Positions 1 through 64,000 of a DNA stretch of 64,000 nt are shown one piece after another. The stretch comes from Slackia sp. ZJ119 (GTDB lineage: Bacteria; Actinomycetota; Coriobacteriia; Coriobacteriales; Eggerthellaceae): assembly GCF_011039175.1 (NCBI RefSeq), contig NZ_JAAKEN010000003.1:1-64000 (forward strand). The letters run 5' to 3'. The notes under the pieces were generated by a model. That model was not told the DNA's origin, did not search any database, and worked only from the letters and a program-made list of their open reading frames with translations. Each line of letters opens with the position of its first letter. The first letter of the stretch is position 1. The translations under genes and the position numbers were made by a program.

Positions 1-80
1 CCCATTCCGAACCCGGAAGTTAAGCCCGCCATCGCCGAAAGTACTGCGGCGCAAGGCCGTGGGAGGACAGGTCGTCGCGC
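1..80 (+). rRNA. rrf: 5S ribosomal RNA, 3' part (5' end outside window)
   Basis: The opening bases carry the conserved 5S core (CCGAACCCGGAAGTTAAGCC near positions 7-26), then the loop E/helix IV region and the 3' arm that would pair with the missing 5' end. The exact 3' end is uncertain by a few bases. It is presumably the last gene of an rRNA operon entering from the left. Confidence 0.93.
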
Positions 81-117
81 TCGCGGAGGGCGCTTTCTTT
101 TGCGGAAGCGAGAGGAG

Positions 118-137
118 GGGCCGCCTTCGGGCGGCCC
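118..137 (+). terminator. Hairpin after 5S rRNA (first of two)
   Basis: An 8-bp perfect G+C stem (GGGCCGCC / GGCGGCCC) closes on a TTCG tetraloop, followed by only two T residues. It probably acts together with the stronger hairpin at 176-197 to end the rRNA operon. Confidence 0.6.
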
Positions 138-175
138 TTCCGCGTGCATGGGGGCACGCAGGGGCCCGCCCGTCC

Positions 176-197
176 GGCCGCCTTCGGGCGGCCTTTT
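176..197 (+). terminator. Rho-independent terminator of the rRNA operon
   Basis: A 7-bp stem (GGCCGCC / GGCGGCC) with a TTCG loop is followed by TTTTGCTTTC. It repeats the stem-loop sequence of the hairpin at 118-137, so the rRNA operon ends in tandem UUCG terminators. Confidence 0.8.
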
Positions 198-239
198 GCT
201 TTCTGAAGCTACTTATATATCGCATTCTTTCTCGGTCTG

Positions 240-277
240 TTGCCAGCAATTCACAAACCGATACAATAGCGTATCGG
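240..277 (+). promoter_or_regulatory. Predicted sigma-70-type promoter with an overlapping dyad
   Basis: TTGCCA (240-245) and TACAAT (262-267) are separated by 16 bp, upstream of the transglutaminase-like gene at 304. A perfect inverted repeat, CCGATAC (258-264) and GTATCGG (271-277), overlaps the -10 box, so a repressor could bind there. The hexamers and dyad are seen; function is inferred. Confidence 0.55.
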
Positions 278-303
278 GAGAAGTTGGAGAGAATCGAGAC
301 GAT

Positions 304-1737
304 ATGTTTGGAAGGCTGAAAGTCAGAGGCTTTGTTGCGGCGGCCCTTTTGTCGATCCTCATGGTTCCGGGCATTGCGTTTGCGGACGAGGCGAATGCCG
401 CTGCGGGCGATGGTTCTATGATGAGTGAAGTCATAGAAAGCGATGCTCCTGGGCAGGGCGAAGAAAAGCCGGCTCCGAAGCATCGAGACGAACTGGCATA
501 TGTCGACGGTGCCTGGCATGCGTTCGACGCCGAAGGAAACGACGCGGGAGTCGTTCGCCTGCGCCAAGGCTGGAACACCTATGGCGGCCAGCGGTATTGG
601 CTGGAAAACGCGTCTTCAATGGCCTGCGACCAGTGGAAGAAGGTCGACGGGGCCTGGTATCGCTTCGACGGCAAGGGGCGCATGCTCACGGGCCACCAGC
701 AAATCGACGGAAAGCGGTATTTCTTCTTCGACGATGGAAAAATGCTGTCCGGTTCGGGTTGGACGAAGGTTTCGAAACGTTGGTATTACCTCGGCGCGTC
801 TGGCGTTTTGGCGGCGGACGGGTGGAAAAAGATCGCCGGCACGTGGTACTTGTTCGACGAGAAGGGCCGGATGCGCACCGGATGGGCGCAGGTTGACGGC
901 CGCTGGTATCGGCTGGATGGATCGGGCGCCATGCAGACCGGCTGGAAGAAGATCGGTGGAACGTGGTACTACCTGCGCGGCTCTGGGGCCATGGCGGAGG
1001 GCTGGGCTCGCGTCGGCGGCGCGTGGTATTACTTGAAGCCAGGGTCGGGCGCCATGCAGACCGGCTGGATCGATCTTGACGGCACGTGGTATTACCTGGA
1101 TTCGTCGGGTGCCATGCAGACCGGGTGGAACTTCTTAAAGAACAAGTGGTACTACCTGGGCGGTTCGGGCGCCATGAAGACGGGCTGGAAGAAGATCGGC
1201 GGCACCTGGTACTGCTTCGGCGAGAACGGCCCCATGAAGTCGCGCGAGTGGCACTTCGACGAGGACTACGATCGGTGGTACTACTTCGCCGCCTCGGGCC
1301 GGATGGTTCCAAAGGCGGACACGGGGCTGCACGACATGATCGAGGGAATCATCGACGACAAGATCGGACGCGGCCCAGGGGCGTTGAAGCGGGCGTTCAA
1401 CTACACTGTTTCGTATGCGTACCGAAACGGGTCGAAGTACCCCAGCGGGGAATGGTCCGTGCCTTACGCCAAGGAGATGTACCGCCGGGGCAGCGGAAAC
1501 TGCTATCGCTTCGCCGCTTTGTTCTGCTGGCTTGCGCGTGGGCTGGGCTATGACGCGGAAGTGGTGTCCGGCTGGGTGCCGGGCCGCGCCGTCGCAAAGG
1601 CGCCCCACGGCTGGGTGGAGATTCGCCAGGGCAACGGACGGTATGTGTGCGATCCTGACCTGGCTCATGAGATACCGTCCCGAAATTGGTACATGCGAAC
1701 CTATGCGAACGCTCCGACGGCCTATGGCTGGTGGTAG
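304..1737 (+). CDS. Secreted cell-wall-binding-repeat protein with transglutaminase-like domain
   Basis: Predicted secreted protein of 477 aa. I chose the ATG at 304 because it gives a clean signal peptide (MFGRLK start, hydrophobic core, cleavage after GIAFA); the longer reading frame upstream runs into the rRNA terminators. GGAGAG lies 12 nt upstream, a long spacing. About eleven 20-residue repeats of the WYYL..SGAMQTGW type follow (residues ~60-340), the choline/glucan-binding family that attaches proteins to wall polymers. The C-terminal ~110 residues contain GNCYRFA, HGWVEI and CDPD, matching the Cys-His-Asp order of bacterial transglutaminase-like peptidases. Likely role: a wall-attached cysteine peptidase or cross-linking enzyme. 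The ligand and substrate cannot be read from sequence. Confidence 0.85.
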   Translation: MFGRLKVRGFVAAALLSILMVPGIAFADEANAAAGDGSMMSEVIESDAPGQGEEKPAPKHRDELAYVDGAWHAFDAEGNDAGVVRLRQGWNTYGGQRYWLENASSMACDQWKKVDGAWYRFDGKGRMLTGHQQIDGKRYFFFDDGKMLSGSGWTKVSKRWYYLGASGVLAADGWKKIAGTWYLFDEKGRMRTGWAQVDGRWYRLDGSGAMQTGWKKIGGTWYYLRGSGAMAEGWARVGGAWYYLKPGSGAMQTGWIDLDGTWYYLDSSGAMQTGWNFLKNKWYYLGGSGAMKTGWKKIGGTWYCFGENGPMKSREWHFDEDYDRWYYFAASGRMVPKADTGLHDMIEGIIDDKIGRGPGALKRAFNYTVSYAYRNGSKYPSGEWSVPYAKEMYRRGSGNCYRFAALFCWLARGLGYDAEVVSGWVPGRAVAKAPHGWVEIRQGNGRYVCDPDLAHEIPSRNWYMRTYANAPTAYGWW

Positions 1738-1878
1738 CAGACGCGCGGCAAGGCGATGGCCGCGGCGCGCCGATGCGGCGCTTGCGGCGAAGCCGGCGCA
1801 AGAAAAACGGCAGGCGGCAGACGGCCGATAGCGTCTGCTGCGCGGGTCGCGCGGATGTGGAAGGAGTAATGCGCTCGC

Positions 1879-3282
1879 ATGGTGTTCAGTTCGCTCAGCT
1901 TTTTATGCGTGTTCCTCCCGATCGTGTTCGCACTGAACCTCGTTTTGCCGAGCGTGCGTCTGAAAAACGCTTTGCTCCTGGCGGCAAGCCTGCTGTTCTA
2001 TTCGTTCGGTGAACCGGTATACGTGCTGCTCATGGTAGCGAGTTCTTTCGCCAACTTCGTCGCAGGCGTGCTGCTGGGAAAGTTGACGCGCCGCAAGCTC
2101 GTGGTCGGCTCAGCCGTCGTCTTCAACGTGGGCTTGCTCGTCGCGTTCAAGTACGCTGGCATGATCGGCGGCTCGCTGAACGCCTTGCTGGGAACGTCGC
2201 TGCCGCTGCCGCAGGCAGCGCTTCCCATCGGCATCTCGTTTTTCACCTTCCAGGCGATGTCGTATGTGATCGACGTGTACCGAGGGGAGGTCGAGCCGCA
2301 GAAGAGCTTCTTCGACGTGCTGCTCTACATCTCGTTCTTTCCGCAGCTCATTGCCGGTCCTATCGTGAAGTACCACGACATCGCCCGCGAAATCAGGACG
2401 CGCCATGCCAGCGCAGCCGACATGGCGGCCGGCCTGCGGCGGTTTTGCGTCGGGTTGGCGAAGAAAGTGCTCATCGCGAACAACCTGGCCGTGGCCGTCG
2501 ACTACCTGTATTCGGTGGCGCCGGGCGATTTGAACGCGCTGGCGGCTTGGACGGCGGCGGTCGCCTACATGATGCAGATCTACTTCGACTTTTCCGGCTA
2601 CAGCGACATGGCCATCGGCCTGGGGCGCATGTTCGGCTTCCACTACAAAGAAAACTTCAACTACCCTTACGTGGCGACCACGCTCCAGGACTTCTGGCGG
2701 CGCTGGCACATCTCTTTGTCGACTTGGTTCAAGGAATACCTCTACATTCCGCTTGGCGGCAACCGGAAGGGGACGGCGCGGACGATGCTGAACAAGCTGG
2801 CCGTCTTTTTCCTGTGCGGGCTGTGGCACGGCGCGAGCTGGACGTTCGTCGTTTGGGGCCTGGTGCACGGCGCGTTTCTGATGCTGGAGAGCGTCGTGCC
2901 CGTCAAGCGGATGCCGCGGGCGCTGGGACATCTGTATTGCTTGCTGGTCGTGTGCTTGGCGTTCGTGCTGTTTCGCGCGGACTCGATCGACCAGGCCGGA
3001 GCCATCATCGTGCAGATGTTCGCCGGCTGGAACTTCAGCGACGCGTCGATGGTCGTCGCCATGCGGCAGCTCTCGCCGGTGTTCCTGACGGCTTTGGCGG
3101 CGTCGCTCGTCGCTGCGCTGCCGGTGCGCGACGTGGCGGCGCGGGCGCTTGGCCGCTGTGGCGAGCGGGCCCGTCGCTGCGGCATCGCGCTGTCCTACGT
3201 TGCGAGCATCGTGCTGCTTGCGCTGTGCTTTCTCAGCTTGGCGAGCGGCGCGTACAATCCGTTCATCTACTTCAGGTTCTAG
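1879..3282 (+). CDS. MBOAT-family membrane O-acyltransferase (AlgI/PatA-like)
   Basis: Integral membrane protein of 467 aa with many hydrophobic helices. The AlgI/DltB/PatA hallmarks are present: the DFWRRWHISLSTWFKEYLY block with GGNRKG, and the catalytic-His region GLWHGASWTFVVWG. This family moves acyl, usually acetyl, groups across the membrane to an extracellular acceptor. The ATG at 1879 follows an AAGGAG; an ATG at 1869 is out of frame. The next gene begins 18 nt downstream and encodes the periplasmic-type SGNH partner, so the two probably form one acetylation system for a secreted polysaccharide or wall polymer. Which polymer is unknown. Confidence 0.9.
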   Translation: MVFSSLSFLCVFLPIVFALNLVLPSVRLKNALLLAASLLFYSFGEPVYVLLMVASSFANFVAGVLLGKLTRRKLVVGSAVVFNVGLLVAFKYAGMIGGSLNALLGTSLPLPQAALPIGISFFTFQAMSYVIDVYRGEVEPQKSFFDVLLYISFFPQLIAGPIVKYHDIAREIRTRHASAADMAAGLRRFCVGLAKKVLIANNLAVAVDYLYSVAPGDLNALAAWTAAVAYMMQIYFDFSGYSDMAIGLGRMFGFHYKENFNYPYVATTLQDFWRRWHISLSTWFKEYLYIPLGGNRKGTARTMLNKLAVFFLCGLWHGASWTFVVWGLVHGAFLMLESVVPVKRMPRALGHLYCLLVVCLAFVLFRADSIDQAGAIIVQMFAGWNFSDASMVVAMRQLSPVFLTALAASLVAALPVRDVAARALGRCGERARRCGIALSYVASIVLLALCFLSLASGAYNPFIYFRF

Positions 3283-3299
3283 CGGGAAGGGGGCATCGG

Positions 3300-4745
3300 A
3301 TGGACGCGCGGAAAACAGGTGGATGGAGCACGCGGGCGGCTGCGGCATACGTGGCTTTCGTCATGGCGCTGCTCGTCGTGCCGCTTGCGGCCATGCCCTT
3401 CGCGCCGTCCGATCCGGATGCAGAGCTGCAGGAGTTGGCCGCGTGGCCGAGCGTGACCGAAGACGGCCGCGTCAACGTGGACTTCTTGTCGGAAGCGGGC
3501 GAGTGGTTCGACGATCATTTCGCGTTTCGCCAGCAGCTCATCACGGCAAACGCCCGGGTGCGTGCAGGCCTGTTCGGCACGTCGCCGACCGACCAGGTGG
3601 TGGTAGGGACGCACGGCTGGCTGTATTTTGGCGGCACGATGGCGGACTATCAGCGCACGCGGCCTTTGAGCGACCGAGCTGTCGCGAACGCCGCCGCGAA
3701 TCTGGCGCTGCTGCAGCAGTACGTTGAGGCCGGCGGCGCGACGTTTCTGCTTGCGGTGGCTCCCAACAAAAACTCGCTCTACGACGAAAACATGCCCTAC
3801 TACGAGCTGGCAGGCGCCGGGCCTTCGAATTGGGAGCGCCTGCAGGAGGCGCTGCGCAAACGCGGCGTGCATGCGGTCGACCTGTTTTCGACGCTGCGCG
3901 AGGCAGGCGGCGTGCAGTATATGAAAACCGATACGCACTGGAACACCGAAGGTGCGCGCCTTGCCTACGATGCTGTCATGGATGCGGCGGGCATAGAGCA
4001 CGACGACTACCGCAATGCGGCCGTGACCTGGGACGACGGCTTCATCGGCGACGTGGAGGCCATGCTTTACCCGCTCGGCCGCACGCCGGAGCCCGTGGAG
4101 GCCTACGAAGCGACGCAGCGGTTCGCCTACGAAAACGGCGCGACGTCGGTCGAAGACGCCGACATCGTGACGACTTCGACGGCGGAGCGGAAAAGCGGCT
4201 CGCTCGTCATGTACCGCGACTCGTTCGGCAACGCGCTTCTGCCGTTTTTCGCCACGGCGTTTCGCGAGGCCCGCTTCAGCAAGCTCGTGCCGTACAATGC
4301 GGCGATCGTGCCTGAATCCAAGGCGGATCTCGTCGTTGTTGAGCGTGCCGAGCGGCATCTCGATTTTTTCGCGACCACGCCGCCCATCATGCCGGCGCCG
4401 CTTTGCGAGGGCGTTTCGGCTGATCAGTCGGTCGAAACGGCGACGACGATGGACTTCGCGAGAGACGGTCCCTACGTGGTTGTGCGCGGCGTGATCGATG
4501 AGGCGTACGCCTCCGACGACATGCGCGTATGCGTGGGCGTCGTGGGCGAGGGCAGCGAAGAGACGTGGCGCGAAGCGTTTCGCCAGAGCGTGAAAAGCGA
4601 CGACGGGGCGGACGTGACGACCGACGATGGGTATGTGGCGCGCATCGACGCCCGCGTTCTGCAGCCGGAAACGCGCGTTTCCGTGGCGGTGGTGAACGAC
4701 GGCGCGGCCTGCGTGCTTGCGTCGAAGCAATGGAAGGAGCAGTAG
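3300..4745 (+). CDS. AlgJ/AlgX-like SGNH (DHHW family) acetylation partner
   Basis: 481 aa with one N-terminal membrane segment (residues ~13-35) and an extracytoplasmic domain. EWFDDHFAFRQQL is the family's characteristic early block, KTDTHWNTEGA carries the Asp-His pair, and YRDSFGN holds the nucleophilic Ser. AlgJ/AlgX-type proteins receive an acyl group exported by an MBOAT partner and transfer it to a polysaccharide. Pairing with the preceding MBOAT gene supports this. The ATG at 3300 follows GGGAAGGGGG. The reading frame stays open much further upstream, but that part overlaps the MBOAT gene and lacks family similarity. Confidence 0.82.
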   Translation: MDARKTGGWSTRAAAAYVAFVMALLVVPLAAMPFAPSDPDAELQELAAWPSVTEDGRVNVDFLSEAGEWFDDHFAFRQQLITANARVRAGLFGTSPTDQVVVGTHGWLYFGGTMADYQRTRPLSDRAVANAAANLALLQQYVEAGGATFLLAVAPNKNSLYDENMPYYELAGAGPSNWERLQEALRKRGVHAVDLFSTLREAGGVQYMKTDTHWNTEGARLAYDAVMDAAGIEHDDYRNAAVTWDDGFIGDVEAMLYPLGRTPEPVEAYEATQRFAYENGATSVEDADIVTTSTAERKSGSLVMYRDSFGNALLPFFATAFREARFSKLVPYNAAIVPESKADLVVVERAERHLDFFATTPPIMPAPLCEGVSADQSVETATTMDFARDGPYVVVRGVIDEAYASDDMRVCVGVVGEGSEETWREAFRQSVKSDDGADVTTDDGYVARIDARVLQPETRVSVAVVNDGAACVLASKQWKEQ

Positions 4746-4746
4746 C

Positions 4747-5562
4747 ATGAGCAAGAAGATGGGCATGGCGGCGCTCGCGTTGGCGTGCGCGATCGGAACG
4801 GGCGCCCTGGCGACGGGATGTGCGCAGGAGGCGCCTCAGCCGGAATCCGCGCCTGCGCAGGAGGCCGTCGAGACGAAGGCGGAACCCGCAGAAGACGAGT
4901 CGCCCGAGCCTGACGGGGCCGTGATCGGCAAGGAGTCGGAGGATGCGTACCGGGTGCAGCTGACCAACGATTTGGGAGCCGACGTGACGTCGCTTTCCAT
5001 CAAGGACCTCAGCGAAGAGTCGTTTCCCTCCAGCATGATCGGCTCAGACGAAAAAGTGGCCGCTGGAGAGACCGTCACGATGTTCTACGCGCCCGGGCAG
5101 TCTGCCGCCGCTGACGTGCCGTATGACATGCTGGTGGGCGTGGGCGGCAAGACTTACGAATTGCACGGGCTTGAGCTGGGCAATTGGACGGAAATGACGC
5201 TGGCGCTGTCGGGCGACATAGCGTATGCGACGTATGTCGACGCGGACGGAAAGGCCGGCGACACGAAGCAGATCGAGCAAGACGTCCTTGACGCCAAGAA
5301 GGCGGCCGCCGAAGAAGAGGCCGCTGCCAAGAAGGCGGCCGAAGAGGCGGCGGCCGAAGAGGCTGCAGCTGCGGCGGCGGCCGAGGAAGCAGAGGCCGCC
5401 ACGGCCTCTGAGATGGAAGAGGCGCCGGCCGAGCCCGAATACGTCGAGCCCGAATACGTCGAACCCGCGTACGTCGAGCCTGAATACGTCGACCCTGGGT
5501 ATTACGAGGCGCCGGCGCAAGGCGAGGACAGCTGCGTCGACGGCGGCGTCGTGCTGCGATAG
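4747..5562 (+). CDS. Predicted lipoprotein with Ala/Glu-rich stalk and EYVEP repeats
   Basis: 271 aa, starting one base after the preceding stop. The N-terminus (MSKK, hydrophobic core, ATGC) resembles a lipoprotein signal, with Cys as the expected lipidated residue; the -3 position is Ala rather than the usual Leu, so this is probable, not certain. Residues ~60-170 form a compact domain I do not recognise. Then comes an Ala/Glu/Lys-rich, probably helical stretch, four 5-residue EYVEP-type repeats and a tail with a single Cys. Co-transcription with the MBOAT/SGNH pair suggests a surface role in the same process. Confidence 0.7.
   Translation: MSKKMGMAALALACAIGTGALATGCAQEAPQPESAPAQEAVETKAEPAEDESPEPDGAVIGKESEDAYRVQLTNDLGADVTSLSIKDLSEESFPSSMIGSDEKVAAGETVTMFYAPGQSAAADVPYDMLVGVGGKTYELHGLELGNWTEMTLALSGDIAYATYVDADGKAGDTKQIEQDVLDAKKAAAEEEAAAKKAAEEAAAEEAAAAAAAEEAEAATASEMEEAPAEPEYVEPEYVEPAYVEPEYVDPGYYEAPAQGEDSCVDGGVVLR
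5437..5496 (+). repeat. Four 15-nt tandem repeats inside the lipoprotein gene
   Basis: Four consecutive 15-nt units, consensus GAATACGTCGAGCCC, encode EYVEP, EYVEP, AYVEP and EYVDP. The near identity at DNA level suggests recent slippage expansion. Confidence 0.9.
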
Positions 5563-5602
5563 GCCCTTCGCGGCGCTCGGCCTGCCGAGGCGCCGAATGC
5601 GG

Positions 5603-5640
5603 AAAGGGCAAGGACGCTCAAAGCGGCGTCCTTGCCCTTT
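5603..5640. terminator. Bidirectional terminator between the lipoprotein gene and tRNA(CAU)
   Basis: A 15-bp perfect stem (AAAGGGCAAGGACGC at 5603-5617 with its complement at 5626-5640) encloses an 8-nt loop. A-rich and T-rich edges let it serve the plus-strand lipoprotein gene and the minus-strand tRNA that converges on it. Confidence 0.88.
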
Positions 5641-5679
5641 CTTGATGTTACAGCCGAAGCGCCTTCGGCAGATACGACA

Positions 5680-5754
5680 TGGTAGGCCCGGCCGGACTCG
5701 AACCGACAACCAAGGGATTATGAGTCCCCTGCTCCACCATTGAGCTACAGGCCC
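5680..5754 (-). tRNA. tRNA with CAU anticodon, probably tRNA-Ile2 (lysidine type)
   Basis: 75 nt including an encoded CCA. The anticodon CAT lies at 5720-5722. The acceptor pairs over 7 bp with a G-U first pair, and the anticodon stem lacks the three G-C pairs next to the loop that mark an initiator. The ACTCATAAT loop region followed by CTTGGT in the variable region resembles bacterial tRNA-Ile2, whose C34 is modified to lysidine so that it reads AUA, more than elongator tRNA-Met. The Ile2 identity is a judgement from sequence; tRNA-Met remains possible. Confidence 0.93.
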
Positions 5755-6013
5755 GTTGCATTATCGGCGACGAACACTGTAGCACATTTTTGCGTCGATC
5801 GCTTTGCGAGTGCGAATTTCCATGTGCGGGTGTGCGTCTCGCGCCGCCTTGTGCGGAAGGGCCGCAGCGCTTCTTTGCGGCGGGCGGCGAAAACCGCGCT
5901 CGTCGATGCCGATGAGGCGTTTCGCGCCACTAAGGTTGTGGAAACCAGTGCGCTTGGAGCCTATGAACGGTATACTTTGCCAGGTATGTCACAATCTTTG
6001 CTGAAGGAACACC

Positions 6014-7060
6014 ATGAGTACAGACAGCTTTGAAGCGAGCCAGAAACGCAGCGACGCCATTCGCGAAGAGATCGCAAAGAATCCCGGCAAGTTCACGATG
6101 CTCACCGGCGACCGTCCGACGGGGCGTTTGCACCTGGGGCACTATTTCGGCACCATCAAGGAGCGCGTCGCGCTGCAGAACCTGGGGATCACGACGCGCG
6201 TGGTCATCGCCGACTACCAGGTCATCACCGACCGCGACACCACGGGCGCCATTCGCGACAACGTCTACAACATGGTCATCGATTACATGGCCTGCGGGCT
6301 CGATCCTGAAAAGACGACCATTTTCACGCACTCGGCCGTGCCGGCGCTCAACCAGCTCATGCTGCCGTTCCTGTCGCTGGTCAGCGAGGCGGAGCTGATG
6401 CGAAATCCCACGGTGAAGAGCGAGCAGGAAGCGTCCGGCCGGGCGCTGTCGGGGCTTTTGCTCACCTATCCGGTGCACCAGGCGTGCGACATCTTGTTCT
6501 GCAAGGGCAACATCGTGCCGGTGGGCAAAGACCAGCTGCCCCATATCGAGCAGGCCCGACTGATCGCCCGCCGCTTCAACGAGCGCTACGACCGCGTGTT
6601 CCTGGAGCCGGAAGGCCTGCTCAACGACGTGTGCGAGATTCCCGGCCTTGACGGGCGCAAGATGTCGAAGAGCTACGGCAACGCGATATCGCTCTGCCTC
6701 ACCGAGACCGAGACGGCGAAGCTCATCAAGAAGTCTCAGACCGATTCGGAGCGCTTCATCACCTACGACAAGGAGAACCGTCCCGGCGTGTCGGCTTTGC
6801 TGACGACCGCCGCCATCTGCACGGGCCGCAGCGAGGTCGACATCGCCGAAGAGATCGGCAATGCGGGCTCGGGTGCGCTCAAAGCGTACGTGACCGAAAG
6901 CGTGAACGGGTATTTGGCACCCATCCGCGAGCGCCGTCGCGAGCTGGAAGGCGACATGGACTTCGTGCGCGAGGTCATCCACGAGGGCAACAAGCAGGCG
7001 AACGCCATCGCGAACGAAACGCTTGCCCAGGTCAGCGAGGCAATGGGGATGACGTATTAA
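6014..7060 (+). CDS. trpS: Tryptophan--tRNA ligase
   Basis: 348 aa, the usual length for a class I TrpRS, which charges tRNA-Trp in the cytoplasm. The HIGH-like signature is GRLHLGHY (residues 37-44) and the second signature is KMSKS near residue 215, preceded by DGR. The ATG at 6014 follows AAGGA. No T-box-like leader is visible in the 250 bp upstream, only a TATACT (5971-5976) without a good -35 partner. A terminator follows at 7097. Confidence 0.97.
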   Translation: MSTDSFEASQKRSDAIREEIAKNPGKFTMLTGDRPTGRLHLGHYFGTIKERVALQNLGITTRVVIADYQVITDRDTTGAIRDNVYNMVIDYMACGLDPEKTTIFTHSAVPALNQLMLPFLSLVSEAELMRNPTVKSEQEASGRALSGLLLTYPVHQACDILFCKGNIVPVGKDQLPHIEQARLIARRFNERYDRVFLEPEGLLNDVCEIPGLDGRKMSKSYGNAISLCLTETETAKLIKKSQTDSERFITYDKENRPGVSALLTTAAICTGRSEVDIAEEIGNAGSGALKAYVTESVNGYLAPIRERRRELEGDMDFVREVIHEGNKQANAIANETLAQVSEAMGMTY

Positions 7061-7096
7061 ACCCGGCGCGGCACATGCCCCATATCGTGCGTTTGA

Positions 7097-7124
7097 AAAG
7101 GCCCTTCCGTCGGAGGGGCCTTTT
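7097..7124 (+). terminator. Rho-independent terminator of trpS
   Basis: AAAAGGCCCTTCCG pairs with CGGAGGGGCCTTTT through one G-U pair and a one-base loop; the arms themselves provide the A and T tracts. Confidence 0.85.
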
Positions 7125-7201
7125 CGGTGGCTGGCGTCGCTCGGCTTGCCGGCTGTGCTCGCGGCGATCTCCATATTTTGCACATAAGTGAAAAATGCCT
7201 C

Positions 7202-7229
7202 TTGCACGCCGGGGCGGTTTCGCTATAAT
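7202..7229 (+). promoter_or_regulatory. Predicted promoter of tRNA-Asn
   Basis: TTGCAC (7202-7207) and a consensus TATAAT (7224-7229), 16 bp apart, place a start site about 35 nt before the mature tRNA. Confidence 0.75.
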
Positions 7230-7269
7230 ACCATCTTGCGCGTCATCAAGAAGCGCATCGTGTTGACAC

Positions 7270-7344
7270 TCCTCGGTAGCTCAACGGCAGAGCATCCGGC
7301 TGTTAACCGGAGGGTTGTAGGTTCGAATCCTACCCGGGGAGCCA
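7270..7344 (+). tRNA. tRNA-Asn (GTT)
   Basis: 75 nt with encoded CCA. The anticodon GTT lies at 7302-7304 in a CTGTTAA loop closed by a 5-bp stem, and the T-arm is GTAGG-TTCGAAT-CCTAC. All acceptor pairs form (one U-G). Its 3' half and the following terminator reappear in altered form at 12358-12426, on the other side of the potassium operon. Confidence 0.97.
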
Positions 7345-7356
7345 TAAAGATTCCAG

Positions 7357-7376
7357 AAAGCCCGCAAGGGCTTTTT
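7357..7376 (+). terminator. Terminator of tRNA-Asn
   Basis: AAAGCCC pairs with GGGCTTT around a GCAA tetraloop, followed by further T residues. Confidence 0.88.
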
Positions 7377-7489
7377 TCATGCCTGGGCGACGCCCGCACG
7401 CCCGAACCCCCCGAAGAGTTTAACGCCGTTTTTATGCGCACCGCGCTATGCTTCGCTGCACAGGGCAGCACGAAGAGAGGTGGTGGGCC

Positions 7490-7924
7490 ATGCTCGGCAG
7501 TGCGCGGGTGATGATCGTCGGCTGCGGGGACTTCGGTTCGACGCTTGCGAGTGCGCTTTCTCGCCAAGGCTTCGCCGTCGTCGCCATAGACATGCGCGAG
7601 GACGCGTTCGACCTGCTCGACGGCGACTTCGACGGAGAGGCCGTCACCGGGGACGGAGGCATCGTGTCGGTTCTGGAAGAGTGCGGGATCGCGCACGCCT
7701 CCTATCTCGTTGCCGCAACAGGCTGCGAGATGACGAATTTCTTCATTGCAGAGGTGGCGAGCGAGCTGTACGGCGTCGAGCACGTCCTGCCGCGCGTCGA
7801 GAGCACGGCGCTCGTCAGGCTTCTCGACGACTTGAACGCCAGTCCGATATGTCCGCGCCTCATCTGCGTGGACGAGTTCTACCGGCTCTCGGGCCTTGAT
7901 GCGGGAAGCGTCGTGCGGTCATGA
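7490..7924 (+). CDS. TrkA-like potassium channel regulatory protein (RCK-N only)
   Basis: 144 aa. A Rossmann nucleotide-binding fold begins with MIVGCGDFGSTLA, a GxGxxG-type motif, followed by VVAID with an acidic residue after the second strand. This is the RCK-N domain of TrkA/KtrA proteins, which gate K+ uptake in response to NAD(H) or ATP. The RCK-C domain is absent. I chose the ATG at 7490, preceded by GAGAGG; the frame extends upstream to 7448 without a ribosome site. The stop overlaps the ATG of a second TrkA-like gene (ATGA), so the two halves are translationally coupled and probably assemble with TrkH. Confidence 0.88.
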   Translation: MLGSARVMIVGCGDFGSTLASALSRQGFAVVAIDMREDAFDLLDGDFDGEAVTGDGGIVSVLEECGIAHASYLVAATGCEMTNFFIAEVASELYGVEHVLPRVESTALVRLLDDLNASPICPRLICVDEFYRLSGLDAGSVVRS

Positions 7925-8439
7925 GGGTGGCCGTCGTCGGGGGACGCTCCCGCGCAGACTACCTTGTCGGAGTGCTGGCAGGCGAGGGCCATGAGGTCGT
8001 CGCGATCAACAGCGACCGCGCGTACTGCGAATACCTGTCGAACAGGCACGACGTCCGCATTTTCTGCGGAGACGGGACCCGGGGCCGCGTCCTGGAAGAC
8101 GCAGACGTCGACGGCTTCGACGTCGTGGTGGCGCTGACCGGCCGCGATGTGGACAACTTCGCGATATGCCAGCTGGCAAAGCACTGCTTCGACGTGCCTT
8201 TGCAGCTGTGCACGGTTGCGAACCCGGAAAACATCGTCGTGTTCAGGCGCCTGGGCGTAAGCGCCGCAATCAGCGGAACGTACGCCTTGGCAAGAGCCAT
8301 CCAAGACAGCATGAACGAGAGCGCTGCCGCATCGCAGCCGCGGCTTGGGCTGGGCGGCGGGCTTTTCGAGAACATGTCCGACGATCCGCCGTGGCGGGGC
8401 GCTGTCGGAGGCTTCTGGCGCAAGCTCGGAAAGGGCTGA
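7921..8439 (+). CDS. Second TrkA-like potassium regulatory protein
   Basis: 172 aa. The N-terminal VAVVGGRSRADYLVGVL and VVAINSD again outline a Rossmann RCK-N fold, here with GGRSR instead of a canonical GxGxxG, which may alter nucleotide binding. VVALTGRDVDN and FRRLGV are typical later TrkA blocks. A ~35-residue Gly/Trp tail replaces RCK-C. It overlaps the preceding gene by 4 bp and lies 3 bp before trkH. Paired single-RCK proteins (CeoB/CeoC style) are known beside Trk systems in actinobacteria. Confidence 0.87.
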   Translation: MRVAVVGGRSRADYLVGVLAGEGHEVVAINSDRAYCEYLSNRHDVRIFCGDGTRGRVLEDADVDGFDVVVALTGRDVDNFAICQLAKHCFDVPLQLCTVANPENIVVFRRLGVSAAISGTYALARAIQDSMNESAAASQPRLGLGGGLFENMSDDPPWRGAVGGFWRKLGKG

Positions 8440-8442
8440 GAC

Positions 8443-9939
8443 ATGTCAGCCCAGCTCAAAGAAGCGAACCGCCGCGCAACGCAAGCGATGGCCAACGCTG
8501 TCGGCACCTCGGCGATCATCATCGGCGCCGTCGAGCTCGTGCCGGTCTGCATCCTTGTCTGGAGCCCGGAGGACACGCGCCTCGCTCCCAGCTTCATCTT
8601 CCCCGCGCTCTTTCTCATGGCGGCGGGATACGTGCTGCGCTTCGCCAAGGGGGACAAGAGCGCAGGCTATATGCTCGAGCGCAGGGACGCGGCCGCCTGC
8701 ATGCTGGCCGTCTGGCTGGCGGCGATCGTCGCCTACGCGCTGCCCTTCGTCCTCGCCCATGAGCTCGACCCCGTCCAAGCCGTTTTCGAGGCGACGAGCG
8801 GCCTGACGACGACGGGGCTGAGCGTGATGGACCCCGACGAGTGCCCGCGCATGCTTCTGCTCCACAGAAGCCTGATGCACTACCTGGGCGGAGTCGGCCT
8901 CGTGCTCGTTTTGACCTGCATGGTGAGCCGCAGCGGCGGGCTCGGCATGTACAACGTCGAGGGCCACGTCGACCGCCTTTTGCCCGGCACGGCTCGAACG
9001 GCCCGCACCATCTTGGCAATCTATTCGGGCATCATCGCGCTTGGAGCCGTTGCGTACCGAATCCTGGGCATGTCGGCGTTCGACGCGATCAACACCTCGA
9101 TTTCCGCCGTCTCGACAGGCGGGTTCTCGACGCACGTGGAAAGCATCGCTTATTTCGACAGCCGCCCCGTCGAGGCCGTCAGCGCAGTCCTGATGCTTGC
9201 GGGAGCCACGAACTTCCTGCTGCTGTTCCTGCTTCTTCGCGGGAAGGTCGAAAGCTTCGCGCACCACATCGAGACGCGGGTGCTCTTCGGCGTCGTTGCG
9301 GTCGCGAGCGTTGCAATCGCTGCGATTCTCGTGGCGTCGGGTTGTTGCACCGACGCGGCCGATGCGCTGTGGACGGCGTTCTTCCAAACGGTGTCCGCCA
9401 TCACCTCGACCGGGTTCCAGATCGTCCCGTCTTTCGCGGCGCTTCCGTCCGGCATCCTCCTTGTGCTCGTTTCGCTCATGCTCGCCGGGTCGATGGCCGG
9501 CTCGACCTCGGGCGGGATCAAGCTCTACCGCATAGCTGTCTCGTTTTCGGGACTTCTTTGGTCGCTCCAAGAGCGCTACGGGACCAAACATCGCATCTAC
9601 GGCAGGAAGATCAACCGCTTCGGGAAACGTGTGGTCTGCACGGAGACGGAGGTGAGGGAGGCGGCGACGTTCGCGGCAACCTATATCCTGGTGTTCGCGA
9701 TCGGAAGCTTCGCCTTTGCGCTCTGCGGCGCCTCGTTCCAGGAAGCCGTGTTCGACTTCGCTTCATGCTTGGGCAACGCCGGCATCGGTGTCGGGTTTCT
9801 CGGCGCGGGGTCGGGGCCGGTCGAGCTCGGCATCGGCGCGTTCGGGATGCTTCTGGGACGGCTCGAGATCGTGATGGCGTTCATTGGCCTCGCCGCTTTG
9901 CTGGAGCGTGTGAAAAGAAGGGTTGCGCATGGACGTTGA
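8443..9939 (+). CDS. trkH: TrkH-family potassium transporter, membrane subunit
   Basis: 498 aa polytopic membrane protein. Four pore-loop repeats can be read in order: TSGLTTTGLS, ISAVSTGGFS, VSAITSTGFQ and ASCLGNAGIG. Each centres on the Gly of the K+ selectivity filter, as in TrkH/KtrB. It moves K+ inward and is gated by the two TrkA-like proteins encoded just upstream. The ATG at 8443 follows the preceding stop by 3 bp, and its 3' end overlaps the sensor kinase gene. Confidence 0.93.
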   Translation: MSAQLKEANRRATQAMANAVGTSAIIIGAVELVPVCILVWSPEDTRLAPSFIFPALFLMAAGYVLRFAKGDKSAGYMLERRDAAACMLAVWLAAIVAYALPFVLAHELDPVQAVFEATSGLTTTGLSVMDPDECPRMLLLHRSLMHYLGGVGLVLVLTCMVSRSGGLGMYNVEGHVDRLLPGTARTARTILAIYSGIIALGAVAYRILGMSAFDAINTSISAVSTGGFSTHVESIAYFDSRPVEAVSAVLMLAGATNFLLLFLLLRGKVESFAHHIETRVLFGVVAVASVAIAAILVASGCCTDAADALWTAFFQTVSAITSTGFQIVPSFAALPSGILLVLVSLMLAGSMAGSTSGGIKLYRIAVSFSGLLWSLQERYGTKHRIYGRKINRFGKRVVCTETEVREAATFAATYILVFAIGSFAFALCGASFQEAVFDFASCLGNAGIGVGFLGAGSGPVELGIGAFGMLLGRLEIVMAFIGLAALLERVKRRVAHGR

Positions 9940-11398
9940 TCTGAAACTGCTGGGGCGAAACCTTGCGGTGCTTGCCGTGCTGTACCTGGCGGGCATGGCC
10001 GCGGTGTTCGGCTTCTCGGTGCTCGGCGTGAGCACGCTCGTGGCGTTTCCCGTGTTCGTTCTGGGCATCTTGGTTGCAAGCCTCGAGTCCGACTCGGGGT
10101 TTTGGGGTGCGCTTTTGGGCCTGTGCTATCTGCTGTCCTACGACCTTCTCTTCACCGCGCCCCTCTACCAGCTGAAGGTGCTCAACCGAAACGACGTGGC
10201 CGCCCTCGTCATCTTCTTCCTCGTCGTCCTCATCATGAACACCGTCTCGCAGCGCATGCGCAGGCAGGTTTTCATCGCGCAGCGCAACGAGCTTGCGATG
10301 GGCCGGCTCAACAAGCTCAGCGCAAGCCTCATCGACACCACGTCGTCCGAGGCCGCATGCCAGTGCGCCCAGGCGTTCCTCGTGCGCGTGCTCGACCGCG
10401 ACGTGCGCATCCGCCTCGGCGATCCTGGCGCGGATGCGGGACAGGCCGCCCGCGACTGCTACGAGCGCAACTACCCGACGGGCTTCGGGGAGGTCGGCTA
10501 TCGCGGATGCGCGAAGCGCTACCTGCCGCTCGGCGCGAAGGGCGAGGTCTGCGGCGTCGTGGAGATCGACTGCGCTGAGAGCGGCCTCGACGAGGCGAGC
10601 AGCTCGTTTCTCAGCTCGGTGCTGGCCCAGACCATGATCGCGATCGAGCGAAACGACCTTGAGGAAGAGCATCGCGCGAAGCGGATCAAGGCCGAGGGGG
10701 AGAAGTTCAAGACCCTGCTGCTCCAAAGCGTCTCCCACGATCTGCGCACCCCTCTGACCAGCATCGCCGGCAATGCGGACGTGCTGCTCAAGGACGCTCG
10801 GATCGCGCCGGAGACGAGGCGAGAGCTGCTTGGGGCAATTCACGAAGACGCGCTGTGGCTCAACGACATGGTGGAGAACCTGCTGAGCATGTCGCGCGTG
10901 CAGGACGAAGACATCGCCCTGGAGAAGACTCCGGAGATCGTCGACGAGGTCATTGGCACCGCCGTCGGCAAGATGGAGCGGCGCCGGGGCGGCCATCGGC
11001 TGCGCGTCGAGCTGCCCGAGGACATTCTGCTCGTTCCGATGGACGGCGGCCTCGTCTCGCGCGTGCTCATCAACTTGATCGACAACGCGATCCGCCACTC
11101 TTCTCCGACTTCGACCATCGACGTCTCCGCCCGCAAAGACGGTCCGCAGGTGCTGTTCTCCGTCGCCGACGACGGGGGCGGCCTGGGTCCGGGCGACCCG
11201 GCGTGCGTGTTCAGCCGCTTCTATGCGGGCGACCGCGCAGACGGCGGGAGAAAGGGCATGGGGCTGGGCCTGAGCATCTGCAAGGCGATCGTCGAGGCCC
11301 ATGGCGGCACCATACGGGCGTTCAACAACGAGCAGGGCGGAGCGACCTTCGAGTTCGCGCTGCCCCTGGAGGGAGGCTGCGATGACGAAGGCGGATAG
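9929..11398 (+). CDS. Sensor histidine kinase, KdpD C-terminal type (DUF4118)
   Basis: 489 aa. Four transmembrane helices in the first ~105 residues match the DUF4118 membrane module of KdpD. A GAF-like region follows (to ~240), then HisKA with the phospho-acceptor in SVSHDLRTPL (His270) and a HATPase with NLIDNAIRHS, DDGGGLG and GMGLGLS. The N-terminal KdpD sensor and Usp domains (~400 residues in KdpD) are missing. The ATG at 9929 is 6 nt after AGAAGGG and overlaps trkH by 11 bp; a TTG six bases upstream is the alternative. Operon position says it controls this Trk system, not a Kdp ATPase, since no kdpFABC is present. Confidence 0.9.
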   Translation: MDVDLKLLGRNLAVLAVLYLAGMAAVFGFSVLGVSTLVAFPVFVLGILVASLESDSGFWGALLGLCYLLSYDLLFTAPLYQLKVLNRNDVAALVIFFLVVLIMNTVSQRMRRQVFIAQRNELAMGRLNKLSASLIDTTSSEAACQCAQAFLVRVLDRDVRIRLGDPGADAGQAARDCYERNYPTGFGEVGYRGCAKRYLPLGAKGEVCGVVEIDCAESGLDEASSSFLSSVLAQTMIAIERNDLEEEHRAKRIKAEGEKFKTLLLQSVSHDLRTPLTSIAGNADVLLKDARIAPETRRELLGAIHEDALWLNDMVENLLSMSRVQDEDIALEKTPEIVDEVIGTAVGKMERRRGGHRLRVELPEDILLVPMDGGLVSRVLINLIDNAIRHSSPTSTIDVSARKDGPQVLFSVADDGGGLGPGDPACVFSRFYAGDRADGGRKGMGLGLSICKAIVEAHGGTIRAFNNEQGGATFEFALPLEGGCDDEGG

Positions 11399-12074
11399 CA
11401 TCCTGATCATCGAGGACGACCCTGGCATCAGCCGCATGCTCCAAGTGCTGCTCGACTCGGAGGGCTATGCGGTCGCCGTCGCGCGGTCGGGCGGCGTGGG
11501 ACTGTCGCTCGCCCGCGCGAACAACCCCGATCTCATCCTGCTTGACCTGGGGCTTCCTGACTGCAACGGCACTGATCTGCTCGTACGGGGCGACGTGCTT
11601 GCGCAGATCCCGGTCATCGTGGTGACGGCTCGCGGCCAAGAGGACGAGAAGGTGCGCGCCCTCGACGCCGGCGCCGACGACTATGTGGTGAAGCCTTTCG
11701 GCAGCGCAGAGCTTCTGGCACGCATCCGCGCCGCCCTCAGGCGCAGAAGCCGCCCCGAGGAAAGGCCGCCAAAGCGTTACTCGTGGCAGGGCCTTGTGCT
11801 CGACTGCGCGAGCAGGACGGTGAGCGTCGACGGGGAAGAGGTGCATCTCACGCCCCACGAGTACGACCTGTTGGCGGTGCTGGTCGACAACCGCGGCAAG
11901 GCGCTCACGCACCACGCCATCCAGCGCCAGGTGTGGGGGTGCGTTTCGACGGGGAATTTCCAGACCCTGCGCGTCACCATGGCGTCGCTTCGGCGCAAGA
12001 TCAAAGACTGCCCGTCGCACCCCCGCTTCATCAGAACGGAAGTGGGCGTCGGATATCGGTTTCTTGGAGAATAG
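11382..12074 (+). CDS. OmpR/KdpE-family response regulator
   Basis: 230 aa. The receiver domain has the acidic pocket IIEDD (residues 9-13), the phospho-acceptor Asp55 in LILLDLGLPD, and VVTARG and KPF later. The C-terminal winged helix (residues ~130-228) includes LTPHEYDLLAVLV and ends VGVGYRF, typical of OmpR-type DNA-binding domains. It overlaps the kinase gene by 17 bp, and GGAGGGAGG lies just upstream of the ATG at 11382. It probably regulates its own Trk operon in response to K+ or osmotic state. Confidence 0.93.
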   Translation: MTKADSILIIEDDPGISRMLQVLLDSEGYAVAVARSGGVGLSLARANNPDLILLDLGLPDCNGTDLLVRGDVLAQIPVIVVTARGQEDEKVRALDAGADDYVVKPFGSAELLARIRAALRRRSRPEERPPKRYSWQGLVLDCASRTVSVDGEEVHLTPHEYDLLAVLVDNRGKALTHHAIQRQVWGCVSTGNFQTLRVTMASLRRKIKDCPSHPRFIRTEVGVGYRFLGE

Positions 12075-12349
12075 CCTGGTCAGAGGCATTCCGCCCGAAC
12101 CTGATGCGTGGAGACAATGTGGGCGCGGCTTTGCGCAGGGGCTTTTCAAGGACGCGTCCGCGTTGCGGCGAGGTATACTGGCGCCGGCATGGCATGCGCC
12201 TTTCCCTGTGCGAAGGACGCACCGTGCCGGGGCCGTCGGCTGAGATTCCGCGACGGCAGTGCGGGTTTTCCTGGACGAAGGATCTTGTTTGTAGTAACGT
12301 AACAGGTTTGTGAAAGCGAAATCTGTCGTTGCGGACCCGCTGGATCGCC

Positions 12350-12397
12350 TGGCCGTCAACCGGAGGGTTGCAGGTTCGAACCCTGCCCGGGAAGCCA
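12350..12397 (+). pseudogene. Decayed tRNA-Asn remnant (3' half)
   Basis: Positions 12358-12397 match the 3' half of tRNA-Asn (7305-7344) at 36 of 40 bases, including T-arm, acceptor 3' strand and CCA. The T-stem carries a compensatory change (GCAGG/CCTGC instead of GTAGG/CCTAC). The anticodon stem is only partly formed, position 33 is C, and no D-arm or matching 5' acceptor precedes it, so it should not function. The following terminator is also related to that of tRNA-Asn. It marks the right edge of the Trk operon block. Confidence 0.72.
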
Positions 12398-12408
12398 AGA
12401 AAATCCAG

Positions 12409-12428
12409 AAAGCCTGCGAAGGCTTTTT
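12409..12428 (+). terminator. Terminator after the tRNA remnant
   Basis: AAAGCCT and AGGCTTT enclose GCGA, then more T residues. Preceded by TCCAG, as at the tRNA-Asn terminator (7357), so the two are duplicates that have diverged. Confidence 0.75.
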
Positions 12429-12487
12429 CACACCTCCGCTTTTCGAACCGTTTGGATGCAATGACTTTGAAGCCACGGAACAATGCT

Positions 12488-13843
12488 ATGTCCGACGATG
12501 CGGGCGCAGGCGCCCAGGATGCAACCGCCCTTGCAACGCGCGACGTCGCGCTGAAGGGCTCCGAGGCGCGTCCGGTGGTGCTTGTGGTGCACGCCTCGGT
12601 CGGCTCGGGGCATCGCAGCGCCGCCAAGGCCGTCGCCCAGGCGTTCGACCTCATGCAGGCCGAGGTCGCCGCCGTGGGCGCCCCTGCAATCGCCGACGGG
12701 GAGGCGGAGGCCCTGCTGGAGACCGCCGAGGTGCGCGTGCTCGACATCCTCGACTTCGGCCGCCACGTGTTCGACGGCAACAAGGCCGCCACCATGTTCA
12801 CGGGCCCGACCCGGCCGTTCTATGACTTGACCTGGCGCTATACGCTCACGGGACGCCTTTTGTGGGGCGGCGGCACCATCTGGTCGCACCTGATGTACGC
12901 CCCGTTCACCGACTACGTGCGCAAAACGCGCCCCGTGGCGGTCGTGTGCACCCACATCACGGCGGCGAACTCGGCCGTGGCGGCCCGCATGCTCACGGGG
13001 CAGACGTTTCCCATCGTGTGCGTGCCCACCGACTATGAGACCGAAGGGCTGTGGCCCCATGCGTCGTGCGACCTGGTGTGCGTGGCCAGTGAGTCCATGG
13101 CCGAGACGCTGCGTCCGCGCCGCCTTTCCGAGAACCGCATCCTCATCACGGGCATTCCCACGCGCGACGACTTCCGGCACACCTTCGACAACGACCAGAC
13201 GCGCGAAGCGCTCGGGCTGCCGCGCGACAAGAGGGTCGTGCTGGCGCTGGCGGGGGCCTTCCTGCCGCAGCCCTACATCCGCTTTCGCGCCACGCTCGAC
13301 GAGGCCATGCCGTATCTGCACTCTCTCGAAGACGACCTGCATTTCGTGTTCGTGGCGGGCAACGACCGCGAATACGCGGCTCATTTGCGCTCCTACACGG
13401 CCGACCTGGGGCTGAAAAACGTCACGGTCATGGACTACGTGGAGGACATGGCCGCGCTCATGGCAGCGAGCGACCTGGTCATTTGCAAGTCCGGCGGGCT
13501 GACGGTCACGGAATGCCTGTGTGCGCAGACGCCGATGCTGCTGCTGGGCCGCGCCTATGGGCAGGAAAAGGTCAACGTGAACATGCTCACGTCCCAGGGC
13601 GCCGCCATGCACGCCACCACGGCCCGCGAGATGCTCGACTCCCTGCGCCACATCGCCGCCGTGCCGCAAAGCGTCGAGTCGATGGTCATCCACGGGCGCT
13701 TCATCCGACGGCCCGACGCCGCCCGCGACATCGTGAAGGCCACCCTGGATTTGGCGGCGCACCCGAAGGACGCGGGCGACCCGCTCCTTCGCAAACATTT
13801 TCTGCATTTTTACTGGGGCGGCAAGCCGGCCCACATTCGATGA
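12488..13843 (+). CDS. MGDG-synthase/MurG-like glycosyltransferase (GT28)
   Basis: 451 aa. The N-terminal block VLVVHASVGSGHRSAAKAV is the donor-site glycine loop of monogalactosyldiacylglycerol synthases and processive diacylglycerol glucosyltransferases. The C-terminal CKSGGLTVTECLCAQTPM is the GT28 nucleotide-sugar-binding block shared with MurG. It likely adds sugar to a membrane lipid, giving glycolipid or a lipoteichoic-acid anchor. Start choice is uncertain: ATG 12488 has GGAAC 8 nt upstream; ATG 12461, nine codons earlier, is possible. Further upstream the frame enters the tRNA remnant and cannot be coding. The helicase gene follows after 21 bp. Confidence 0.87.
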   Translation: MSDDAGAGAQDATALATRDVALKGSEARPVVLVVHASVGSGHRSAAKAVAQAFDLMQAEVAAVGAPAIADGEAEALLETAEVRVLDILDFGRHVFDGNKAATMFTGPTRPFYDLTWRYTLTGRLLWGGGTIWSHLMYAPFTDYVRKTRPVAVVCTHITAANSAVAARMLTGQTFPIVCVPTDYETEGLWPHASCDLVCVASESMAETLRPRRLSENRILITGIPTRDDFRHTFDNDQTREALGLPRDKRVVLALAGAFLPQPYIRFRATLDEAMPYLHSLEDDLHFVFVAGNDREYAAHLRSYTADLGLKNVTVMDYVEDMAALMAASDLVICKSGGLTVTECLCAQTPMLLLGRAYGQEKVNVNMLTSQGAAMHATTAREMLDSLRHIAAVPQSVESMVIHGRFIRRPDAARDIVKATLDLAAHPKDAGDPLLRKHFLHFYWGGKPAHIR

Positions 13844-13864
13844 TCACACAAGGAGAACCGTTTC

Positions 13865-15400
13865 ATGGAATCATTTGACACGCTCGGCCTGTCGCCGCGG
13901 CTGCTGAAGGCCGTCGGGCGTCTCGGCTACGCCACGCCCACGCCCGTTCAGGCCCAGGCCATTCCGCTGGTGCTCGACGGGCGCGACGTCATCGCCGCCG
14001 CCAAGACCGGCACGGGCAAGACCGCCGCGTTCTCGTTGCCGGCGCTCGACCGCATCCCGCCGCGAAAAGGCAGCCACGGTCCGCTTGTGCTGGCGGTCAC
14101 TCCCACGCGCGAGCTGGCCCAGCAGATCGGGGAGGTGTGCGAAGCTATTGCGAAAGAGACGCACCATCGCGTGCTCACGGTGGTGGGAGGGGTGTCCATC
14201 GGCCCGCAGGAAAAGGCGCTCGCTCGCGGCATCGACGTGCTGGTGGCCACGCCGGGGCGTCTGCTCGACCTGATGAACCAGAAGGCGGTGTCGCTCTCTT
14301 CGGTCGAAATCCTCGTGCTTGACGAGGCGGACCGCATGCTCGACATGGGCTTTTGGCCGTCGGTGAAGCGCATCGTGGCCCAAACGCCCGCTTCGCGCCA
14401 GACGCTTTTGTTCTCGGCGACCATCGACGGGTCCATCGAGCGCACGGTGGGCGCCACGTTGAAGGACCCGGCCCAGGTGGAGATCGCGCATCGCGGCGAG
14501 ACGGCCGACACGGTGGACCAGTACCTCGTGCGCGTGCCGCAGAACGTGAAGCCGGACCTGCTGAAGGCCGTGCTGGCCGAACATGGCGCCGAGCGCGTCA
14601 TCGTGTTCGCCCGCACCCGCTCGCGCGCCGATTCGACGTGCCGTCGGCTGAAGCGGGCGGGCTTTTCGGCCGAGGCCATCCATTCCGACCGCAGCCAAAA
14701 CCAGCGCCGGCGGGCGCTCGACAACTTCGCGGCGGGACGCACCGACATTCTGGTGGCGACCGACGTGCTTGCCCGCGGCATCGACGTGGAAGGCGTGTCG
14801 TACGTGGTGAACTACGATCTGCCGATGCAGCCCGAAGACTACATCCATCGCATCGGGCGCACGGGCCGCGCCGGGTCGAAGGGCTTTTCCGTGTCGTTCG
14901 TGACGCCCGAGACCGAGCCGATGCTGCGCGACATCGAGAAGCTGACGAAGCGCACGCTTGACGAGATGGAGCTGCCCGCCTTTGACCGGGAGGCGGCGAT
15001 ACAGGCGGCCGAAGCGCGTTCGCAGCAGCACGCGGCGCAGCGCGACCCCGAGATCCAGCAGGCGAAGCGCGAAGTCGCAAAGCGGGCGAAGGCGAAAGCG
15101 AAGGCGCGGGAGCGTGCCCAAGGCGAGCGCGGCGCTGCGGCGGGCCGCACGTCGGGGCGCACGAAGCTGCAGGGCGCGGCAGGCTCGGCCGAGCAGCAGC
15201 GCCAGCGCGGCCGGGGCGCGGGCAAGCCGGGCAGGCAAAGCGGCGCGGGCTCGTCCGGGCGGACATCGGCGTCGGCGCAGAAGAAGTCCCAGAAGCCGGC
15301 GGCCGCAGCGGCGGGGAAGTCCGACATGCGGCCGGGCCGGTCGCATCGGGCGGCCGTCGCGAGCCAGCGCAACCGTCCGCAGTCGCGCGGTCGGCGGTAG
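13865..15400 (+). CDS. DEAD-box ATP-dependent RNA helicase (RhlE-like)
   Basis: 511 aa. Motifs run in order: Q-motif region (ATPTPVQAQAIP), AKTGTGKT (I), PTRELA (Ia), TPGR (Ib), DEAD (II), SAT (III), ARGID (V) and HRIGRTGRAG (VI). The last ~130 residues are Arg/Lys/Gly/Ala-rich and probably disordered, an RNA-binding tail common in this group. Role: unwinding RNA during ribosome assembly or mRNA decay. AAGGAGA precedes the ATG. Its TAG stop is the first three bases of a dispersed palindromic repeat. Confidence 0.95.
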   Translation: MESFDTLGLSPRLLKAVGRLGYATPTPVQAQAIPLVLDGRDVIAAAKTGTGKTAAFSLPALDRIPPRKGSHGPLVLAVTPTRELAQQIGEVCEAIAKETHHRVLTVVGGVSIGPQEKALARGIDVLVATPGRLLDLMNQKAVSLSSVEILVLDEADRMLDMGFWPSVKRIVAQTPASRQTLLFSATIDGSIERTVGATLKDPAQVEIAHRGETADTVDQYLVRVPQNVKPDLLKAVLAEHGAERVIVFARTRSRADSTCRRLKRAGFSAEAIHSDRSQNQRRRALDNFAAGRTDILVATDVLARGIDVEGVSYVVNYDLPMQPEDYIHRIGRTGRAGSKGFSVSFVTPETEPMLRDIEKLTKRTLDEMELPAFDREAAIQAAEARSQQHAAQRDPEIQQAKREVAKRAKAKAKARERAQGERGAAAGRTSGRTKLQGAAGSAEQQRQRGRGAGKPGRQSGAGSSGRTSASAQKKSQKPAAAAAGKSDMRPGRSHRAAVASQRNRPQSRGRR

Positions 15401-15423
15401 GGAACGCTGATCAAAGCCGTCAT
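15398..15423 (+). repeat. Dispersed palindromic repeat, end A, at the helicase stop codon
   Basis: TAGGGAACGCTGATCAAAGC followed by CGTCAT matches the copy at 59836 except for one missing A. The TAG is the helicase stop codon. No partner inverted end is obvious downstream, so this is a partial copy. Confidence 0.8.
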
Positions 15424-15624
15424 ATTATGAGTTTGCAGGGCGTGCGTGCGGCGTTCTCGGCGTGTCTTTCGGGCGTCGGCCGCACGGGCCGATTTCTGCA
15501 GAAATGCGGCAGCCTGTTTCGACCGTCGCCGGTTGGGGCAATCGATCCGCTGGGCGATTTTCACATTGTGCGGTCTGCCGGTGCCGGTAGAGTGTTCGCA
15601 GCGTCTACGGAAAGAAAGGATGCT

Positions 15625-15978
15625 ATGAGAATCGCCGTTGCCAGCGACGACCTGAACGTCTCCGCAAACGTCGGACGTTGCACGAGCTACATGTGCTACA
15701 CCGTCGATCGCGGCGTTATCACGCAATGCCAGAATTTCCCCAACCCGTGCCTGCCGCCCGCCTCGACGGCTACGCTTCTGCACAACCTTGGCGTTGACCT
15801 GCTTCTTTCCACTTCTTTGGAAGAGCCTGTCCACCGGGCGTTGCAAGAAGGCGGCGTGGAGGTGGTCACCGGCGCCACCGGCACGGCCCGCAGCGCCGTC
15901 GAAAGCTATCTGGTGCGCTGGCTGCTTGACAGAGACGCCCTCGATTCCGAAGGCGAGGCGCCTGCGGCGCTTTGCTAG
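15625..15978 (+). CDS. NifX/NifB-type FeMo-cofactor-domain small protein
   Basis: 117 aa. MRIAVASDD, VGRCTSYMCYTV and a C-terminal GVEVVTGATG-type ending fit the dinitrogenase iron-molybdenum cofactor family (NifX, NafY, MTH1175-like), small proteins that carry Fe-S or FeMo clusters. Cysteines occur in GRCTSYMC and NPCLPP. AAAGGA precedes the ATG at 15625; the frame extends upstream to 15427 but that part overlaps non-coding repeat sequence. No nitrogenase genes are present, so a general metal or cluster carrier role is more likely. Confidence 0.75.
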   Translation: MRIAVASDDLNVSANVGRCTSYMCYTVDRGVITQCQNFPNPCLPPASTATLLHNLGVDLLLSTSLEEPVHRALQEGGVEVVTGATGTARSAVESYLVRWLLDRDALDSEGEAPAALC

Positions 15979-16014
15979 CGAAGCGGCCCCGCGCCGGTTG
16001 CGCCTTTGTTCTCG

Positions 16015-16033
16015 GGGGCGTTTTCGCCCCTTT
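16015..16033 (+). terminator. Possible terminator of the NifX-like gene
   Basis: GGGGCG and CGCCCC enclose TTTT and are followed by TTTC. Short, so only moderate support. Confidence 0.5.
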
Positions 16034-16156
16034 CTCGCCGCGGTGCAGGCGGCGCCCTCTGTGTTTTTGGCAGACTCCGCGCACCGGCGGCAGTCCTTCG
16101 GGCCGAATGCGTACAATGGAGGTCTATGAGTTGACGCGACCAGGGGAAGGACGGCC

Positions 16157-16783
16157 ATGACCGAACCGTTGAAGATCGGGGTGCTGCTTTCCGGCAGCGG
16201 AACGAACCTGCAGGCCATCATCGACGCCGTTGCAACCGACGGGCTGCCGGTGGACATCGTGAGCGTGGTGTCGTCGCGCCCGGACGCTTTTGGCATCGAG
16301 CGGGCGCGGGCGGCGAACATCCCGTGCGTGGCCCTCAACCGCGACGTGTACGCCGACCCTTTGGCGGCGGATGCGAGAATCGTCGAGACGATGCGTGAGG
16401 CGGGCGCGGAATACCTGGTCATGGCCGGATACATGCGCAAGCTCACGCCGGTGGTGCTCGACGCGTACCCCAACCGCGTGCTCAACCTGCATCCGGCGCT
16501 GCTGCCGGCGTTTCCCGGCGCCCATGCCATCCAAGAAGCGTACGACTACGGCGTGAAGACGACCGGCGTGACCGTGCACTTCGCCAACGAAGACTACGAC
16601 AAAGGCCCGATCATCGCCCAGGAGCCGGTGCGGGTGGAAGAAGGCTGGACCTGCGACGACTTGGAGGCGGCCATCCACGCCGTCGAGCACGGGCTGTACC
16701 CGCGCGTGCTGCGCGGTCTGGCCGAAGGCCGCGTGCGCCTGACCGACGACGGCAAGGTGTGCATCGACGCGCCAAAGGAATAG
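16157..16783 (+). CDS. purN: Phosphoribosylglycinamide formyltransferase
   Basis: 208 aa, normal length. It transfers a formyl group from 10-formyl-THF to GAR, the third step of purine synthesis. The N-terminal VLLSGSGTNLQAI is the phosphate-binding loop. The active-site region MAGYMRKLTP is followed by LNLHPALLPAFPGAHAI (catalytic Asn/His) and the conserved Asp in EDYDKGPIIAQ. GGGGAAGGA precedes the ATG. xdhC and purH follow in the same direction. Confidence 0.96.
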   Translation: MTEPLKIGVLLSGSGTNLQAIIDAVATDGLPVDIVSVVSSRPDAFGIERARAANIPCVALNRDVYADPLAADARIVETMREAGAEYLVMAGYMRKLTPVVLDAYPNRVLNLHPALLPAFPGAHAIQEAYDYGVKTTGVTVHFANEDYDKGPIIAQEPVRVEEGWTCDDLEAAIHAVEHGLYPRVLRGLAEGRVRLTDDGKVCIDAPKE

Positions 16784-16848
16784 CGCGGCGCCGGCCGGGC
16801 GAAACGGGTAGGGGCGGCCGCGTCGCCGTCAGGTTGAAAGGGGAATCC

Positions 16849-17841
16849 ATGGACGAGAACCGATTGCTTCACATCGCGTCTGAGCTGCGTGCCGGCCGAT
16901 CTGCCGGCTTGACGTGCGAAGACGCTCCCTGCTTCAGCGCCGAGGCGACGCGCGGGTCGAAATACCTCGGCCCTGCGTGCATAGACGCGTTCAACGACGC
17001 CTTGACGGCCGACGACGCCGTCGTGTTCGAACGGGCCGCCCGCGCGATGGCAGAAGGCGACCTGGCTTGGATCGGCTTCAAGGTGGTCTTCGATGCGGAC
17101 GAGGCCGTGCGCAACGTCGACAACGCGGTCACGAAATCCTACGGCGAGGTCGGCTCGGCCGACGGGGCGCCGCTCGTGTTTTTCTGCAACGACGCCAAAG
17201 AAGTGGTCGCGGGCCGGCCCTATTCGCCGCGCGACCTGTTCCAGATGAAGGACGTCACGCGCGGGCCTTCGATGCACAACGAGCAGTTCGCAGGCTTGAC
17301 CTGGGCGTCGGTCGCGCTGTTCGACAAGGTGCGCGTGTGGCTGCTCGGCGCCTCCGATGCGGCGAGCGAGGTTGCCGCGCTGGCCGATCACGTGGGCTTC
17401 GACGTCGTGGCCGTCGACTACGACGAGGCGTATTTGAGCGAGAACCGCTTTCCGACGGCGCGGCGCGTGCTTTTGCAAGGCGGCTCGTTCGACGGGCTGG
17501 CCGAGCTTTCCGCTTCGCCCGAAGACTACGTCTGCGTGCTCACGCGCGGCCACATGTTCGACCCGGAGGCCTGTTTGTGGGCGCTTGGCCACGACGTGCA
17601 CTATGTCGGCATGATGGGATGCGCCGGCAAGAACAGCCGCGTGCACGACCTGGTGCTCGAAGGCGGCGCGACCGAGGCGCAGTGGGAGCGCGTCAAGCGC
17701 CCCATCGGCCTGAAATTCGGCGCGAAAACCCCGGCAGAGCTGGCTGTCGCCATTGTCGGCGAGCTGGTGGATGTACGATATCGGCAGCGCTACAGCGAAG
17801 AGGCCCGAGCGCGTCACGAGCAGGACTTGGGGCGCGAGTGA
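16849..17841 (+). CDS. XdhC/CoxI-family molybdoenzyme maturation protein
   Basis: 330 aa. The C-terminal half is a Rossmann-type XdhC domain: VWLLGASDAASEVA, VLTRGHMFD, YVGMMGCAGKN and GLKFGAKTPAELAVAI, the last being the family's GL.IGA.TP.EIA signature. XdhC-type proteins bind molybdenum cofactor and assist its sulfuration and insertion into xanthine-dehydrogenase-like enzymes. The N-terminal ~120 residues are a variable domain. The ATG at 16849 has GAAAGGGG upstream. No molybdenum hydroxylase is in the window; its position between purN and purH hints at a link to purine turnover. Confidence 0.85.
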   Translation: MDENRLLHIASELRAGRSAGLTCEDAPCFSAEATRGSKYLGPACIDAFNDALTADDAVVFERAARAMAEGDLAWIGFKVVFDADEAVRNVDNAVTKSYGEVGSADGAPLVFFCNDAKEVVAGRPYSPRDLFQMKDVTRGPSMHNEQFAGLTWASVALFDKVRVWLLGASDAASEVAALADHVGFDVVAVDYDEAYLSENRFPTARRVLLQGGSFDGLAELSASPEDYVCVLTRGHMFDPEACLWALGHDVHYVGMMGCAGKNSRVHDLVLEGGATEAQWERVKRPIGLKFGAKTPAELAVAIVGELVDVRYRQRYSEEARARHEQDLGRE

Positions 17842-17908
17842 GCCTTTGAGGCCAAGCGTTGTCAAGGCGGCAGACGGGGCGCAAGCCCTCATAGGACAAG
17901 GAGGTTCC

Positions 17909-19483
17909 ATGACGGATCCCAAGGTTAAGCGAGTGCTCATGTCGGTGACCGACAAGACCGGCATCGTGGAATTCGCTCGCGCCCTCACGGAAGAGTTCGG
18001 CTGCGAGGTCATCTCCACGGGCGGCACGGCGAAGGTCATCGCCGAGGCCGGCGTTCCGGTGACGCCCATCGATGATGTCACGCAGTTCCCCGAGATGATG
18101 GACGGCCGCGTGAAGACGCTGCATCCGCGCGTGCACGGCGGGCTTCTGGCCAAGCGCGACAACGCCTCGCACATGGCGCAGGCAGCCGAGCACGGCATCG
18201 AAATGATCGACATGGTGGTCGTGAACCTGTACGCCTTCGAGAAGACGGTGGCGTCGGGGGCCGACTTCGGCACCTGCATCGAGAACATCGACATCGGCGG
18301 GCCTTCCATGCTGCGCTCCGCCGCGAAGAACTTCGAATCGGTCGCGGTGGTCACCCGCCCCGAAACGTATGACGCCGTTTTGGACGAGATGCGCGCCAAC
18401 GGCGGCGCGACGTTGCGCGACACCCGCGCGAAGCTGGCCTTGGACGTGTTCCGCACCACGAGCGCCTACGACGGCGCCATCGCCGCATGGATGGGCGAGC
18501 AGCTGGAAGGCGCCGCGTCGTTCCCGGCGTCCCGTGCGCTGCGCATCACGAAGAAGCAGGATTTGCGCTACGGCGAGAACCCGCACCAGTCTGCCGCGTT
18601 CTACACGCGCGACGACTATGCCGGCGCCGAGCATTCGCTGGCGCACGCCAAGCAGCACCAGGGCAAGGAAATGTCGTACAACAACTACCTCGACGTGGAC
18701 GCCGCCTGGTCGGCCGTGCGCGAGTACGAGAACCCTGCCTGCGTCATCGTGAAGCACTTGACGCCCTGTGGCGTGTGCGAAGACGCCGATTTGGTGGCCG
18801 CCTACAAACGCGCCCACGAGTGCGACCCGGTGAGCGCCTACGGCGGCGTCATGGCCTTCAACCGTCCCGTGAACGACGACGTGGTGACGGCCATCTTTGA
18901 GAACAAGCAGTTCGTGGAATGCATCATCGCGCCGGAGTTTTCGCTGGCTGCGCTTGAAATGTACGCCGCCAAGCCCAACGCTCGCCTGCTTTCGACCGGC
19001 GGCGTGAACCCGGCCGGCGGGGAAGTGGAGTACCGCAGCGTGGAGGGCGGCCTGCTCGTGCAGGACAGCGACGCGGTCGCCGAGGCGGCCGACGTCGCCG
19101 GCTGGACGGTGCCGACCGACCGCAAGCCCACCGACGAGGAAATGGCCGAGCTGGTCTTTGCATGGAAGGCGTGCAAGTCGGTGAAGTCCAACGCCATCCT
19201 CATCGCGAAGGACCACGCGAGCGTCGGCGCGGGCGGCGGCCAGCCCAACCGCGTGAACTCGGCCCGCATCGCGGTCGAGCAGGCCGGCGAGAAGGCGAAG
19301 GGCGCCGTGGCGGCAAGCGACGCGTTCTTCCCGTTCCGCGACGGCTTCGACGTGCTGGCCGGCGCCGGCGTGACGGCGGTCGTCCAGCCGGGCGGATCGA
19401 TCCGCGACGAAGAGGTCATCGCGGCCGCCAACGAGCAGGGCGTGGCCATGGTGTTCACCGGGCACCGCCATTTCCGCCACTAA
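17909..19483 (+). CDS. purH: Bifunctional AICAR formyltransferase/IMP cyclohydrolase
   Basis: 524 aa, standard PurH length. The N-terminal IMP cyclohydrolase domain has VLMSVTDKTGIVEFA, STGGTAK and GRVKTLHPRVHGG. The C-terminal transformylase domain has RYGENPHQSA, the Lys-His-containing VIVKHLTPCG and a late SDAFFPFRDG. It catalyses the last two steps to IMP. The ATG at 17909 follows AAGGAGG; the open frame upstream overlaps xdhC and is not used. A strong terminator lies 45 bp after the stop. Confidence 0.97.
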   Translation: MTDPKVKRVLMSVTDKTGIVEFARALTEEFGCEVISTGGTAKVIAEAGVPVTPIDDVTQFPEMMDGRVKTLHPRVHGGLLAKRDNASHMAQAAEHGIEMIDMVVVNLYAFEKTVASGADFGTCIENIDIGGPSMLRSAAKNFESVAVVTRPETYDAVLDEMRANGGATLRDTRAKLALDVFRTTSAYDGAIAAWMGEQLEGAASFPASRALRITKKQDLRYGENPHQSAAFYTRDDYAGAEHSLAHAKQHQGKEMSYNNYLDVDAAWSAVREYENPACVIVKHLTPCGVCEDADLVAAYKRAHECDPVSAYGGVMAFNRPVNDDVVTAIFENKQFVECIIAPEFSLAALEMYAAKPNARLLSTGGVNPAGGEVEYRSVEGGLLVQDSDAVAEAADVAGWTVPTDRKPTDEEMAELVFAWKACKSVKSNAILIAKDHASVGAGGGQPNRVNSARIAVEQAGEKAKGAVAASDAFFPFRDGFDVLAGAGVTAVVQPGGSIRDEEVIAAANEQGVAMVFTGHRHFRH

Positions 19484-19527
19484 GGCAGACCGGCGCGTCG
19501 TCGGCGACGCTCGCTGTTGTTTGACCG

Positions 19528-19554
19528 GGCCCCTGCGCATGCGGGGGCCTTTTT
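19528..19554 (+). terminator. Rho-independent terminator of purH
   Basis: GGCCCCTGC and GCGGGGGCC (one G-T pair) close on GCAT and are followed by TTTTT. Confidence 0.9.
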
Positions 19555-19634
19555 GCGCGGTGCGGCAGCGCTGGGGGGAGCAGCGGCGGCGCGGGCGGCA
19601 GCGGCGCTGGGGCGGCTGCTCTGGCGTGAAATTC

Positions 19635-19661
19635 TGACGTATTTAATCAGTGTTTCCCTAG
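19635..19661 (-). repeat. Dispersed palindromic repeat fragment at the nfo stop codon
   Basis: On the minus strand it reads CTAGGGAAACACTGATTAAA then TACGTCA. TAG of the first four bases is the nfo stop codon. It shares the TGAC..GTCAGT layout of the copies at 56722 and 60964. Confidence 0.75.
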
Positions 19662-20512
19662 GCCCGCAGGCTTTTCAGCAAGGCGATCTCTTCGCCCCAG
19701 CCGGTCAGGGAATCTTGCGGCGTTTCCAGGAAAAACGGCAGGTCGCGCAAGGCTTCGTGGTTGGTGATGCGCTCGAATGCGGCGAGCCCGATGTGTCCTT
19801 GGCCGATTTTTTCGTGGCGGTCCTTGTGCGAGCCGCGCGGGTTTTTCGAGTCGTTCAAGTGGATGGCCCGCAAACGGCCGAGCCCGATCGTGCGGTCGAA
19901 GGCTTCCAGCACGCCGTCAAGGTCGCCGGCGATGTCGTAGCCGGCGTCCCAGACGTGGCATGTGTCCAGGCATACGCCCACCCGGTCGTTCAACTCCACG
20001 CGGTCGATGACGGCCCGCAGCTCTTCGAACGTGCCGCCGACTTCGGTTCCTTTTCCTGCCATGGTCTCCAAAAGCAGCGTCGTCGTCTGACTTGGCGCGA
20101 GGGTTTGGTTGAGCGCGTCGGCGATGAGGTCGATGCCCGCTTCGACGCCTTGCTTCACGTGGCAGCCGGGGTGCATGTTGTAGAGCTGCCCGGGCGTGTG
20201 CTCCATGCGGACAAGGTCGTCGGCGAGCAGCTCAAGGGCGAAAGCACGCGTTTCGGGTTTGGCGGCGGCCGGGTTCATCGTGTAGGGCGCATGGGCCAAG
20301 AAGCGCTCGATGCCGGCGGCGTCGGCGCGGGTGCGAAAGGCGGCGACGTCGGCCGGGTCGATGTCCTTCGCCTTGCCGCCGCGCGGGTTGCGCGTGAAGA
20401 ATTGGAACGTGTTCGCGCCGATGGATGCGGCGTCGGCCGCCATGGCGGCATAGCCTTTGGCGCTTGACAGGTGGCATCCGATGACAAAGGCGTCTGCGGC
20501 GGGTACGTCCAT
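19658..20512 (-). CDS. nfo: Endonuclease IV (AP endonuclease)
   Basis: 284 aa, normal for Nfo, which cleaves the DNA backbone 5' of abasic sites in base excision repair. Zn-ligand motifs are visible: GCHLSSAKG at the start, [36 protein letters not shown] and AIHLNDSK with [13 protein letters not shown]. The start at 20512 has AAGGAG upstream on the minus strand. It lies 54 bp downstream of uppP in the same direction, probably co-transcribed. Confidence 0.96.
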
Positions 20513-20566
20513 GGCGGCTTCTCCTTCTGGCGTCTGCGGGTTCGTGTTTTGGTCCGACTTCGGACT

Positions 20567-21508
20567 TTAGGGCAAGATGCCCTGCACTTCCAGCGCGAAA
20601 TAGCCCAGCACCAAAAGCCCGATGACGATGCGGTACCAGCCGAACGCCGTGAAGTCGTTGTTCTTGATGTAGCCCATGAGGAACTTGATGGACACGACCG
20701 ACATGACGAACGCCGTCGCGACGCCTACGGCCAGCACGACGACCTCCGTCTGCGTCATGGCCAGCCCCGCGAGCGCGAATTTCGCGACCTTCACGAGCCC
20801 CCAGCCCAGCATGACGGGTATGGCCAGGAAAAACGTGAATTCCGCCGCCGCCGTGCGCGAGCAGCCGCACAGCATGCCGCCGATGATGGTGGCGCCCGAG
20901 CGGCTGGTGCCGGGCACGATGGCGAGCACTTGGAACAGGCCGATCTTGAGCGCCGTCTTGCAGTCGATCTCGTCGACGGTGCGCACGCGGAACAAGCCGG
21001 CGGACGCGTCGCCTTGCGCGTCGCCGTTGTCCGTCGCGAGGCGGGCGTGCTTGCCTCTCAGGGCTTTGACGTCTTCGGCGGCCGTTTGCAGGCGGCGACG
21101 GTTGCGCCGCTCGATGACGATGAACACGACGCCGTACACGATGAGCATGCAGGCGACCGTTACTTTATTATAGAAGTGCTCGGCGACCCAGTCGTCCAGG
21201 GCGAACCCGAAGACGGCGGCGGGGACGCAGCCGATGACGACCATGCCCCACAGTCGCCACGTGCTCGTGCGCTCGGCCGGCGTTTTGCGCGGCGAGAAGG
21301 GGTTGAGCTTGTGGAAGTACAAAATGAGGACGGCCATGATGGCGCCGATTTGGATGACGACGAGGAACAGTTCCATGAACTCGGGCGAAACGTCGAGCTT
21401 CACGAACTCGTCGACGAGGATCATGTGCCCGGTCGACGAGATGGGCAGCCATTCGGTGACGCCCTCGACAATGCCGATGAGCAGGGCCTTCAGTGCTTCG
21501 AGAATCAT
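20567..21508 (-). CDS. uppP: Undecaprenyl-diphosphatase
   Basis: 313 aa multi-pass protein of the BacA/UppP family, which removes a phosphate from undecaprenyl diphosphate so that the carrier lipid can be reused for wall synthesis. The two family signatures are present: EGVTEWLPISSTGH near the N-terminus and PGTSRSGATI in the second half. A ~35-residue hydrophilic loop sits near residues 150-190, making it longer than the usual ~270 aa. The ribosome site before the ATG at 21508 is weak. Confidence 0.95.
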   Translation of the reverse strand: MILEALKALLIGIVEGVTEWLPISSTGHMILVDEFVKLDVSPEFMELFLVVIQIGAIMAVLILYFHKLNPFSPRKTPAERTSTWRLWGMVVIGCVPAAVFGFALDDWVAEHFYNKVTVACMLIVYGVVFIVIERRNRRRLQTAAEDVKALRGKHARLATDNGDAQGDASAGLFRVRTVDEIDCKTALKIGLFQVLAIVPGTSRSGATIIGGMLCGCSRTAAAEFTFFLAIPVMLGWGLVKVAKFALAGLAMTQTEVVVLAVGVATAFVMSVVSIKFLMGYIKNNDFTAFGWYRIVIGLLVLGYFALEVQGILP

Positions 21509-22063
21509 AGATGCGCGCTTTCGGTCGGGTGTGTGCGTGCCTCATTGTAGCGGCGGGGCTTTGCAGGAAGGGAAGAAACCAGCAAGACGCCAGAATCGAA
21601 GCAGGCGAAACCGCTTGGGCTGGGCGAGGAAATGTGAAGAGAATGTGTGCTGGAGATTATTGCACCCGATATACGCCATCTACGCATCAAATCAGGGCGG
21701 TCAGAAGCCGAAAGAGGCGAAAAAGGGCCGAAAATCGGCGCCAAGGCGGTTGTTTCGAGGGCCTTTTGCGCGAAATAGCGGTATATATACAGCTATGTAG
21801 GGCGCTTCTGCCGGTGTCCGGGAAGAAAAAGATGCAGAAGAGGTTGTTTTGCGCTGCTAAAATCTCCAAAACATAAATTCTACACAATTAGGCAAGCGTT
21901 TCAGGTGGCGAACGCGCCGTTTCGCCTCGCTTTTGCTTCGGGCCTCTCGCGCCGCTTGGAGCGGGGCCGGTGGAACGTTCGTGCTTTTGCCGTGCGGGTC
22001 GGATATACTTCATGGGGTTGCAGCCGTGCGGCGCGAGGGGCGGTTGAAAGGAGAAGAGGCGTC
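21509..22063. other. 555-bp intergenic region between uppP and the ClC gene, AT-rich core
   Basis: Divergent spacer, unusually long for this window. About 21590-21900 is clearly more AT-rich than its surroundings, with TATATATA-type runs near 21780 and TAAAATCTCC near 21860. Open frames here show no family motifs and lack ribosome sites, so I call no gene. A TATACT (22004-22009) sits ~55 bp before the ClC start. It may hold promoters for both neighbours, a small RNA or a decayed insertion. Confidence 0.6.
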
Positions 22064-23374
22064 ATGGGCAAACTGATTCGCTGGATCGTCTATCTGGTGG
22101 TGGCGATCGTGCTCGGCGCTCTGGCCGGTGCGTTGACGTGGGTGTTCTTCTACCTGATGAACACGGGCATCGAACTTCTGTGGGGCCGGCTGCCCGAGGC
22201 GATCGGCGTGTGGTGGTGGCCGCTTCCCGTGTGCATCGCCGGAGGCGTCGCCATCGGGCTGTTTGCGAAGCGCTTCGGCGACTATCCGCAAACGATGAAC
22301 GAGGTCATGGCGGAAGTGAAGGCGACGAACCGCTACGACTACACGCATTTGGGGTCGTCGTTCATCGGGGCGCTGCTGCCGCTTTTGTTCGGCGGGAGCA
22401 TCGGGCCTGAGGCGGGACTGACCGGCGTCATCGCGGGGCTGTGCACGTGGGTGGGCGACCGTCTGCGTTTTTTGGGCAAGGAGTTTCGGGATTGGGCCGA
22501 AGTGGGCACGGCGGCGGTCGTGTCGGCCGTGTTCTCGGCGCCGCTGTTCGGTCTGGCCGTGCCTTGGGCCGGCAGCGCCGACGGCGAGGAAGAGGCGTTT
22601 CGGCTGGACGTGCCGAAAGCGAAGAAGGTCGCGGTGTATTTGTGCTCGATCGTGGGCGCACTCGGCGCGATGGTCGGGCTTGGGCAGCTGTTCGGGGGCG
22701 GGGGAGGCCTGCCGCGGTTCGACCAGCTGGTTTTGGGCCGCCAAGAGCTCGAGCTGCTCGTGCCGCTGGCGCTTGTGTGCGGTGTCACGGGGCTTTTGTA
22801 CCACGCAAGCGGCCGGGTGGTCGGGGCGCTCGCCTCTGTGATGGGGAATAGGCCCGTCGCGAAGGCCGTGCTCGGCGGCGCCGTTCTCGGGCTGGCCGGC
22901 GTCGCGCTGCCGTTTTCGATGTTCGCCGGCGAAACGCAAAGCGAAGTGCTCATGGAGACGTGGGCGACGCTCGGCGCGACGACGCTGCTTTTGACGGGCG
23001 TGGTGAAAGTCCTGGTCACCCAGACGTGTCTCAGCATGGGCTGGCGCGGCGGCCATTTCTTCCCGCTCATTTTCGCGGGCATTTCGATGGGCTATGGGTT
23101 TGCGGCGCTGACCGGGGCGAACCCGGAGTTCTGCCTGTGCGTGTGCACGGCGGCCCTCATGGGCGCGGTCATGCGCCAGCCGCTCATGTGCGTGCTGCTT
23201 TTGTGCCTGTGCTTTCCGGCGCGGAGCATCGTCGTCATGCTGGCCGCGGCGGCCATCGGCAGCATCTTGCCTATTCCTAAGTCGTGGCTTGCCAAGGCGC
23301 CTCGCGAGGATGGCGCGTCGGCGGACTCGGCGGCGGACTCGGCGAGTGCCGACGAGGCTCCGGCGGAAAAATAA
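22064..23374 (+). CDS. ClC-family voltage-gated chloride channel/transporter
   Basis: 436 aa with ~10 hydrophobic helices. GGSIGPEAGLTG matches the ClC GxxGPE-type selectivity segment, and TCLSMGWRGGHFFPLIFAG covers the later conserved GG.F.P region. The C-terminal ~25 residues are Ala/Ser/Asp/Glu-rich. The canonical external gating Glu is best matched by the E of GPEAGL. The ATG at 22064 follows AAGGAG; the frame extends upstream to 21905 through spacer sequence. The transported ion cannot be assigned; no fluoride riboswitch is seen upstream. Confidence 0.88.
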   Translation: MGKLIRWIVYLVVAIVLGALAGALTWVFFYLMNTGIELLWGRLPEAIGVWWWPLPVCIAGGVAIGLFAKRFGDYPQTMNEVMAEVKATNRYDYTHLGSSFIGALLPLLFGGSIGPEAGLTGVIAGLCTWVGDRLRFLGKEFRDWAEVGTAAVVSAVFSAPLFGLAVPWAGSADGEEEAFRLDVPKAKKVAVYLCSIVGALGAMVGLGQLFGGGGGLPRFDQLVLGRQELELLVPLALVCGVTGLLYHASGRVVGALASVMGNRPVAKAVLGGAVLGLAGVALPFSMFAGETQSEVLMETWATLGATTLLLTGVVKVLVTQTCLSMGWRGGHFFPLIFAGISMGYGFAALTGANPEFCLCVCTAALMGAVMRQPLMCVLLLCLCFPARSIVVMLAAAAIGSILPIPKSWLAKAPREDGASADSAADSASADEAPAEK

Positions 23375-23388
23375 AGCGAAATCCCCTC

Positions 23389-23418
23389 TTGCGTACAAAT
23401 GTACGTATATGGTATACT
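23389..23418 (+). promoter_or_regulatory. Promoter of addBA with an internal palindrome; mRNA probably leaderless
   Basis: TTGCGT (23389-23394) and TATACT (23413-23418) are 18 bp apart. The expected start site falls at about 23425, the A of the addB ATG, and there is no ribosome-binding sequence before it. Between the hexamers is a perfect dyad, CGTAC-AAAT-GTACG (23392-23405), which resembles a LexA-type box (CGAAC-RNRY-GTTCG) with one symmetric substitution. Confidence 0.65.
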
Positions 23419-23424
23419 GGCGCC

Positions 23425-26343
23425 ATGACGTACGAACATGACATCGAAAAAAGCGCTGCATGCGCTGAAGGCAAGGCGTTTGACGCGCTGCTGCAGGCGA
23501 GCCGCCGCGGGGCGTATCCGCTCATGTGGCTGGCGCCGTGCGAAGAAGGCGTCGAACGGGTGCGGCGGCGCTTGTCCGGCACGCCGCTGGGGCTTTCCGT
23601 CGGCGTGGCCACGTTCGAGCAATGGGCGGCCGACCAGTGGGAGCTGCACGGTGACGGAACGCGTCCGGTCGATGCGGTCGAGCGGTCGTGCCTGCTGTGG
23701 AGCGTGGTCGCGTTGGGGCCGTGGGCGGATGAGGGCGCGTCGTTCAAAGGCGTCGTCGCGCTGCTTGCCCAGGCAATCTTGCAAGGCGTCAGGGCGCGGG
23801 ATTTCGACGGCGTGGCGCTGAGCGCGTCCCAGCAGGGGCTGGTCGCCTCGCTCGCTCGCTACCAGGCAGAACTTGAGCGGCGCGGCAGGTGTGAGCTGTC
23901 ATGGGCCATGCGCGATTTGGCGGGCCTCATGGCGTTTCGGGGGTGCGTCGCCGCCGTCGGCTTTGACGAGCTGTCGTGGGCCCAGTCCGAGCTTTTGCGG
24001 CGTTTGGGCGCTTCCGGCGAGGCGCTGCGCATCGACGACGAGTGCAGCGCGGCGTCGCGCCCTGACGGCGGCGCCGGCCGGGCGCCTGAACTGTCGGCGC
24101 TTTTGGCGGGCCTGTACGGCCGGGCGGATGCGCCCGTGGCGCCGACCGGCGCCGTTTCGTTTCTGCTGCCGCAGGGCTCCTACGGCCTGGGCGGGCCGCT
24201 TGCGACGCGCGTCGCGGCGCTCGCCTGCGCGGAAGCGGACGCGGCGCGAGCGGCTGGGCGGCGGCCCTTGCCGGTCGTCGTGTGTGCGCCTGACGCGCGG
24301 GACCTGTTTTTGCGCCTGGGGCCGGCGCTGGCGCGACGGGGCGTCGCCTCGCAGACGCGGGGGCGGGCCTCGCGCGTCGCGTTCTCATCGACGGTTTTCG
24401 GCAGGGCGTGGCTGTCTCTTGCCGCCTGCGCCAACCCGGACGTGCGCACGCTTGCGACGCTGTCCGACGTGTTGCGCTCCCCGCTGTGTCCGATGGACGA
24501 CGGGAAGGCCATGGACTTCGACGCCGCGTGGCGCAAGAAGCGGCTGCGTCCCTTCGACGACATGGCGGCCGATGCGGCGTCGCGCGACGGCTTTCTTGCA
24601 ACGCTTTTGCCCCTTGTGCTGGAACGCGATTTCGAAGGGGCGCTTGCGGCGCTGGAGCCCCGCCTGCGATCAGGGGCTTTCGGGGATGCGGCGCTGCAGG
24701 GCGAATCCGTCGCCGCCTTTGCGGCCCTGGGCCGGTTTTTGGCCGCGTGGCGGGACTGCGCGGGCGGCGACGACGTCGCTTGGAGCCTCGTCGCGCAGCG
24801 CCAGGTCGCGTCCCCGCTCGCGTTTTCCGCAGAAGAGGGCGCTGCCGGCCAGGGAGACGTGCTGTTCTGCTCGCTTTCCGACGCCGCGCTCATGGCCCCC
24901 GCATCGGCTGCGGCCGTCGTGCTGCGCGACATGACGGCCGAGGCGTACCCGGTTCGCGTCGAAGAGACGCCCGTCACGCTGCTTTTGGAGCGCATCGGCG
25001 TCGTCTGCGACCTCGACCCGGTGGCCCAGATGCGCCGGTCCCTGTTCCGCTGCCTGTCCGTCGCCAGCACGTCGGTGCTGTTGGAACGCCCGCTGTTCGA
25101 CAAGGACGGCACGCAGACCTATCCGTGCCTGGCCTTTGAGGAAATCGTCGACTGCTATCGGCCCTACGACGTCCTCGACCGCTCGGTCGACCGGGCAACG
25201 GGGCTGCCGCCCGCTGTGGCCCGCTTCGCGTCGGTCGTGCCCGAGGCGCACGTGCACGAAAACCTGCTTGGGGAAGACGCCGCCCCGCCGGGGCAGGGGC
25301 AGGCGTCGTCTTGGCGTGCCGGCTCGCCGGCGAAGGTGTCGCCTGAAGGCGTGTCTGCGCTGGTCGGAGGCGCACATGGCGGCAGTGCGGTCGTGCTGTC
25401 GCCCTCGGCGGTGGAGACGTATCTGGAATGCCCGCTCAAATGGTTCACGCTGCGGCGGTTGCGGCTGAAGGTGCCCGACGCCGGGTTCGGGGCCATGGAG
25501 AAGGGGTCGTTCGCCCATGACGTGCTGAGGCGTTTTTACGAGCGGCTGCACGAACGGGGCGCAGCGAAGGTTGCGGCCGACGACGTGGCACGAGCGCAAG
25601 CGCTCATGGAGGCCGTGGCAGACGAAGAACTGGCCCGCCAGCCCGCGCTGCCCCCTTCGCGCAACCCCCTCGTTGCCGTGACGGCGGCCGAGGAGGCCGA
25701 GGCCAGGCATCTCAAGCGGCAGCTCGTCGGCTTCGTGCCGTGGGAGGCGCGGCTGCTTGAGGGCTTCGTGCCGACGCATTTCGAATACGAGTTCGGCAAA
25801 AAGACCCCGTTTTCCTATGCCGGGGTCTGCCTGACGGGATCCGTCGACCGCATCGACGTGAACGGCAAGGGGCAGGCCGTCGTCATCGACTACAAGTCGT
25901 CGGTGAAAGGGACCTACGACGTGCGCAGCCGGTCTTCGGCGCCCCAGGCGGGCGGCGCGGTGCTGCCCGACAAGGTGCAGGCGCTCATGTATGCCCAGGT
26001 GGTGCGGCGAGAATTGGGGCTTGACGTCGTCGGTGCGCTCTACGTGGGCTACCAGCCTCGCGCAGGCAAGCCGCCGGCGCTTTCGGGCGCGTTCGACCGG
26101 ACGGCCGTCCAGCCGTCGCAGGCGTGGGACGCGAAGGCCGAGCTTGTCGGGTATCCGCAGCTCGACGACGACGGGTGCGCGGCGTACGGGGCGTCCTCGT
26201 TTGCCGAGCTTGTCGACGAGGTGGAGCGCGGCGTGGAAAAAGCGGTCGCGTCGCTTTGCGAAGGCCGCATCGCGCCGTATCCCCGCACGGCCGACGCGTG
26301 CAGCTTCTGTCCGGTGCAAGACTGTGCGAAGAGGCGGGACTGA
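23425..26343 (+). CDS. addB: AddB/RexB-like PD-(D/E)XK nuclease subunit
   Basis: 972 aa. The N-terminal ~650 residues form an inactivated helicase-like region. The C-terminus is a RecB-family nuclease: VETYLECPLKWF with the first cluster Cys, GSFAHDVLRRF, VDRIDV and VIDYKSS (catalytic Asp and Lys), ending CSFCPVQDC, whose cysteines would complete the AddB Fe-S cluster. With AddA it resects double-strand breaks for recombination. The ATG at 23425 coincides with the predicted transcription start; the longer frame upstream overlaps the ClC gene. The stop overlaps the addA ATG by one base. Confidence 0.85.
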   Translation: MTYEHDIEKSAACAEGKAFDALLQASRRGAYPLMWLAPCEEGVERVRRRLSGTPLGLSVGVATFEQWAADQWELHGDGTRPVDAVERSCLLWSVVALGPWADEGASFKGVVALLAQAILQGVRARDFDGVALSASQQGLVASLARYQAELERRGRCELSWAMRDLAGLMAFRGCVAAVGFDELSWAQSELLRRLGASGEALRIDDECSAASRPDGGAGRAPELSALLAGLYGRADAPVAPTGAVSFLLPQGSYGLGGPLATRVAALACAEADAARAAGRRPLPVVVCAPDARDLFLRLGPALARRGVASQTRGRASRVAFSSTVFGRAWLSLAACANPDVRTLATLSDVLRSPLCPMDDGKAMDFDAAWRKKRLRPFDDMAADAASRDGFLATLLPLVLERDFEGALAALEPRLRSGAFGDAALQGESVAAFAALGRFLAAWRDCAGGDDVAWSLVAQRQVASPLAFSAEEGAAGQGDVLFCSLSDAALMAPASAAAVVLRDMTAEAYPVRVEETPVTLLLERIGVVCDLDPVAQMRRSLFRCLSVASTSVLLERPLFDKDGTQTYPCLAFEEIVDCYRPYDVLDRSVDRATGLPPAVARFASVVPEAHVHENLLGEDAAPPGQGQASSWRAGSPAKVSPEGVSALVGGAHGGSAVVLSPSAVETYLECPLKWFTLRRLRLKVPDAGFGAMEKGSFAHDVLRRFYERLHERGAAKVAADDVARAQALMEAVADEELARQPALPPSRNPLVAVTAAEEAEARHLKRQLVGFVPWEARLLEGFVPTHFEYEFGKKTPFSYAGVCLTGSVDRIDVNGKGQAVVIDYKSSVKGTYDVRSRSSAPQAGGAVLPDKVQALMYAQVVRRELGLDVVGALYVGYQPRAGKPPALSGAFDRTAVQPSQAWDAKAELVGYPQLDDDGCAAYGASSFAELVDEVERGVEKAVASLCEGRIAPYPRTADACSFCPVQDCAKRRD

Positions 26344-29300
26344 TGGATCTTTCGACTGCAACTTCCGGTCAGCGCCAGGCCGTCGAGCATGTCGGCGGGC
26401 CGCTGCTGGTCTCCGCCGGCGCCGGGTCGGGCAAGACGTTCACGCTTACGCAGCGCATCGCCTACGGGCTTTTGCCCGAAAGCGGGCCGGCCGCTTCGTC
26501 GGTGGACGAGGTTTTGGCCGTCACGTTCACGACAAAGGCGGCCAACGAGATAAAAGCCCGCGTCAAGCGCACGCTGCGAGCCGAAGGCCTGGGCGCAGAG
26601 GCGCTGCGCATCGACGGGGCGTGGGTGTCCACCATCCACGGCATGTGCACGCGCATCCTGCGGGCCCATGCGCTCGACCTGGGGATAGACCCGTCGTTTT
26701 CCGTCATGGGTGAGGCTGTCCGCGAAGACGTGCTGGCCCGCGCCCTCGACGAGGCGATGCGCGCCTTGGAGGCGCAGCGGCGCCAAGGGCGCTCTTGCGG
26801 CCTGCTTGACGAGTACCCCGTCCGCTCGGCGGCGTTCGGCGGCCTCAGCGTGCGCGGCGCGGTCGAAGGGCTGCTGGCTCGGTCTTCGGCGCTTGGCGGC
26901 GGCCTGGACGCCGTGGCGTGGGGCGGCGGCAATGTTTCGCCGGCAGACGCCGCGCGGGCGGTCTTGGACGCGATGGAAGGGCCGCTGCAGACCTTTTTCA
27001 ACGCCGTCGTGAAAAAGACCGCCAGTTCGGAAAAGCACGAGGCGGCGGTCGAGCAGGCAGTCGCCGACCTGCAAGAATACCTGCTCGACGCAACGCGCAA
27101 CGCGTCGTGGGAGGCGCTGGCTCGCCTGCTCGAATCGGTGCCGCTCGTGCCGAAGAACTTCGGCCCGAAGGAAAGCCGCTTTTTGGTGGCGGAATACCAG
27201 GAGGCGCACCTGCAGGCGCTGCAGGAGGTGCGGCTGGGCCTGGCGCGGCCCTTCGCCGAAGAGCTGGCCTGCCTGGCCGAAGAGGTCCGGCGCATCTACG
27301 GGCGCAAGAAGCGTGCGTTGGGCGTGCTCGACCAAGACGACCTGCTCAGCGAGACGTACCGGGCGCTGACGGAGCACCCCGACATAGCGAAGCGCTACGG
27401 CGAGAAGTTTTCGCTGGTCATGGTCGACGAGTTCCAGGACACGAGTGCGGTGCAGGTCGATCTGATCGGCGCTTTGGCGGGCGAGAACCTGCGCCGCCTG
27501 TGCACGGTGGGCGATTCCCAGCAGTCCATCTACCGCTTCCGCGGGGCCGACGTGAACGTCTACGAGCGCCACAAGGAAACCATGGCCCGGCCCGAAGTCG
27601 GCGCCCTGTGCTTGGAGCTGTCGAAGAACTTCCGCAGCCATCGCGACGTGCTGTCCTTCGTCGACGCCGTGTTCTCGCAGCCCGAAACGTTCGGCCGCCG
27701 CTTCATGAGCCTGGCGCCCCACGACGGGCGGCCAAGCGGCTATCGCGGCAGCGCCCCGCGCATCGACGTCGTTTTCGCCCGGAGCTGCGGCGGCTCGGGG
27801 ACGGACGCGGGCGTGCGCACGGCCGCCGCCGAGATGGCGCGTCGTTTCGCGCAGCTGCGCCGCGAAGGCCATCCGGCGTCGGACATGGCGGTCCTTTTAG
27901 GATCCATGTCGAAGGCCGGCGCCTATGCCGAAGCGCTGCGAGGCGAAGGGTTCGAATGCGTGGTGACTGGCGGATCGAAGTTTTCCGAGGCGCCCGAGGT
28001 GCTCGTCGTGCAAAGCCTGCTGCACGTGCTGGCCAACCCGGCCGACACGCTGTCGCTCTACGCTGTGCTGACAAGCGGCATGTTCAAGCTGTCGGCCGAC
28101 GATCTGCTTGCGCTGGCGACCGAAGGGCCCGCGTCGGACGCCCCCGGCGCCCACCGCTCGCTGTGGCGCGGGCTGCGCAATCTGGATGCTGAGGCTGCGG
28201 GAAGGCCGTCGCTTTCCCATGCGGCGTCGGTGCTGGGCCGCGCCTGGAAGGCCTGCGGGCGCGAGGCCGCATCGCGCACGGTCGAGCGCGTGCTGCGCGA
28301 AAGCGGGTGGCTGTGGCGGCTGGAGCGCGAAGGCGCACAGGGCCGGGCCGTGCTCGCCAACGTGCTGAAGGCGCTGCGCCTCGTCGAATCCGTCGAGCAG
28401 GCCGGCGGTCTGGGGCCGGCGTCCGTGTCGCAGGCGTTCGACGACGAGCTGGCGGTCATGAAGGCGCCGCCCGGAGCGCTTGCGGGCAGCGGCGAGGACA
28501 CCGTGCGCATCATGACCATCCACGCTTCGAAAGGCTTGGAGTTTCCCATCGTGGGCCTTGGCGAGTTTTGGGGTTCGCAGCGCACGTCGAGCCTGGTCAT
28601 GGAGATAGAGGGCGATGCGCTGTACGCGTCGTTGGCGCCGTCGCGCACGCTTGACGGCTTTCCCGAGCTGAAAAGGCGCACCAACGACGCGAAGCTGCTC
28701 GAGTGCCTCTCGCCGCAGGACGAGCCCCTTGCCCGGGCGGCCGAGCGCACGCCGGCGCAGTTCCGGGCGCGGCTCGTCGAGCGGAACCGGTCCGAAGAGC
28801 GCGACGAGCTGTTCCGCAAGCTCTACGTCGGCGTCACGCGGGCAAGCGAGGCGCTGGTCGTGGCGATGTACGCCTCCGTCAAGGAAAAAGCGAAGCCGAA
28901 GGACGGCGACGGCGCGTCCGATCTGCCGAAATACCCGGTCGGCATCGAAGAGGTGCGCAGTGCGCTGTTCGGCGGAGAGGACTTTCCGTGCGGCGCAGCG
29001 ACGTTCGACTACGGCGGAACGGAGCCGGGGCGCTTCACGTGCGTCGATGCGGCGCCGCCCGAAGAGGCCGAAGGGACGGACGGGGCGGCGTGGGGCGCCG
29101 GCTCGTCTGGGGAAGAGGCGTTTTTCGTGCCTGCAGACGCCGCCGGGTGCAGCGTGCGGCCCCGCCCGCAGGAAAAGCCGGCGCGGGAGTCGTTTTCGTA
29201 CACGTCGCTGTCCCACGCAGCTGCCGCCGCCGCGGGCGGGCAAGAACCCGGTTCTGCCGCCGGCGTTGCGTGCGGGCTTGGCGCGAAGGACGCTTCTGTT

Positions 29301-29975
29301 GCCGATGCGGATGGGAGCAAGGTCGGCCCTGCCGCGGGCGCGGGCGGGTCGGCCCTCGACGCAGAGGCCGCGTGCGCCGCGGACGGAGCGGCGCCCTTGC
29401 AGCGCTCTGCGGCCGCCGACGAGGCGACCGCCCTCGGCACGGCGTTTCACCGCGCCTGTCAGTGGGCCTTCGCGCATGGGCGCGTGCCCGATGCGGGCCG
29501 GCTCGCATCGTGGCGTGCGTGCTACGGGCTGTCGGACGCCGCCTTCTCGCGCCTTGAAGCGGCCGCCGACGCGTTTTTCGGCAGCAGCCTGTTCGATGCG
29601 GCGACGGCCTTCGAGCACCGCCAGGGCGAGGTCCCGTTCTTCCTGCCGGTGGGGGACCGCTTCCTTGAAGGCGAGATCGACCTGCTGTGCTACGACGGCG
29701 ACGCCTGCGGGGCGCGGGCGCTCGTGTACGACTACAAGACCGGCGGACGGTCGGGCGAGACGCAAGAAGCGGTCGAGGACAAGCACCGCCTGCAGGGCGC
29801 CTGCTACGCCTACGCGCTTCTGGCGTCGGGCTTTTCCGAGGTGACGCTCAAGTTCATCCGCGTGGAACACCTGGGCGAGGAAGGCGGCGTGGGCGTGGTG
29901 GAATACCGCTATGCCCAAGACTCGCTCGCCTCGCTTGACCGCCTCGTCCGCCGGGCGAGCGAGGCGGCGTCGTAG
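26343..29975 (+). CDS. addA: AddA-like UvrD-family helicase-nuclease
   Basis: 1210 aa. Superfamily 1 helicase motifs: SAGAGSGKT (Walker A, residues 24-32), VMVDEFQDTS (motif II), GDSQQSIYRFRGAD (III), LSKNFRSH (IV) and TIHASKGLEFPIV (V). A RecB-type nuclease domain sits near the C-terminus (GTAFHRA, EGEIDLL, VYDYKTGG). Residues ~900-1020 are a low-complexity Ala/Gly/Ser/Glu linker between helicase and nuclease. It partners the preceding AddB-like subunit through a TGATG coupled start at 26343. The TAG stop abuts a truncated dispersed repeat. Confidence 0.9.
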   Translation: MDLSTATSGQRQAVEHVGGPLLVSAGAGSGKTFTLTQRIAYGLLPESGPAASSVDEVLAVTFTTKAANEIKARVKRTLRAEGLGAEALRIDGAWVSTIHGMCTRILRAHALDLGIDPSFSVMGEAVREDVLARALDEAMRALEAQRRQGRSCGLLDEYPVRSAAFGGLSVRGAVEGLLARSSALGGGLDAVAWGGGNVSPADAARAVLDAMEGPLQTFFNAVVKKTASSEKHEAAVEQAVADLQEYLLDATRNASWEALARLLESVPLVPKNFGPKESRFLVAEYQEAHLQALQEVRLGLARPFAEELACLAEEVRRIYGRKKRALGVLDQDDLLSETYRALTEHPDIAKRYGEKFSLVMVDEFQDTSAVQVDLIGALAGENLRRLCTVGDSQQSIYRFRGADVNVYERHKETMARPEVGALCLELSKNFRSHRDVLSFVDAVFSQPETFGRRFMSLAPHDGRPSGYRGSAPRIDVVFARSCGGSGTDAGVRTAAAEMARRFAQLRREGHPASDMAVLLGSMSKAGAYAEALRGEGFECVVTGGSKFSEAPEVLVVQSLLHVLANPADTLSLYAVLTSGMFKLSADDLLALATEGPASDAPGAHRSLWRGLRNLDAEAAGRPSLSHAASVLGRAWKACGREAASRTVERVLRESGWLWRLEREGAQGRAVLANVLKALRLVESVEQAGGLGPASVSQAFDDELAVMKAPPGALAGSGEDTVRIMTIHASKGLEFPIVGLGEFWGSQRTSSLVMEIEGDALYASLAPSRTLDGFPELKRRTNDAKLLECLSPQDEPLARAAERTPAQFRARLVERNRSEERDELFRKLYVGVTRASEALVVAMYASVKEKAKPKDGDGASDLPKYPVGIEEVRSALFGGEDFPCGAATFDYGGTEPGRFTCVDAAPPEEAEGTDGAAWGAGSSGEEAFFVPADAAGCSVRPRPQEKPARESFSYTSLSHAAAAAAGGQEPGSAAGVACGLGAKDASVADADGSKVGPAAGAGGSALDAEAACAADGAAPLQRSAAADEATALGTAFHRACQWAFAHGRVPDAGRLASWRACYGLSDAAFSRLEAAADAFFGSSLFDAATAFEHRQGEVPFFLPVGDRFLEGEIDLLCYDGDACGARALVYDYKTGGRSGETQEAVEDKHRLQGACYAYALLASGFSEVTLKFIRVEHLGEEGGVGVVEYRYAQDSLASLDRLVRRASEAAS

Positions 29976-30079
29976 CACCGCGCCGCGGCGGGTGCGCTGA
30001 CGTGCGCAAACGAGTCCTGGGGCCTGCGGGCGCCGTCGCGCAGGCCCAGGGCTGGCGGAATGGATCGGCGTTTCCCTAG
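29973..30079 (+). repeat. Truncated copy of the dispersed palindromic repeat between addA and mreB
   Basis: 30047-30079 is a B-type end (GGGCTGGCGGAATGGATCGG then CGTTTCCCTAG). Upstream, GTGCGCAAACGAG (30002-30014) matches the centre of the full element at 53561-53720. The A-type end is missing; the addA stop TAG (29973-29975) sits where its TAG would be. Confidence 0.72.
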
Positions 30080-30169
30080 TGGGGACAAGGTGTATTTTCC
30101 AGGCTGGTCACAGGCCTGTGTTATCATTTTAACTTGCTATGATTACGTGACCGCAAGGGGAATGCCTTC

Positions 30170-31225
30170 ATGTCATTTCTTGATATATTTTCCAGCTTGA
30201 CCGGGCAGATGTCCGCCGACATGGCCATCGACCTGGGCACCGCGAACACGCTTGTCGCCATTCCCGGCGAGGGCATCGTGGTCAACGAGCCTTCCGTCGT
30301 CGCCATCGAAAAGAACACCCATCGGGTGCTTGCCGTCGGGCACGAGGCCAAGAACATGATCAACCACACGCCGGAGGCGTTTTCGGCCGAGCATCCGCTC
30401 CATGACGGGGTGGTGGCCGACTACGACGTGACCGAGGCGATGATCTCGGCCTTCATCAACAAGGCCGCGCCGCGCAAGTACCCGTGGCAGGCCAAGCCGC
30501 GCATCGTCATCTGCATCCCGTGCGGCGCCACGTCGGTTGAGAAACGCGCCGTGTTCGAGGCCGCCGTGCAGGCGGGCGCCCGTCAGGCCTATCTCATCGA
30601 AGAACCCATGGCGGCCGCCATGGGCGCCGACCTTCCCGTCACCGAGCCCACCGGCTCCATGGTCGTCGACATCGGAGGCGGCACCACGGAAGTGGCCGTC
30701 ATCTCGCTCGGCGGCATCGTGACGTCAAGCTCGCTGCGCCTGGCCGGCAACCGCATGGACGAGGCCATCGCCATGCACCTGCGCGACCTTCTGGGCATCA
30801 AGATCGGCGAGCGCACGGCCGAGATCATCAAGATCAAGATCGGCTCCATCCTGCCGTTCGAAGACGGCCGCGAGCGCGACATGATCATTTCCGGCCAAGA
30901 CGTCATCACCGAGCAGCCCAAGGAAGTGACGATTCAGTCCGAAGACGTGCGCAGTGCGCTCATCGCCCCGTGCGAGGAAATGGTCATCCACATCAAGGAG
31001 ACGTTCAAAAAGACGAATCCCGACCTGGCCTCCGACATCATCCAGAACGGCATCCTGCTCACGGGCGGCGGCGGCCTGCTCTCGGGGCTCGACCGCTATC
31101 TCACCGACAAGCTCGAAATCCCCGTGTGGACGAGCGAAACGGCGCTCACGAACGTCGTCATGGGATGCCTGAAGGTGCTTGAGACGCCCACGGCCCTCAA
31201 GCAGACCCTCATGCGGTCGAAATAG
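30170..31225 (+). CDS. mreB: Rod-shape-determining actin-like protein MreB
   Basis: 351 aa, standard length. The actin-fold nucleotide site is clear: AIDLGTANTL (phosphate 1), VVDIGGGTTEVAV (phosphate 2) and LTGGGGLLSGL (adenosine). MreB forms membrane-associated filaments that guide lateral wall synthesis. First gene of the mreB-mreC-mreD-mrdA-rodA block. AAGGGGA precedes the ATG. A 12-bp palindrome (CACAGGCCTGTG, 30110-30121) and a TATGAT (30138-30143) lie upstream, possibly regulatory. Confidence 0.97.
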   Translation: MSFLDIFSSLTGQMSADMAIDLGTANTLVAIPGEGIVVNEPSVVAIEKNTHRVLAVGHEAKNMINHTPEAFSAEHPLHDGVVADYDVTEAMISAFINKAAPRKYPWQAKPRIVICIPCGATSVEKRAVFEAAVQAGARQAYLIEEPMAAAMGADLPVTEPTGSMVVDIGGGTTEVAVISLGGIVTSSSLRLAGNRMDEAIAMHLRDLLGIKIGERTAEIIKIKIGSILPFEDGRERDMIISGQDVITEQPKEVTIQSEDVRSALIAPCEEMVIHIKETFKKTNPDLASDIIQNGILLTGGGGLLSGLDRYLTDKLEIPVWTSETALTNVVMGCLKVLETPTALKQTLMRSK

Positions 31226-31242
31226 GGCCGGACGCACCAGCC

Positions 31243-32319
31243 ATGGCGCTCAATTTTCAACAACGGACCTCGACCTTCGTGCGTCGGGCGCTGCTCGGCG
31301 CACTCATAGTCGTCTCGATCGCGCTTCTGACCGTGTATGCGCGGGAAGGGGACGGCGGCTTTCTGCACCAGGTGCAAGGAGCGGTGTCGGGCATTGTCGC
31401 CCCTATCGAGACGGCGGGGGGCGCGGTGGCGCAGGTGGGCGACGACGCGGCGACGGCCGTCGAAGACGCCATGGCCGACGAATCGACGCTTTCGGAACTG
31501 CGCGAATACAACGCCCAGCTCATCGAACAGTACGCTCAGGGCGAGGAATACCGCCAGGAGGCGGAGCGGCTGCGCGGCCTGCTCGACTTGAAGGATGCTT
31601 ACAAGATCGAAGGCGTCGGCGCCCGCGTCATCGGGCGCAGCGCCCAGGCGTGGAGCCAGGCCATCACCATCGACAAGGGCGCCTCGGCCGGCGTGGACAG
31701 CGGCCAGACGGTCATGGGCCCCACCGGCGTCGTCGGCCAGGTCGTCGGCACGACCGACAACACGGCCACGGTGCGCCTGCTGTCCGATCCGCAAAGCGGG
31801 GCGGCCGCCATCGTGCAGTCGTCGCGAGCGGAAGGCATCGTGCGCGGCTCGCTTGACGGGCTGCTGTACCTCGAAGACGTGGCGGCAGATGCGGAAGTGA
31901 AAGTCGGCGACGTCGTTTTGACGTCGGGCTTGGGCGGCAGCTATACGAAAGGCCTGCTCATCGGCACGGTCGTCAAGGTAAGCGACGCATCGGGCGGCGT
32001 GACGCGCAAAATCGTCGTGTCGGCCAACGACGAAGCGTCCCTGCTTGAGGAAGTGCTCGTCGTGTTCTCGGCGAAAGGGTCGTCCATCGACAGCTCGGCC
32101 GACGAGGACGCCAACGCCTCCGACGCCGCCGCAGGCAACGGCAGCGGCGAAGGCAGCGGCGAGACGGGCCAGGACGGCACGGAAGGCGGCGAGGCGGCGC
32201 CGGCCTCCGACGCCGGCGAAGGCGCAGAAGGCAGCGATGCGGGCTCGGGCGCCGGCGTGGACTCTGGGGCTGACGCCCAAGCCGCCGACTCGGGCGCAAA
32301 CGGGGGTGTGGCCGCATGA
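31243..32319 (+). CDS. mreC: Rod-shape-determining protein MreC
   Basis: 358 aa. A single N-terminal membrane helix (residues ~15-33), a coiled-coil stretch (~85-115, including LREYNAQLIEQY and RLRGLLDL) and a beta-rich domain with VIGRSAQAWSQ, GVVGQV and LLSDPQSG follow the usual MreC plan. The last ~70 residues are Gly/Ser/Asp/Glu-rich and probably disordered, longer than typical. MreC scaffolds PBP2 and MreD outside the membrane. It starts 17 bp after mreB and overlaps mreD by 4 bp. Confidence 0.94.
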   Translation: MALNFQQRTSTFVRRALLGALIVVSIALLTVYAREGDGGFLHQVQGAVSGIVAPIETAGGAVAQVGDDAATAVEDAMADESTLSELREYNAQLIEQYAQGEEYRQEAERLRGLLDLKDAYKIEGVGARVIGRSAQAWSQAITIDKGASAGVDSGQTVMGPTGVVGQVVGTTDNTATVRLLSDPQSGAAAIVQSSRAEGIVRGSLDGLLYLEDVAADAEVKVGDVVLTSGLGGSYTKGLLIGTVVKVSDASGGVTRKIVVSANDEASLLEEVLVVFSAKGSSIDSSADEDANASDAAAGNGSGEGSGETGQDGTEGGEAAPASDAGEGAEGSDAGSGAGVDSGADAQAADSGANGGVAA

Positions 32320-32843
32320 CCATCGAACGCGAGGACGTCATCGTCGCCGTCGGCGCCGTCGTTGCAGTGATCCTGCAGCTTGTCGTTGCGCCAAACGTCA
32401 TCCTGTTCCAGGCCGTTCCGGACTTCCTGCTTGCCTATGTGCTCGTCGTGGCCATCGCGCGGCCCCGCGAATCCGGCTCGATCCTGCCGTTTTTGCTCGG
32501 CCTGGCCTACGACCTGCTCGGCACCGGCCCGGTCGGGGGCATGGCGCTGCTGTTCGTGATCGCGTCGTATCTTGCGGCGCGTGCCTTCACGGTGCTTGAC
32601 AACGACACGTTGTTCATGCCGCTCACCATTCTGGTCGTCGCCACCTTCCTTGTGGAGATGCTGTATGGAGGATTGCTTATTCTTCTGGGGCTTCCAGTCA
32701 GCCCTCTTGACGCTCTTCTGTACCGCGCGTTACCGTGTGCCCTCTACGATTGCGTTTTCGCACTCATCATGTACCCCGTCATGGTGCGCCTGCTCGCCGG
32801 CGGATCGCAAGACCGCGGCCTGCGCACGCCCCATTTGCGATAG
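32316..32843 (+). CDS. mreD: Rod-shape-determining protein MreD
   Basis: 175 aa, almost entirely hydrophobic with about five membrane helices. PRESGSILPFLLGLAYDLLG holds the conserved G..YD segment of MreD. It completes the MreBCD elongation complex. It starts in an ATGA overlap with mreC and is followed after 12 bp by the PBP2 gene. Confidence 0.9.
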   Translation: MTIEREDVIVAVGAVVAVILQLVVAPNVILFQAVPDFLLAYVLVVAIARPRESGSILPFLLGLAYDLLGTGPVGGMALLFVIASYLAARAFTVLDNDTLFMPLTILVVATFLVEMLYGGLLILLGLPVSPLDALLYRALPCALYDCVFALIMYPVMVRLLAGGSQDRGLRTPHLR

Positions 32844-32855
32844 GAGCCTGATCGT

Positions 32856-35009
32856 TTGTTTGCTGCCATCTTAGCCGCAAGCATTGCCCTCGTCATAACC
32901 ATAGCCGTCATTTTGGGCGTCATCGTGTTCGTCCATAACCGCAAAGACGGCAGCATCAACGTCAAGAAGCCCGTGAACGCCATCCGTTCGGTGGGCGTGC
33001 ATTCGACGCTATCCGAAACCGCCAAACGCGCCGCCACCGACGCCGTCGCGCGAGACGCGGCGCATCCGAGCGCCAACGCCCAGCCGAGCGGCGGGCTCAA
33101 GTCGCGGTTCTGGGCGATGGGCGTGCTCGTGGCCGCCGTGTTCGGGACGCTCACGGCAAAGCTGTGGTCCATGCAGATCCTGGAAAAGTCAGCCTATGCG
33201 ACCGAATCGGAAGAAAACCAGTTCGCGACCGTGTACACGCCGGCGCCGCGCGGGCGGATCCTCGACGCCGGCGGCGTGGCCATCGTGGGAAACCGCCTGT
33301 CCCGCACCATCCTGGCCGACCCCGACGTGGCCGACAAGCCCGACGTGGTGGGACGGCTTTCGGCGGTGCTCGGCATTCCGCGCAACGTCGTGCGCACGCG
33401 CATCCAGGATGCGTCCGAAGGCGCCCAGAGCCAGCGCGTGGTGGCAAGCGACGCCCGCATGCGCGACGTGGCCTTCATCGCCGAGCACTCCGACGCCTTT
33501 CCGGGCGTGACGGTGCAGCAGCGCACCGTGCGCGACTACCCGTACGGGGCGCTCGCCGCTCACGTGGTGGGCTACACCGGCGCGGTCATCGACTCCGATT
33601 TGGAAAACGTTCAGGAAGGGCGCGACCTGCAGCCCAACGACGTGGTGGGGCGTGCGGGCGTGGAATACGTCTACGACAACCTGCTGGCCGGCGACCACGG
33701 CGAGCGCAAGGTGATGGCCGATGCGAAGGGCAACGTCGTCGAGGTGGTCAGCGAGACGCAGCCTGCCATGGGATCGGACATCCGCCTGACCATCGAAGCG
33801 CCGGTGCAGTCGGTGTGCGACGAGGCCCTCGCGAAGCTCATAGCGCCCAACGGCGTCATCGGCACCGGCACCGGCACGGCGGGCGCCGCCGTGATCATGG
33901 ACGTGCGCGACGGCGGCATCCTCGCCATGGCGAGCTACCCTCCTTACGCGCCGGCGCTGTTCACCGGCTCGGTCGACCAAGAGCTGCTCGACGTCTACGA
34001 CACCGACGAGTCGCACCATCCGCTGCTCAACCGCGCCACCCAGGGCCTCTATCCGGCGGCGTCCACCTACAAGGCCTTCACCGGCCTGGCAGCCCTGGAA
34101 TACGGGTTTGCGGACACGTCGCGCACGTGGACGTGCACGGGGGAGTGGGACGGCTGGAACACGGGCGCCCCGCAGAAGTGCTGGCTGAAGACGGGCCACG
34201 GCACGCTCGATTTCCGCAGCGGCATCGTGAACTCGTGCGACACGGTGTTCTACGACATCGCCTACCAGTTCTATGAAAACAGCGACAAGGTGGGCGAGAC
34301 CGCCATGCAGGACTATTTGAAGAAGTACCGTTTCGGCGAAGAGACCGGCATCGATCTGGGCGGGGAGGCGGTCGGCCGCGTGCCCACGCCCGAATGGAAG
34401 GCCGAGGCGTTTCGCGACCAGCCCGAAGAGGCCGGCTGGCTTGGCGGCGACCTGACGAACATGGTCATCGGGCAGGGGTACGTGCAGGTGACCCCGCTGC
34501 AGATCGCGGTGGCTTACGGGGCCATCGCCACGGGCAGCCTCATGCGGCCCCATGTGCTGAAAGACGTGGTCAACACCAACGGCGACGTCGTCGTCGCGTT
34601 CGAGCCCGAAGTCATGGGGACGCCCGACGTGCCGATGAAGAACCTGAGCGTCGTGCGCGACGCGCTGCGCGGCGTGACGGTGGAAAACGCCGAGATCGCC
34701 CAGCAGTTCAGCGACCGCGGCATCGATCCGGCCACCGTCGCCTGCAAAACGGGCACCGCCGAGTTCGGCGACGGGGACGACTATGCGTGGTTCGCCTGCT
34801 ATGCGCCCTTCGACGACCCGAAGTACGTGATGGCCTGCATCGTGGAGGAAGGCGGCGGCGGCTCGGCCACGGGCGCCCCGCTCGGCGCGGAGCTCATGGC
34901 GGCGGCCCTCGACTACGACGAGGGCAAGCTGAAAGACATCGCCAAAATCCCCGGGTCAAGCGGCACCTCGGTTCCCTACACCGGCTCTTCAAGCGGGCGC
35001 ACGGACTAG
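32856..35009 (+). CDS. mrdA: Penicillin-binding protein 2 (class B transpeptidase)
   Basis: 717 aa. The transpeptidase motifs are S403-T-Y-K406, S460-C-D462 and K631-T-G633, all in proper order after a PBP dimerisation region (from ~130: RGRILDAGG). It cross-links peptidoglycan during elongation with RodA, encoded next. TTG at 32856 is the start, 9 nt after AGGAG. The N-terminus is unusual: a first hydrophobic helix (residues 3-26) is followed by ~60 polar residues and then the usual membrane anchor (~85-103), so two membrane passes are predicted. Confidence 0.95.
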   Translation: MFAAILAASIALVITIAVILGVIVFVHNRKDGSINVKKPVNAIRSVGVHSTLSETAKRAATDAVARDAAHPSANAQPSGGLKSRFWAMGVLVAAVFGTLTAKLWSMQILEKSAYATESEENQFATVYTPAPRGRILDAGGVAIVGNRLSRTILADPDVADKPDVVGRLSAVLGIPRNVVRTRIQDASEGAQSQRVVASDARMRDVAFIAEHSDAFPGVTVQQRTVRDYPYGALAAHVVGYTGAVIDSDLENVQEGRDLQPNDVVGRAGVEYVYDNLLAGDHGERKVMADAKGNVVEVVSETQPAMGSDIRLTIEAPVQSVCDEALAKLIAPNGVIGTGTGTAGAAVIMDVRDGGILAMASYPPYAPALFTGSVDQELLDVYDTDESHHPLLNRATQGLYPAASTYKAFTGLAALEYGFADTSRTWTCTGEWDGWNTGAPQKCWLKTGHGTLDFRSGIVNSCDTVFYDIAYQFYENSDKVGETAMQDYLKKYRFGEETGIDLGGEAVGRVPTPEWKAEAFRDQPEEAGWLGGDLTNMVIGQGYVQVTPLQIAVAYGAIATGSLMRPHVLKDVVNTNGDVVVAFEPEVMGTPDVPMKNLSVVRDALRGVTVENAEIAQQFSDRGIDPATVACKTGTAEFGDGDDYAWFACYAPFDDPKYVMACIVEEGGGGSATGAPLGAELMAAALDYDEGKLKDIAKIPGSSGTSVPYTGSSSGRTD

Positions 35010-35025
35010 AGGCAAGGTGGATGCG

Positions 35026-36219
35026 ATGGCTTCTCTTCCCCAGATCAGCTCGTTGAAATCGGCGTCGGGCGCTCCGCGGCGCGGACGCGAGCGGCGCTTC
35101 GGCTGGATCAACGTTCCCTTCGTCGCCGTGGTGGCGGCGCTGGTGTCCTATGGCTTGCTCGTCGTGTATTCGGCCGTGTCGGTCGATCCGGACTACAGCT
35201 TCTCGCGCCAGCTGGCCGGCGTGGCGGCGGGCGTCGTGCTCATGGCTGTGGTGTGGCGGCTTGACTATCGGCGCCTTGGCGAGTTCACGAACGTGTTCTT
35301 GATCATCAACGTCGTCCTCATCCTGTTGCCGCACATTCCCGGCCTCGGCACCGACGCCGGCATGGGCGCCAAGTCGTGGATCAACGTCGGCATGCAGGTC
35401 CAGCCGGGCGAGTTCGCGAAGATCACGGTTATCTTGCTGGACGCGTCGGTCGTGGCGCGCTACGGCGGCAAGCTGGAAGACGCCGGCGAATACCTCAAGG
35501 CGCTCGGCTACATCCTCGTTCCGTTCGCGTGCATCATGACCCAGCCCGACCTGGGCACGGGGCTCGTATACCTGTTCATCGGCGCGGTGGCGCTCGTGGT
35601 GGGCGGAGCTCGGCCGAAATACCTGCTCATCACGTTGGCGGCGGGTATCGTCGCCATCATGTGCGTGTTCGCCGTCGACGAGGCCATCAAAAGCTCGACG
35701 GGCGAATACAAGCTTCTGAAACAGTACCAGCGCAACCGCCTCTTCGTGTTCTTGAACCAGGACAGCGCCGATCTGTCTTCGGAAGGCTACAACCTCAAGC
35801 AGGCGCAGATCGCCATCGGGTCGGGCGGGCTGTTCGGCAAGGGGCTTTTCCAGGGCACGCAGCATTCGCTCGGCCTTTTGCCCGAAGCGCCCACCGACTT
35901 CATCTTCTGCGTGCTGGCCGAAGAGCTCGGGTTCGTCGGCGCACTCGTTCTCTTGGCACTCTACTTGGCTTTGATACTCATTAGTTTCCGTATCGCCATG
36001 GCCTCGAATGATTTGTTTGGTATGGTGATCGTGATGTGCATCATCGGTATGTGGCTGTTCCAGATTCTCGAGAACATCGGCATGGACTGCGGGCTGATGC
36101 CCATCACCGGCATTCCGTTGCCGTTCGTCAGCTACGGATCGTCGTTTATGGTGGTCAATTTCGTATTGCTCGGCCTTATCGGCTCGGTGTGGAGCCATAA
36201 TGCCACGATGAAGCGGTAA
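35026..36219 (+). CDS. rodA: RodA peptidoglycan glycosyltransferase (SEDS family)
   Basis: 397 aa with about ten membrane helices. SEDS landmarks are GAKSWINVG, QPGEFAKI, TQPDLGTG, LPEAPTDFIFCVLAEE (the catalytic Asp region) and GIPLPFVSYGSS near the C-terminus. It polymerises lipid II with PBP2. I prefer ATG 35026, five bases after AAGGTGG; GTG 35017, three codons upstream, is the alternative. It lies 16 bp after the PBP2 gene. Confidence 0.95.
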   Translation: MASLPQISSLKSASGAPRRGRERRFGWINVPFVAVVAALVSYGLLVVYSAVSVDPDYSFSRQLAGVAAGVVLMAVVWRLDYRRLGEFTNVFLIINVVLILLPHIPGLGTDAGMGAKSWINVGMQVQPGEFAKITVILLDASVVARYGGKLEDAGEYLKALGYILVPFACIMTQPDLGTGLVYLFIGAVALVVGGARPKYLLITLAAGIVAIMCVFAVDEAIKSSTGEYKLLKQYQRNRLFVFLNQDSADLSSEGYNLKQAQIAIGSGGLFGKGLFQGTQHSLGLLPEAPTDFIFCVLAEELGFVGALVLLALYLALILISFRIAMASNDLFGMVIVMCIIGMWLFQILENIGMDCGLMPITGIPLPFVSYGSSFMVVNFVLLGLIGSVWSHNATMKR

Positions 36220-36231
36220 GGGAGGAAACCG

Positions 36232-37368
36232 ATGAAGCTTCCTATCGACATTGGCGCGGTGCTCGACGAGGCGACGAATCTCGACGCCGCGAAGAAAAAA
36301 CCCCTGGCAGTGAGCGTGTATTACGATCCCACGGCCGACGATGCGCTGCTGGCGTGGGTGCACGAGGCGTTTCAAAGCGAGCTGGAAACGGTGCGCGTGC
36401 GCGAAGTCGTGCTGGACGGGACCGCGCCCGACCTGCGCGTCGAGGACGACATGGCGTGCGTCGTCGCGGGGGGTCTGCAAGACGCGTTCGAGGTCGCGGG
36501 CGCATGTCGCGACCGCGGCGTTCCCGCCATGGCAGTGACGCTCGACGCGGCCGCGGCCGAAGGCCGGGCTCGCGCTTTGGGCCGCTCGATCCCGCAGGCC
36601 GACGTGTGCGCCCCGCGCCCGGGGGCCGAAACCGACGACGAGCGCCGCGCGTCGCTGCTGCTGCGCATGGGCCAGTGGGTTATCGCCGCCTGCCACAGCG
36701 TGCGGCTGCCGTTCGCGCTGGCGTTTCCGTTTGTGCGGCGCCCGCTTGCCAACGACGCCATTTTGTCCACGTCGCTGCAAAACGCCGGGGTGGGGCTGGT
36801 GTTCCTCATTCCAGGGGCCGACCTGCCCGTCATGACGCTCAACCAGGCGAAGATGCTGCTGATGATCGCGGCGGCCTACGGCGAAGAGCTGGGGCCGTCC
36901 CGCGTGAAGGAGCTGGCGGCCGTGGTGGCCGGCGGGTTTGCCTGCCGGGCGGTCGCGCGGCAGCTTGCGGGCGCGGTCCCGGCGCTCGGGTGGGCCGTGA
37001 AGGCCGCCGTGGGCTACGGCGGCACGGCGGCCATGGGATGGGCTGCCGTGGAATACTACGAAGGAGGCGCGGCCTTTGCGAAGGCGGCCGACGCCGTGGC
37101 GCACGCCCGCTCCCAGGTTGCCGCCGAGACCGCCCGCCCCGGCTCGACGCTCAACCGCGCGGCCGACGCCGTGCAGCGCCGCGCGGCCCAAGCGGCGATG
37201 GCGCCGGCCGTGACGGTGATGAAGGCCGCTTTCGGCGACAAGGTAAAAGACGTGGCGGCAAGCGTTTCCGGCATGGCCGGGGGCGTGAGCAGCGTTGCCG
37301 ACGGGGTGGGCAGGACCGCCTGCACGGTGAGCGCGGCCGCCGATTGCGTGAAAAGGCATCTCTCGTGA
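36232..37368 (+). CDS. DUF697/YcjF-like membrane-associated protein
   Basis: 378 aa. Residues ~10-130 form a soluble domain with a nucleotide-fold look but no P-loop. Residues ~185-275 contain two hydrophobic helical pairs with LNQAKMLLMIAAAYGEEL and VAGGFACRAVARQLAG, the pattern of the DUF697 family often fused to or partnered with GTPases. The C-terminus is helical and Ala-rich. GGGAGGAAAC precedes the ATG. Its stop overlaps the next gene's GTG start. Function unknown. Confidence 0.7.
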   Translation: MKLPIDIGAVLDEATNLDAAKKKPLAVSVYYDPTADDALLAWVHEAFQSELETVRVREVVLDGTAPDLRVEDDMACVVAGGLQDAFEVAGACRDRGVPAMAVTLDAAAAEGRARALGRSIPQADVCAPRPGAETDDERRASLLLRMGQWVIAACHSVRLPFALAFPFVRRPLANDAILSTSLQNAGVGLVFLIPGADLPVMTLNQAKMLLMIAAAYGEELGPSRVKELAAVVAGGFACRAVARQLAGAVPALGWAVKAAVGYGGTAAMGWAAVEYYEGGAAFAKAADAVAHARSQVAAETARPGSTLNRAADAVQRRAAQAAMAPAVTVMKAAFGDKVKDVAASVSGMAGGVSSVADGVGRTACTVSAAADCVKRHLS

Positions 37369-39269
37369 CGAATCTTTGGTCTCGGGTCGCTCCGCTGCTT
37401 GCGGACGCGGAGCGGCCTGCCCGCTACCTCAACCACGAATTCGGGTGCGTCTACAAAGAGGACGCCCCGTTTCGTTTCTGCATGGTCTACCCGGACACCT
37501 ACGAGCTCGGCCAGGCGAACCAGGCCGTGCGCATCCTGGTCAACCGGGTGAACGCCGAGCGCGGCATGGGCGCCGAGCGGGCGTTTCTGCCGGCTCCCGC
37601 CTTTTGCGACACGCTGCGCGACGAGGGCGTTGCGCTGTTTTCGCTCGAAGGCTGCCGCCCGCTTGCCGAGTTCGACGTCATCGGCGTGACGCTGCCTCAT
37701 GAGTTAGCTGCAACTAACATTTTGGAGGCGCTCGACCTGGCCGGCATTCCGCTGCGGGCCGACGCGCGCCGCGACGGCGACCCGATCGTGGTGGCCGGCG
37801 GCCCGTGCGCGTTCAATCCCGAGCCCTATGCGCCGTTTTTCGACGCGTTCAACATCGGCGAGGGCGAAGAGATGCTGGTGGAGGGCCTGCGGCTCGTGCG
37901 CGACCGGCAGGACGCGGGCGCGTCTCGGCGCGAGATCGTGCGGGCGCTCGCGGACGTGGGCGGCTGGTACGTGCCGTCGCTGTACCGGTGGCGCGGCGAA
38001 GACGAGGCGCAGGAGGCCGGCTCGTGGATCGAGCCGCTTTGCGCGGGCGTGCCGGCCGTCGTCGAAAAGCGCGTCTTCGAAGGCTTTGCGCAAAGCCCTG
38101 GCTGGGAGCCGAACATCGTGCCGTTCGCCGAGGTGGTGCACGACCGCCTGAACGTCGAGATCCTGCGCGGGTGCGCCCGCGGCTGCCGGTTCTGCCAGGC
38201 TGGCATGATGTATCGGCCCGTGCGCGAGCGCAGCGCCGACAATGTCGTGGAATCGGTCGTGACCGGACTTGCCGAAACGGGGTACGACGAGGTGAGCCTC
38301 ACGTCGCTGTCGTCGACCGACCATTCGCAGATCGCCGAGATCCTGACGCGCATCAACGCGGCCTGCAAGGGCCGCGGCGTGCGCGTGTCGGTGCCTTCGC
38401 AGCGGCTCGACTCGTTCGGCGTGGAGATGGCCGAGCTGGTGGCCGGGCAGAAAAAGGGAGGCCTCACGTTCGCGCCGGAGGCCGGCACGCAGCGGCTGCG
38501 CGACGTCATCAACAAAAACGTCACCGAAGAAGACCTGTTCGCGGCCGTGGACGCCGCGTTCGCCGCCGGTTGGCGCCGCTGCAAGCTCTACTTCATGATC
38601 GGGCTGCCGACCGAGACCGACGAAGACGTGAAGGGCATCGCGAGCCTGGCCCAGCGGGCCTACGACCGCGCGAAGGCCGCAGTGCCGCCCGACCAGCGCG
38701 GCAGCGTGCGCCTGTCGGTGAGCGTGGCGGTGTTCGTGCCGAAGGCCCAGACGCCGTTTCAGTGGGACGGGCAGATAACGCCCGAAGAGACGCTGCGGCG
38801 CATCCAGCTTCTGCGCAACTCGGTGAAGTACAAGGCGGTGGACGTGAACTGGCACGATCCGAAGACGAGCTTCGTCGAGGCCGTCATGAGCCGCGGCGGG
38901 CGCGAGGTGGCGGCCGTGGTGGAAGAGGCGTGGCGGCGCGGGGCGCGGTTCGACGCCTGGACGGAATGCTTCGACGAGGACGCGTGGCGCGGCGCCGCCG
39001 AGGCGTGTGGCGTCGATCCGGAGGCGGTCGCGCAGACGACGTATCCGACCGACTACGTCATGCCGTGGAGCCACGTGTCCACGGGCGTGTCCGTGCGCTT
39101 TTTGGCCCTCGAGCGAAAGCGTGCCGCCGAGGGGCGCACGACCGAGGACTGCACGTTCGGGCGCTGCAGCGCCTGCGGGGCGTGTCCGGCGCTCGACGCG
39201 GGCAACGAGCTGGCGCAGCCGCGCACATCTGGCGGCTCGAACGCACGGAAGGAGGCCGCAGATGAGTGA
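37365..39269 (+). CDS. B12-binding-fold radical SAM protein (TIGR03960-like)
   Basis: 634 aa. An N-terminal cobalamin-binding-like fold (to ~190, with VYPDTYELGQANQAV) precedes a radical SAM core with the cluster motif CARGCRFC in ILRGCARGCRFCQAG, which binds the 4Fe-4S cluster and SAM. A Cys-rich end (CTFGRCSACGAC) may hold a second cluster or zinc. The GTG at 37365 overlaps the preceding stop. The partner gene for DUF2344 overlaps its end by 8 bp; in many bacteria the two are adjacent or fused and linked to RNA modification, but the substrate is not established here. Confidence 0.88.
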   Translation: MTNLWSRVAPLLADAERPARYLNHEFGCVYKEDAPFRFCMVYPDTYELGQANQAVRILVNRVNAERGMGAERAFLPAPAFCDTLRDEGVALFSLEGCRPLAEFDVIGVTLPHELAATNILEALDLAGIPLRADARRDGDPIVVAGGPCAFNPEPYAPFFDAFNIGEGEEMLVEGLRLVRDRQDAGASRREIVRALADVGGWYVPSLYRWRGEDEAQEAGSWIEPLCAGVPAVVEKRVFEGFAQSPGWEPNIVPFAEVVHDRLNVEILRGCARGCRFCQAGMMYRPVRERSADNVVESVVTGLAETGYDEVSLTSLSSTDHSQIAEILTRINAACKGRGVRVSVPSQRLDSFGVEMAELVAGQKKGGLTFAPEAGTQRLRDVINKNVTEEDLFAAVDAAFAAGWRRCKLYFMIGLPTETDEDVKGIASLAQRAYDRAKAAVPPDQRGSVRLSVSVAVFVPKAQTPFQWDGQITPEETLRRIQLLRNSVKYKAVDVNWHDPKTSFVEAVMSRGGREVAAVVEEAWRRGARFDAWTECFDEDAWRGAAEACGVDPEAVAQTTYPTDYVMPWSHVSTGVSVRFLALERKRAAEGRTTEDCTFGRCSACGACPALDAGNELAQPRTSGGSNARKEAADE

Positions 39270-39897
39270 TCCGCGCTTGTTCCGGCTGCGCGTCACGTTC
39301 GCCAAACAGGGGCGGCTGGCGCTGCTGTCGCATTTGGAGGTCGCTCGCGCCCTCGAGCGGGCGGTGCGCCGCTCCGGCCTGCCCTTCGCGGTGAGCCAGG
39401 GGTTTTCTCCCCACATGAGAATAGCCTTCGGCGCGGCGCTGCCGGTGGGGGTGGGCGGCACCTCTGAGATCTTCGACCTGCTGCTGACCGACTACGTCGC
39501 GCCGGCCCGTGCGCTTTGTGCGCTGCAGGCGAAAAGCGCGTCCGACCTCATGCCGAGCGCATGCCGCTACGTGGAACCCCAGGCGCCCGCCGCGTCGGTC
39601 GCGTTTCCGGTCGGCACCTACGTGGCGCAGCTGACCGACGAGGTGCGCGAGCTGACGGTGCCGAAAGAAGTGCGCGTCGTGCGCAAAAAGAAGGAAAAAA
39701 CGCTGGTCGTGGGCGAGTTTTTGCGCCAAGAGGTCGAAGTGGCGGGCAACGAGGTCCGCTTTGCCCTGGAATCGAAGCCCTCAGGGTCGCTGCGCCCCGA
39801 CGTGCTCATGCGCGAGATCTGCGCCGCCAGCGTCTCGGCGAGCGGCGAGGCGCTTCGCGTGCTGGCGATGACCCGCACGGCGCAGGACCCGGCCTAA
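39262..39897 (+). CDS. DUF2344 protein (radical SAM partner)
   Basis: 211 aa. RLRVTFAKQGRLALLSHLE, RAVRRSGLPFAVSQGFSPH and IAFGAALPVG are the diagnostic blocks of DUF2344 (TIGR03936). It nearly always accompanies the radical SAM protein encoded just upstream, with which it overlaps by 8 bp behind an AAGGAGG. It probably binds the same RNA or protein substrate. It converges with engB across an 80-bp spacer. Confidence 0.9.
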   Translation: MSDPRLFRLRVTFAKQGRLALLSHLEVARALERAVRRSGLPFAVSQGFSPHMRIAFGAALPVGVGGTSEIFDLLLTDYVAPARALCALQAKSASDLMPSACRYVEPQAPAASVAFPVGTYVAQLTDEVRELTVPKEVRVVRKKKEKTLVVGEFLRQEVEVAGNEVRFALESKPSGSLRPDVLMREICAASVSASGEALRVLAMTRTAQDPA

Positions 39898-39978
39898 GGC
39901 GCGTGCCGCGCGGCCGCGGCGCCGCCCTGCGGATCCGGGCCAAGCCGGCTTGCAGGCGGCGTTTCCCGTGCGCGTCGC

Positions 39979-40566
39979 TTAGGCGTTTCGCACTTCGGCC
40001 GATATCAGCTTGCGCAGCTCGTCGATGCCGATGCCCTTTTCCGATGACGTGACGACGATCGGCACGTCGGGGCCCAGGTCGAGCTGGCGGGTGATGGCGG
40101 CCTTCTGCTGGCGCTGCTTGTTGGGGGTCAGCTTGTCGGCCTTGGTCAGCACCACCGCGAACGGCAGCTCGGCGTCCTGCAGAAACGCGATCATGTTCTC
40201 GTCGAGCGGCTGGGCGGGGTGGCGGATGTCGATGAGCGACAGCACGAGCAGAAAGTCGCGGTCTTGGTTGAAATACCCCTCGATAAGTTCGCTCCAGCGC
40301 CCCTTTTCCGACTTCGACACCTTCGCGTAGCCGTAGCCCGGAAGGTCCACGAAGCGGACGTCGCCGGCCTCGAAGAAGTTGATGGTCGACGTCTTGCCCG
40401 GCGTGCCCGACACCTTCGCGAGCGCCTTGCGGTTGAACAGCCTGTTGATGAGCGACGACTTGCCGACGTTCGACCGGCCTGCGAACGAGATCTCGGGCGT
40501 GGTCGAAGGCGGCAGCTGGGAAGACGTGCCGAAGGAGCGCTCGTAGCGCACGTTGTTGAAGTTCAT
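39979..40566 (-). CDS. engB: Ribosome-biogenesis GTPase EngB/YsxC
   Basis: 195 aa, standard size. G motifs: GRSNVGKSS (G1), the G2 Thr in GTPGKTSTINFF, DLPGYGYA (G3) and TKAD (G4). EngB acts in large-subunit assembly. Minus strand, start at 40566, with AGGAG upstream and an extended -10 (TGCTAGAAT, minus strand, around 40597-40605) about 35 bp before the start. Confidence 0.95.
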   Translation of the reverse strand: MNFNNVRYERSFGTSSQLPPSTTPEISFAGRSNVGKSSLINRLFNRKALAKVSGTPGKTSTINFFEAGDVRFVDLPGYGYAKVSKSEKGRWSELIEGYFNQDRDFLLVLSLIDIRHPAQPLDENMIAFLQDAELPFAVVLTKADKLTPNKQRQQKAAITRQLDLGPDVPIVVTSSEKGIGIDELRKLISAEVRNA

Positions 40567-40808
40567 GGTTGCTCCTGGTCAGGGGACAAGAGTCCCTATT
40601 CTAGCATGGCTGGCCGGACGCGCTGTGGCGATTGTGTGTGCGTCGTGAAAACGCCAGCTTCCCCGCCGCGCCCGCAGACGTTGGTGATACACTTCAACGG
40701 TTTCTATATCACACATGCCTTGGCGACCTTGCTTCGCGAGTGGCCACCTGAAAAAGGCTGCGAACGCAAGGAATGACCCTGGGCAGAGGACTAACGAATG
40801 GAGAAAGC

Positions 40809-41627
40809 ATGGCGAAAGTCAGCATCCGCACGCTGCTCGACGCGGGCAGCCACTTCGGTCATCAGACCCGTCGCTGGAACCCCAAGATGAAGCCGTACAT
40901 CTTCGGCAGCCGCGGCGACATCTACATCATCGACCTCAAGCAGACGCTCATCGGCCTTGACCAGTCGTACTCGTTCGTTTCCACGCTTGCCCGCACCGGC
41001 GGCACCGTGCTGTTCGTCGGCACGAAGAAGCAGGCCCAGGAAGCCGTGGCCGACGCCGCGAACAGGTGCGGCATGCCGTACGTGAACTCCCGCTGGCTCG
41101 GCGGCATGCTCACGAACTTCGTCACCATCCGCTCGCGCGTGACCCGCATGGAAGAGCTCGAGGCCATGGAGGCCGACGGCCGCATGGCGCTGCTGCCGAA
41201 GAAGGAGCAGATCCTGCTTCGCAAGGAGCTTTCCAAGCTGCAGACTAACCTCAACGGCATCCGCAACATGAAGCGTTTGCCTGACGCCGTGTTCGTCATC
41301 GACACGAACCGCGAAGAGACCGCCATCCGCGAGGCTCGCCGCCTGAACATCCCGATCGTGGGCACGCTCGACACCAACTGCAACCCCGACGACGTCGACT
41401 ACGGCATTCCGGCCAACGACGACGCCATCCGTTCGGTCCGCCTGCTCGCCGACTTCATCGCCGACGCGGTCGTGGCCGGCGTGGGCGCTCCGGTGTCCGT
41501 CGACGAGATGATGGCCGCCGAGGGCGAAGCGGTCGCCGTCGAGGCCGAAGAAGCCGCTGTCGAAGCCGTCGCCGAAGCCGCTGGCGCGGCCGAAGGCGCT
41601 GCTGAGGCTGTTGAAGCTGCTGAATAA
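40809..41627 (+). CDS. rpsB: 30S ribosomal protein S2
   Basis: 272 aa. LLDAGSHFGHQTRRWNPKM, VNSRWLGGMLTNF and FVIDTNREETAIREA are universal S2 blocks. The last ~40 residues are an Ala/Glu/Val acidic tail not found in short S2 proteins. The ATG at 40809 follows GGAG; a 12-codon upstream extension in frame has no ribosome site. tsf follows after 68 bp, the usual rpsB-tsf pair. The 240-bp leader shows no motif I can name. Confidence 0.97.
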   Translation: MAKVSIRTLLDAGSHFGHQTRRWNPKMKPYIFGSRGDIYIIDLKQTLIGLDQSYSFVSTLARTGGTVLFVGTKKQAQEAVADAANRCGMPYVNSRWLGGMLTNFVTIRSRVTRMEELEAMEADGRMALLPKKEQILLRKELSKLQTNLNGIRNMKRLPDAVFVIDTNREETAIREARRLNIPIVGTLDTNCNPDDVDYGIPANDDAIRSVRLLADFIADAVVAGVGAPVSVDEMMAAEGEAVAVEAEEAAVEAVAEAAGAAEGAAEAVEAAE

Positions 41628-41695
41628 CAACCAAGTTCGAAAACCGTATTCACGACCGGCTCGCACGAAGGCGGGCCCTCCCAGAAAGGATCTCC

Positions 41696-42559
41696 ATGGC
41701 TGACATTACCGCTTCTATGGTTAAAGAGCTTCGCGAAATGACCGACGCCGGCATGATGGAGTGCAAAAAGGCGCTCGTCGAGGCCGAGGGCGACATGGAA
41801 AAGGCCGTTGACGTGCTGCGCACCCGCGGTCTGGCCGCCGTTGCCAAGAAGGCCGGTCGCGCCACGAACGAAGGCACCGTCTTCACCGTGACCAACGACG
41901 CCTGCACCGAAGGCGCCATGGTCGAGCTGAACTGCGAGACCGACTTCGTGGCCATGAACGAGAAGTTCAAGGCCTATGCCAGCAAGATCGCCACCGCCGC
42001 GCTCGACGCCCGCGCCGCCGACATCGACGCGCTGAAGGCCGCCACGATCGAGGGCGAGACCGTCGAAGCCGTGCTGACCGACGCCATCCATGTGATGGGC
42101 GAGAACACCCAGCTCGCACGCGTGGCCGTCGTCGAGGGCGACGCCGTTTCCACCTACATCCACGGCGGCGGCAAGATCGGCGTGCTCGTGGTCTTCGGCC
42201 TTGAGGGCATCGAGGCCAACGCCGACGCCTTCCAGACCTACGGCCGCGACATCGCCATGCAGGTCGCTGCCGCAAGCCCCGTGGCCGCCAACCGCGACAT
42301 GGTCGACGCGGACATCGTCGCGCACGAAAAGGCCATCTACATGGCGCAGGCCGCCGAATCCGGCAAGCCTGAGGCCATCCAGGAAAAGATGGCGACGGGC
42401 CGTTTGGAGAAGTTCTTCAAGGAGAACGTGCTCACCGAGCAGCAGTTCGTGAAGAACCCCGATCAGACGGTCGCGCAGTACACCGAGGAAGTCGCCAAGA
42501 CCCTCGGCGGCAAGATCGCCATCGTGGACTTCAAGCGCTTCGTGCTGGGCGGCGAATAA
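41696..42559 (+). CDS. tsf: Elongation factor Ts
   Basis: 287 aa. The N-terminal UBA-like domain (MVKELREMTDAGMMECKKAL) and the NCETDFVAMNE segment that contacts EF-Tu and drives GDP release are intact. AGAAAGGA precedes the ATG. A strong terminator follows at 42593, so pyrH, the usual next gene in many bacteria, is not in this operon. Confidence 0.97.
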   Translation: MADITASMVKELREMTDAGMMECKKALVEAEGDMEKAVDVLRTRGLAAVAKKAGRATNEGTVFTVTNDACTEGAMVELNCETDFVAMNEKFKAYASKIATAALDARAADIDALKAATIEGETVEAVLTDAIHVMGENTQLARVAVVEGDAVSTYIHGGGKIGVLVVFGLEGIEANADAFQTYGRDIAMQVAAASPVAANRDMVDADIVAHEKAIYMAQAAESGKPEAIQEKMATGRLEKFFKENVLTEQQFVKNPDQTVAQYTEEVAKTLGGKIAIVDFKRFVLGGE

Positions 42560-42592
42560 TCGCCAACGCGAACCGCATCGCCTGACGCATCG

Positions 42593-42621
42593 AAAAGGCC
42601 GGCCGCTGTGCCGGCCTTTTT
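42593..42621 (+). terminator. Terminator of rpsB-tsf
   Basis: AAAAGGCCGGC pairs perfectly with GCCGGCCTTTT around CGCTGT, with one more T before TCG. Confidence 0.92.
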
Positions 42622-42717
42622 CGTGGGCGGGCAAAAGGAAGGTTTCGGGTGCGCAACGAAGGCGGGCCGCGCGTCTGTGAAACTTGCGAATACCGCATGG
42701 CCCCAACCGGCTCACTT

Positions 42718-42723
42718 TATAAT
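42718..42723 (+). promoter_or_regulatory. Candidate -10 box for murA
   Basis: Consensus TATAAT 48 bp before the murA start; no clear -35 at the right distance. Confidence 0.5.
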
Positions 42724-42770
42724 ATGAGGCATTCATCAAGTGCTTTGCAGGTTTTGCAGGGAGGTTTGCC

Positions 42771-44054
42771 ATGGCGGAAGAGATGATCGTCGTCGAGGGG
42801 AATCGCACGCTTTGCGGAGAAGTGGCCGTCGGCGGCGCGAAGAACTCCGCGCTCAAGCTCATGGCGGCCTCGCTCGTCGGCCAGGGTCTTGTGCGCCTGC
42901 ACAACGTTCCGCGCATTTCCGACATCGAGATCATGGCGCAGGTGCTGCGGGGCCTGGGCGCTGCAGTCGAGCGCGACGGCCACAGCCTGACCATCGACAC
43001 GAGCGCGGTGAACAACTGCGAAACGCCTTACGAGCTCGTGTCGAAGATGCGTGCGAGCATTTCGGTGCTGGGGCCGCTCATCGCCCGCTTCGGCCATGCC
43101 CGCGTGTCCATGCCGGGCGGCTGCCGGATCGGCGCCCGCAAGATAGACATGCACCTGGTGGGCCTCGAAGCGCTTGGCGTGGAATTCGACATCGACCACG
43201 GCTTTCTGAACGCTTCGACGCCGCACGGGCTGCGCGGCACCGACATAGCGCTCGACTTCCCCAGCGTCGGCGCGACCGAAAACCTCATGATGGCGGCCAT
43301 CGTCGCCAAGGGATCGACCTTCATCGAGAACGCGGCCCGCGAGCCGGAGATCGTCGATTTGGCGAACATGCTCAACGAAATGGGCTGCCGCGTGAAAGGC
43401 GCCGGATCGTCGGTCATCGAGATCGAAGGCGTCGAGCTGGCCAGCCTGCATCCCTGCGAGCACACGACCGTCGGCGACCGCATCGAGGCCGGCACGTTTT
43501 TGACCGGCGGGGCGCTCACGGGCGGCCCGGTGACGGTGCGCGGCGTCGATCCGGGCTTTCTGCGCATGGCGCTCATGAAGTTCGAGGCGATGGGCTGCGA
43601 CGTCGAGACGGGCCCGGACAGCGTCACCGTTTCGCGCACGCGCCCGCTTGCGGCCATCGATCTGCAGACGTTGCCGCACCCCGGCTTTCCGACCGATCTG
43701 CAAGCCCAGTTTATGCTGCTGGCAACGTGCGCCTCGGGTGTGTCGGTCATCACGGAGAACGTGTTCGAGAACCGGTTCATGTTCGCGGCCGAGCTCATGC
43801 GCATGGGCGCCGACATCACGATCGAAGACCACCACGCCATCGTGCGCGGCGTCGATCGGCTGCAAGGGGCCGACGTGTCGTCGACCGACCTGCGCGCCGG
43901 GGCGACGCTCGTGCTGGCGGGCCTCATCGCGGAAGGCCAGACGCGCGTGCATTGCATCAGCCACATCGACCGCGGCTACGAGGACTACGCAGGCAAGCTG
44001 CAGTCGCTCGGGGCGGCCGTGAAGCGCGTGCCGGTCGCAGACGGCCAGGAATAA
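42771..44054 (+). CDS. murA: UDP-GlcNAc 1-carboxyvinyltransferase
   Basis: 427 aa, standard length. It transfers enolpyruvate from PEP to UDP-GlcNAc, the first committed step of peptidoglycan synthesis. AKNSALKL carries the conserved Lys/Asn; the catalytic Cys118 in MPGGCRIGARKIDMHL is the residue attacked by fosfomycin. FPTDLQAQ and the late IDRGYE are also present. GGAGG lies 8 nt before the ATG. The LCP-family gene starts 10 bp downstream. Confidence 0.97.
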   Translation: MAEEMIVVEGNRTLCGEVAVGGAKNSALKLMAASLVGQGLVRLHNVPRISDIEIMAQVLRGLGAAVERDGHSLTIDTSAVNNCETPYELVSKMRASISVLGPLIARFGHARVSMPGGCRIGARKIDMHLVGLEALGVEFDIDHGFLNASTPHGLRGTDIALDFPSVGATENLMMAAIVAKGSTFIENAAREPEIVDLANMLNEMGCRVKGAGSSVIEIEGVELASLHPCEHTTVGDRIEAGTFLTGGALTGGPVTVRGVDPGFLRMALMKFEAMGCDVETGPDSVTVSRTRPLAAIDLQTLPHPGFPTDLQAQFMLLATCASGVSVITENVFENRFMFAAELMRMGADITIEDHHAIVRGVDRLQGADVSSTDLRAGATLVLAGLIAEGQTRVHCISHIDRGYEDYAGKLQSLGAAVKRVPVADGQE

Positions 44055-44064
44055 AGGCGCGTCC

Positions 44065-45552
44065 ATGCCGAGCAAACGGAAAGGCTTTTCGGCGTCGCAG
44101 TCGAAGCACACCTCGCGCAGGATCAGGTCGGCGATGCTCGGCACGCACGCCGGCGCCGCGCCGCACGCGTCGGGCCGCATGAACGCCGACCGCGTGGGGT
44201 TTTCCAACGCGCGTCGGCAGAAGCGGGCCACGCGCGGCTATGTGACCAACGTCATGCCCTACGGCAGCGACTACGCCACGCGCGGCTCGCGGGTGAGCGA
44301 GCGGAAGTTCGCCAAGGAAGTGCATCGCCAGGGCATGAAGCGGCGCGTGCTGCTCGTCGTCGGCTGCATCGTTGCGGCGGCGGCCGTGGCGGCGGCCGTG
44401 GGCATGACCACGTGGTACGGCTCGCTCGAGGCGAGCATCTCGCTTGGCGATTCCGACGCGCCGTCTGCTTTGACGTCGGCGGAAGAGGGTGCGCCGTTTT
44501 ACACGCTCGTGGCCGCAAGCCTCGACGACGCCAACCCCGACGCCCCCAACGCGACCGTCGACGCGCTGGCGCTCGTGCGTGTCGACGAAGAGCGCAAGCA
44601 GGCGACCATTCTGAACGTGCCGCCCAACATCCAAACGACGCTGTCCGACGGCAACGCCTACACGCTCTCCAGCGCCCAGGCGGAAAAAGGCGACGCGGCG
44701 CTCATCCGCTCGATGTCGGCGCTCATCGACGTGTCGGTGGCCCACTACGTGAAGGCCGACGCGAGCGGCATCATCGAGCTGGTGGAGGCGCTCGGCGGCC
44801 TTGAGGTGAACGTGCGCGAAGAGGTCGACGACCCTGCGGCGGGCGGCACCTACATTCCGGCGGGCACGCAGACGCTCGACGGGCGGGGCGTGCTCACGCT
44901 TTTGCGGGCGACGAACTTCACGGAAGGGATCGACCAGCAGGCCCAAAACGGGCGGGACGTGCTGCAGGCGCTGTCGCTTCGCCTGGTGAGCGGCGGGCAG
45001 GGAGAGCTGTTCGGCATCGTGGACCGCACGGACCACCCGTTCGGAACGGACGTGGGCATCAACGATGCGGGCTCGATCGCCGACGCCATGGCGGCGACCG
45101 ACCCGGCAAGCGTGTTCGGGACGTTGGTTCCCGGCTACGAATACGAGCGCGACGGCGTGAAGTACTACAGCGTCACGAGCGACGCGCTGGCGGCGGTGAT
45201 GGAGGCGGTCGAGGCGGGGGAGGACCCCGCCGCCTTGGAGGACGAGTCGACGGTGCCGCCCGACAGCTTCACGCTCACCATCCGCAACGGCGCGGCCATC
45301 ACGGGCGCGGCTGCCGCGATGGAAAAGACGCTTTCGGGCCTTGGCTTCGACGTGGTGGACGTGGGCAACACCGACACCGACGCCTACAACGAAACGCTCG
45401 TCATCTACAAAGACGACGAGTTCGCGCCGGCCGCCCAGACCGTCATCGACACGCTGGGAATGGGGCGCGGCGTGCTGGACCAGCAGGGCTTCTACACGTT
45501 CGACTCCGACGTGCTGCTGGTCATAGGGAAGGACTGGAAGCCTGTCGAATAA
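44065..45552 (+). CDS. LytR-CpsA-Psr family protein with LytR_C domain, divergent active site
   Basis: 495 aa. A basic, probably disordered cytoplasmic N-terminus (~90 residues) precedes a membrane helix (94-116), an LCP-like domain (~140-315) and a LytR_C domain (~385-485). LCP enzymes attach teichoic-acid-type polymers to peptidoglycan. Here the usual PRD is NVPPN (184-188) and the Arg-rich R.R block is LLRATN (279-284), so several residues known to bind the pyrophosphate are replaced. It may be inactive or use another substrate. AAAGG precedes the ATG. Confidence 0.8.
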   Translation: MPSKRKGFSASQSKHTSRRIRSAMLGTHAGAAPHASGRMNADRVGFSNARRQKRATRGYVTNVMPYGSDYATRGSRVSERKFAKEVHRQGMKRRVLLVVGCIVAAAAVAAAVGMTTWYGSLEASISLGDSDAPSALTSAEEGAPFYTLVAASLDDANPDAPNATVDALALVRVDEERKQATILNVPPNIQTTLSDGNAYTLSSAQAEKGDAALIRSMSALIDVSVAHYVKADASGIIELVEALGGLEVNVREEVDDPAAGGTYIPAGTQTLDGRGVLTLLRATNFTEGIDQQAQNGRDVLQALSLRLVSGGQGELFGIVDRTDHPFGTDVGINDAGSIADAMAATDPASVFGTLVPGYEYERDGVKYYSVTSDALAAVMEAVEAGEDPAALEDESTVPPDSFTLTIRNGAAITGAAAAMEKTLSGLGFDVVDVGNTDTDAYNETLVIYKDDEFAPAAQTVIDTLGMGRGVLDQQGFYTFDSDVLLVIGKDWKPVE

Positions 45553-45612
45553 GGCCGGGAAGCCCTGCGCCGCGCCTTCGCTGGCGGTCTTTGCAACGAC
45601 CTGTGTGCTTTC

Positions 45613-45641
45613 TTATGCGCATCGCGCCCCTGTGGTAGAAT
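45613..45641 (+). promoter_or_regulatory. Candidate promoter of the NifU-like gene
   Basis: TTATGC (45613-45618) and TAGAAT (45636-45641) are 17 bp apart, ~58 bp before the start codon. The -35 match is weak. Confidence 0.45.
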
Positions 45642-45698
45642 GTCGGCCATATATTTGTGCGCCTGCCTTGTGGGCGCGTGTGACGTTAGGAGTTTCAC

Positions 45699-45932
45699 AT
45701 GGTTGACAAAAACGATGTCGCAGCGGTGCTCGACCTTATCCGCCCGAGTTTGCAGGCAGACGGCGGCGACGTGCGTCTGGTGGAAGTGTCCGACGACGGC
45801 GTGGTGTCGGTGGAGCTGCAGGGCGCCTGCAAGGGCTGCCCGATGTCGCAGATGACGCTGGCCAACGGCGTCGAGCGCATCCTGAAAGAGCGCGTGCCCG
45901 GCGTGACCCGTGTCGTGCCGGCCGACCTGTAA
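45699..45932 (+). CDS. NifU C-terminal-domain Fe-S scaffold
   Basis: 77 aa, matching the single-domain NifU-like scaffold (Nfu). LIRPSLQADGGDVRLVEV and GACKGCPMSQMTL contain the DGGD and CxxC signatures; the two Cys would hold a 4Fe-4S cluster at a dimer interface for transfer to client proteins. TTAGGAG precedes the ATG. Confidence 0.93.
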   Translation: MVDKNDVAAVLDLIRPSLQADGGDVRLVEVSDDGVVSVELQGACKGCPMSQMTLANGVERILKERVPGVTRVVPADL

Positions 45933-45943
45933 GGCGGACGTCC

Positions 45944-46243
45944 ATGGAGGGCGCTGCGCGATGCTGGACGCTGCGCGGCTGCGACGATGAAATGCAGTCC
46001 CGCTGCCCGCACAACGTGCCGGGCGAGCCGTGTCCGGCCGATTGCCACTATGCCGCCTGTGACCGGCCGACCCATGCGGTGTGCGAAGACGTGCTCGTGC
46101 TGCTCAATCCCACGCGCGACTACGACGCCAGCGTGAAAGAAGTCTGTCGCGTCTGCACGCATTTCCTCACGCACGGCCCCGACGTGGCCGATCGCGGGGA
46201 AGGCGTGGTGCGCCAGGGAAATCCCAACCGCTTTCTTCTGTAA
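45944..46243 (+). CDS. Cys-rich 99-residue protein of unknown function
   Basis: Starts 11 bp after the NifU-like gene and ends before a strong terminator, so it is probably co-transcribed. Nine Cys residues among 99: one in CWTLRGC with its partner, then CPHN, CPADC, AAC, VC and a final CRVC. The spacing suggests zinc or Fe-S binding, but I do not recognise the family. The ribosome site is modest (AAGGCGG). No signal peptide or membrane segment. Confidence 0.6.
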   Translation: MEGAARCWTLRGCDDEMQSRCPHNVPGEPCPADCHYAACDRPTHAVCEDVLVLLNPTRDYDASVKEVCRVCTHFLTHGPDVADRGEGVVRQGNPNRFLL

Positions 46244-46256
46244 GCTTCGAAGTTTC

Positions 46257-46285
46257 GGGCCGCACATGGTGCGGCCCTCCTTTTC
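46257..46285 (+). terminator. Terminator of the NifU-like/Cys-rich operon
   Basis: GGGCCGCAC and GTGCGGCCC form a perfect 9-bp stem with a three-base loop, then TCCTTTTC and more T-rich sequence. Confidence 0.85.
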
Positions 46286-46363
46286 TTCTTTTTCGCGGCA
46301 TTCGCGTCCCGGCCGTTCGCCGCGCGACCGTTTTTCGTTTCGGCCCGCAATCGAAGGTGATCC

Positions 46364-47209
46364 ATGCTCAACGATCTGTATCAATCGCTCGACCCCGTAG
46401 CCTTTTTCGTCGGACCGCTGGCGGTTCGGTGGTACGGGCTGGCCTACGTGCTCGGTTTCGCCATCGCCGCGCTCGTCATCTGGCGCGTTGCGAAGCGCTG
46501 GAAGCTCGACATCGACGCCGACGCGGTGCTGACGGTCATCCTCTGCGCCATCATCGGCATCATCGTGGGCGCCCGGCTCGGGTACGTGCTCGTGTACGGC
46601 GACGGCTACTACTTCGAGCATCCGTTGGAGATCTTTGCGTTCAACCACGGCGGCATGAGCTTTCACGGCGGCCTTGTGGGGGCGCTGCTCTCCGGCATCG
46701 TGTCGGCCCGGATCACGCATGTGCCGTTCTTGACGCTGGCCGACCTGGGCTGCATCGGGGCGCCGCTCGGGCTGTTTTTCGGGCGCTGCGCCAACTTCGT
46801 GAACGGCGAGCTGTGGGGGGCGCCGACCAGCCTGCCGTGGGGCGTGGTGTTCGGAGGCTCGGCGGGCGTGATGCCGCGCCACCCCTCGCAGCTCTACGAA
46901 GCGCTGCTGGAAGGCCTTGTCGTCTTCATCGTGCTGTACGCCTTGTCGCGGCGAGTGCCGCCGCGCCCGCGCGGCACGTTCATCGGGCTGTTCTTGACGA
47001 TGTACGGGGCGTTTCGCTTTCTCGTTGAGTTCGTGCGCGAGCCTGACGTGCAGCTGGGGTATCTGTGGGGCGGATGGCTCACGATGGGACAGGTGCTGTC
47101 CGTGCCGCTTGTCGTGGCGGGCGTCGCCATCTTGGCGTATGCCTGCGTGAAGAAGCTGCCCCAGAAAGGCGTCGACCGCCTGGCCGTGCCGCGCGGGACG
47201 GACGGCTAG
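46364..47209 (+). CDS. lgt: Prolipoprotein diacylglyceryl transferase
   Basis: 281 aa with seven hydrophobic segments. It attaches diacylglycerol to the lipobox Cys of exported prolipoproteins. RWYGLAYVLGF, GGMSFHGG (the essential His region) and FFGRCANFVNGELWG (the Lgt signature) are intact, with RHPSQLYEALLEG later. GAAGGTGATCC precedes the ATG at 46364. Confidence 0.96.
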   Translation: MLNDLYQSLDPVAFFVGPLAVRWYGLAYVLGFAIAALVIWRVAKRWKLDIDADAVLTVILCAIIGIIVGARLGYVLVYGDGYYFEHPLEIFAFNHGGMSFHGGLVGALLSGIVSARITHVPFLTLADLGCIGAPLGLFFGRCANFVNGELWGAPTSLPWGVVFGGSAGVMPRHPSQLYEALLEGLVVFIVLYALSRRVPPRPRGTFIGLFLTMYGAFRFLVEFVREPDVQLGYLWGGWLTMGQVLSVPLVVAGVAILAYACVKKLPQKGVDRLAVPRGTDG

Positions 47210-47406
47210 GCGGCCGTCCCCCACAGGGAAAACAATGCGTCGGCTGCGACGCGGCCGCCTTTGTGACCAGGCCGTTTCCTTTCCGCGGCCCTTCCTGAGC
47301 CGTTGCCGCCCTTTTCGGCTCCAGCGTTTTTCAACGTCGCGTTACGGTTTTCCTTCAACGCTGTGGACACGTCCGCCTTGTCGTCCCATCGATGACGGGC
47401 GAGCCG

Positions 47407-47412
47407 TATAAT
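47407..47412 (+). promoter_or_regulatory. Candidate -10 box for superoxide reductase
   Basis: Consensus TATAAT, giving a ~38-nt leader to the ATG at 47457. The nearest TTGTCG is too far (23 bp) to be a normal -35. Confidence 0.5.
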
Positions 47413-47456
47413 AGATGCGTTCGTTTTCGAAGCACCGTTTAAGGAGGAATCTGCAT

Positions 47457-47831
47457 ATGAAGTTCTACAAGTGCGAAGTGTGCGGCAACATCGCCGTCAA
47501 AGTGTTCGATTCCGGCAAGAACCTGTCGTGCTGCGGCCAGGAAATGACCGAGCTCGTCGCGAACACGACCGACGCCGCCGTTGAAAAGCATGTGCCTGAA
47601 GTGACGGTCGACGGCGCGGGCGTGCACGTGCAGGTCGGCTCGGTCGAGCATCCGATGCTTCCCGAGCACTACATCGCGTTCGTGTGCCTGGAAACGGAGC
47701 AGGGCTGCCAAATCGCTGAGCTGACCTCGGACGACAAGCCCGTGGTCGATTTCGTGACGGCCGAAGGCGACAAGCCAGTGCGCGTGTACGAATACTGCAA
47801 CCTCCATGGGCTGTGGGTGGCCGAAATCTAA
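47457..47831 (+). CDS. Desulfoferrodoxin-type superoxide reductase
   Basis: 124 aa. The N-terminal desulforedoxin centre has CEVCG and CCGQEM, four Cys for the first iron. The catalytic iron site uses His in EKHVPEV and VEHPMLPEHYI, and the Cys/His of CNLHGLW. It reduces superoxide to peroxide without making oxygen, typical of anaerobes. A perfect AAGGAGG ribosome site precedes the ATG. It probably draws electrons from rubredoxin; a rubredoxin-fused flavoprotein is encoded at 51676. Confidence 0.95.
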   Translation: MKFYKCEVCGNIAVKVFDSGKNLSCCGQEMTELVANTTDAAVEKHVPEVTVDGAGVHVQVGSVEHPMLPEHYIAFVCLETEQGCQIAELTSDDKPVVDFVTAEGDKPVRVYEYCNLHGLWVAEI

Positions 47832-47853
47832 GAAGAGCCTTCCGATCCGATGC

Positions 47854-47895
47854 AAAAGCCGGTTGTCCTCCCTGCAAGGGCGACCGGCTTTTTTT
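47854..47895 (+). terminator. Terminator of superoxide reductase
   Basis: AAAAGCCGGTTG pairs with CGACCGGCTTTT (one G-T), enclosing a smaller hairpin and followed by TTTT. Confidence 0.88.
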
Positions 47896-48006
47896 CTCGG
47901 GAAACGTTGAGCGGCGCAGTCATCAATGCTTCCCGGGCTTGGCTGCAAAACCAGTTTCCAAGGCGTCGCAGACGCCGTGATTGGCGCTTTTGAGAAAGGA
48001 ACGCCG

Positions 48007-49470
48007 ATGCCCAAGAAAACCAAGCACACGAAGATCGTGTGCACGCTCGGTCCCGCCGTCGATTCCGACGAGGCGGTGCGCGGGCTGATAGAGGCCGGCA
48101 TGGACGTGGCGCGTCTGAACTTCTCGCACGGCAGCCACGACGAGCACCGAGCTCGCATGGACCGCGTGCGCCGGGTGCGCGAGGCGCTGCAGGATCCCTG
48201 CGCGATGCTGCTCGACACCGCCGGCCCGGAGATCCGCACCGGGCTTTTGCGCGGCGGTGAGCCGGTGACCTTGGAGGTGGGCGCTGCGTTCACGCTGTTC
48301 TCCGCCGAACGCGAAGGCGACGCGAGCGGCGTGGGCCAGACGTGGCCCGGGCTTGCAAAGGCCGTGTCGGTCGGCGACGACATTTTGGTGGACGACGGGC
48401 TCATCGGGCTGCGCGTCGTGCGCATCGAAGGCGAAAACGTGGTCTGCGAAGTGCTCAACGGCGGCGTGCTGGGCCAGCGGAAATCCGTCAACGTCCCCGG
48501 CGTGGAGGTGCCGTTTCCGGCGCTCACCGAAAAGGACCGCGAAGACGTGCTGTTCGGCATCGAGCAGAACATCGATTTCGTGGCCGTGTCGTTCGTGCGC
48601 AACGCCGACAGCGTGCGCGAGGTGCGGGCGTTTTTGGACTCGCACGGCGGGGACGACATTCTCATCATCGCGAAGATCGAGTGCGCGAGCGCGGTAGACT
48701 ACTTCGACGAGATTCTGGAAGCGGCCGACGGCATCATGATCGCGCGTGGCGACTTGGGCGTGGAGGTGGACGCGTCGCGCGTGCCGCACATCCAGAAGCG
48801 CATCATCCGCGCGTGCAACAAGCTGTCGAAGCCTTGCATCACGGCCACGCAGATGCTCGAATCGATGGTGAAGAACCCGCGGCCGACGCGTGCCGAAGCG
48901 GCGGACGTGGCCAATGCGGTCTACGACGGCACCGACGCCATCATGCTGTCGGGCGAAACGGCCGTGGGGGCCTATCCGGTAGAGGCCGTGCGCACGATGG
49001 TGCAGATCGCCATGGAAAGCGAGGTGCATTTGTACGAAGAGCACCGGCTCGACCGCCAGCGTGCCGACGCGTCGGTGTCGCTTGCCGTGGGGCAGGCCGC
49101 CGTGCTCACTGCAGAAAACGTGCACGCCTGCTGCATCATCGCGCCGACGATGTCGGGCCGCACCGCGCGTCTGATGTCGAACCTGCGTCCGCGCGTGCCC
49201 ATTTACGCGGTCACGCCGTTTCCCCGGGTCATGCGCCAACAGCAGCTGAACTGGGGCGTCATCTCCATGCTGGGCGACGTGCTCGGCTCGATGAACCACA
49301 TCGTCGACGCGGCGCAGCGGATAGTGCTTGAGCGGGGGCTGGTGAGCAAGGGCGACATCGCCGTGCTGACCGCGGGCGATCCGCACACCTCGCCGTCCAT
49401 CGATCCGCTTGAGCGTCCGAAGTCCCCGCGCGTGGCGGCGACGAACGTGATGTACGTGGTGCAAGTGTAG
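48007..49470 (+). CDS. pyk: Pyruvate kinase
   Basis: 487 aa. It converts PEP and ADP to pyruvate and ATP at the end of glycolysis. Conserved blocks: KIVCTLGPA, RLNFSHGSH, LLDTAGPEIRTG, IIAKIE, IMIARGDLGVEV and ATQMLESM (substrate Thr). The C-terminal ~110 residues form the usual allosteric domain; no PEP-utiliser extension. GAGAAAGGA precedes the ATG at 48007. Confidence 0.97.
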   Translation: MPKKTKHTKIVCTLGPAVDSDEAVRGLIEAGMDVARLNFSHGSHDEHRARMDRVRRVREALQDPCAMLLDTAGPEIRTGLLRGGEPVTLEVGAAFTLFSAEREGDASGVGQTWPGLAKAVSVGDDILVDDGLIGLRVVRIEGENVVCEVLNGGVLGQRKSVNVPGVEVPFPALTEKDREDVLFGIEQNIDFVAVSFVRNADSVREVRAFLDSHGGDDILIIAKIECASAVDYFDEILEAADGIMIARGDLGVEVDASRVPHIQKRIIRACNKLSKPCITATQMLESMVKNPRPTRAEAADVANAVYDGTDAIMLSGETAVGAYPVEAVRTMVQIAMESEVHLYEEHRLDRQRADASVSLAVGQAAVLTAENVHACCIIAPTMSGRTARLMSNLRPRVPIYAVTPFPRVMRQQQLNWGVISMLGDVLGSMNHIVDAAQRIVLERGLVSKGDIAVLTAGDPHTSPSIDPLERPKSPRVAATNVMYVVQV

Positions 49471-49488
49471 GTGCCGCCGGCGGTCTTT

Positions 49489-49497
49489 TGCTATACT
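49489..49497 (+). promoter_or_regulatory. Extended -10 element before the HipA-like gene
   Basis: TGC-TATACT, 20 bp after the pyk stop, gives the HipA-like gene its own start about 40 nt before the ATG. Confidence 0.55.
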
Positions 49498-49541
49498 GCC
49501 GAAAGAGGCTTTCGGCGCTGCGGAAAGGCGGTGTGCTGCTT

Positions 49542-50744
49542 ATGGGACTGGCTCGCTATACGCTCATGAGCAAGAACACGCCGGTGCTCGGGTTCGAGTA
49601 CGACCTTGACGCCCATCAAGCCGTGCGCGTCACGCGCATCGACTGCCGCGAAGCGGCGCCGGTCGGCATGGGCGACCGCCGCGGCGACATCGCCAAGCAC
49701 GACGTGAACTACTGGTGGCGCCATCGCGCCATTCCGCCGACGCGCGTCCAGATCGACCGGCTGCTTGCGAACTTGCAGCTTGACAGCACGCTCGTGCTTG
49801 CGGAGAAGAGCTTCGGCCTGTCGCTGTCGGACCGCTATTGGCTCAACGACGAAGACCATCCGCAGACCTGGGACGCCATAAACTTCTTTGACAACGATTT
49901 CTCGGACGACCTGGGGTTTCTCACGCTTGGACAAGACGGCGCCGGGTCGTCGCCCGACGCGCCCGACTACACGCGGGTCAGCCTGTCCTCGCCGAGCAGC
50001 ACGCTCGGCGGAGACTTGCTGAAGAAGTGGAAGATCGTTGACGGGAAGCGCGTGCTGCTGAAGGCCGGCGTCGGCGCGTTCAACCAGGAGCCGTACAACG
50101 AGGTCGCGGCCACTGCGCTGCACGAGCGCTTGATGGAGCCCGGCGAATTCACGCCGTACCGGCTGTTCGTCGACGGGCGGCGCGTGTATTCGGCCTGCGA
50201 CAACATGCTGGGGCCCGACGAGGAACTGGTTGCCGCCTGGGACGTGATCCACAACGCGAAGCAGCCGAACAACTTGTCTGACCTGCAGTTTTACGTGCAT
50301 CGCTGCGAGTGGCTGGGCTTGGACGCCGCACGGGTCACCACCGAGCTGGCGAAGATGTTCGCTGCCGATTTCGTGCTGGCCAACCGCGATCGGCACTATC
50401 GCAACTTCGGCGTCATCCGCAACGTGGAGACGCTCGAAGTCGTGCGCCTGGCGCCGGTGTTTGACAGCGGGTCGTGTCTGTGGTCGAACGCCGAGCTGCT
50501 GGAGCTGCCCGCCGACTTCGACTACGTCGCGAAGCCGTTCAAGCTCAACGGCATGAAGCCGGCCGACCAGGTGCGCCTGTTCGAGGGGCATTTCGAGTGG
50601 TTCAGCCCGTCGATGCTCGACGGCTATCCCGAACAGCTCGCCGGCATTCTGTCGCGCAATCCCAACATCCCCGAGCGGCGCATTCGGACGGTGGTCGAGC
50701 ACGTGGAGCGCAAGATCGAAGTGCTGTGCGCCATTGCGGCGTAG
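49542..50744 (+). CDS. HipA-like Ser/Thr kinase domain protein
   Basis: 400 aa. The catalytic core reads as Hip[20 protein letters not shown] supplies the catalytic Asp and metal-binding Asn, and [12 protein letters not shown] the second metal Asp; [14 protein letters not shown] resembles the ATP-binding Lys region. HipA kinases phosphorylate targets such as glutamyl-tRNA synthetase and arrest growth. No HipB-like antitoxin gene is adjacent, so it may not be a toxin-antitoxin module. The start is uncertain: ATG 49542 has GGAAAGG 13 nt upstream; GTG 49533 is an alternative. Confidence 0.75.
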
Positions 50745-50856
50745 GGGCGGCCGGTCCAGCGTCGGCGGCGTTGCCGGCCGCAGGACCACGAAGGCGGGGC
50801 GCGTCCGGCTTGGACGTTGGCCATCGCGTTTCCTCATGAACGTTTTGCGAAGGAGG

Positions 50857-50884
50857 TTGACGGCGCACGGCAGGGGAGTATCCT
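50857..50884 (+). promoter_or_regulatory. Predicted promoter of rpmE
   Basis: TTGACG (50857-50862) and TATCCT (50879-50884), 16 bp apart, predict a ~53-nt leader for rpmE. Confidence 0.65.
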
Positions 50885-50903
50885 TAAAAAGCTTGTCTAA
50901 TCC

Positions 50904-50924
50904 GCTTTGGTCGGTAACCAAAGC
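50904..50924 (+). promoter_or_regulatory. Leader hairpin just upstream of rpmE
   Basis: GCTTTGGT (50904-50911) and ACCAAAGC (50917-50924) form a perfect 8-bp stem with a CGGTA loop, 11 bp before AAGGAG. Its position suits an L31 autoregulatory leader; L31 leader RNAs are known in other bacteria, but I cannot confirm a family match. Confidence 0.55.
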
Positions 50925-50943
50925 ACGAAAAGGAGAACCTGTC

Positions 50944-51429
50944 ATGAAAAAAGGCATCCATCCCGAGTACATGGAGTGCGTCGTCAAGTGCAGCTGCGGC
51001 AACACCTTTACCACGCGTTCCACGAAGCCTGAGCTGAAGATCGACATCTGCAGCGTCTGCCATCCGTTCTACACCGGCCAGCAGCGTTTCGTCGACACCG
51101 GCGGACGCGTGCAGCGCTTTACCGACAAGTTCGGTTCTGCGCGTGAAGCCATCGCCGCTCGCGAGGCCGAGAAGAAGGCCCAGCGCGCTGCCGAGATCGC
51201 CGCTCGCGAGGCCGAGAAGAAGGCCCAGCGCGAGGCGAAGGCCGCCGAAAAGGCCAAGCGTGCCGAGGAATTCGCCAAGAAGGCTGAAGCCGAAGCCGCC
51301 AAGGCCGCTGCTGCCGCCGCCGAGGCCGAGGCCAACGAAGCCGCTGCTGCCGTGTCTGCTGAAGACGCCGCCGCCGTTGACGCGCTCGTCGAAGCCGCCG
51401 CTGAAGCCCCCGCCGAGGCTGCTGAATAA
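50944..51429 (+). CDS. rpmE: 50S ribosomal protein L31 with long Ala/Glu/Lys C-terminal tail
   Basis: 161 aa. Residues 1-66 are a zinc-binding (C+) bL31: [28 protein letters not shown] and RVQRF. bL31 is normally 70-80 aa; here ~95 extra residues form a charged, helix-prone Ala/Glu/Lys tail with two exact copies of [17 protein letters not shown] precedes the ATG at 50944. The tail's role is unknown. The reading frame begins further upstream, but that part overlaps the leader hairpin and is not used. Confidence 0.95.
51151..51232 (+). repeat. Exact 37-nt direct repeat inside the rpmE tail
   Basis: The 37 bases at 51151-51187 recur unchanged at 51196-51232, a period of 45 nt (15 codons), giving a recent in-frame duplication. 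Confidence 0.92.
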
Positions 51430-51451
51430 CACTCAGCGATTCCAACGAACG

Positions 51452-51487
51452 AAAGGCCCGCCCGAAACGCTTGGGGCGGGCCTTTTT
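51452..51487 (+). terminator. Terminator of rpmE
   Basis: AAAGGCCCGCCC pairs perfectly with GGGCGGGCCTTT around a 10-nt loop and continues into TT. Confidence 0.92.
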
Positions 51488-51675
51488 GCGTGCTGCGGCA
51501 GGCGTGTTGCCGGTCTTGGCGCGGGCGGCGTTTGTGTTGGGCGCCCGCACCGGCTTTCTGCTTGCGTTGCTGGCAGTATTTTTCCGTCTTGGCAACGCTG
51601 GGCCCAAACGCCGCAGGATGCGCTACCCTGTCTCCGAGGCTGTTTCGCGCCACGAATGAGGAAAGGATGCTCACC

Positions 51676-52368
51676 ATGATCGATCGCACGGCGTTTCACA
51701 AGCTTTCGTGCGGCTTGTACATCATCGGCTCGAAGGCGGGCGGGCGCTTCGCCGGCTGCGTCGTCAACACGGTTCTGCAGGTCACGTCGAAGCCGTTCCA
51801 GCTGAGCGTGACGCTGAACAAGGAAAACGCGACCACGAAGGCCGTGCAGGAATCGGGCCGGTTCACCGCGTCGGTCGTCGACGAGGCCATGGGCATGGAA
51901 ACGATCGGCTGCTTCGGGTTCCACACGAGCGCCGAGCTTGACAAGTTCGGCGAGGTCGCCCATGCGTTCGACGCGTGCGGAGTGCCGTATTTGGAGCAGG
52001 ACTGCTCGGCGTGGTTCTCGTGCCGCGTCGTCGATTCGATTGACGTGGGGACGCATATGGTGTTCATCGGCGAAGTGGAGGAAAACGGCGTGCTTGCCGG
52101 GCCCCATCCGATGACCTATTCATTTTACCACCTGGTCAAGGGAGGAAAAACCCCGCCCCGCGCCTCGTCGTACACCGGCGAGGGGTCAAGCAGCGACGTG
52201 GCGGCGGACAATGCGGCCGGTGCAAAGGCCGCGGAAGGAGCCGGGCTGAAGCACGCGTGGCGCTGCACGATTTGCGGCCACATCGAATACGTCGACGAGC
52301 TGCCGGAGAACTTCTCATGCCCGGTGTGCGGCGTGGGTCCTGAGCATTTCGAGCGGATCGAGCTGTAG
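51676..52368 (+). CDS. Flavin reductase-like protein fused to rubredoxin
   Basis: 230 aa. Residues ~1-155 form an FMN-binding flavin-reductase-like barrel (FHKLSCGLYIIGSK, GCVVNTVLQVTSKP, HPMTYSFYHLVKGGKTPP). After a Ser/Ala linker, the last ~40 residues are rubredoxin: CTICGHIEY and CPVCGVG supply the four iron ligands. Such high-molecular-weight rubredoxins pass electrons to oxygen- or superoxide-reducing proteins in anaerobes. ATG 51676 has AAAGGA 8 nt upstream; ATG 51667 is the alternative. Confidence 0.92.
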   Translation: MIDRTAFHKLSCGLYIIGSKAGGRFAGCVVNTVLQVTSKPFQLSVTLNKENATTKAVQESGRFTASVVDEAMGMETIGCFGFHTSAELDKFGEVAHAFDACGVPYLEQDCSAWFSCRVVDSIDVGTHMVFIGEVEENGVLAGPHPMTYSFYHLVKGGKTPPRASSYTGEGSSSDVAADNAAGAKAAEGAGLKHAWRCTICGHIEYVDELPENFSCPVCGVGPEHFERIEL

Positions 52369-52409
52369 GCCGGAGGTCGGCGGAAAGGATGCGGGAAAGG
52401 CGGGACGCG

Positions 52410-53345
52410 ATGACCGATCAGGCGGCGGTGCGCTGCGGCGATCGCTGGAATGATGAGTGGATGAGTCTGCAAAAGGCGCGTGGCAGCTCCGACGATGCCA
52501 CGTATTGGGACGAGCGTGCGAAGACGTACACGACGAAGGATTCCCCGAACGCCTACGTGGATGAGTTCATCGGCCGCTCTCAGCTGCGCGACGGCGACGT
52601 CGTGCTCGACATGGGCTGCGGAAACGGTGCGCTGGCGCTGCCGCTGGCGCGGGCGGGACACGCGGTTTTCGCCGGTGACTTCTCGGCCGGCATGCTCGGG
52701 CTGCTTTCGCAGCAAGCCGCCGCCGAAGGGCTTGCAGGAATCACGACTGCACAGATGAGCTGGGAAGACGACTGGACGGCGTGCGGGCTGCGCTCAAACG
52801 CGGTCGACGTCGGCTTCGCGTCTCGGTCCGTTTCCGTTCGCGATTTGCGGCAAGCCTTGCTGAAGCTTTCGTCGGTCGCGAAACGTCGCGCGTGCATCAC
52901 CATCTCGACCGGCGTCTCTCCCCGCGTCGACGAGCGCGTGCTGCGGGCTGCCGGCGTGGCGGCCTCAGATCCGCACGAGTGCGTGTTCGCGTATGCCCTG
53001 TTGGTTGGCGAGGGGTTTTATCCCCAGGTCAGCTATATAGAAAGCGAGCGGCGCGACACGTTCGCCACGCGCGAGGACGCCGTCGCCGCCTTCGATGCGA
53101 TGGTCGAGCGAGCGTCGACGCGCCCGCTTTCGCCGCAGGAGCGACGAGGGGCCGCCGAGAAGGTGCGTGCGTGGGCGGACGAGAACGTGGTGGAAAACGA
53201 CGAGGCGGGCCAGCCCGCAGGACGCGGCCAGGTGCAAGGGGCCTTCCGCCTGCGCGAGCCTCGCATCGTGCGCTGGGCGTATCTGATGTGGGAAACCGGC
53301 GGATACGACGACGAAGCGGTGTTGCGCGAGGGAAACGCCGATTAG
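52410..53345 (+). CDS. SAM-dependent methyltransferase, function unknown
   Basis: 311 aa. VVLDMGCGNGALALPLA is motif I for SAM binding, with VFAGDFSAGML as the acidic second strand. After a class I fold (~60-215) there is a ~90-residue extension with RPLSPQERRGAAEKV. The substrate is not evident. I chose ATG 52410 (AAAGG nine bases upstream) over ATG 52389, whose ribosome site is too close. The last codons, GAG GGA AAC GCC GAT TAG, align with the end of the dispersed repeat, so its C-terminus is repeat-derived. Confidence 0.85.
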   Translation: MTDQAAVRCGDRWNDEWMSLQKARGSSDDATYWDERAKTYTTKDSPNAYVDEFIGRSQLRDGDVVLDMGCGNGALALPLARAGHAVFAGDFSAGMLGLLSQQAAAEGLAGITTAQMSWEDDWTACGLRSNAVDVGFASRSVSVRDLRQALLKLSSVAKRRACITISTGVSPRVDERVLRAAGVAASDPHECVFAYALLVGEGFYPQVSYIESERRDTFATREDAVAAFDAMVERASTRPLSPQERRGAAEKVRAWADENVVENDEAGQPAGRGQVQGAFRLREPRIVRWAYLMWETGGYDDEAVLREGNAD

Positions 53346-53356
53346 CACCGTCTTGG
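53328..53356 (+). repeat. Dispersed palindromic repeat, end A, overlapping the methyltransferase stop
   Basis: GAGGGAAACGCCGATTAGCA then CCGTCTTGG aligns with end A at 59836 and with the minus-strand end of 53561-53720. The usual TAG reads GAG here, and translation runs five codons into the repeat. Confidence 0.68.
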
Positions 53357-53560
53357 CCTGCCAAGGCCGCCTGCGCCGTCCGACGGATTCAAAGTTGATT
53401 AAAAGACTCATCTTTTGAGCCGCTTGCCCGCGCCGTCGGGCCGATTTTCCGAGGGGCGCTCGTCTGTCGGGCGGATGCGCCGCGGCAATGGTTCGTTTCT
53501 GAAGAAGCGCCGCCGCCGGCCCCGCCTCGCCTTCGCCCTGCGCACGGTTGGGCTATGATG
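53357..53560. other. Gene-free spacer before the full palindromic element
   Basis: About 200 bp without a supported gene. AAAGTTGATTAAAAGACTC near 53391-53409 is a short AT-rich patch. TATGAT at 53554-53559 could be a -10 box but is far from thyX. With the repeats it makes the 434-bp gap between the methyltransferase and thyX. Confidence 0.6.
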
Positions 53561-53720
53561 CTAGGGAAACACTGACCAATTCCGCCGGCCCCGGGCCCGC
53601 ATGGCGGCGCCCGAAGGCTTCAGGCCTCGTTTGCGCACGCCGGTGCGCTCGCTCGGCCTTCAGCCCCCGGGCATCCGCCCTTCGGACCCGGGGCAAGACG
53701 GCTTTGGTCAGTGTTTCCCT
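53561..53720. repeat. Full-length dispersed palindromic element, 160 bp
   Basis: Perfect 17-bp terminal inverted repeats: AGGGAAACACTGACCAA at 53563-53579 and its complement at 53704-53720. The two arms stay largely complementary through to a central GCGCAC-GCCG-GTGCGC hairpin (53634-53649), so the whole element can fold into one long stem. CTAG begins it. No open frame of interest inside, so it would need a transposase in trans. Confidence 0.85.
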
Positions 53721-53750
53721 GGGAAAACTGACCAATTCCGCCGGCCTTCG
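53721..53750 (+). repeat. Truncated second copy of the repeat, B end
   Basis: GGGAAAACTGACCAATTCCG followed by CCGGCC repeats the left end of the adjoining element (53563-53590) with one change, in tandem with no spacer. It stops shortly before thyX. Confidence 0.8.
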
Positions 53751-53779
53751 AGGAGCGGCTCAATTTGAAACGAGGCCCC

Positions 53780-54460
53780 ATGCACGTTGAACTGCTGTAC
53801 CACACGCCCGACCCCGAACGCGCCATCGCCACGGCGGCGCGGCTGTGCTATGCGCCGGTGGGCGCGTCCGAGCTGATGGAGACCATGCCCGACAAGCGCG
53901 TGAAAAGCGTGCTGTCCACCATCATGGAAAGCGGGCATTTCTCGACGCTTGAGCATGCCAGCTACACCTTCGCGGTGGAAGGGGTGTCGCGAGCCCTCAC
54001 GCACCAGCTCGTGCGCCATCGCATCGCCAGCTTCAACCAGCAAAGCCAGCGCTACGTGGCGTTCACCGACGGGGTGGACGTGGTCGTGCCGCGAACGGTT
54101 GCGGAAAACCCCCAGGCCCGCGAGGTGTTCGACGAGGCGAACGCAGTCGTCGTGGCGGCCTATGAAAAGCTGCTCGACCTGGGCGTTCCCGCTGAAGACG
54201 CGCGGTATCTGCTGCCGAACGCGGCGGCCAGCAAGATCGTCGTCACGATGAACGTGCGCGAGCTGCTGCACTTCTTCAACCTGCGCTGCTGCAACCGCGC
54301 CCAGTGGGAAATTCGCGAGCTGGCCCACCGGATGCTTGAGCTGGCCCGTCCCACGGCTCCGTTCGTCTTTTTGGACGCGGGCGCTCCGTGCGTGTCGGGC
54401 CCGTGCCCGGAAGGGAAGATGTGCTGCAACAACCCCTATCCGCGCGTGAAACGGGGCTGA
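53780..54460 (+). CDS. thyX: Flavin-dependent thymidylate synthase
   Basis: 226 aa. RHRIASFNQQSQRY is the ThyX signature RHRxxSxNxxSxR. ThyX makes dTMP from dUMP using methylene-THF and FADH2. The Cys-rich C-terminal tail (CVSGPCPEGKMCC) is an addition, perhaps metal-binding. The ATG at 53780 has GAGG four bases upstream; a TTG at 53765 is possible. The next gene starts one base after its stop. Confidence 0.95.
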   Translation: MHVELLYHTPDPERAIATAARLCYAPVGASELMETMPDKRVKSVLSTIMESGHFSTLEHASYTFAVEGVSRALTHQLVRHRIASFNQQSQRYVAFTDGVDVVVPRTVAENPQAREVFDEANAVVVAAYEKLLDLGVPAEDARYLLPNAAASKIVVTMNVRELLHFFNLRCCNRAQWEIRELAHRMLELARPTAPFVFLDAGAPCVSGPCPEGKMCCNNPYPRVKRG

Positions 54461-54461
54461 C

Positions 54462-55901
54462 ATGGGCGAGAAACGCGAATGCGAGGAGCCTGCGGCGGGT
54501 GCGGCGGCGGACGCCGGCGAGACGTGCGCCGAATCGGCGTCTTTTGCTGCTTCTGCGGCCTCTGGAACGTCGGACCTCAAGCGTGCCTTCGCCGAAGACG
54601 GGGCGCTGAAAACCCACGTTGGCGGGCAGGCGCTCATCGAGGGCATCATGATGCGCGGCAAGTACAACTGGTCGGTGGCCGTGCGCACGCCGGACGGGTC
54701 GGTGTATGTGGAAGAGCATGACCTGGCAAGCGGCAAGGACAAGAACGGCTGGATGTACTGGCCGCTCGTGCGCGGGTGCCGCTCCATGGTCGAATCGCTC
54801 GCGCTGGGGTTCAAGGCGCTGGAAATCGCGATGATGCACGCCTTTGGCGAGGAAGACGAACCGGAGGGAGAGCGCAAGCCCGAAGCGGCCGAAAAGGAAT
54901 CCGACGCATCGGGCGATCGCTTTGAAAGTGCGTCTGAAGATCCGACGCGCGAAGTGCTTTCGGGCATGCCGAGCCAGAACCCGCAAGACTTTTCTTGGAA
55001 GAAAGACTTCGGCCGCCCTGACACGGTGATCGACGCGCTGGGCGCCCAGCGCACGTTGGAAGTGGTCAGCGAACCGGCAGCGCCAAAAGACGCGGCCTGT
55101 GCCGAGCAAGCGCTCGGCCGTCAGGGCCAGAGCGGCGTTACCAAGCAAGCGCTAGATAAAAGCACGAAAACCCAGGACAAGAAGGACTTCTTGGACGAAG
55201 AGGTCGAGTTCGGCAAGAAGGAGATGGGCCTGTCGATGGCGCTCGGGCTCGTGCTGGGAGTGGCGCTGTTCATCGTCGCGCCGGCCTTCGTCACGAACGC
55301 GATCGTGGGCGAGTACGACGCGAATCCGGTGTGGTGGAACATCGTCGACGGCCTTCTGCGCGTGGCCGTGTTCGTCGGGTATCTGTGGCTCATCGGGCGC
55401 ATGGAGGACATTCGCCGCATGTTCGGCTATCACGGCGCCGAGCACAAGACCATCCATTGCTACGAGCACGGCCTTCCGCTCACGCCGGAAAACGCCCGCA
55501 GCTTCCCGCGCCTGCACGTGCGCTGCGGCACGGCGTTTCTCATCATGGTCATGATCATCGCCATTTTCGTCTACACGGTCATTCCGGTGAACCTGCTCAT
55601 CGACGCATGGGGCGTGCCCGACGGGGCGCCGAAGCTTTTGCTCGTCATCGCCATCCGCATTCTGTTCCTGCCCGTCATCGCCGGCATTTCCTACGAGATC
55701 ACCGTGAAATGGGCAGGGTCGCATCCTGAGAACCCGCTCGTGAAGCTCGTGCTGTGGCCGGGCATGCAGATGCAGTACCTCACCACGAACGAGCCCGACG
55801 ACGGGCAGATCGAATGCGCCATCGCCGCCATGCAAAAGGTCCTCGAGCGCGAACAGGCCGAAGAGGCCAAGCAGGCCGCCGCTCGCCCGGCGTCGCGGTG
55901 A
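54462..55901 (+). CDS. DUF1385 (YqhQ-like) membrane protein with acidic insertion
   Basis: 479 aa. HVGGQALIEGIMMRG and WPLVRGCRSMVESL are the N-terminal DUF1385 blocks; MFGYHGAEHKTIHCYE and RLHVRCGTAFL are later ones. Four or five membrane helices lie between ~265 and 430. Residues ~128-245, between the N-terminal block and the first helix, are a hydrophilic Glu/Lys/Asp-rich insertion absent from short family members. Function of the family is unknown. Start at 54462, coupled to thyX. Confidence 0.85.
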   Translation: MGEKRECEEPAAGAAADAGETCAESASFAASAASGTSDLKRAFAEDGALKTHVGGQALIEGIMMRGKYNWSVAVRTPDGSVYVEEHDLASGKDKNGWMYWPLVRGCRSMVESLALGFKALEIAMMHAFGEEDEPEGERKPEAAEKESDASGDRFESASEDPTREVLSGMPSQNPQDFSWKKDFGRPDTVIDALGAQRTLEVVSEPAAPKDAACAEQALGRQGQSGVTKQALDKSTKTQDKKDFLDEEVEFGKKEMGLSMALGLVLGVALFIVAPAFVTNAIVGEYDANPVWWNIVDGLLRVAVFVGYLWLIGRMEDIRRMFGYHGAEHKTIHCYEHGLPLTPENARSFPRLHVRCGTAFLIMVMIIAIFVYTVIPVNLLIDAWGVPDGAPKLLLVIAIRILFLPVIAGISYEITVKWAGSHPENPLVKLVLWPGMQMQYLTTNEPDDGQIECAIAAMQKVLEREQAEEAKQAAARPASR

Positions 55902-55959
55902 CGGCTTCCGGGGGCTTTGCCGCGACGCGGCCTGCCAAGGGCGAGGCCGCGTCGCAAGG

Positions 55960-56000
55960 CCGCTTCTGCCGCCTGTGCAAGGCGTGGGCGGCAGAAGCGG
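55960..56000. terminator. Strong hairpin between convergent genes
   Basis: CCGCTTCTGCCGCC (55960-55973) pairs perfectly over 14 bp with 55987-56000. No T-run follows on either strand, so termination is plausible but not certain. Confidence 0.5.
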
Positions 56001-56053
56001 ACCGGACGAAAGGACGCCGCGCTGACCAGGACAAACAGACGACGTTCGACTCG

Positions 56054-56536
56054 CTATCCCAGATACCCCACGTACGGCAGGTACCCGACGTATGCCTGGG
56101 CGCTTTCGGGCACGGCGAGCGTCACGGTCTGGCCGTACGCGTCCACGGTGACGTAGCTCGGGTCATCGTACGTGGTGATCGTTCCGTCCACGCCCAGCGC
56201 ACTGCCGTCGAACGTGTTCGCAGCCACGGCGTCTTCGGGCAGCACGGCGGCTTCCCATTGGTCGATGGCCAGATCGTCCACCACCGCGTCGACGGTCGAC
56301 TCGTCCAGCCCCGTGGCGGCGGCGATGTCGGCCTTGCGGTCCTCGATGGCGCTTGCGACCTTGTCCTTCATGCCGGAGACGTCGATGGCGGCGTTGGCGG
56401 CGGTGACCTGCGCGTGGTTCGCAAGCAGCGAGAACGGGTTTTCCCAGCTGCCGATCGACGGCACGAACAGCACGAAGACGCAGCAAACGATCAAAAGCCC
56501 GATAAGGCCGAGGAACAGTCCAAGCGCTTTTTTCAT
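56054..56536 (-). CDS. Hypothetical membrane-anchored protein
   Basis: 160 aa. One N-terminal hydrophobic helix (LGLFLGLIGLLIVCCVFVLF) and an extracytoplasmic, acidic, Ala/Asp-rich body ending in a short duplication, YVGYLPYVGYLG. AAGGA lies seven bases before the chosen ATG (56536); the 38-codon upstream extension is unlikely. I do not recognise the family. It could be an exported small protein or an anchored regulator. Confidence 0.65.
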   Translation of the reverse strand: MKKALGLFLGLIGLLIVCCVFVLFVPSIGSWENPFSLLANHAQVTAANAAIDVSGMKDKVASAIEDRKADIAAATGLDESTVDAVVDDLAIDQWEAAVLPEDAVAANTFDGSALGVDGTITTYDDPSYVTVDAYGQTVTLAVPESAQAYVGYLPYVGYLG

Positions 56537-56721
56537 GAGAGGTCCTTCCAGACAAGAGGCGGACGAGCGTATCAGAAGCGTGCGACCAGCATAGCGAACG
56601 GCCGTGAAGAGCCTGTGGGCGTCCGGTAGGGCTTTGCTGTTGATGCGCACAGGGCGAAAAGGGGCGCGGCGTCAAAAAGCCCGTGAGCGGTCGGGGAAGA
56701 AGGCGCACGCAGATTCATAGT

Positions 56722-56748
56722 TGACTGAATTCGTCAGTATTATCCTAG
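56722..56748 (-). repeat. Diverged dispersed repeat at the murJ stop codon
   Basis: Minus strand: CTAGGATAATACTGACGAAT then TCAGTCA. TAG is the murJ stop. It shares the TGAC..AATT..GTCAGT core with 60964-60980. Confidence 0.65.
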
Positions 56749-58808
56749 CCGCGTCCGAGCCTGCCGGATACCTTGTGCGCCAGCGTGGACAGGAACGCCG
56801 CTTCGGGCACGCGGAACAAAAGCGCCAGCCCGAACGTCACGACCAGGCTCGCCGCTCCGCCGACGACGACGTATCCGAGCGCTTGGACGATGGACCCGGA
56901 AAGCGGGGCGAGGAAGGCCTCGAGCGCCCACAGCACGCCCGCGCCCGCCGCCGCGCCCGCCGCGCCGAACAAAAGCCCCAGCACGAAGGCCCGCACGATG
57001 CTCGACAGGCCGAACGGTCCCAGCTTCGCCCGCAAGAAGAAGAACAGGCACACGTCGGCCACCACGTAGAACGCCACCTCGGCCACGGCGATGATCTCGA
57101 TGGGGAACAACCCGGTGTTGCTTGCGCCGAGCATGGTGATGCCGATCTGCGCGGCGCCGGCCAAAAAGTTAAACCCGGCAAACACCCACATGTGCCGCAG
57201 GCTGGAAAAGATCTTCTGCAGGTAGGTGTTGACCGCATACACCGGCAGCGCGAAGGCGAGGACGGCCAAATACCCGGCGATGGCCTGCACCGATTCCATC
57301 GTGAAGGCGCCGGCGTGGTACAGCGTCACGAGCGGCAGCGAAAACACCATGAGGTAGAGCGAGAACGGCAGCATGAAGAACAGGATCTGGTTCGTGCCGC
57401 CCACCACGCCGCGCTTCACGCCTTCGACGTTGCCTGCGGCCTGCATGTCGGCCAGCTCGGTGAACATAGCCGTGGTGATGGGCACGGCCAAAAACGCGTA
57501 GGGCAGCGTGAACCACAGCCGCGCGTAGGCCAGAATGGACGGCCCGTTGTCGGCGAAGCTGTAGGACGCGGCGTTTTGCACGGACACGACGGCGAACGAG
57601 CACAGCATGACGACCACGGCCGGCACTCCGATGCCGAGCGTCTCTTTCAGCGCCGGGTCGCGCAGGTTGATGCGCGGGCGCAGCGCGATGCCGTTTCTTT
57701 TGAGCGCGGGAATCTGGATGGCCATTTGCACGAACACGCCGAGCGGGTTGCCGATGGCGATGATGAGCAGCGCCGCCTGCGGATGCTCGGGCGAAACGAC
57801 TGCGAAGGCCGCGAACGTGACGATGACGATGATGTTGTTGAACACCGGCGCAATGGACGACCACAAATAGTCGCGGTTGGCGTTGAGCAGGCCCGACACG
57901 ATGGCGCTCGCGCCGTAGAACACGATCTGCACGGCGAAGAACTGGAAGAAGAACACCGAGGTGTCCATGAGGCTTTGGTCCGAATAGAAGCTTTGCGTGT
58001 AGATGACCGCTGCCGGAAACGCGATGCAGAGCAAAGACACGATGCCGAGCAGCACGACCACGATCGTGAGCAGGTTCGACGCGTACTCGTTCGACGCGTC
58101 GCGTCCGAGCTTGCGCTTCACCGACAGATACACCGGCAAAAACGTCGTGACGATCATGCCGCCGGCCACCAGTTCGTAGAGCTGGTTGGGCAGGTTGTTC
58201 GCCACCTGGTAGGAACTGGAAAGCAGCGTGGAGCCCAGCGCGAAGGCCATGGCCCACGTGCGGGCGAACCCGGTGATGCGCGAGATGATGACGCACAGGC
58301 TGATGAGGCCGGCCGACCCGCTCACCTCGGCGACAGACCCGCTCGGCTGGGCTTCTTCGGCCGCGGCTCCGGCCGGTTTCGTTTCGGCTTTGGCGTCTGC
58401 GGTGCGGTCGACGCCCATGTGGCGCCCGTCGAGGCGGATGGCGCCGGTGCGTCCGGGAGCGGCCCAGGACATGGTCTCGCGTGACGAGCGCCGCCGACGC
58501 GGGTCGGGGGTGGACGGCTCGAAGGGATCGTGCGGCCTTGTGCAGTCGATGCCGGCGTGGCGGCCGCCCACGAAGATCTCGCCGGTTTCCGAAGGGTCTT
58601 GGCTGCGGTACACGTGCCCGCGCTCCACGTTGCGGGCGACGCCTTCCTCGTCGTGCAGGTCCTGGGGCACGGGCACGACGGACTGGGCCACGGCGGCGGC
58701 CACGGCGGTGCGGTCGATGCCGGCGTGGCGGCCGCCCACCTGGATTTCTGCCGTGGTGAGGGGTTTGGTTGTTCTGATATGTTGAGCTCGTGCGAGCTTG
58801 TCGGTCAT
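56745..58808 (-). CDS. murJ: Lipid II flippase MurJ with repeat-bearing N-terminal extension
   Basis: 687 aa. Residues ~165-680 are a MurJ/MviN transporter with about fourteen helices; conserved stretches include RITGFARTWAMA, NNLPNQLYELVAGG and the loop NANRDYLWSS. It flips lipid II to the outer face of the membrane. The first ~160 residues are a hydrophilic, presumably cytoplasmic extension with three copies of one motif: EIQVGGRHAGIDRT (21-34), EIFVGGRHAGIDCT (77-90) and AIRLDGRHMGVDRT (123-136). Typical MurJ is ~510 aa. AAAGG lies nine bases before the ATG at 58808. Confidence 0.93.
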   Translation of the reverse strand: MTDKLARAQHIRTTKPLTTAEIQVGGRHAGIDRTAVAAAVAQSVVPVPQDLHDEEGVARNVERGHVYRSQDPSETGEIFVGGRHAGIDCTRPHDPFEPSTPDPRRRRSSRETMSWAAPGRTGAIRLDGRHMGVDRTADAKAETKPAGAAAEEAQPSGSVAEVSGSAGLISLCVIISRITGFARTWAMAFALGSTLLSSSYQVANNLPNQLYELVAGGMIVTTFLPVYLSVKRKLGRDASNEYASNLLTIVVVLLGIVSLLCIAFPAAVIYTQSFYSDQSLMDTSVFFFQFFAVQIVFYGASAIVSGLLNANRDYLWSSIAPVFNNIIVIVTFAAFAVVSPEHPQAALLIIAIGNPLGVFVQMAIQIPALKRNGIALRPRINLRDPALKETLGIGVPAVVVMLCSFAVVSVQNAASYSFADNGPSILAYARLWFTLPYAFLAVPITTAMFTELADMQAAGNVEGVKRGVVGGTNQILFFMLPFSLYLMVFSLPLVTLYHAGAFTMESVQAIAGYLAVLAFALPVYAVNTYLQKIFSSLRHMWVFAGFNFLAGAAQIGITMLGASNTGLFPIEIIAVAEVAFYVVADVCLFFFLRAKLGPFGLSSIVRAFVLGLLFGAAGAAAGAGVLWALEAFLAPLSGSIVQALGYVVVGGAASLVVTFGLALLFRVPEAAFLSTLAHKVSGRLGRG

Positions 58809-58834
58809 ACAAATGCGCCTTTGCTGCTTTAAGC

Positions 58835-58840
58835 TATACT
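58835..58840 (+). promoter_or_regulatory. Candidate -10 box for nadK in the murJ-nadK divergent spacer
   Basis: TATACT 78 bp before the nadK start; no clear -35. A CGGCGGC-ACGG-GCCGCCG hairpin (58857-58874) lies between them in the leader. Confidence 0.45.
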
Positions 58841-58917
58841 CTTCTAGCGAGAAATCGGCGGCACGGGCCGCCGATGATCAGCGATTACCTATGATAGCAG
58901 GGAGAAAGAAGCCGTTC

Positions 58918-59838
58918 ATGCGCATCCTTGTCATCCGCAATAACTCCAACCCGAAGGCCATCGACGCGTCCGCGCTGCTGAGCGCGTACCTCTCGTCGCA
59001 AGGCATCGACTGGGTGTGCGTCGACGCAGGGTCGCTTGAGAGTTCTTCCGGCCGGGAAAGCGTGCGGCGCACGTGCGGCACGTCGTTCGATCTGGCCGTG
59101 GCGCTCGGCGGCGACGGCACCATGCTGCGCACGGCGCACCTGCTGGCGCCCGGCGACGTTCCCATCCTCGGCGTCAACTTCGGCAACCTGGGCTTTTTGT
59201 CGAACGCGAGCGAAGACGGCGTCATCGCGCCGGTCGCGGCGGCCCTGGCCGGCGAGGCGGCCGTGGAGCACCGCGCCAACCTGCGCATCGACGTGGTGTG
59301 CGAAGGCTGCGTTGACCCCTGGGCCGACGAGCCGACGGGCGCTGCCGACGCCGCCGCCGACGCCGATGGCGCCGACGACGAAGCGGGCCCGCAGGAGTTC
59401 TTCGCGCTGAACGAGCTGGCGCTCACGCGCGGCGCGAACGGCCGCATCATCGACATCGAGCTGGGAATCTCCGGGTCGCACGTGATGGACGCTCGCGGCG
59501 ACGGGCTGGTGGTGTCAACCGCCACCGGATCGACCGCCTACGCGCTGTCGGCGGGCGGGCCGCTGGTGGCGCCGGGCTTTCAGGGCCTGGTCGTCGTGCC
59601 GGTCGCGCCCCATTCGCTGTGCAGTCGCGCCATCGTCACGGCCGCCGGCGACGTGGTGGAGATCGGCCTGGACGAAGACGGCGTCTACCGCAAGGCCACC
59701 CTGTTCGTCGACGGCGAGATGCTGTCCTTCGACCGGCTCGTGCGCCGCGTCTACGTGCGCAAAGGGGACCGCCCCACGCGGCTGTTGCGCGTCGGCGGCA
59801 AAACCTTCTACGACCGCGCCTCCGAGGTGTTTTTCTAG
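58918..59838 (+). CDS. nadK: NAD kinase
   Basis: 306 aa. It phosphorylates NAD to NADP. ALGGDGTML carries the GGDG motif, GVNFGNLGFL follows, LNELALTRG is the NE/D motif, and STATGSTAYALSAGGP binds NAD. An Ala/Asp insertion (~140-160) sits before the NE/D motif. The ATG at 58918 is chosen from family alignment of MRILVIRNN; GGGAGA is ~13 bases upstream. The TAG stop is the first part of a dispersed palindromic repeat. Confidence 0.96.
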   Translation: MRILVIRNNSNPKAIDASALLSAYLSSQGIDWVCVDAGSLESSSGRESVRRTCGTSFDLAVALGGDGTMLRTAHLLAPGDVPILGVNFGNLGFLSNASEDGVIAPVAAALAGEAAVEHRANLRIDVVCEGCVDPWADEPTGAADAAADADGADDEAGPQEFFALNELALTRGANGRIIDIELGISGSHVMDARGDGLVVSTATGSTAYALSAGGPLVAPGFQGLVVVPVAPHSLCSRAIVTAAGDVVEIGLDEDGVYRKATLFVDGEMLSFDRLVRRVYVRKGDRPTRLLRVGGKTFYDRASEVFF

Positions 59839-59899
59839 GGAAACGCTGATCAAAGCCGTCATGCGGATTCAGGGCTGGCGGAATTGATCAGCGTTTCCC
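59836..59899. repeat. Short complete dispersed palindromic repeat at the nadK stop
   Basis: 16-bp perfect inverted repeat: GGGAAACGCTGATCAA (59838-59853) and TTGATCAGCGTTTCCC (59884-59899), with 30 bp between. The first end continues AGCCGTC (type A), the second, read inward, TTCCGCCAGCC (type B). TAG at 59836-59838 is the nadK stop. Confidence 0.88.
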
Positions 59900-59942
59900 C
59901 GGACACTTGCGCCAATGCGGCGTCCGGGCGTCGGAGACGCGC

Positions 59943-59970
59943 TTCAGGCCGGTTTCCTCTTTTGTATAAT
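59943..59970 (+). promoter_or_regulatory. Predicted promoter of panB-panC
   Basis: TTCAGG (59943-59948) and consensus TATAAT (59965-59970), 16 bp apart, give a ~115-nt leader to panB. No riboswitch recognised in it. Confidence 0.6.
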
Positions 59971-60092
59971 GGCTGGTTGAACAACTCGCGCCGACGCGGG
60001 CCGCTTGCTTCTCGCGCGATGCCGAACCTGCCTGCGCATGTCGCCTGCTCGGTTTTCGGCGCCGGCGCAGCCTTGCCGATGAAAGGACTTCC

Positions 60093-60920
60093 ATGAAAAA
60101 GACGATCGCCACGTTTCAGCGGATGAAAGACGAAGGTGAGCGCATCTCGATGCTCACGGCCTACGACTGTTCCACCGCCCGGCTTGAAGACGAGGCCGGC
60201 ATCGACGGCATCCTTGTCGGCGACTCGCTCGGCATGGTCATGCTCGGCTATGACGACACGCTGCCGGTCACGATGGACGACATGATCCACCACACCCGCG
60301 CCGTCTCGCGGGGCGCGAAAGACGCGCTCGTGGTGGCCGATCTGCCGTATATGTCCTACCACCTGTCGACCATGCAGGCGGTCGAGAACGCCGGGCGGCT
60401 CGTGAAGGAAGGCGGAGCCCAGGCGGTGAAGCTTGAAGGAGGCGCCGCGTTCGTCGACGAGGTGCGGGCCATCACGCGGGCGTCGGTGCCGGTCATGGGC
60501 CACATCGGCATGACGCCGCAGTCCGTGAACGCGTTCGGCGGCTTCAAGGTGCAGGGCAAAAGCGAGGCGGTCGCACGCCAGATCATCGACGACGCCCGAG
60601 CGCTCGAAGAGGCCGGCGCCTTTTCCATCGTGCTCGAATGCGTGCCGGCGAAGCTGGCCGAACTGGTGACGAAGGCCGTCTCCATCCCCACCATCGGCAT
60701 CGGCGCGGGGGCGGGCTGCGACGGGCAGATCCTCGTCTACCAGGACATGCTCGGGATGTATTCGAGCTTCACGCCCAAGTTCGTGCGCACGTTCGCCGAC
60801 GTGGGCGCGTCCATGCGCGAAGGCTTCGCGTCCTACATCGCCGCCGTGCAAGACGGCAGCTTCCCGGCGGCCGAGCACACGTTTTCGATCAGCGACGACG
60901 TCATCGAGAAACTGTATTAG
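60093..60920 (+). CDS. panB: 3-methyl-2-oxobutanoate hydroxymethyltransferase
   Basis: 275 aa, normal length. First step of pantothenate synthesis: ketoisovalerate plus methylene-THF to ketopantoate. [24 protein letters not shown] (metal-binding Asp), [14 protein letters not shown] and [14 protein letters not shown] are the family blocks. GAAAGGA precedes the ATG. panC follows after a 105-bp gap that contains a diverged dispersed repeat. Confidence 0.97.
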
Positions 60921-60923
60921 AAC

Positions 60924-60990
60924 CAGGGAAGCGCCGATGGAAGCCGGCTCGCCTGCTAAAATATGACCAAATTAGTCAGTGTTTCTCTAA
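60924..60990. repeat. Diverged palindromic repeat between panB and panC
   Basis: Left end CAGGGAAGCGCCGAT (60924-60938) and right end TTAGTCAGTGTTTCTCTA (60972-60989) are degenerate inverted ends of the family. The left end starts three bases after the panB stop. Confidence 0.68.
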
Positions 60991-61025
60991 GAATACAAAC
61001 AGCATCTTCATCTGAAAGGACAGCC

Positions 61026-61880
61026 ATGATCGAAGCCGCATCTACCATCGCCGAAGTACGCGAGCGTGTGGGCGCTTGGCGCCGCGAAGGCAAAAGCGTC
61101 GGCCTGGTTCCCACCATGGGGTATCTGCACGAAGGCCACCAGAGCCTCATCGAGCGAGCCGCCGCCGAATGCGACCGCGTCGTCGTGAGCGTGTTCGTGA
61201 ACCCTACCCAGTTCGGCCCGGGGGAGGACCTGGAAAGCTACCCGCGCGACTTCGAGCGCGATCTGGCCCGATGCGAAGCGGCGGGCGCGGCGCTCGTGTT
61301 CCATCCGACGCCGGAAGAGATGTACTGGCCCGACCGTTCGACGACCATCCACATGGCCGACATATCCGAAGAGCTGTGCGGGAAGAGCCGCCCCGTCCAC
61401 TTCGACGGCGTGTGCTTGGTGGTGGCGAAGCTCTTCAACATCGTCACGCCCGAGGCAGCGTACTTCGGCGAGAAGGACGCCCAGCAGCTGCTCGTCGTCC
61501 GCCGCATGGTGCGCGATTTGAACTTCCCGCTGCGCGTCGTGGGCTGTCCCATCGTGCGCGAGGCCGACGGGCTGGCGAAAAGCTCGCGCAACACCTATCT
61601 GTCGCCGGACGAGCGCCGGGCCGCCACGGTGCTGTCGAGGGCGATTCGGGCAGGTCAGACGCTTGCCGAGTCGGGCGAGCGCGACGCTTCGGCCATTTGC
61701 AGCGCCGTGCGCGACGTGCTTGCGCAAGAACCTTTGGCCGACGTGGAATACGTCGAGGTGGTCAGCCAGGAAACCGTGCGCCCGGTGCGGCGCGTCGAAG
61801 CCCCGGTGCTCTGCGCCATCGCCGTGCGCATCGGGACCACGCGCCTCATCGACAACTTCTTCTACGACCCCGCCGCATAG
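61026..61880 (+). CDS. panC: Pantothenate synthetase
   Basis: 284 aa. It condenses pantoate with beta-alanine using ATP. LVPTMGYLHEGHQSLI contains the HIGH-type signature; VVSVFVNPTQFGPGED, FGEKDAQQLLVVRRMVRDL and the KMSKS-like AKSSRNTYLS follow. GAAAGGA precedes the ATG at 61026; the frame upstream runs through the repeat. panD is not in the window. Confidence 0.97.
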   Translation: MIEAASTIAEVRERVGAWRREGKSVGLVPTMGYLHEGHQSLIERAAAECDRVVVSVFVNPTQFGPGEDLESYPRDFERDLARCEAAGAALVFHPTPEEMYWPDRSTTIHMADISEELCGKSRPVHFDGVCLVVAKLFNIVTPEAAYFGEKDAQQLLVVRRMVRDLNFPLRVVGCPIVREADGLAKSSRNTYLSPDERRAATVLSRAIRAGQTLAESGERDASAICSAVRDVLAQEPLADVEYVEVVSQETVRPVRRVEAPVLCAIAVRIGTTRLIDNFFYDPAA

Positions 61881-62056
61881 CGGCACGCCGCCGTTCGCGT
61901 CCCGCCTGCCGTTATGCCGGCCGGGCGGGGCGTGCAACAAAACGATGCATGGCCGATGCAGATCTGCCACGTCGCGCCGTCTCTGCTAGAATAGGCGAGC
62001 TGCGGACGCCCTCGTCGTCGTTGCAGCGGCATTGTCGAAACTCGAAAGCAGAGGTC

Positions 62057-62926
62057 ATGGTCGATTCTTCGCCCCAGAGCCATCAGAGCGCATCGAAGGA
62101 TGCGGAAGCTTCCGCATCGCCGTCTGCCGACGCGGCTTCGGCGCATTCGAGTGAGGTCGCCCGCGCGGCCCGGATGGTCGCAGACGCCATCGCCGGGTCG
62201 ATCGAGGCGCCCGAGGCCGAAGCGGGCTTGTCGTGTCCCGCCTCGCAAAACCGCGACGCCGGAAAAGTGCAGCTGGCCGTTTTCGATTTCGACGGCACGA
62301 GCATCTCGGGCAATTCCCCGGTCATGCTCGTGCGCCACCTCGCGCGACGCCGCCTGCTCAAGCCGCACACCGTCTTTCTCATCCTGCTGTGGGCGTTCGC
62401 CTACAAGTGCCGCCTGCCGCAGCGCCAAAGCTGGGTGCGCGGGCTGGTGTTCAGCGCGTTTGCAGGCTGGCCGGTCGAGAAGGTGAACGCGTTTCTGGCG
62501 GAGTTCTACGACGAGTGCGTGGCTGAGCGCTTCCGCGCCGAAGCCGACGCCGCCATGCGCGAGCACGCCGAGGCCGGCGAGGTGGTCGTCGTGGTCTCCG
62601 CGACGTTCGAGCCCATCCTCGTTCGCGCCAAGGAGCAGCATCCTTTCGACTACCAGGTGTCCACGCGCATGCGCGTGCTCGACGACGGCACCTATTCGCC
62701 GCAGGTGGACGGCGAGTGCGTCGAGGGCGACCAAAAGCTCGTCGCGCTGCGGGCGTTCGCCGACGCCCGCTTCGGGAAGGGGAAGTGGGAGATCGCCTGC
62801 GCCTATGGCGACCACCATTCCGACCGCGCCATCTTGGCGGCCGCCCGCACGCCTTGCGCCGTCGACCCCGACCGTCCGCTGCGCCGCACGGCCCGCCGCC
62901 AAGGCTGGACCATCCTCGACTGGTAG
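62057..62926 (+). CDS. HAD-superfamily phosphatase (subfamily IB, SerB-like)
   Basis: 289 aa. A Ser/Ala/Glu-rich N-terminus (~70 residues) precedes the HAD core: VFDFDGTSISGNS (nucleophile Asp and acid Asp), VVSATFEPI (motif II) and YGDHHSDRAIL (metal-binding motif IV); the conserved Lys is likely in GDQKLVAL. Subfamily IB includes phosphoserine phosphatases and lipid-linked phosphatases. Substrate unknown. GAGG precedes the ATG. Confidence 0.85.
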   Translation: MVDSSPQSHQSASKDAEASASPSADAASAHSSEVARAARMVADAIAGSIEAPEAEAGLSCPASQNRDAGKVQLAVFDFDGTSISGNSPVMLVRHLARRRLLKPHTVFLILLWAFAYKCRLPQRQSWVRGLVFSAFAGWPVEKVNAFLAEFYDECVAERFRAEADAAMREHAEAGEVVVVVSATFEPILVRAKEQHPFDYQVSTRMRVLDDGTYSPQVDGECVEGDQKLVALRAFADARFGKGKWEIACAYGDHHSDRAILAAARTPCAVDPDRPLRRTARRQGWTILDW

Positions 62927-63140
62927 GGGCGCCGCGCCTTGCCGCTCGTGGCGTTTTGCCTGGTCGGCCTTTGCTTTCACCGGGGCAGGCGTCCGGTTTT
63001 CGTCCGCGGTGCGCCGCGACATGGTGGCGATTTCGGTGTTTTTGAAACGTTGTCGTACAAGTTTCGATCGAGTGCGCAATAATGGAACGTCAAACATATG
63101 ACCTGCATACGCACGCCTGACCAACAAAGGAGGTTGGGTC

Positions 63141-64000
63141 ATGACTAGCAAACAAGATGCCCAGCCCAGCTCCGCTGGGCCCTCTTCGCGTTTCAGCGAC
63201 TTGGCGCAGGCTGCCGACGCCGCCCGGATCGACGGCGACGACGCGCTGGCGCTGCATTTGTATATGGCCGCTTTCGAGCAATCGAACCGAGAAGGCCGGC
63301 CCGTGCCGGTGGCCGACGTCGTGGCGGTTCTCGACAAGGCGTGGGACCTTGCCTGCGCGTTGCGCGAGCGCTCGCTTGCCGAATACGTGTTCGAGCAGCT
63401 CGAGCCGTTCCTCGACACCGATTCCATCGCGGCGCACCTCTCCCAGCTGCAAGAGCTCACGTTCGATCGCCTGGAAGAATACGGGCTGACCCGCGAAAGC
63501 CTGGAGCACATGGCGAGCATGGTCGGCGCAGACGTCTTCGACGGCGAGATGCCCGCCATCGCGCACGTCGAGTCGCTGCCGCTGCCGTTCGGCGAGATGC
63601 AGGCGTTCGTCATCGCCGACGACGCCGCCTCGGACCAGCCGGCCTCCCGCCCTGCAAACGGCGCGGGCGACGGTTCGCCCGCCCGTCCGAAGCCGGTCGA
63701 AGCGAAGGCCGCGCCGAACGCCTCCCAGGCGATTTCCCGCCGCGCGTCCGAGCCGTCGGCGGCCATGTCCGCCGCGCCGAAGGCCGCCGGCCGCGCCGAG
63801 GAAACGTTCACCTACCACGACCTGGTGGGATACGACTCCATCGTCGCGCTCATGCGCGATTTCGGCGTGGGCATGCAGCAGGACGCGGGCTTTCAGGAAT
63901 TCGTCAGCATGCTCAATGCGAAGTACGGCCTCGACCGCATGCCGGCGTCCGACACGATGCTGTTCCGCTCGCCGGTGCGCGAGGACGCCTACCGCTTCAT
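63141..64000 (+). CDS. Unrecognised protein, 3' end beyond window
   Basis: Translated by hand: begins MTSKQDAQPSS, 286 codons visible without a stop. A perfect AAAGGAGG lies 7 nt before the ATG. Residues ~15-130 are helical and acidic, ~165-225 are Pro/Ala/Ser-rich linker, and a second ordered part starts near FTYHDLVGYDSIVALM and continues to the edge. No membrane segment or catalytic motif visible yet. I do not recognise the family. Confidence 0.75.
   Translation, partial: MTSKQDAQPSSAGPSSRFSDLAQAADAARIDGDDALALHLYMAAFEQSNREGRPVPVADVVAVLDKAWDLACALRERSLAEYVFEQLEPFLDTDSIAAHLSQLQELTFDRLEEYGLTRESLEHMASMVGADVFDGEMPAIAHVESLPLPFGEMQAFVIADDAASDQPASRPANGAGDGSPARPKPVEAKAAPNASQAISRRASEPSAAMSAAPKAAGRAEETFTYHDLVGYDSIVALMRDFGVGMQQDAGFQEFVSMLNAKYGLDRMPASDTMLFRSPVREDAYRF

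Follow-up and report, generated by a model that had tools for sequence, protein, structure and literature searches.

The murJ locus and its N-terminal tail

The window, a stretch of 64,000 nucleotides from Slackia sp. ZJ119, carries a murJ open reading frame, the features of which are listed in Table 1. The match of the core to the MurJ family was over the Pfam cut-off (190.9 bits vs 27.4, E 4.1e-56). Six distinct solved MurJ sequences also matched the open reading frame, with alignments beginning at residues 141–167. Lipid II flipping by the window MurJ is, on this homology, a putative function.

Table 1. Features of murJ in the window
Feature	Position	Strand	Remarks
murJ open reading frame	56745..58808	minus	687 aa, stop codon included; ATG start
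MurJ core per Pfam	56946..58250	minus	Pfam match, residues 187-621
N-terminal tail	58320..58808	minus	about residues 1-163; predicted disordered
N-terminal signature MTDKLARAQHIR	58773..58808	minus	residues 1-12; MxDKLxRAxHxR in consensus of alignment A2
Repeat 1, PLTTAEIQVGGRHAGIDRT	58707..58763	minus	residues 16-34; T-box Thr19, H-box Thr34
Stretch after repeat 1, AVAAAVAQSVVP	58671..58706	minus	residues 35-46; same in L001-L008
Repeat 2, PSETGEIFVGGRHAGIDCT	58539..58595	minus	residues 72-90; T-box Thr75, H-box Thr90
Stretch after repeat 2, DPFEPSTPDPR	58497..58529	minus	residues 94-104; DPFEP[QS]TPDP[RH] in L001-L008
Repeat 3, PGRTGAIRLDGRHMGVDRT	58401..58457	minus	residues 118-136; T-box Thr121, H-box Thr136

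The preliminary description of this DNA had placed an extension before the flippase core, and about 160 residues indeed precede the Pfam match. AlphaFold2, supplied with a shallow alignment of 25 homologues, gave pLDDT values below 50 at residues 1–53, 59–102 and 104–167; the core scored higher over most of its length. Given the topology of MurJ, the tail is expected on the cytoplasmic side. At the other end of the protein, the predicted structure showed core helices up to residue 687, and a Pfam scan of the window MurJ gave MurJ only, with no pseudokinase domain C-terminal to the core.

The tail-bearing relatives begin at the same start as the window MurJ and have the N-terminal signature MxDKLxRAxH in common. 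Alignment A2 (25 rows) has this signature in its consensus, and such signatures served to choose most of its starts. An in-frame stop was found within 20 codons before the ATG in 6 of the 13 relatives checked. From the common signature and these stops, the ATG at 58808 looks used. The preliminary description had weighed orthologues that lack the extension together with an unused start; many MurJ proteins of the family do lack the extension, whereas the start appears to be a real one.

The repeat unit and its conservation

The three GRHxGxDxT repeats reported earlier were present and ended at residues 34, 90 and 136. The 14-residue motif then defined proved to cover the latter part of a longer unit and to leave out a conserved Thr, which lies 15 residues ahead of the final Thr of the motif. 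The full unit spans about 19 residues and consists of a T-box, PxxT[SGA]x[IL]x[VIL], followed by an H-box, G[RK]HxGxD[RK]T. The T-boxes of the window read TTAEIQV, ETGEIFV and RTGAIRL.

To describe the unit, 35 distinct 27-residue units from the window and the tails of relatives were collected around the pattern [GSRAV][RKS]H[AGMTVR]Gx[DRE][RKLC][TVSA]. This pattern fixed the His and the second Gly, restricted four other places, and left the upstream part free. The T-box showed Pro in 30, Gly in 27 and Thr in 31 of the 35 units. All 31 units with the Thr carried Ile or Leu at +3, and their +5 residue was Ile, Val or Leu. Ser never occupied the position of the Thr, which suits FHA domains.

The H-box showed Gly in 28/35 and Arg or Lys in 29/35. 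The Asp was present in 35/35, where the pattern permitted D, R or E, and the next Arg or Lys in 33/35. The last place, where T, V, S or A was permitted, held Thr in 33 units and Ser in 2. Four of the 35 units had the H-box but not the T-box Thr (L016, L026, L017 and the second unit of L009). Judged from these sequences, the T-box and the H-box are separable halves. Alignment A1 was built from 29 of the 35 units, leaving out these four and two near-duplicates; the 'invariant' T-box Thr in A1 is therefore partly a matter of choice.

The uniformity of the last Thr invites the reading that the phospho-acceptor is this second Thr, in GxD[RK]T (residues 34, 90 and 136), with the T-box merely positioning the kinase. 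An Arg or Lys precedes it in 33 units. Against this, the residues that follow it vary, with no common class of residue at +3 in the 35 units, unlike those after the T-box Thr, and no such Thr unit occurs in the tails of the sister families. We consider this reading improbable. The fixed hydrophobic residues at +3 and +5 make the T-box Thr (19, 75 and 121) the likelier phospho-acceptor, as far as sequence can indicate.

The pattern T..[IL].[ILV] was found 47 times in the 33 family tails with a recognized start signature, as compared with a mean of 2.1 after shuffling, a comparison uncorrected for relatedness.

At the DNA level, the repeats of the window had been described as different, and selection on the protein as likely for that reason. 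The difference proved to be a partial one. The three copies were 63–72% identical in DNA; copies 1 and 2 had an exact run of 27 bases in common, and of the 14 codons at which these two encode the same residue, 10 were identical. Selection on the boxes between close relatives was clear. The dN of the boxes was lower than that of the linkers in all eight pairs: 0.033/0.103 (box/linker) for L004/L008, 0.090/0.156 for L002/L007, 0.012/0.119 for L003/L005, 0.025/0.108 for L016/L026, 0.067/0.330 for L020/L023, 0.099/0.312 for L018/L020 (with only 10 box codons), 0.142/0.191 for L001/L004 and 0.072/0.177 for L004/L006. The core dN was 0.027–0.132 in five of these pairs. The box dN/dS was 0.033/0.607 (L004/L008), 0.025/1.247 (L016/L026) and 0.067/1.06 (L020/L023). 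Box dS ranged from 0.24 to saturated, and the weakest pair was L002/L007, with a box dN/dS of about 0.38.

Such selection was not clear in comparisons with the window itself, where the boxes were hardly better kept than the linkers. The identities of box and linker were 55/49% with L001, 51/49% with L003, 61/49% with L004 and 46/50% with L005. The corresponding dN values were 0.430/0.507, 0.507/0.579, 0.398/0.527 and 0.601/0.504, so that the box dN exceeded the linker dN against L005; the core dN was 0.167–0.213. These are pairwise alignments of divergent tails, which may slip. They count against box constraint and lessen our confidence in a kinase and FHA function of the tail.

The weak constraint in these comparisons, the 27 identical bases and the absence of the tail from many MurJ proteins of the family would fit a tail of neutral low-complexity sequence, or an unused ATG at 58808 with untranslated repeats. 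The low box dN/dS between close relatives speaks against this, as do the common N-terminal signature and the downstream stretches, which repeats 1 and 2 each retain as their own across L001–L008. It is the least credible of the readings considered here, with a very small probability.

Distribution of the repeat and of related motifs

A profile of 27 positions made from A1 matched the genome (2.84 Mb) at only three places, with E values of 3e-14 to 4e-12. All three are the murJ copies, and the next-best matches had E values of 0.48 and 0.91. The proposed check for other proteins of the genome carrying the full motif thus turned up none. A loose DNA pattern for GRH[AG] was too common to be used (1553 matches vs 534 in the reversed control).

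The same profile matched 21 genomes of a 60-genome sample of the family at E <= 0.1; the family was taken to be Eggerthellaceae on the basis of named relatives (28 loci). At E <= 1e-6 it matched 17 of the 60 genomes, and by their coordinates all of these matches adjoin the MurJ core. G006 (E 0.001) was the eighteenth genome with a match beside MurJ. Five weak matches lay away from MurJ (G011, G013, G017, G022 and G029; E 0.01–0.09).

The frames upstream of MurJ were compared in 60 rows (59 loci and the window), with G036 entered twice and G025 having no MurJ N-terminus. The 36 rows whose MurJ core was 55% or more identical to that of the window were termed closer, and the other 24 distant. A strict pattern of the full repeat was found in 14/36 closer rows vs 0/24 distant ones; it misses GAHAG and GGHAG forms (L104, L105 and L117). 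A looser pattern found the repeat in 17/36 closer rows. The H-box occurred in 17/36 vs 0/24, and the bare [GPR][RK]H in 24/36 vs 4/24. Some closer relatives, such as L111, L123 and L129, had short tails without repeats, and a genome of the same genus (L171) had two units. The repeat tail is therefore a lineage trait of part of the family and is not universal to MurJ. A search of one open library found no title or abstract on MurJ tails in Coriobacteria.

Three loci of the sample were unusual. At L098 (G042:C71), MurJ is 37% identical to the window core, and the upstream frame holds GRHAAP, GRHARP and GRHGRHAA, then many AAHAAKDAA-like repeats. At L132 (G003:C1, near 3325000), the frame before MurJ holds FFFFKQKTAYGIGVRPVGSERCIRA, which resembles an artefact known from sequencing adapters; the assembly of the tail region may be faulty at this locus. 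The G036 bin contains two MurJ cores (L081 and L118, which are 41% and 65% identical to that of the window), from either paralogues or a mixed bin.

The full repeat was not found when the MurJ tails of 13 genomes from two other families of the order were read by eye. A different motif, [DE]ETxx[FIL], was present in 8 of these 13 sister tails, in up to three copies, as in RPDETSVFLDAAL, RPDETAVFIAAAQ, APDETTAFLISAG and RPDETAQFALADA. One site had Ser in place of Thr (DESAQF, L176), and some tails had further sites of the GPGSTGNL or ESTGVI type. A DNA pattern for P-D-E-T-x-x-F gave 14 matches in seven sister genomes, 11 of them at murJ, and the reversed control gave 4. The pattern [DE]ET.[AVSQ]F occurred 13 times vs a mean of 0.02 after shuffling, in nine tails picked from the 13 (L173, L178, L180 and L184 were left out) and with relatedness uncorrected. 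The bare [GPR][RK]H was found in 10/13 sister tails (GRHFK, GKHFK, QPKHMR and others).

Members of the class outside the order (36 genomes, two of them without a MurJ match) showed neither the full repeat, nor the H-box, nor [DE]ETxx[FIL] in any of the 30 tails read. Across the phylum, 30 loci included one long tail with TQYL, TTQF and TMNL (L185, from a 9.2 Mb genome), which by itself is not significant.

The distribution of the histidine motif bears on a reading of constitutive docking that needs no phosphorylation. The H-box and a beta-strand-like T-box flank would bind a fixed partner in elongation or division, and the several copies would add avidity. The unit varies least at its His, Gly and Asp (His and Gly being set by the collecting pattern), the H-box stands alone in some tails, and the bare motif recurs in closer rows and sister tails alike. 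Such docking leaves unexplained the strict Thr with fixed hydrophobic residues at +3 and +5, and also the ETxxF motifs of the sister families. We regard it as rather unlikely.

A candidate phospho-dependent docking arm

In mycobacteria, a kinase and an FHA protein have already been described as controlling MurJ. There, PknB phosphorylates the pseudokinase tail of MviN (MurJ), to which the FHA domain of FhaA then binds, with a drop in peptidoglycan synthesis as the presumed result (PMC12599244 and PMC6180346). A later proposal has FhaA promoting synthesis (PMC11898655). The Slackia genome resembles this system in having a MurJ with an extra region and in encoding FhaA and PknB. It differs in that the region is N-terminal, predicted to be disordered and made up of repeats, with putative phosphorylation, whereas the mycobacterial one is a folded C-terminal pseudokinase. 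The preliminary description had likewise set the two apart.

FHA domains bind phosphothreonine and read the +3 residue, and kinase sites show a preference at +5. The T-boxes were taken as candidate kinase sites and FHA docking points by analogy with MviN–FhaA and GarA/OdhI. GarA and OdhI are phosphorylated in a conserved N-terminal ETTS motif (PMC8546545). They are FHA proteins that regulate metabolism, with a Thr having a hydrophobic residue at or near +3 (ETTSVF). The tail of the window MurJ has no ETTSVF-like site; the sister tails, with DETSVF-like sites, come nearer to it. The T-box of the family reads PxxTSEIxV and is joined to the H-box. A third comparison is TssL of the Agrobacterium type VI secretion system, a membrane protein in which phospho-Thr14, close to the N-terminal end, recruits Fha (PMC3953482). 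This is a single site in an unrelated protein of another system, and it lacks a hydrophobic +3.

Candidate partners are encoded together at one locus of the genome (L139): FhaA (FhaA_N and FHA domains), a second, small FHA protein whose N-terminus is hydrophobic, a PP2C phosphatase, an FtsW–PBP fusion, and a PknB with three PASTA stretches. A third FHA protein, with a weak zinc-ribbon match, lies outside this cluster at L140. Kinase-domain matches in the genome number six, so the kinase need not be PknB. FHA domains occurred in 60/60 family genomes, with or without tails, which made their co-occurrence with the tail uninformative.

Our preferred reading is that the tail is a multi-site FHA docking arm phosphorylated by a kinase, a counterpart of the mycobacterial MviN–FhaA switch with another build. 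We hold it tentatively, at slightly less than an even chance. The tail would act as a disordered regulatory arm. On sensing wall precursors, a Ser/Thr kinase of the membrane would phosphorylate Thr 19, 75 and 121; the PASTA kinase PknB is the most likely candidate. Each phosphorylated T-box would bind one FHA domain, with FhaA the most likely partner, and a single MurJ could in this way gather as many as three FHA proteins. Lipid II flipping might thereby be lowered, or placed at sites of growth, and the PP2C phosphatase would undo the phosphorylation. The H-box may be a second docking surface for a further partner, or may extend the contact with the kinase or the FHA domain.

Counted for the docking arm were the genes of the genome for a PASTA kinase, PP2C and FhaA, with a Thr followed by a hydrophobic +3 in a predicted-disordered part of MurJ. 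The sister-tail motifs were also counted for it; RPDETSVFLDAAL, for example, closely resembles SDEVTVETTSVFRADFL, the ETTS site at which GarA/OdhI are phosphorylated (PMC8546545). Counted against it was the H-box, which varies no more than the T-box does, occurs without the T-box Thr, and is left unexplained by this reading. The Ser in the sister-tail site DESAQF was also counted against it. A +3 residue is no sure sign of an FHA ligand, as the TssL ligand DLPpTVVEI has no hydrophobic residue there; the same paper names pT+3 as the FHA recognition site (PMC3953482). No position reached significance among PknB-dependent sites in PMC7164672.

A docking or phosphorylation site coupling flipping to signaling had been proposed earlier. 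This idea is favored by the disordered tail, the boxes kept between close relatives, the PknB/PP2C/FhaA cluster and the kinase-type motifs of the sister tails, with the other Thr now the likelier acceptor.

The non-phosphorylated form of CwlM binds the linker of mycobacterial MurJ (PMC6180346). With this precedent, the tail could instead dock a wall-synthesis regulator, CwlM-like or other, that changes partner when it is itself phosphorylated. The site in mycobacteria lies on the C-terminal side of the core, and we consider such docking highly improbable in the window MurJ.

A broader form of the docking-arm reading would cover the order. A kinase would control lipid II flipping in Coriobacteriales by way of a multivalent phospho-tail on MurJ, with several FHA-binding T-boxes that in one family are fused to a new histidine box binding a second partner. 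The tail would be an independent, modular counterpart of the MviN pseudokinase tail. This we find possible but doubtful. If true, gut Actinomycetota would offer a compact case with defined threonines and candidate partners, a new architectural variant of MurJ control and a hint at how wall growth may be controlled in this family of gut bacteria. Control of the flippase by kinase and FHA protein would then have arisen from dissimilar parts in separate lineages.

Two further features of the PknB/FhaA cluster were observed. The FtsW–PBP fusion is a 926-aa open reading frame (L139:4744-7524, on contig C23 of G000), with an FtsW/RodA domain at residues 89–416 and a penicillin-binding transpeptidase domain at 599–920. 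The linker of FhaA (SHTIVIPPAGA) and the juxtamembrane part of PknB (AVTTVIPPAGG), encoded at L139:1950-3023 and 7587-9740, have T-x-V-I-P-P-A-G in common, again a Thr with Ile at +3.
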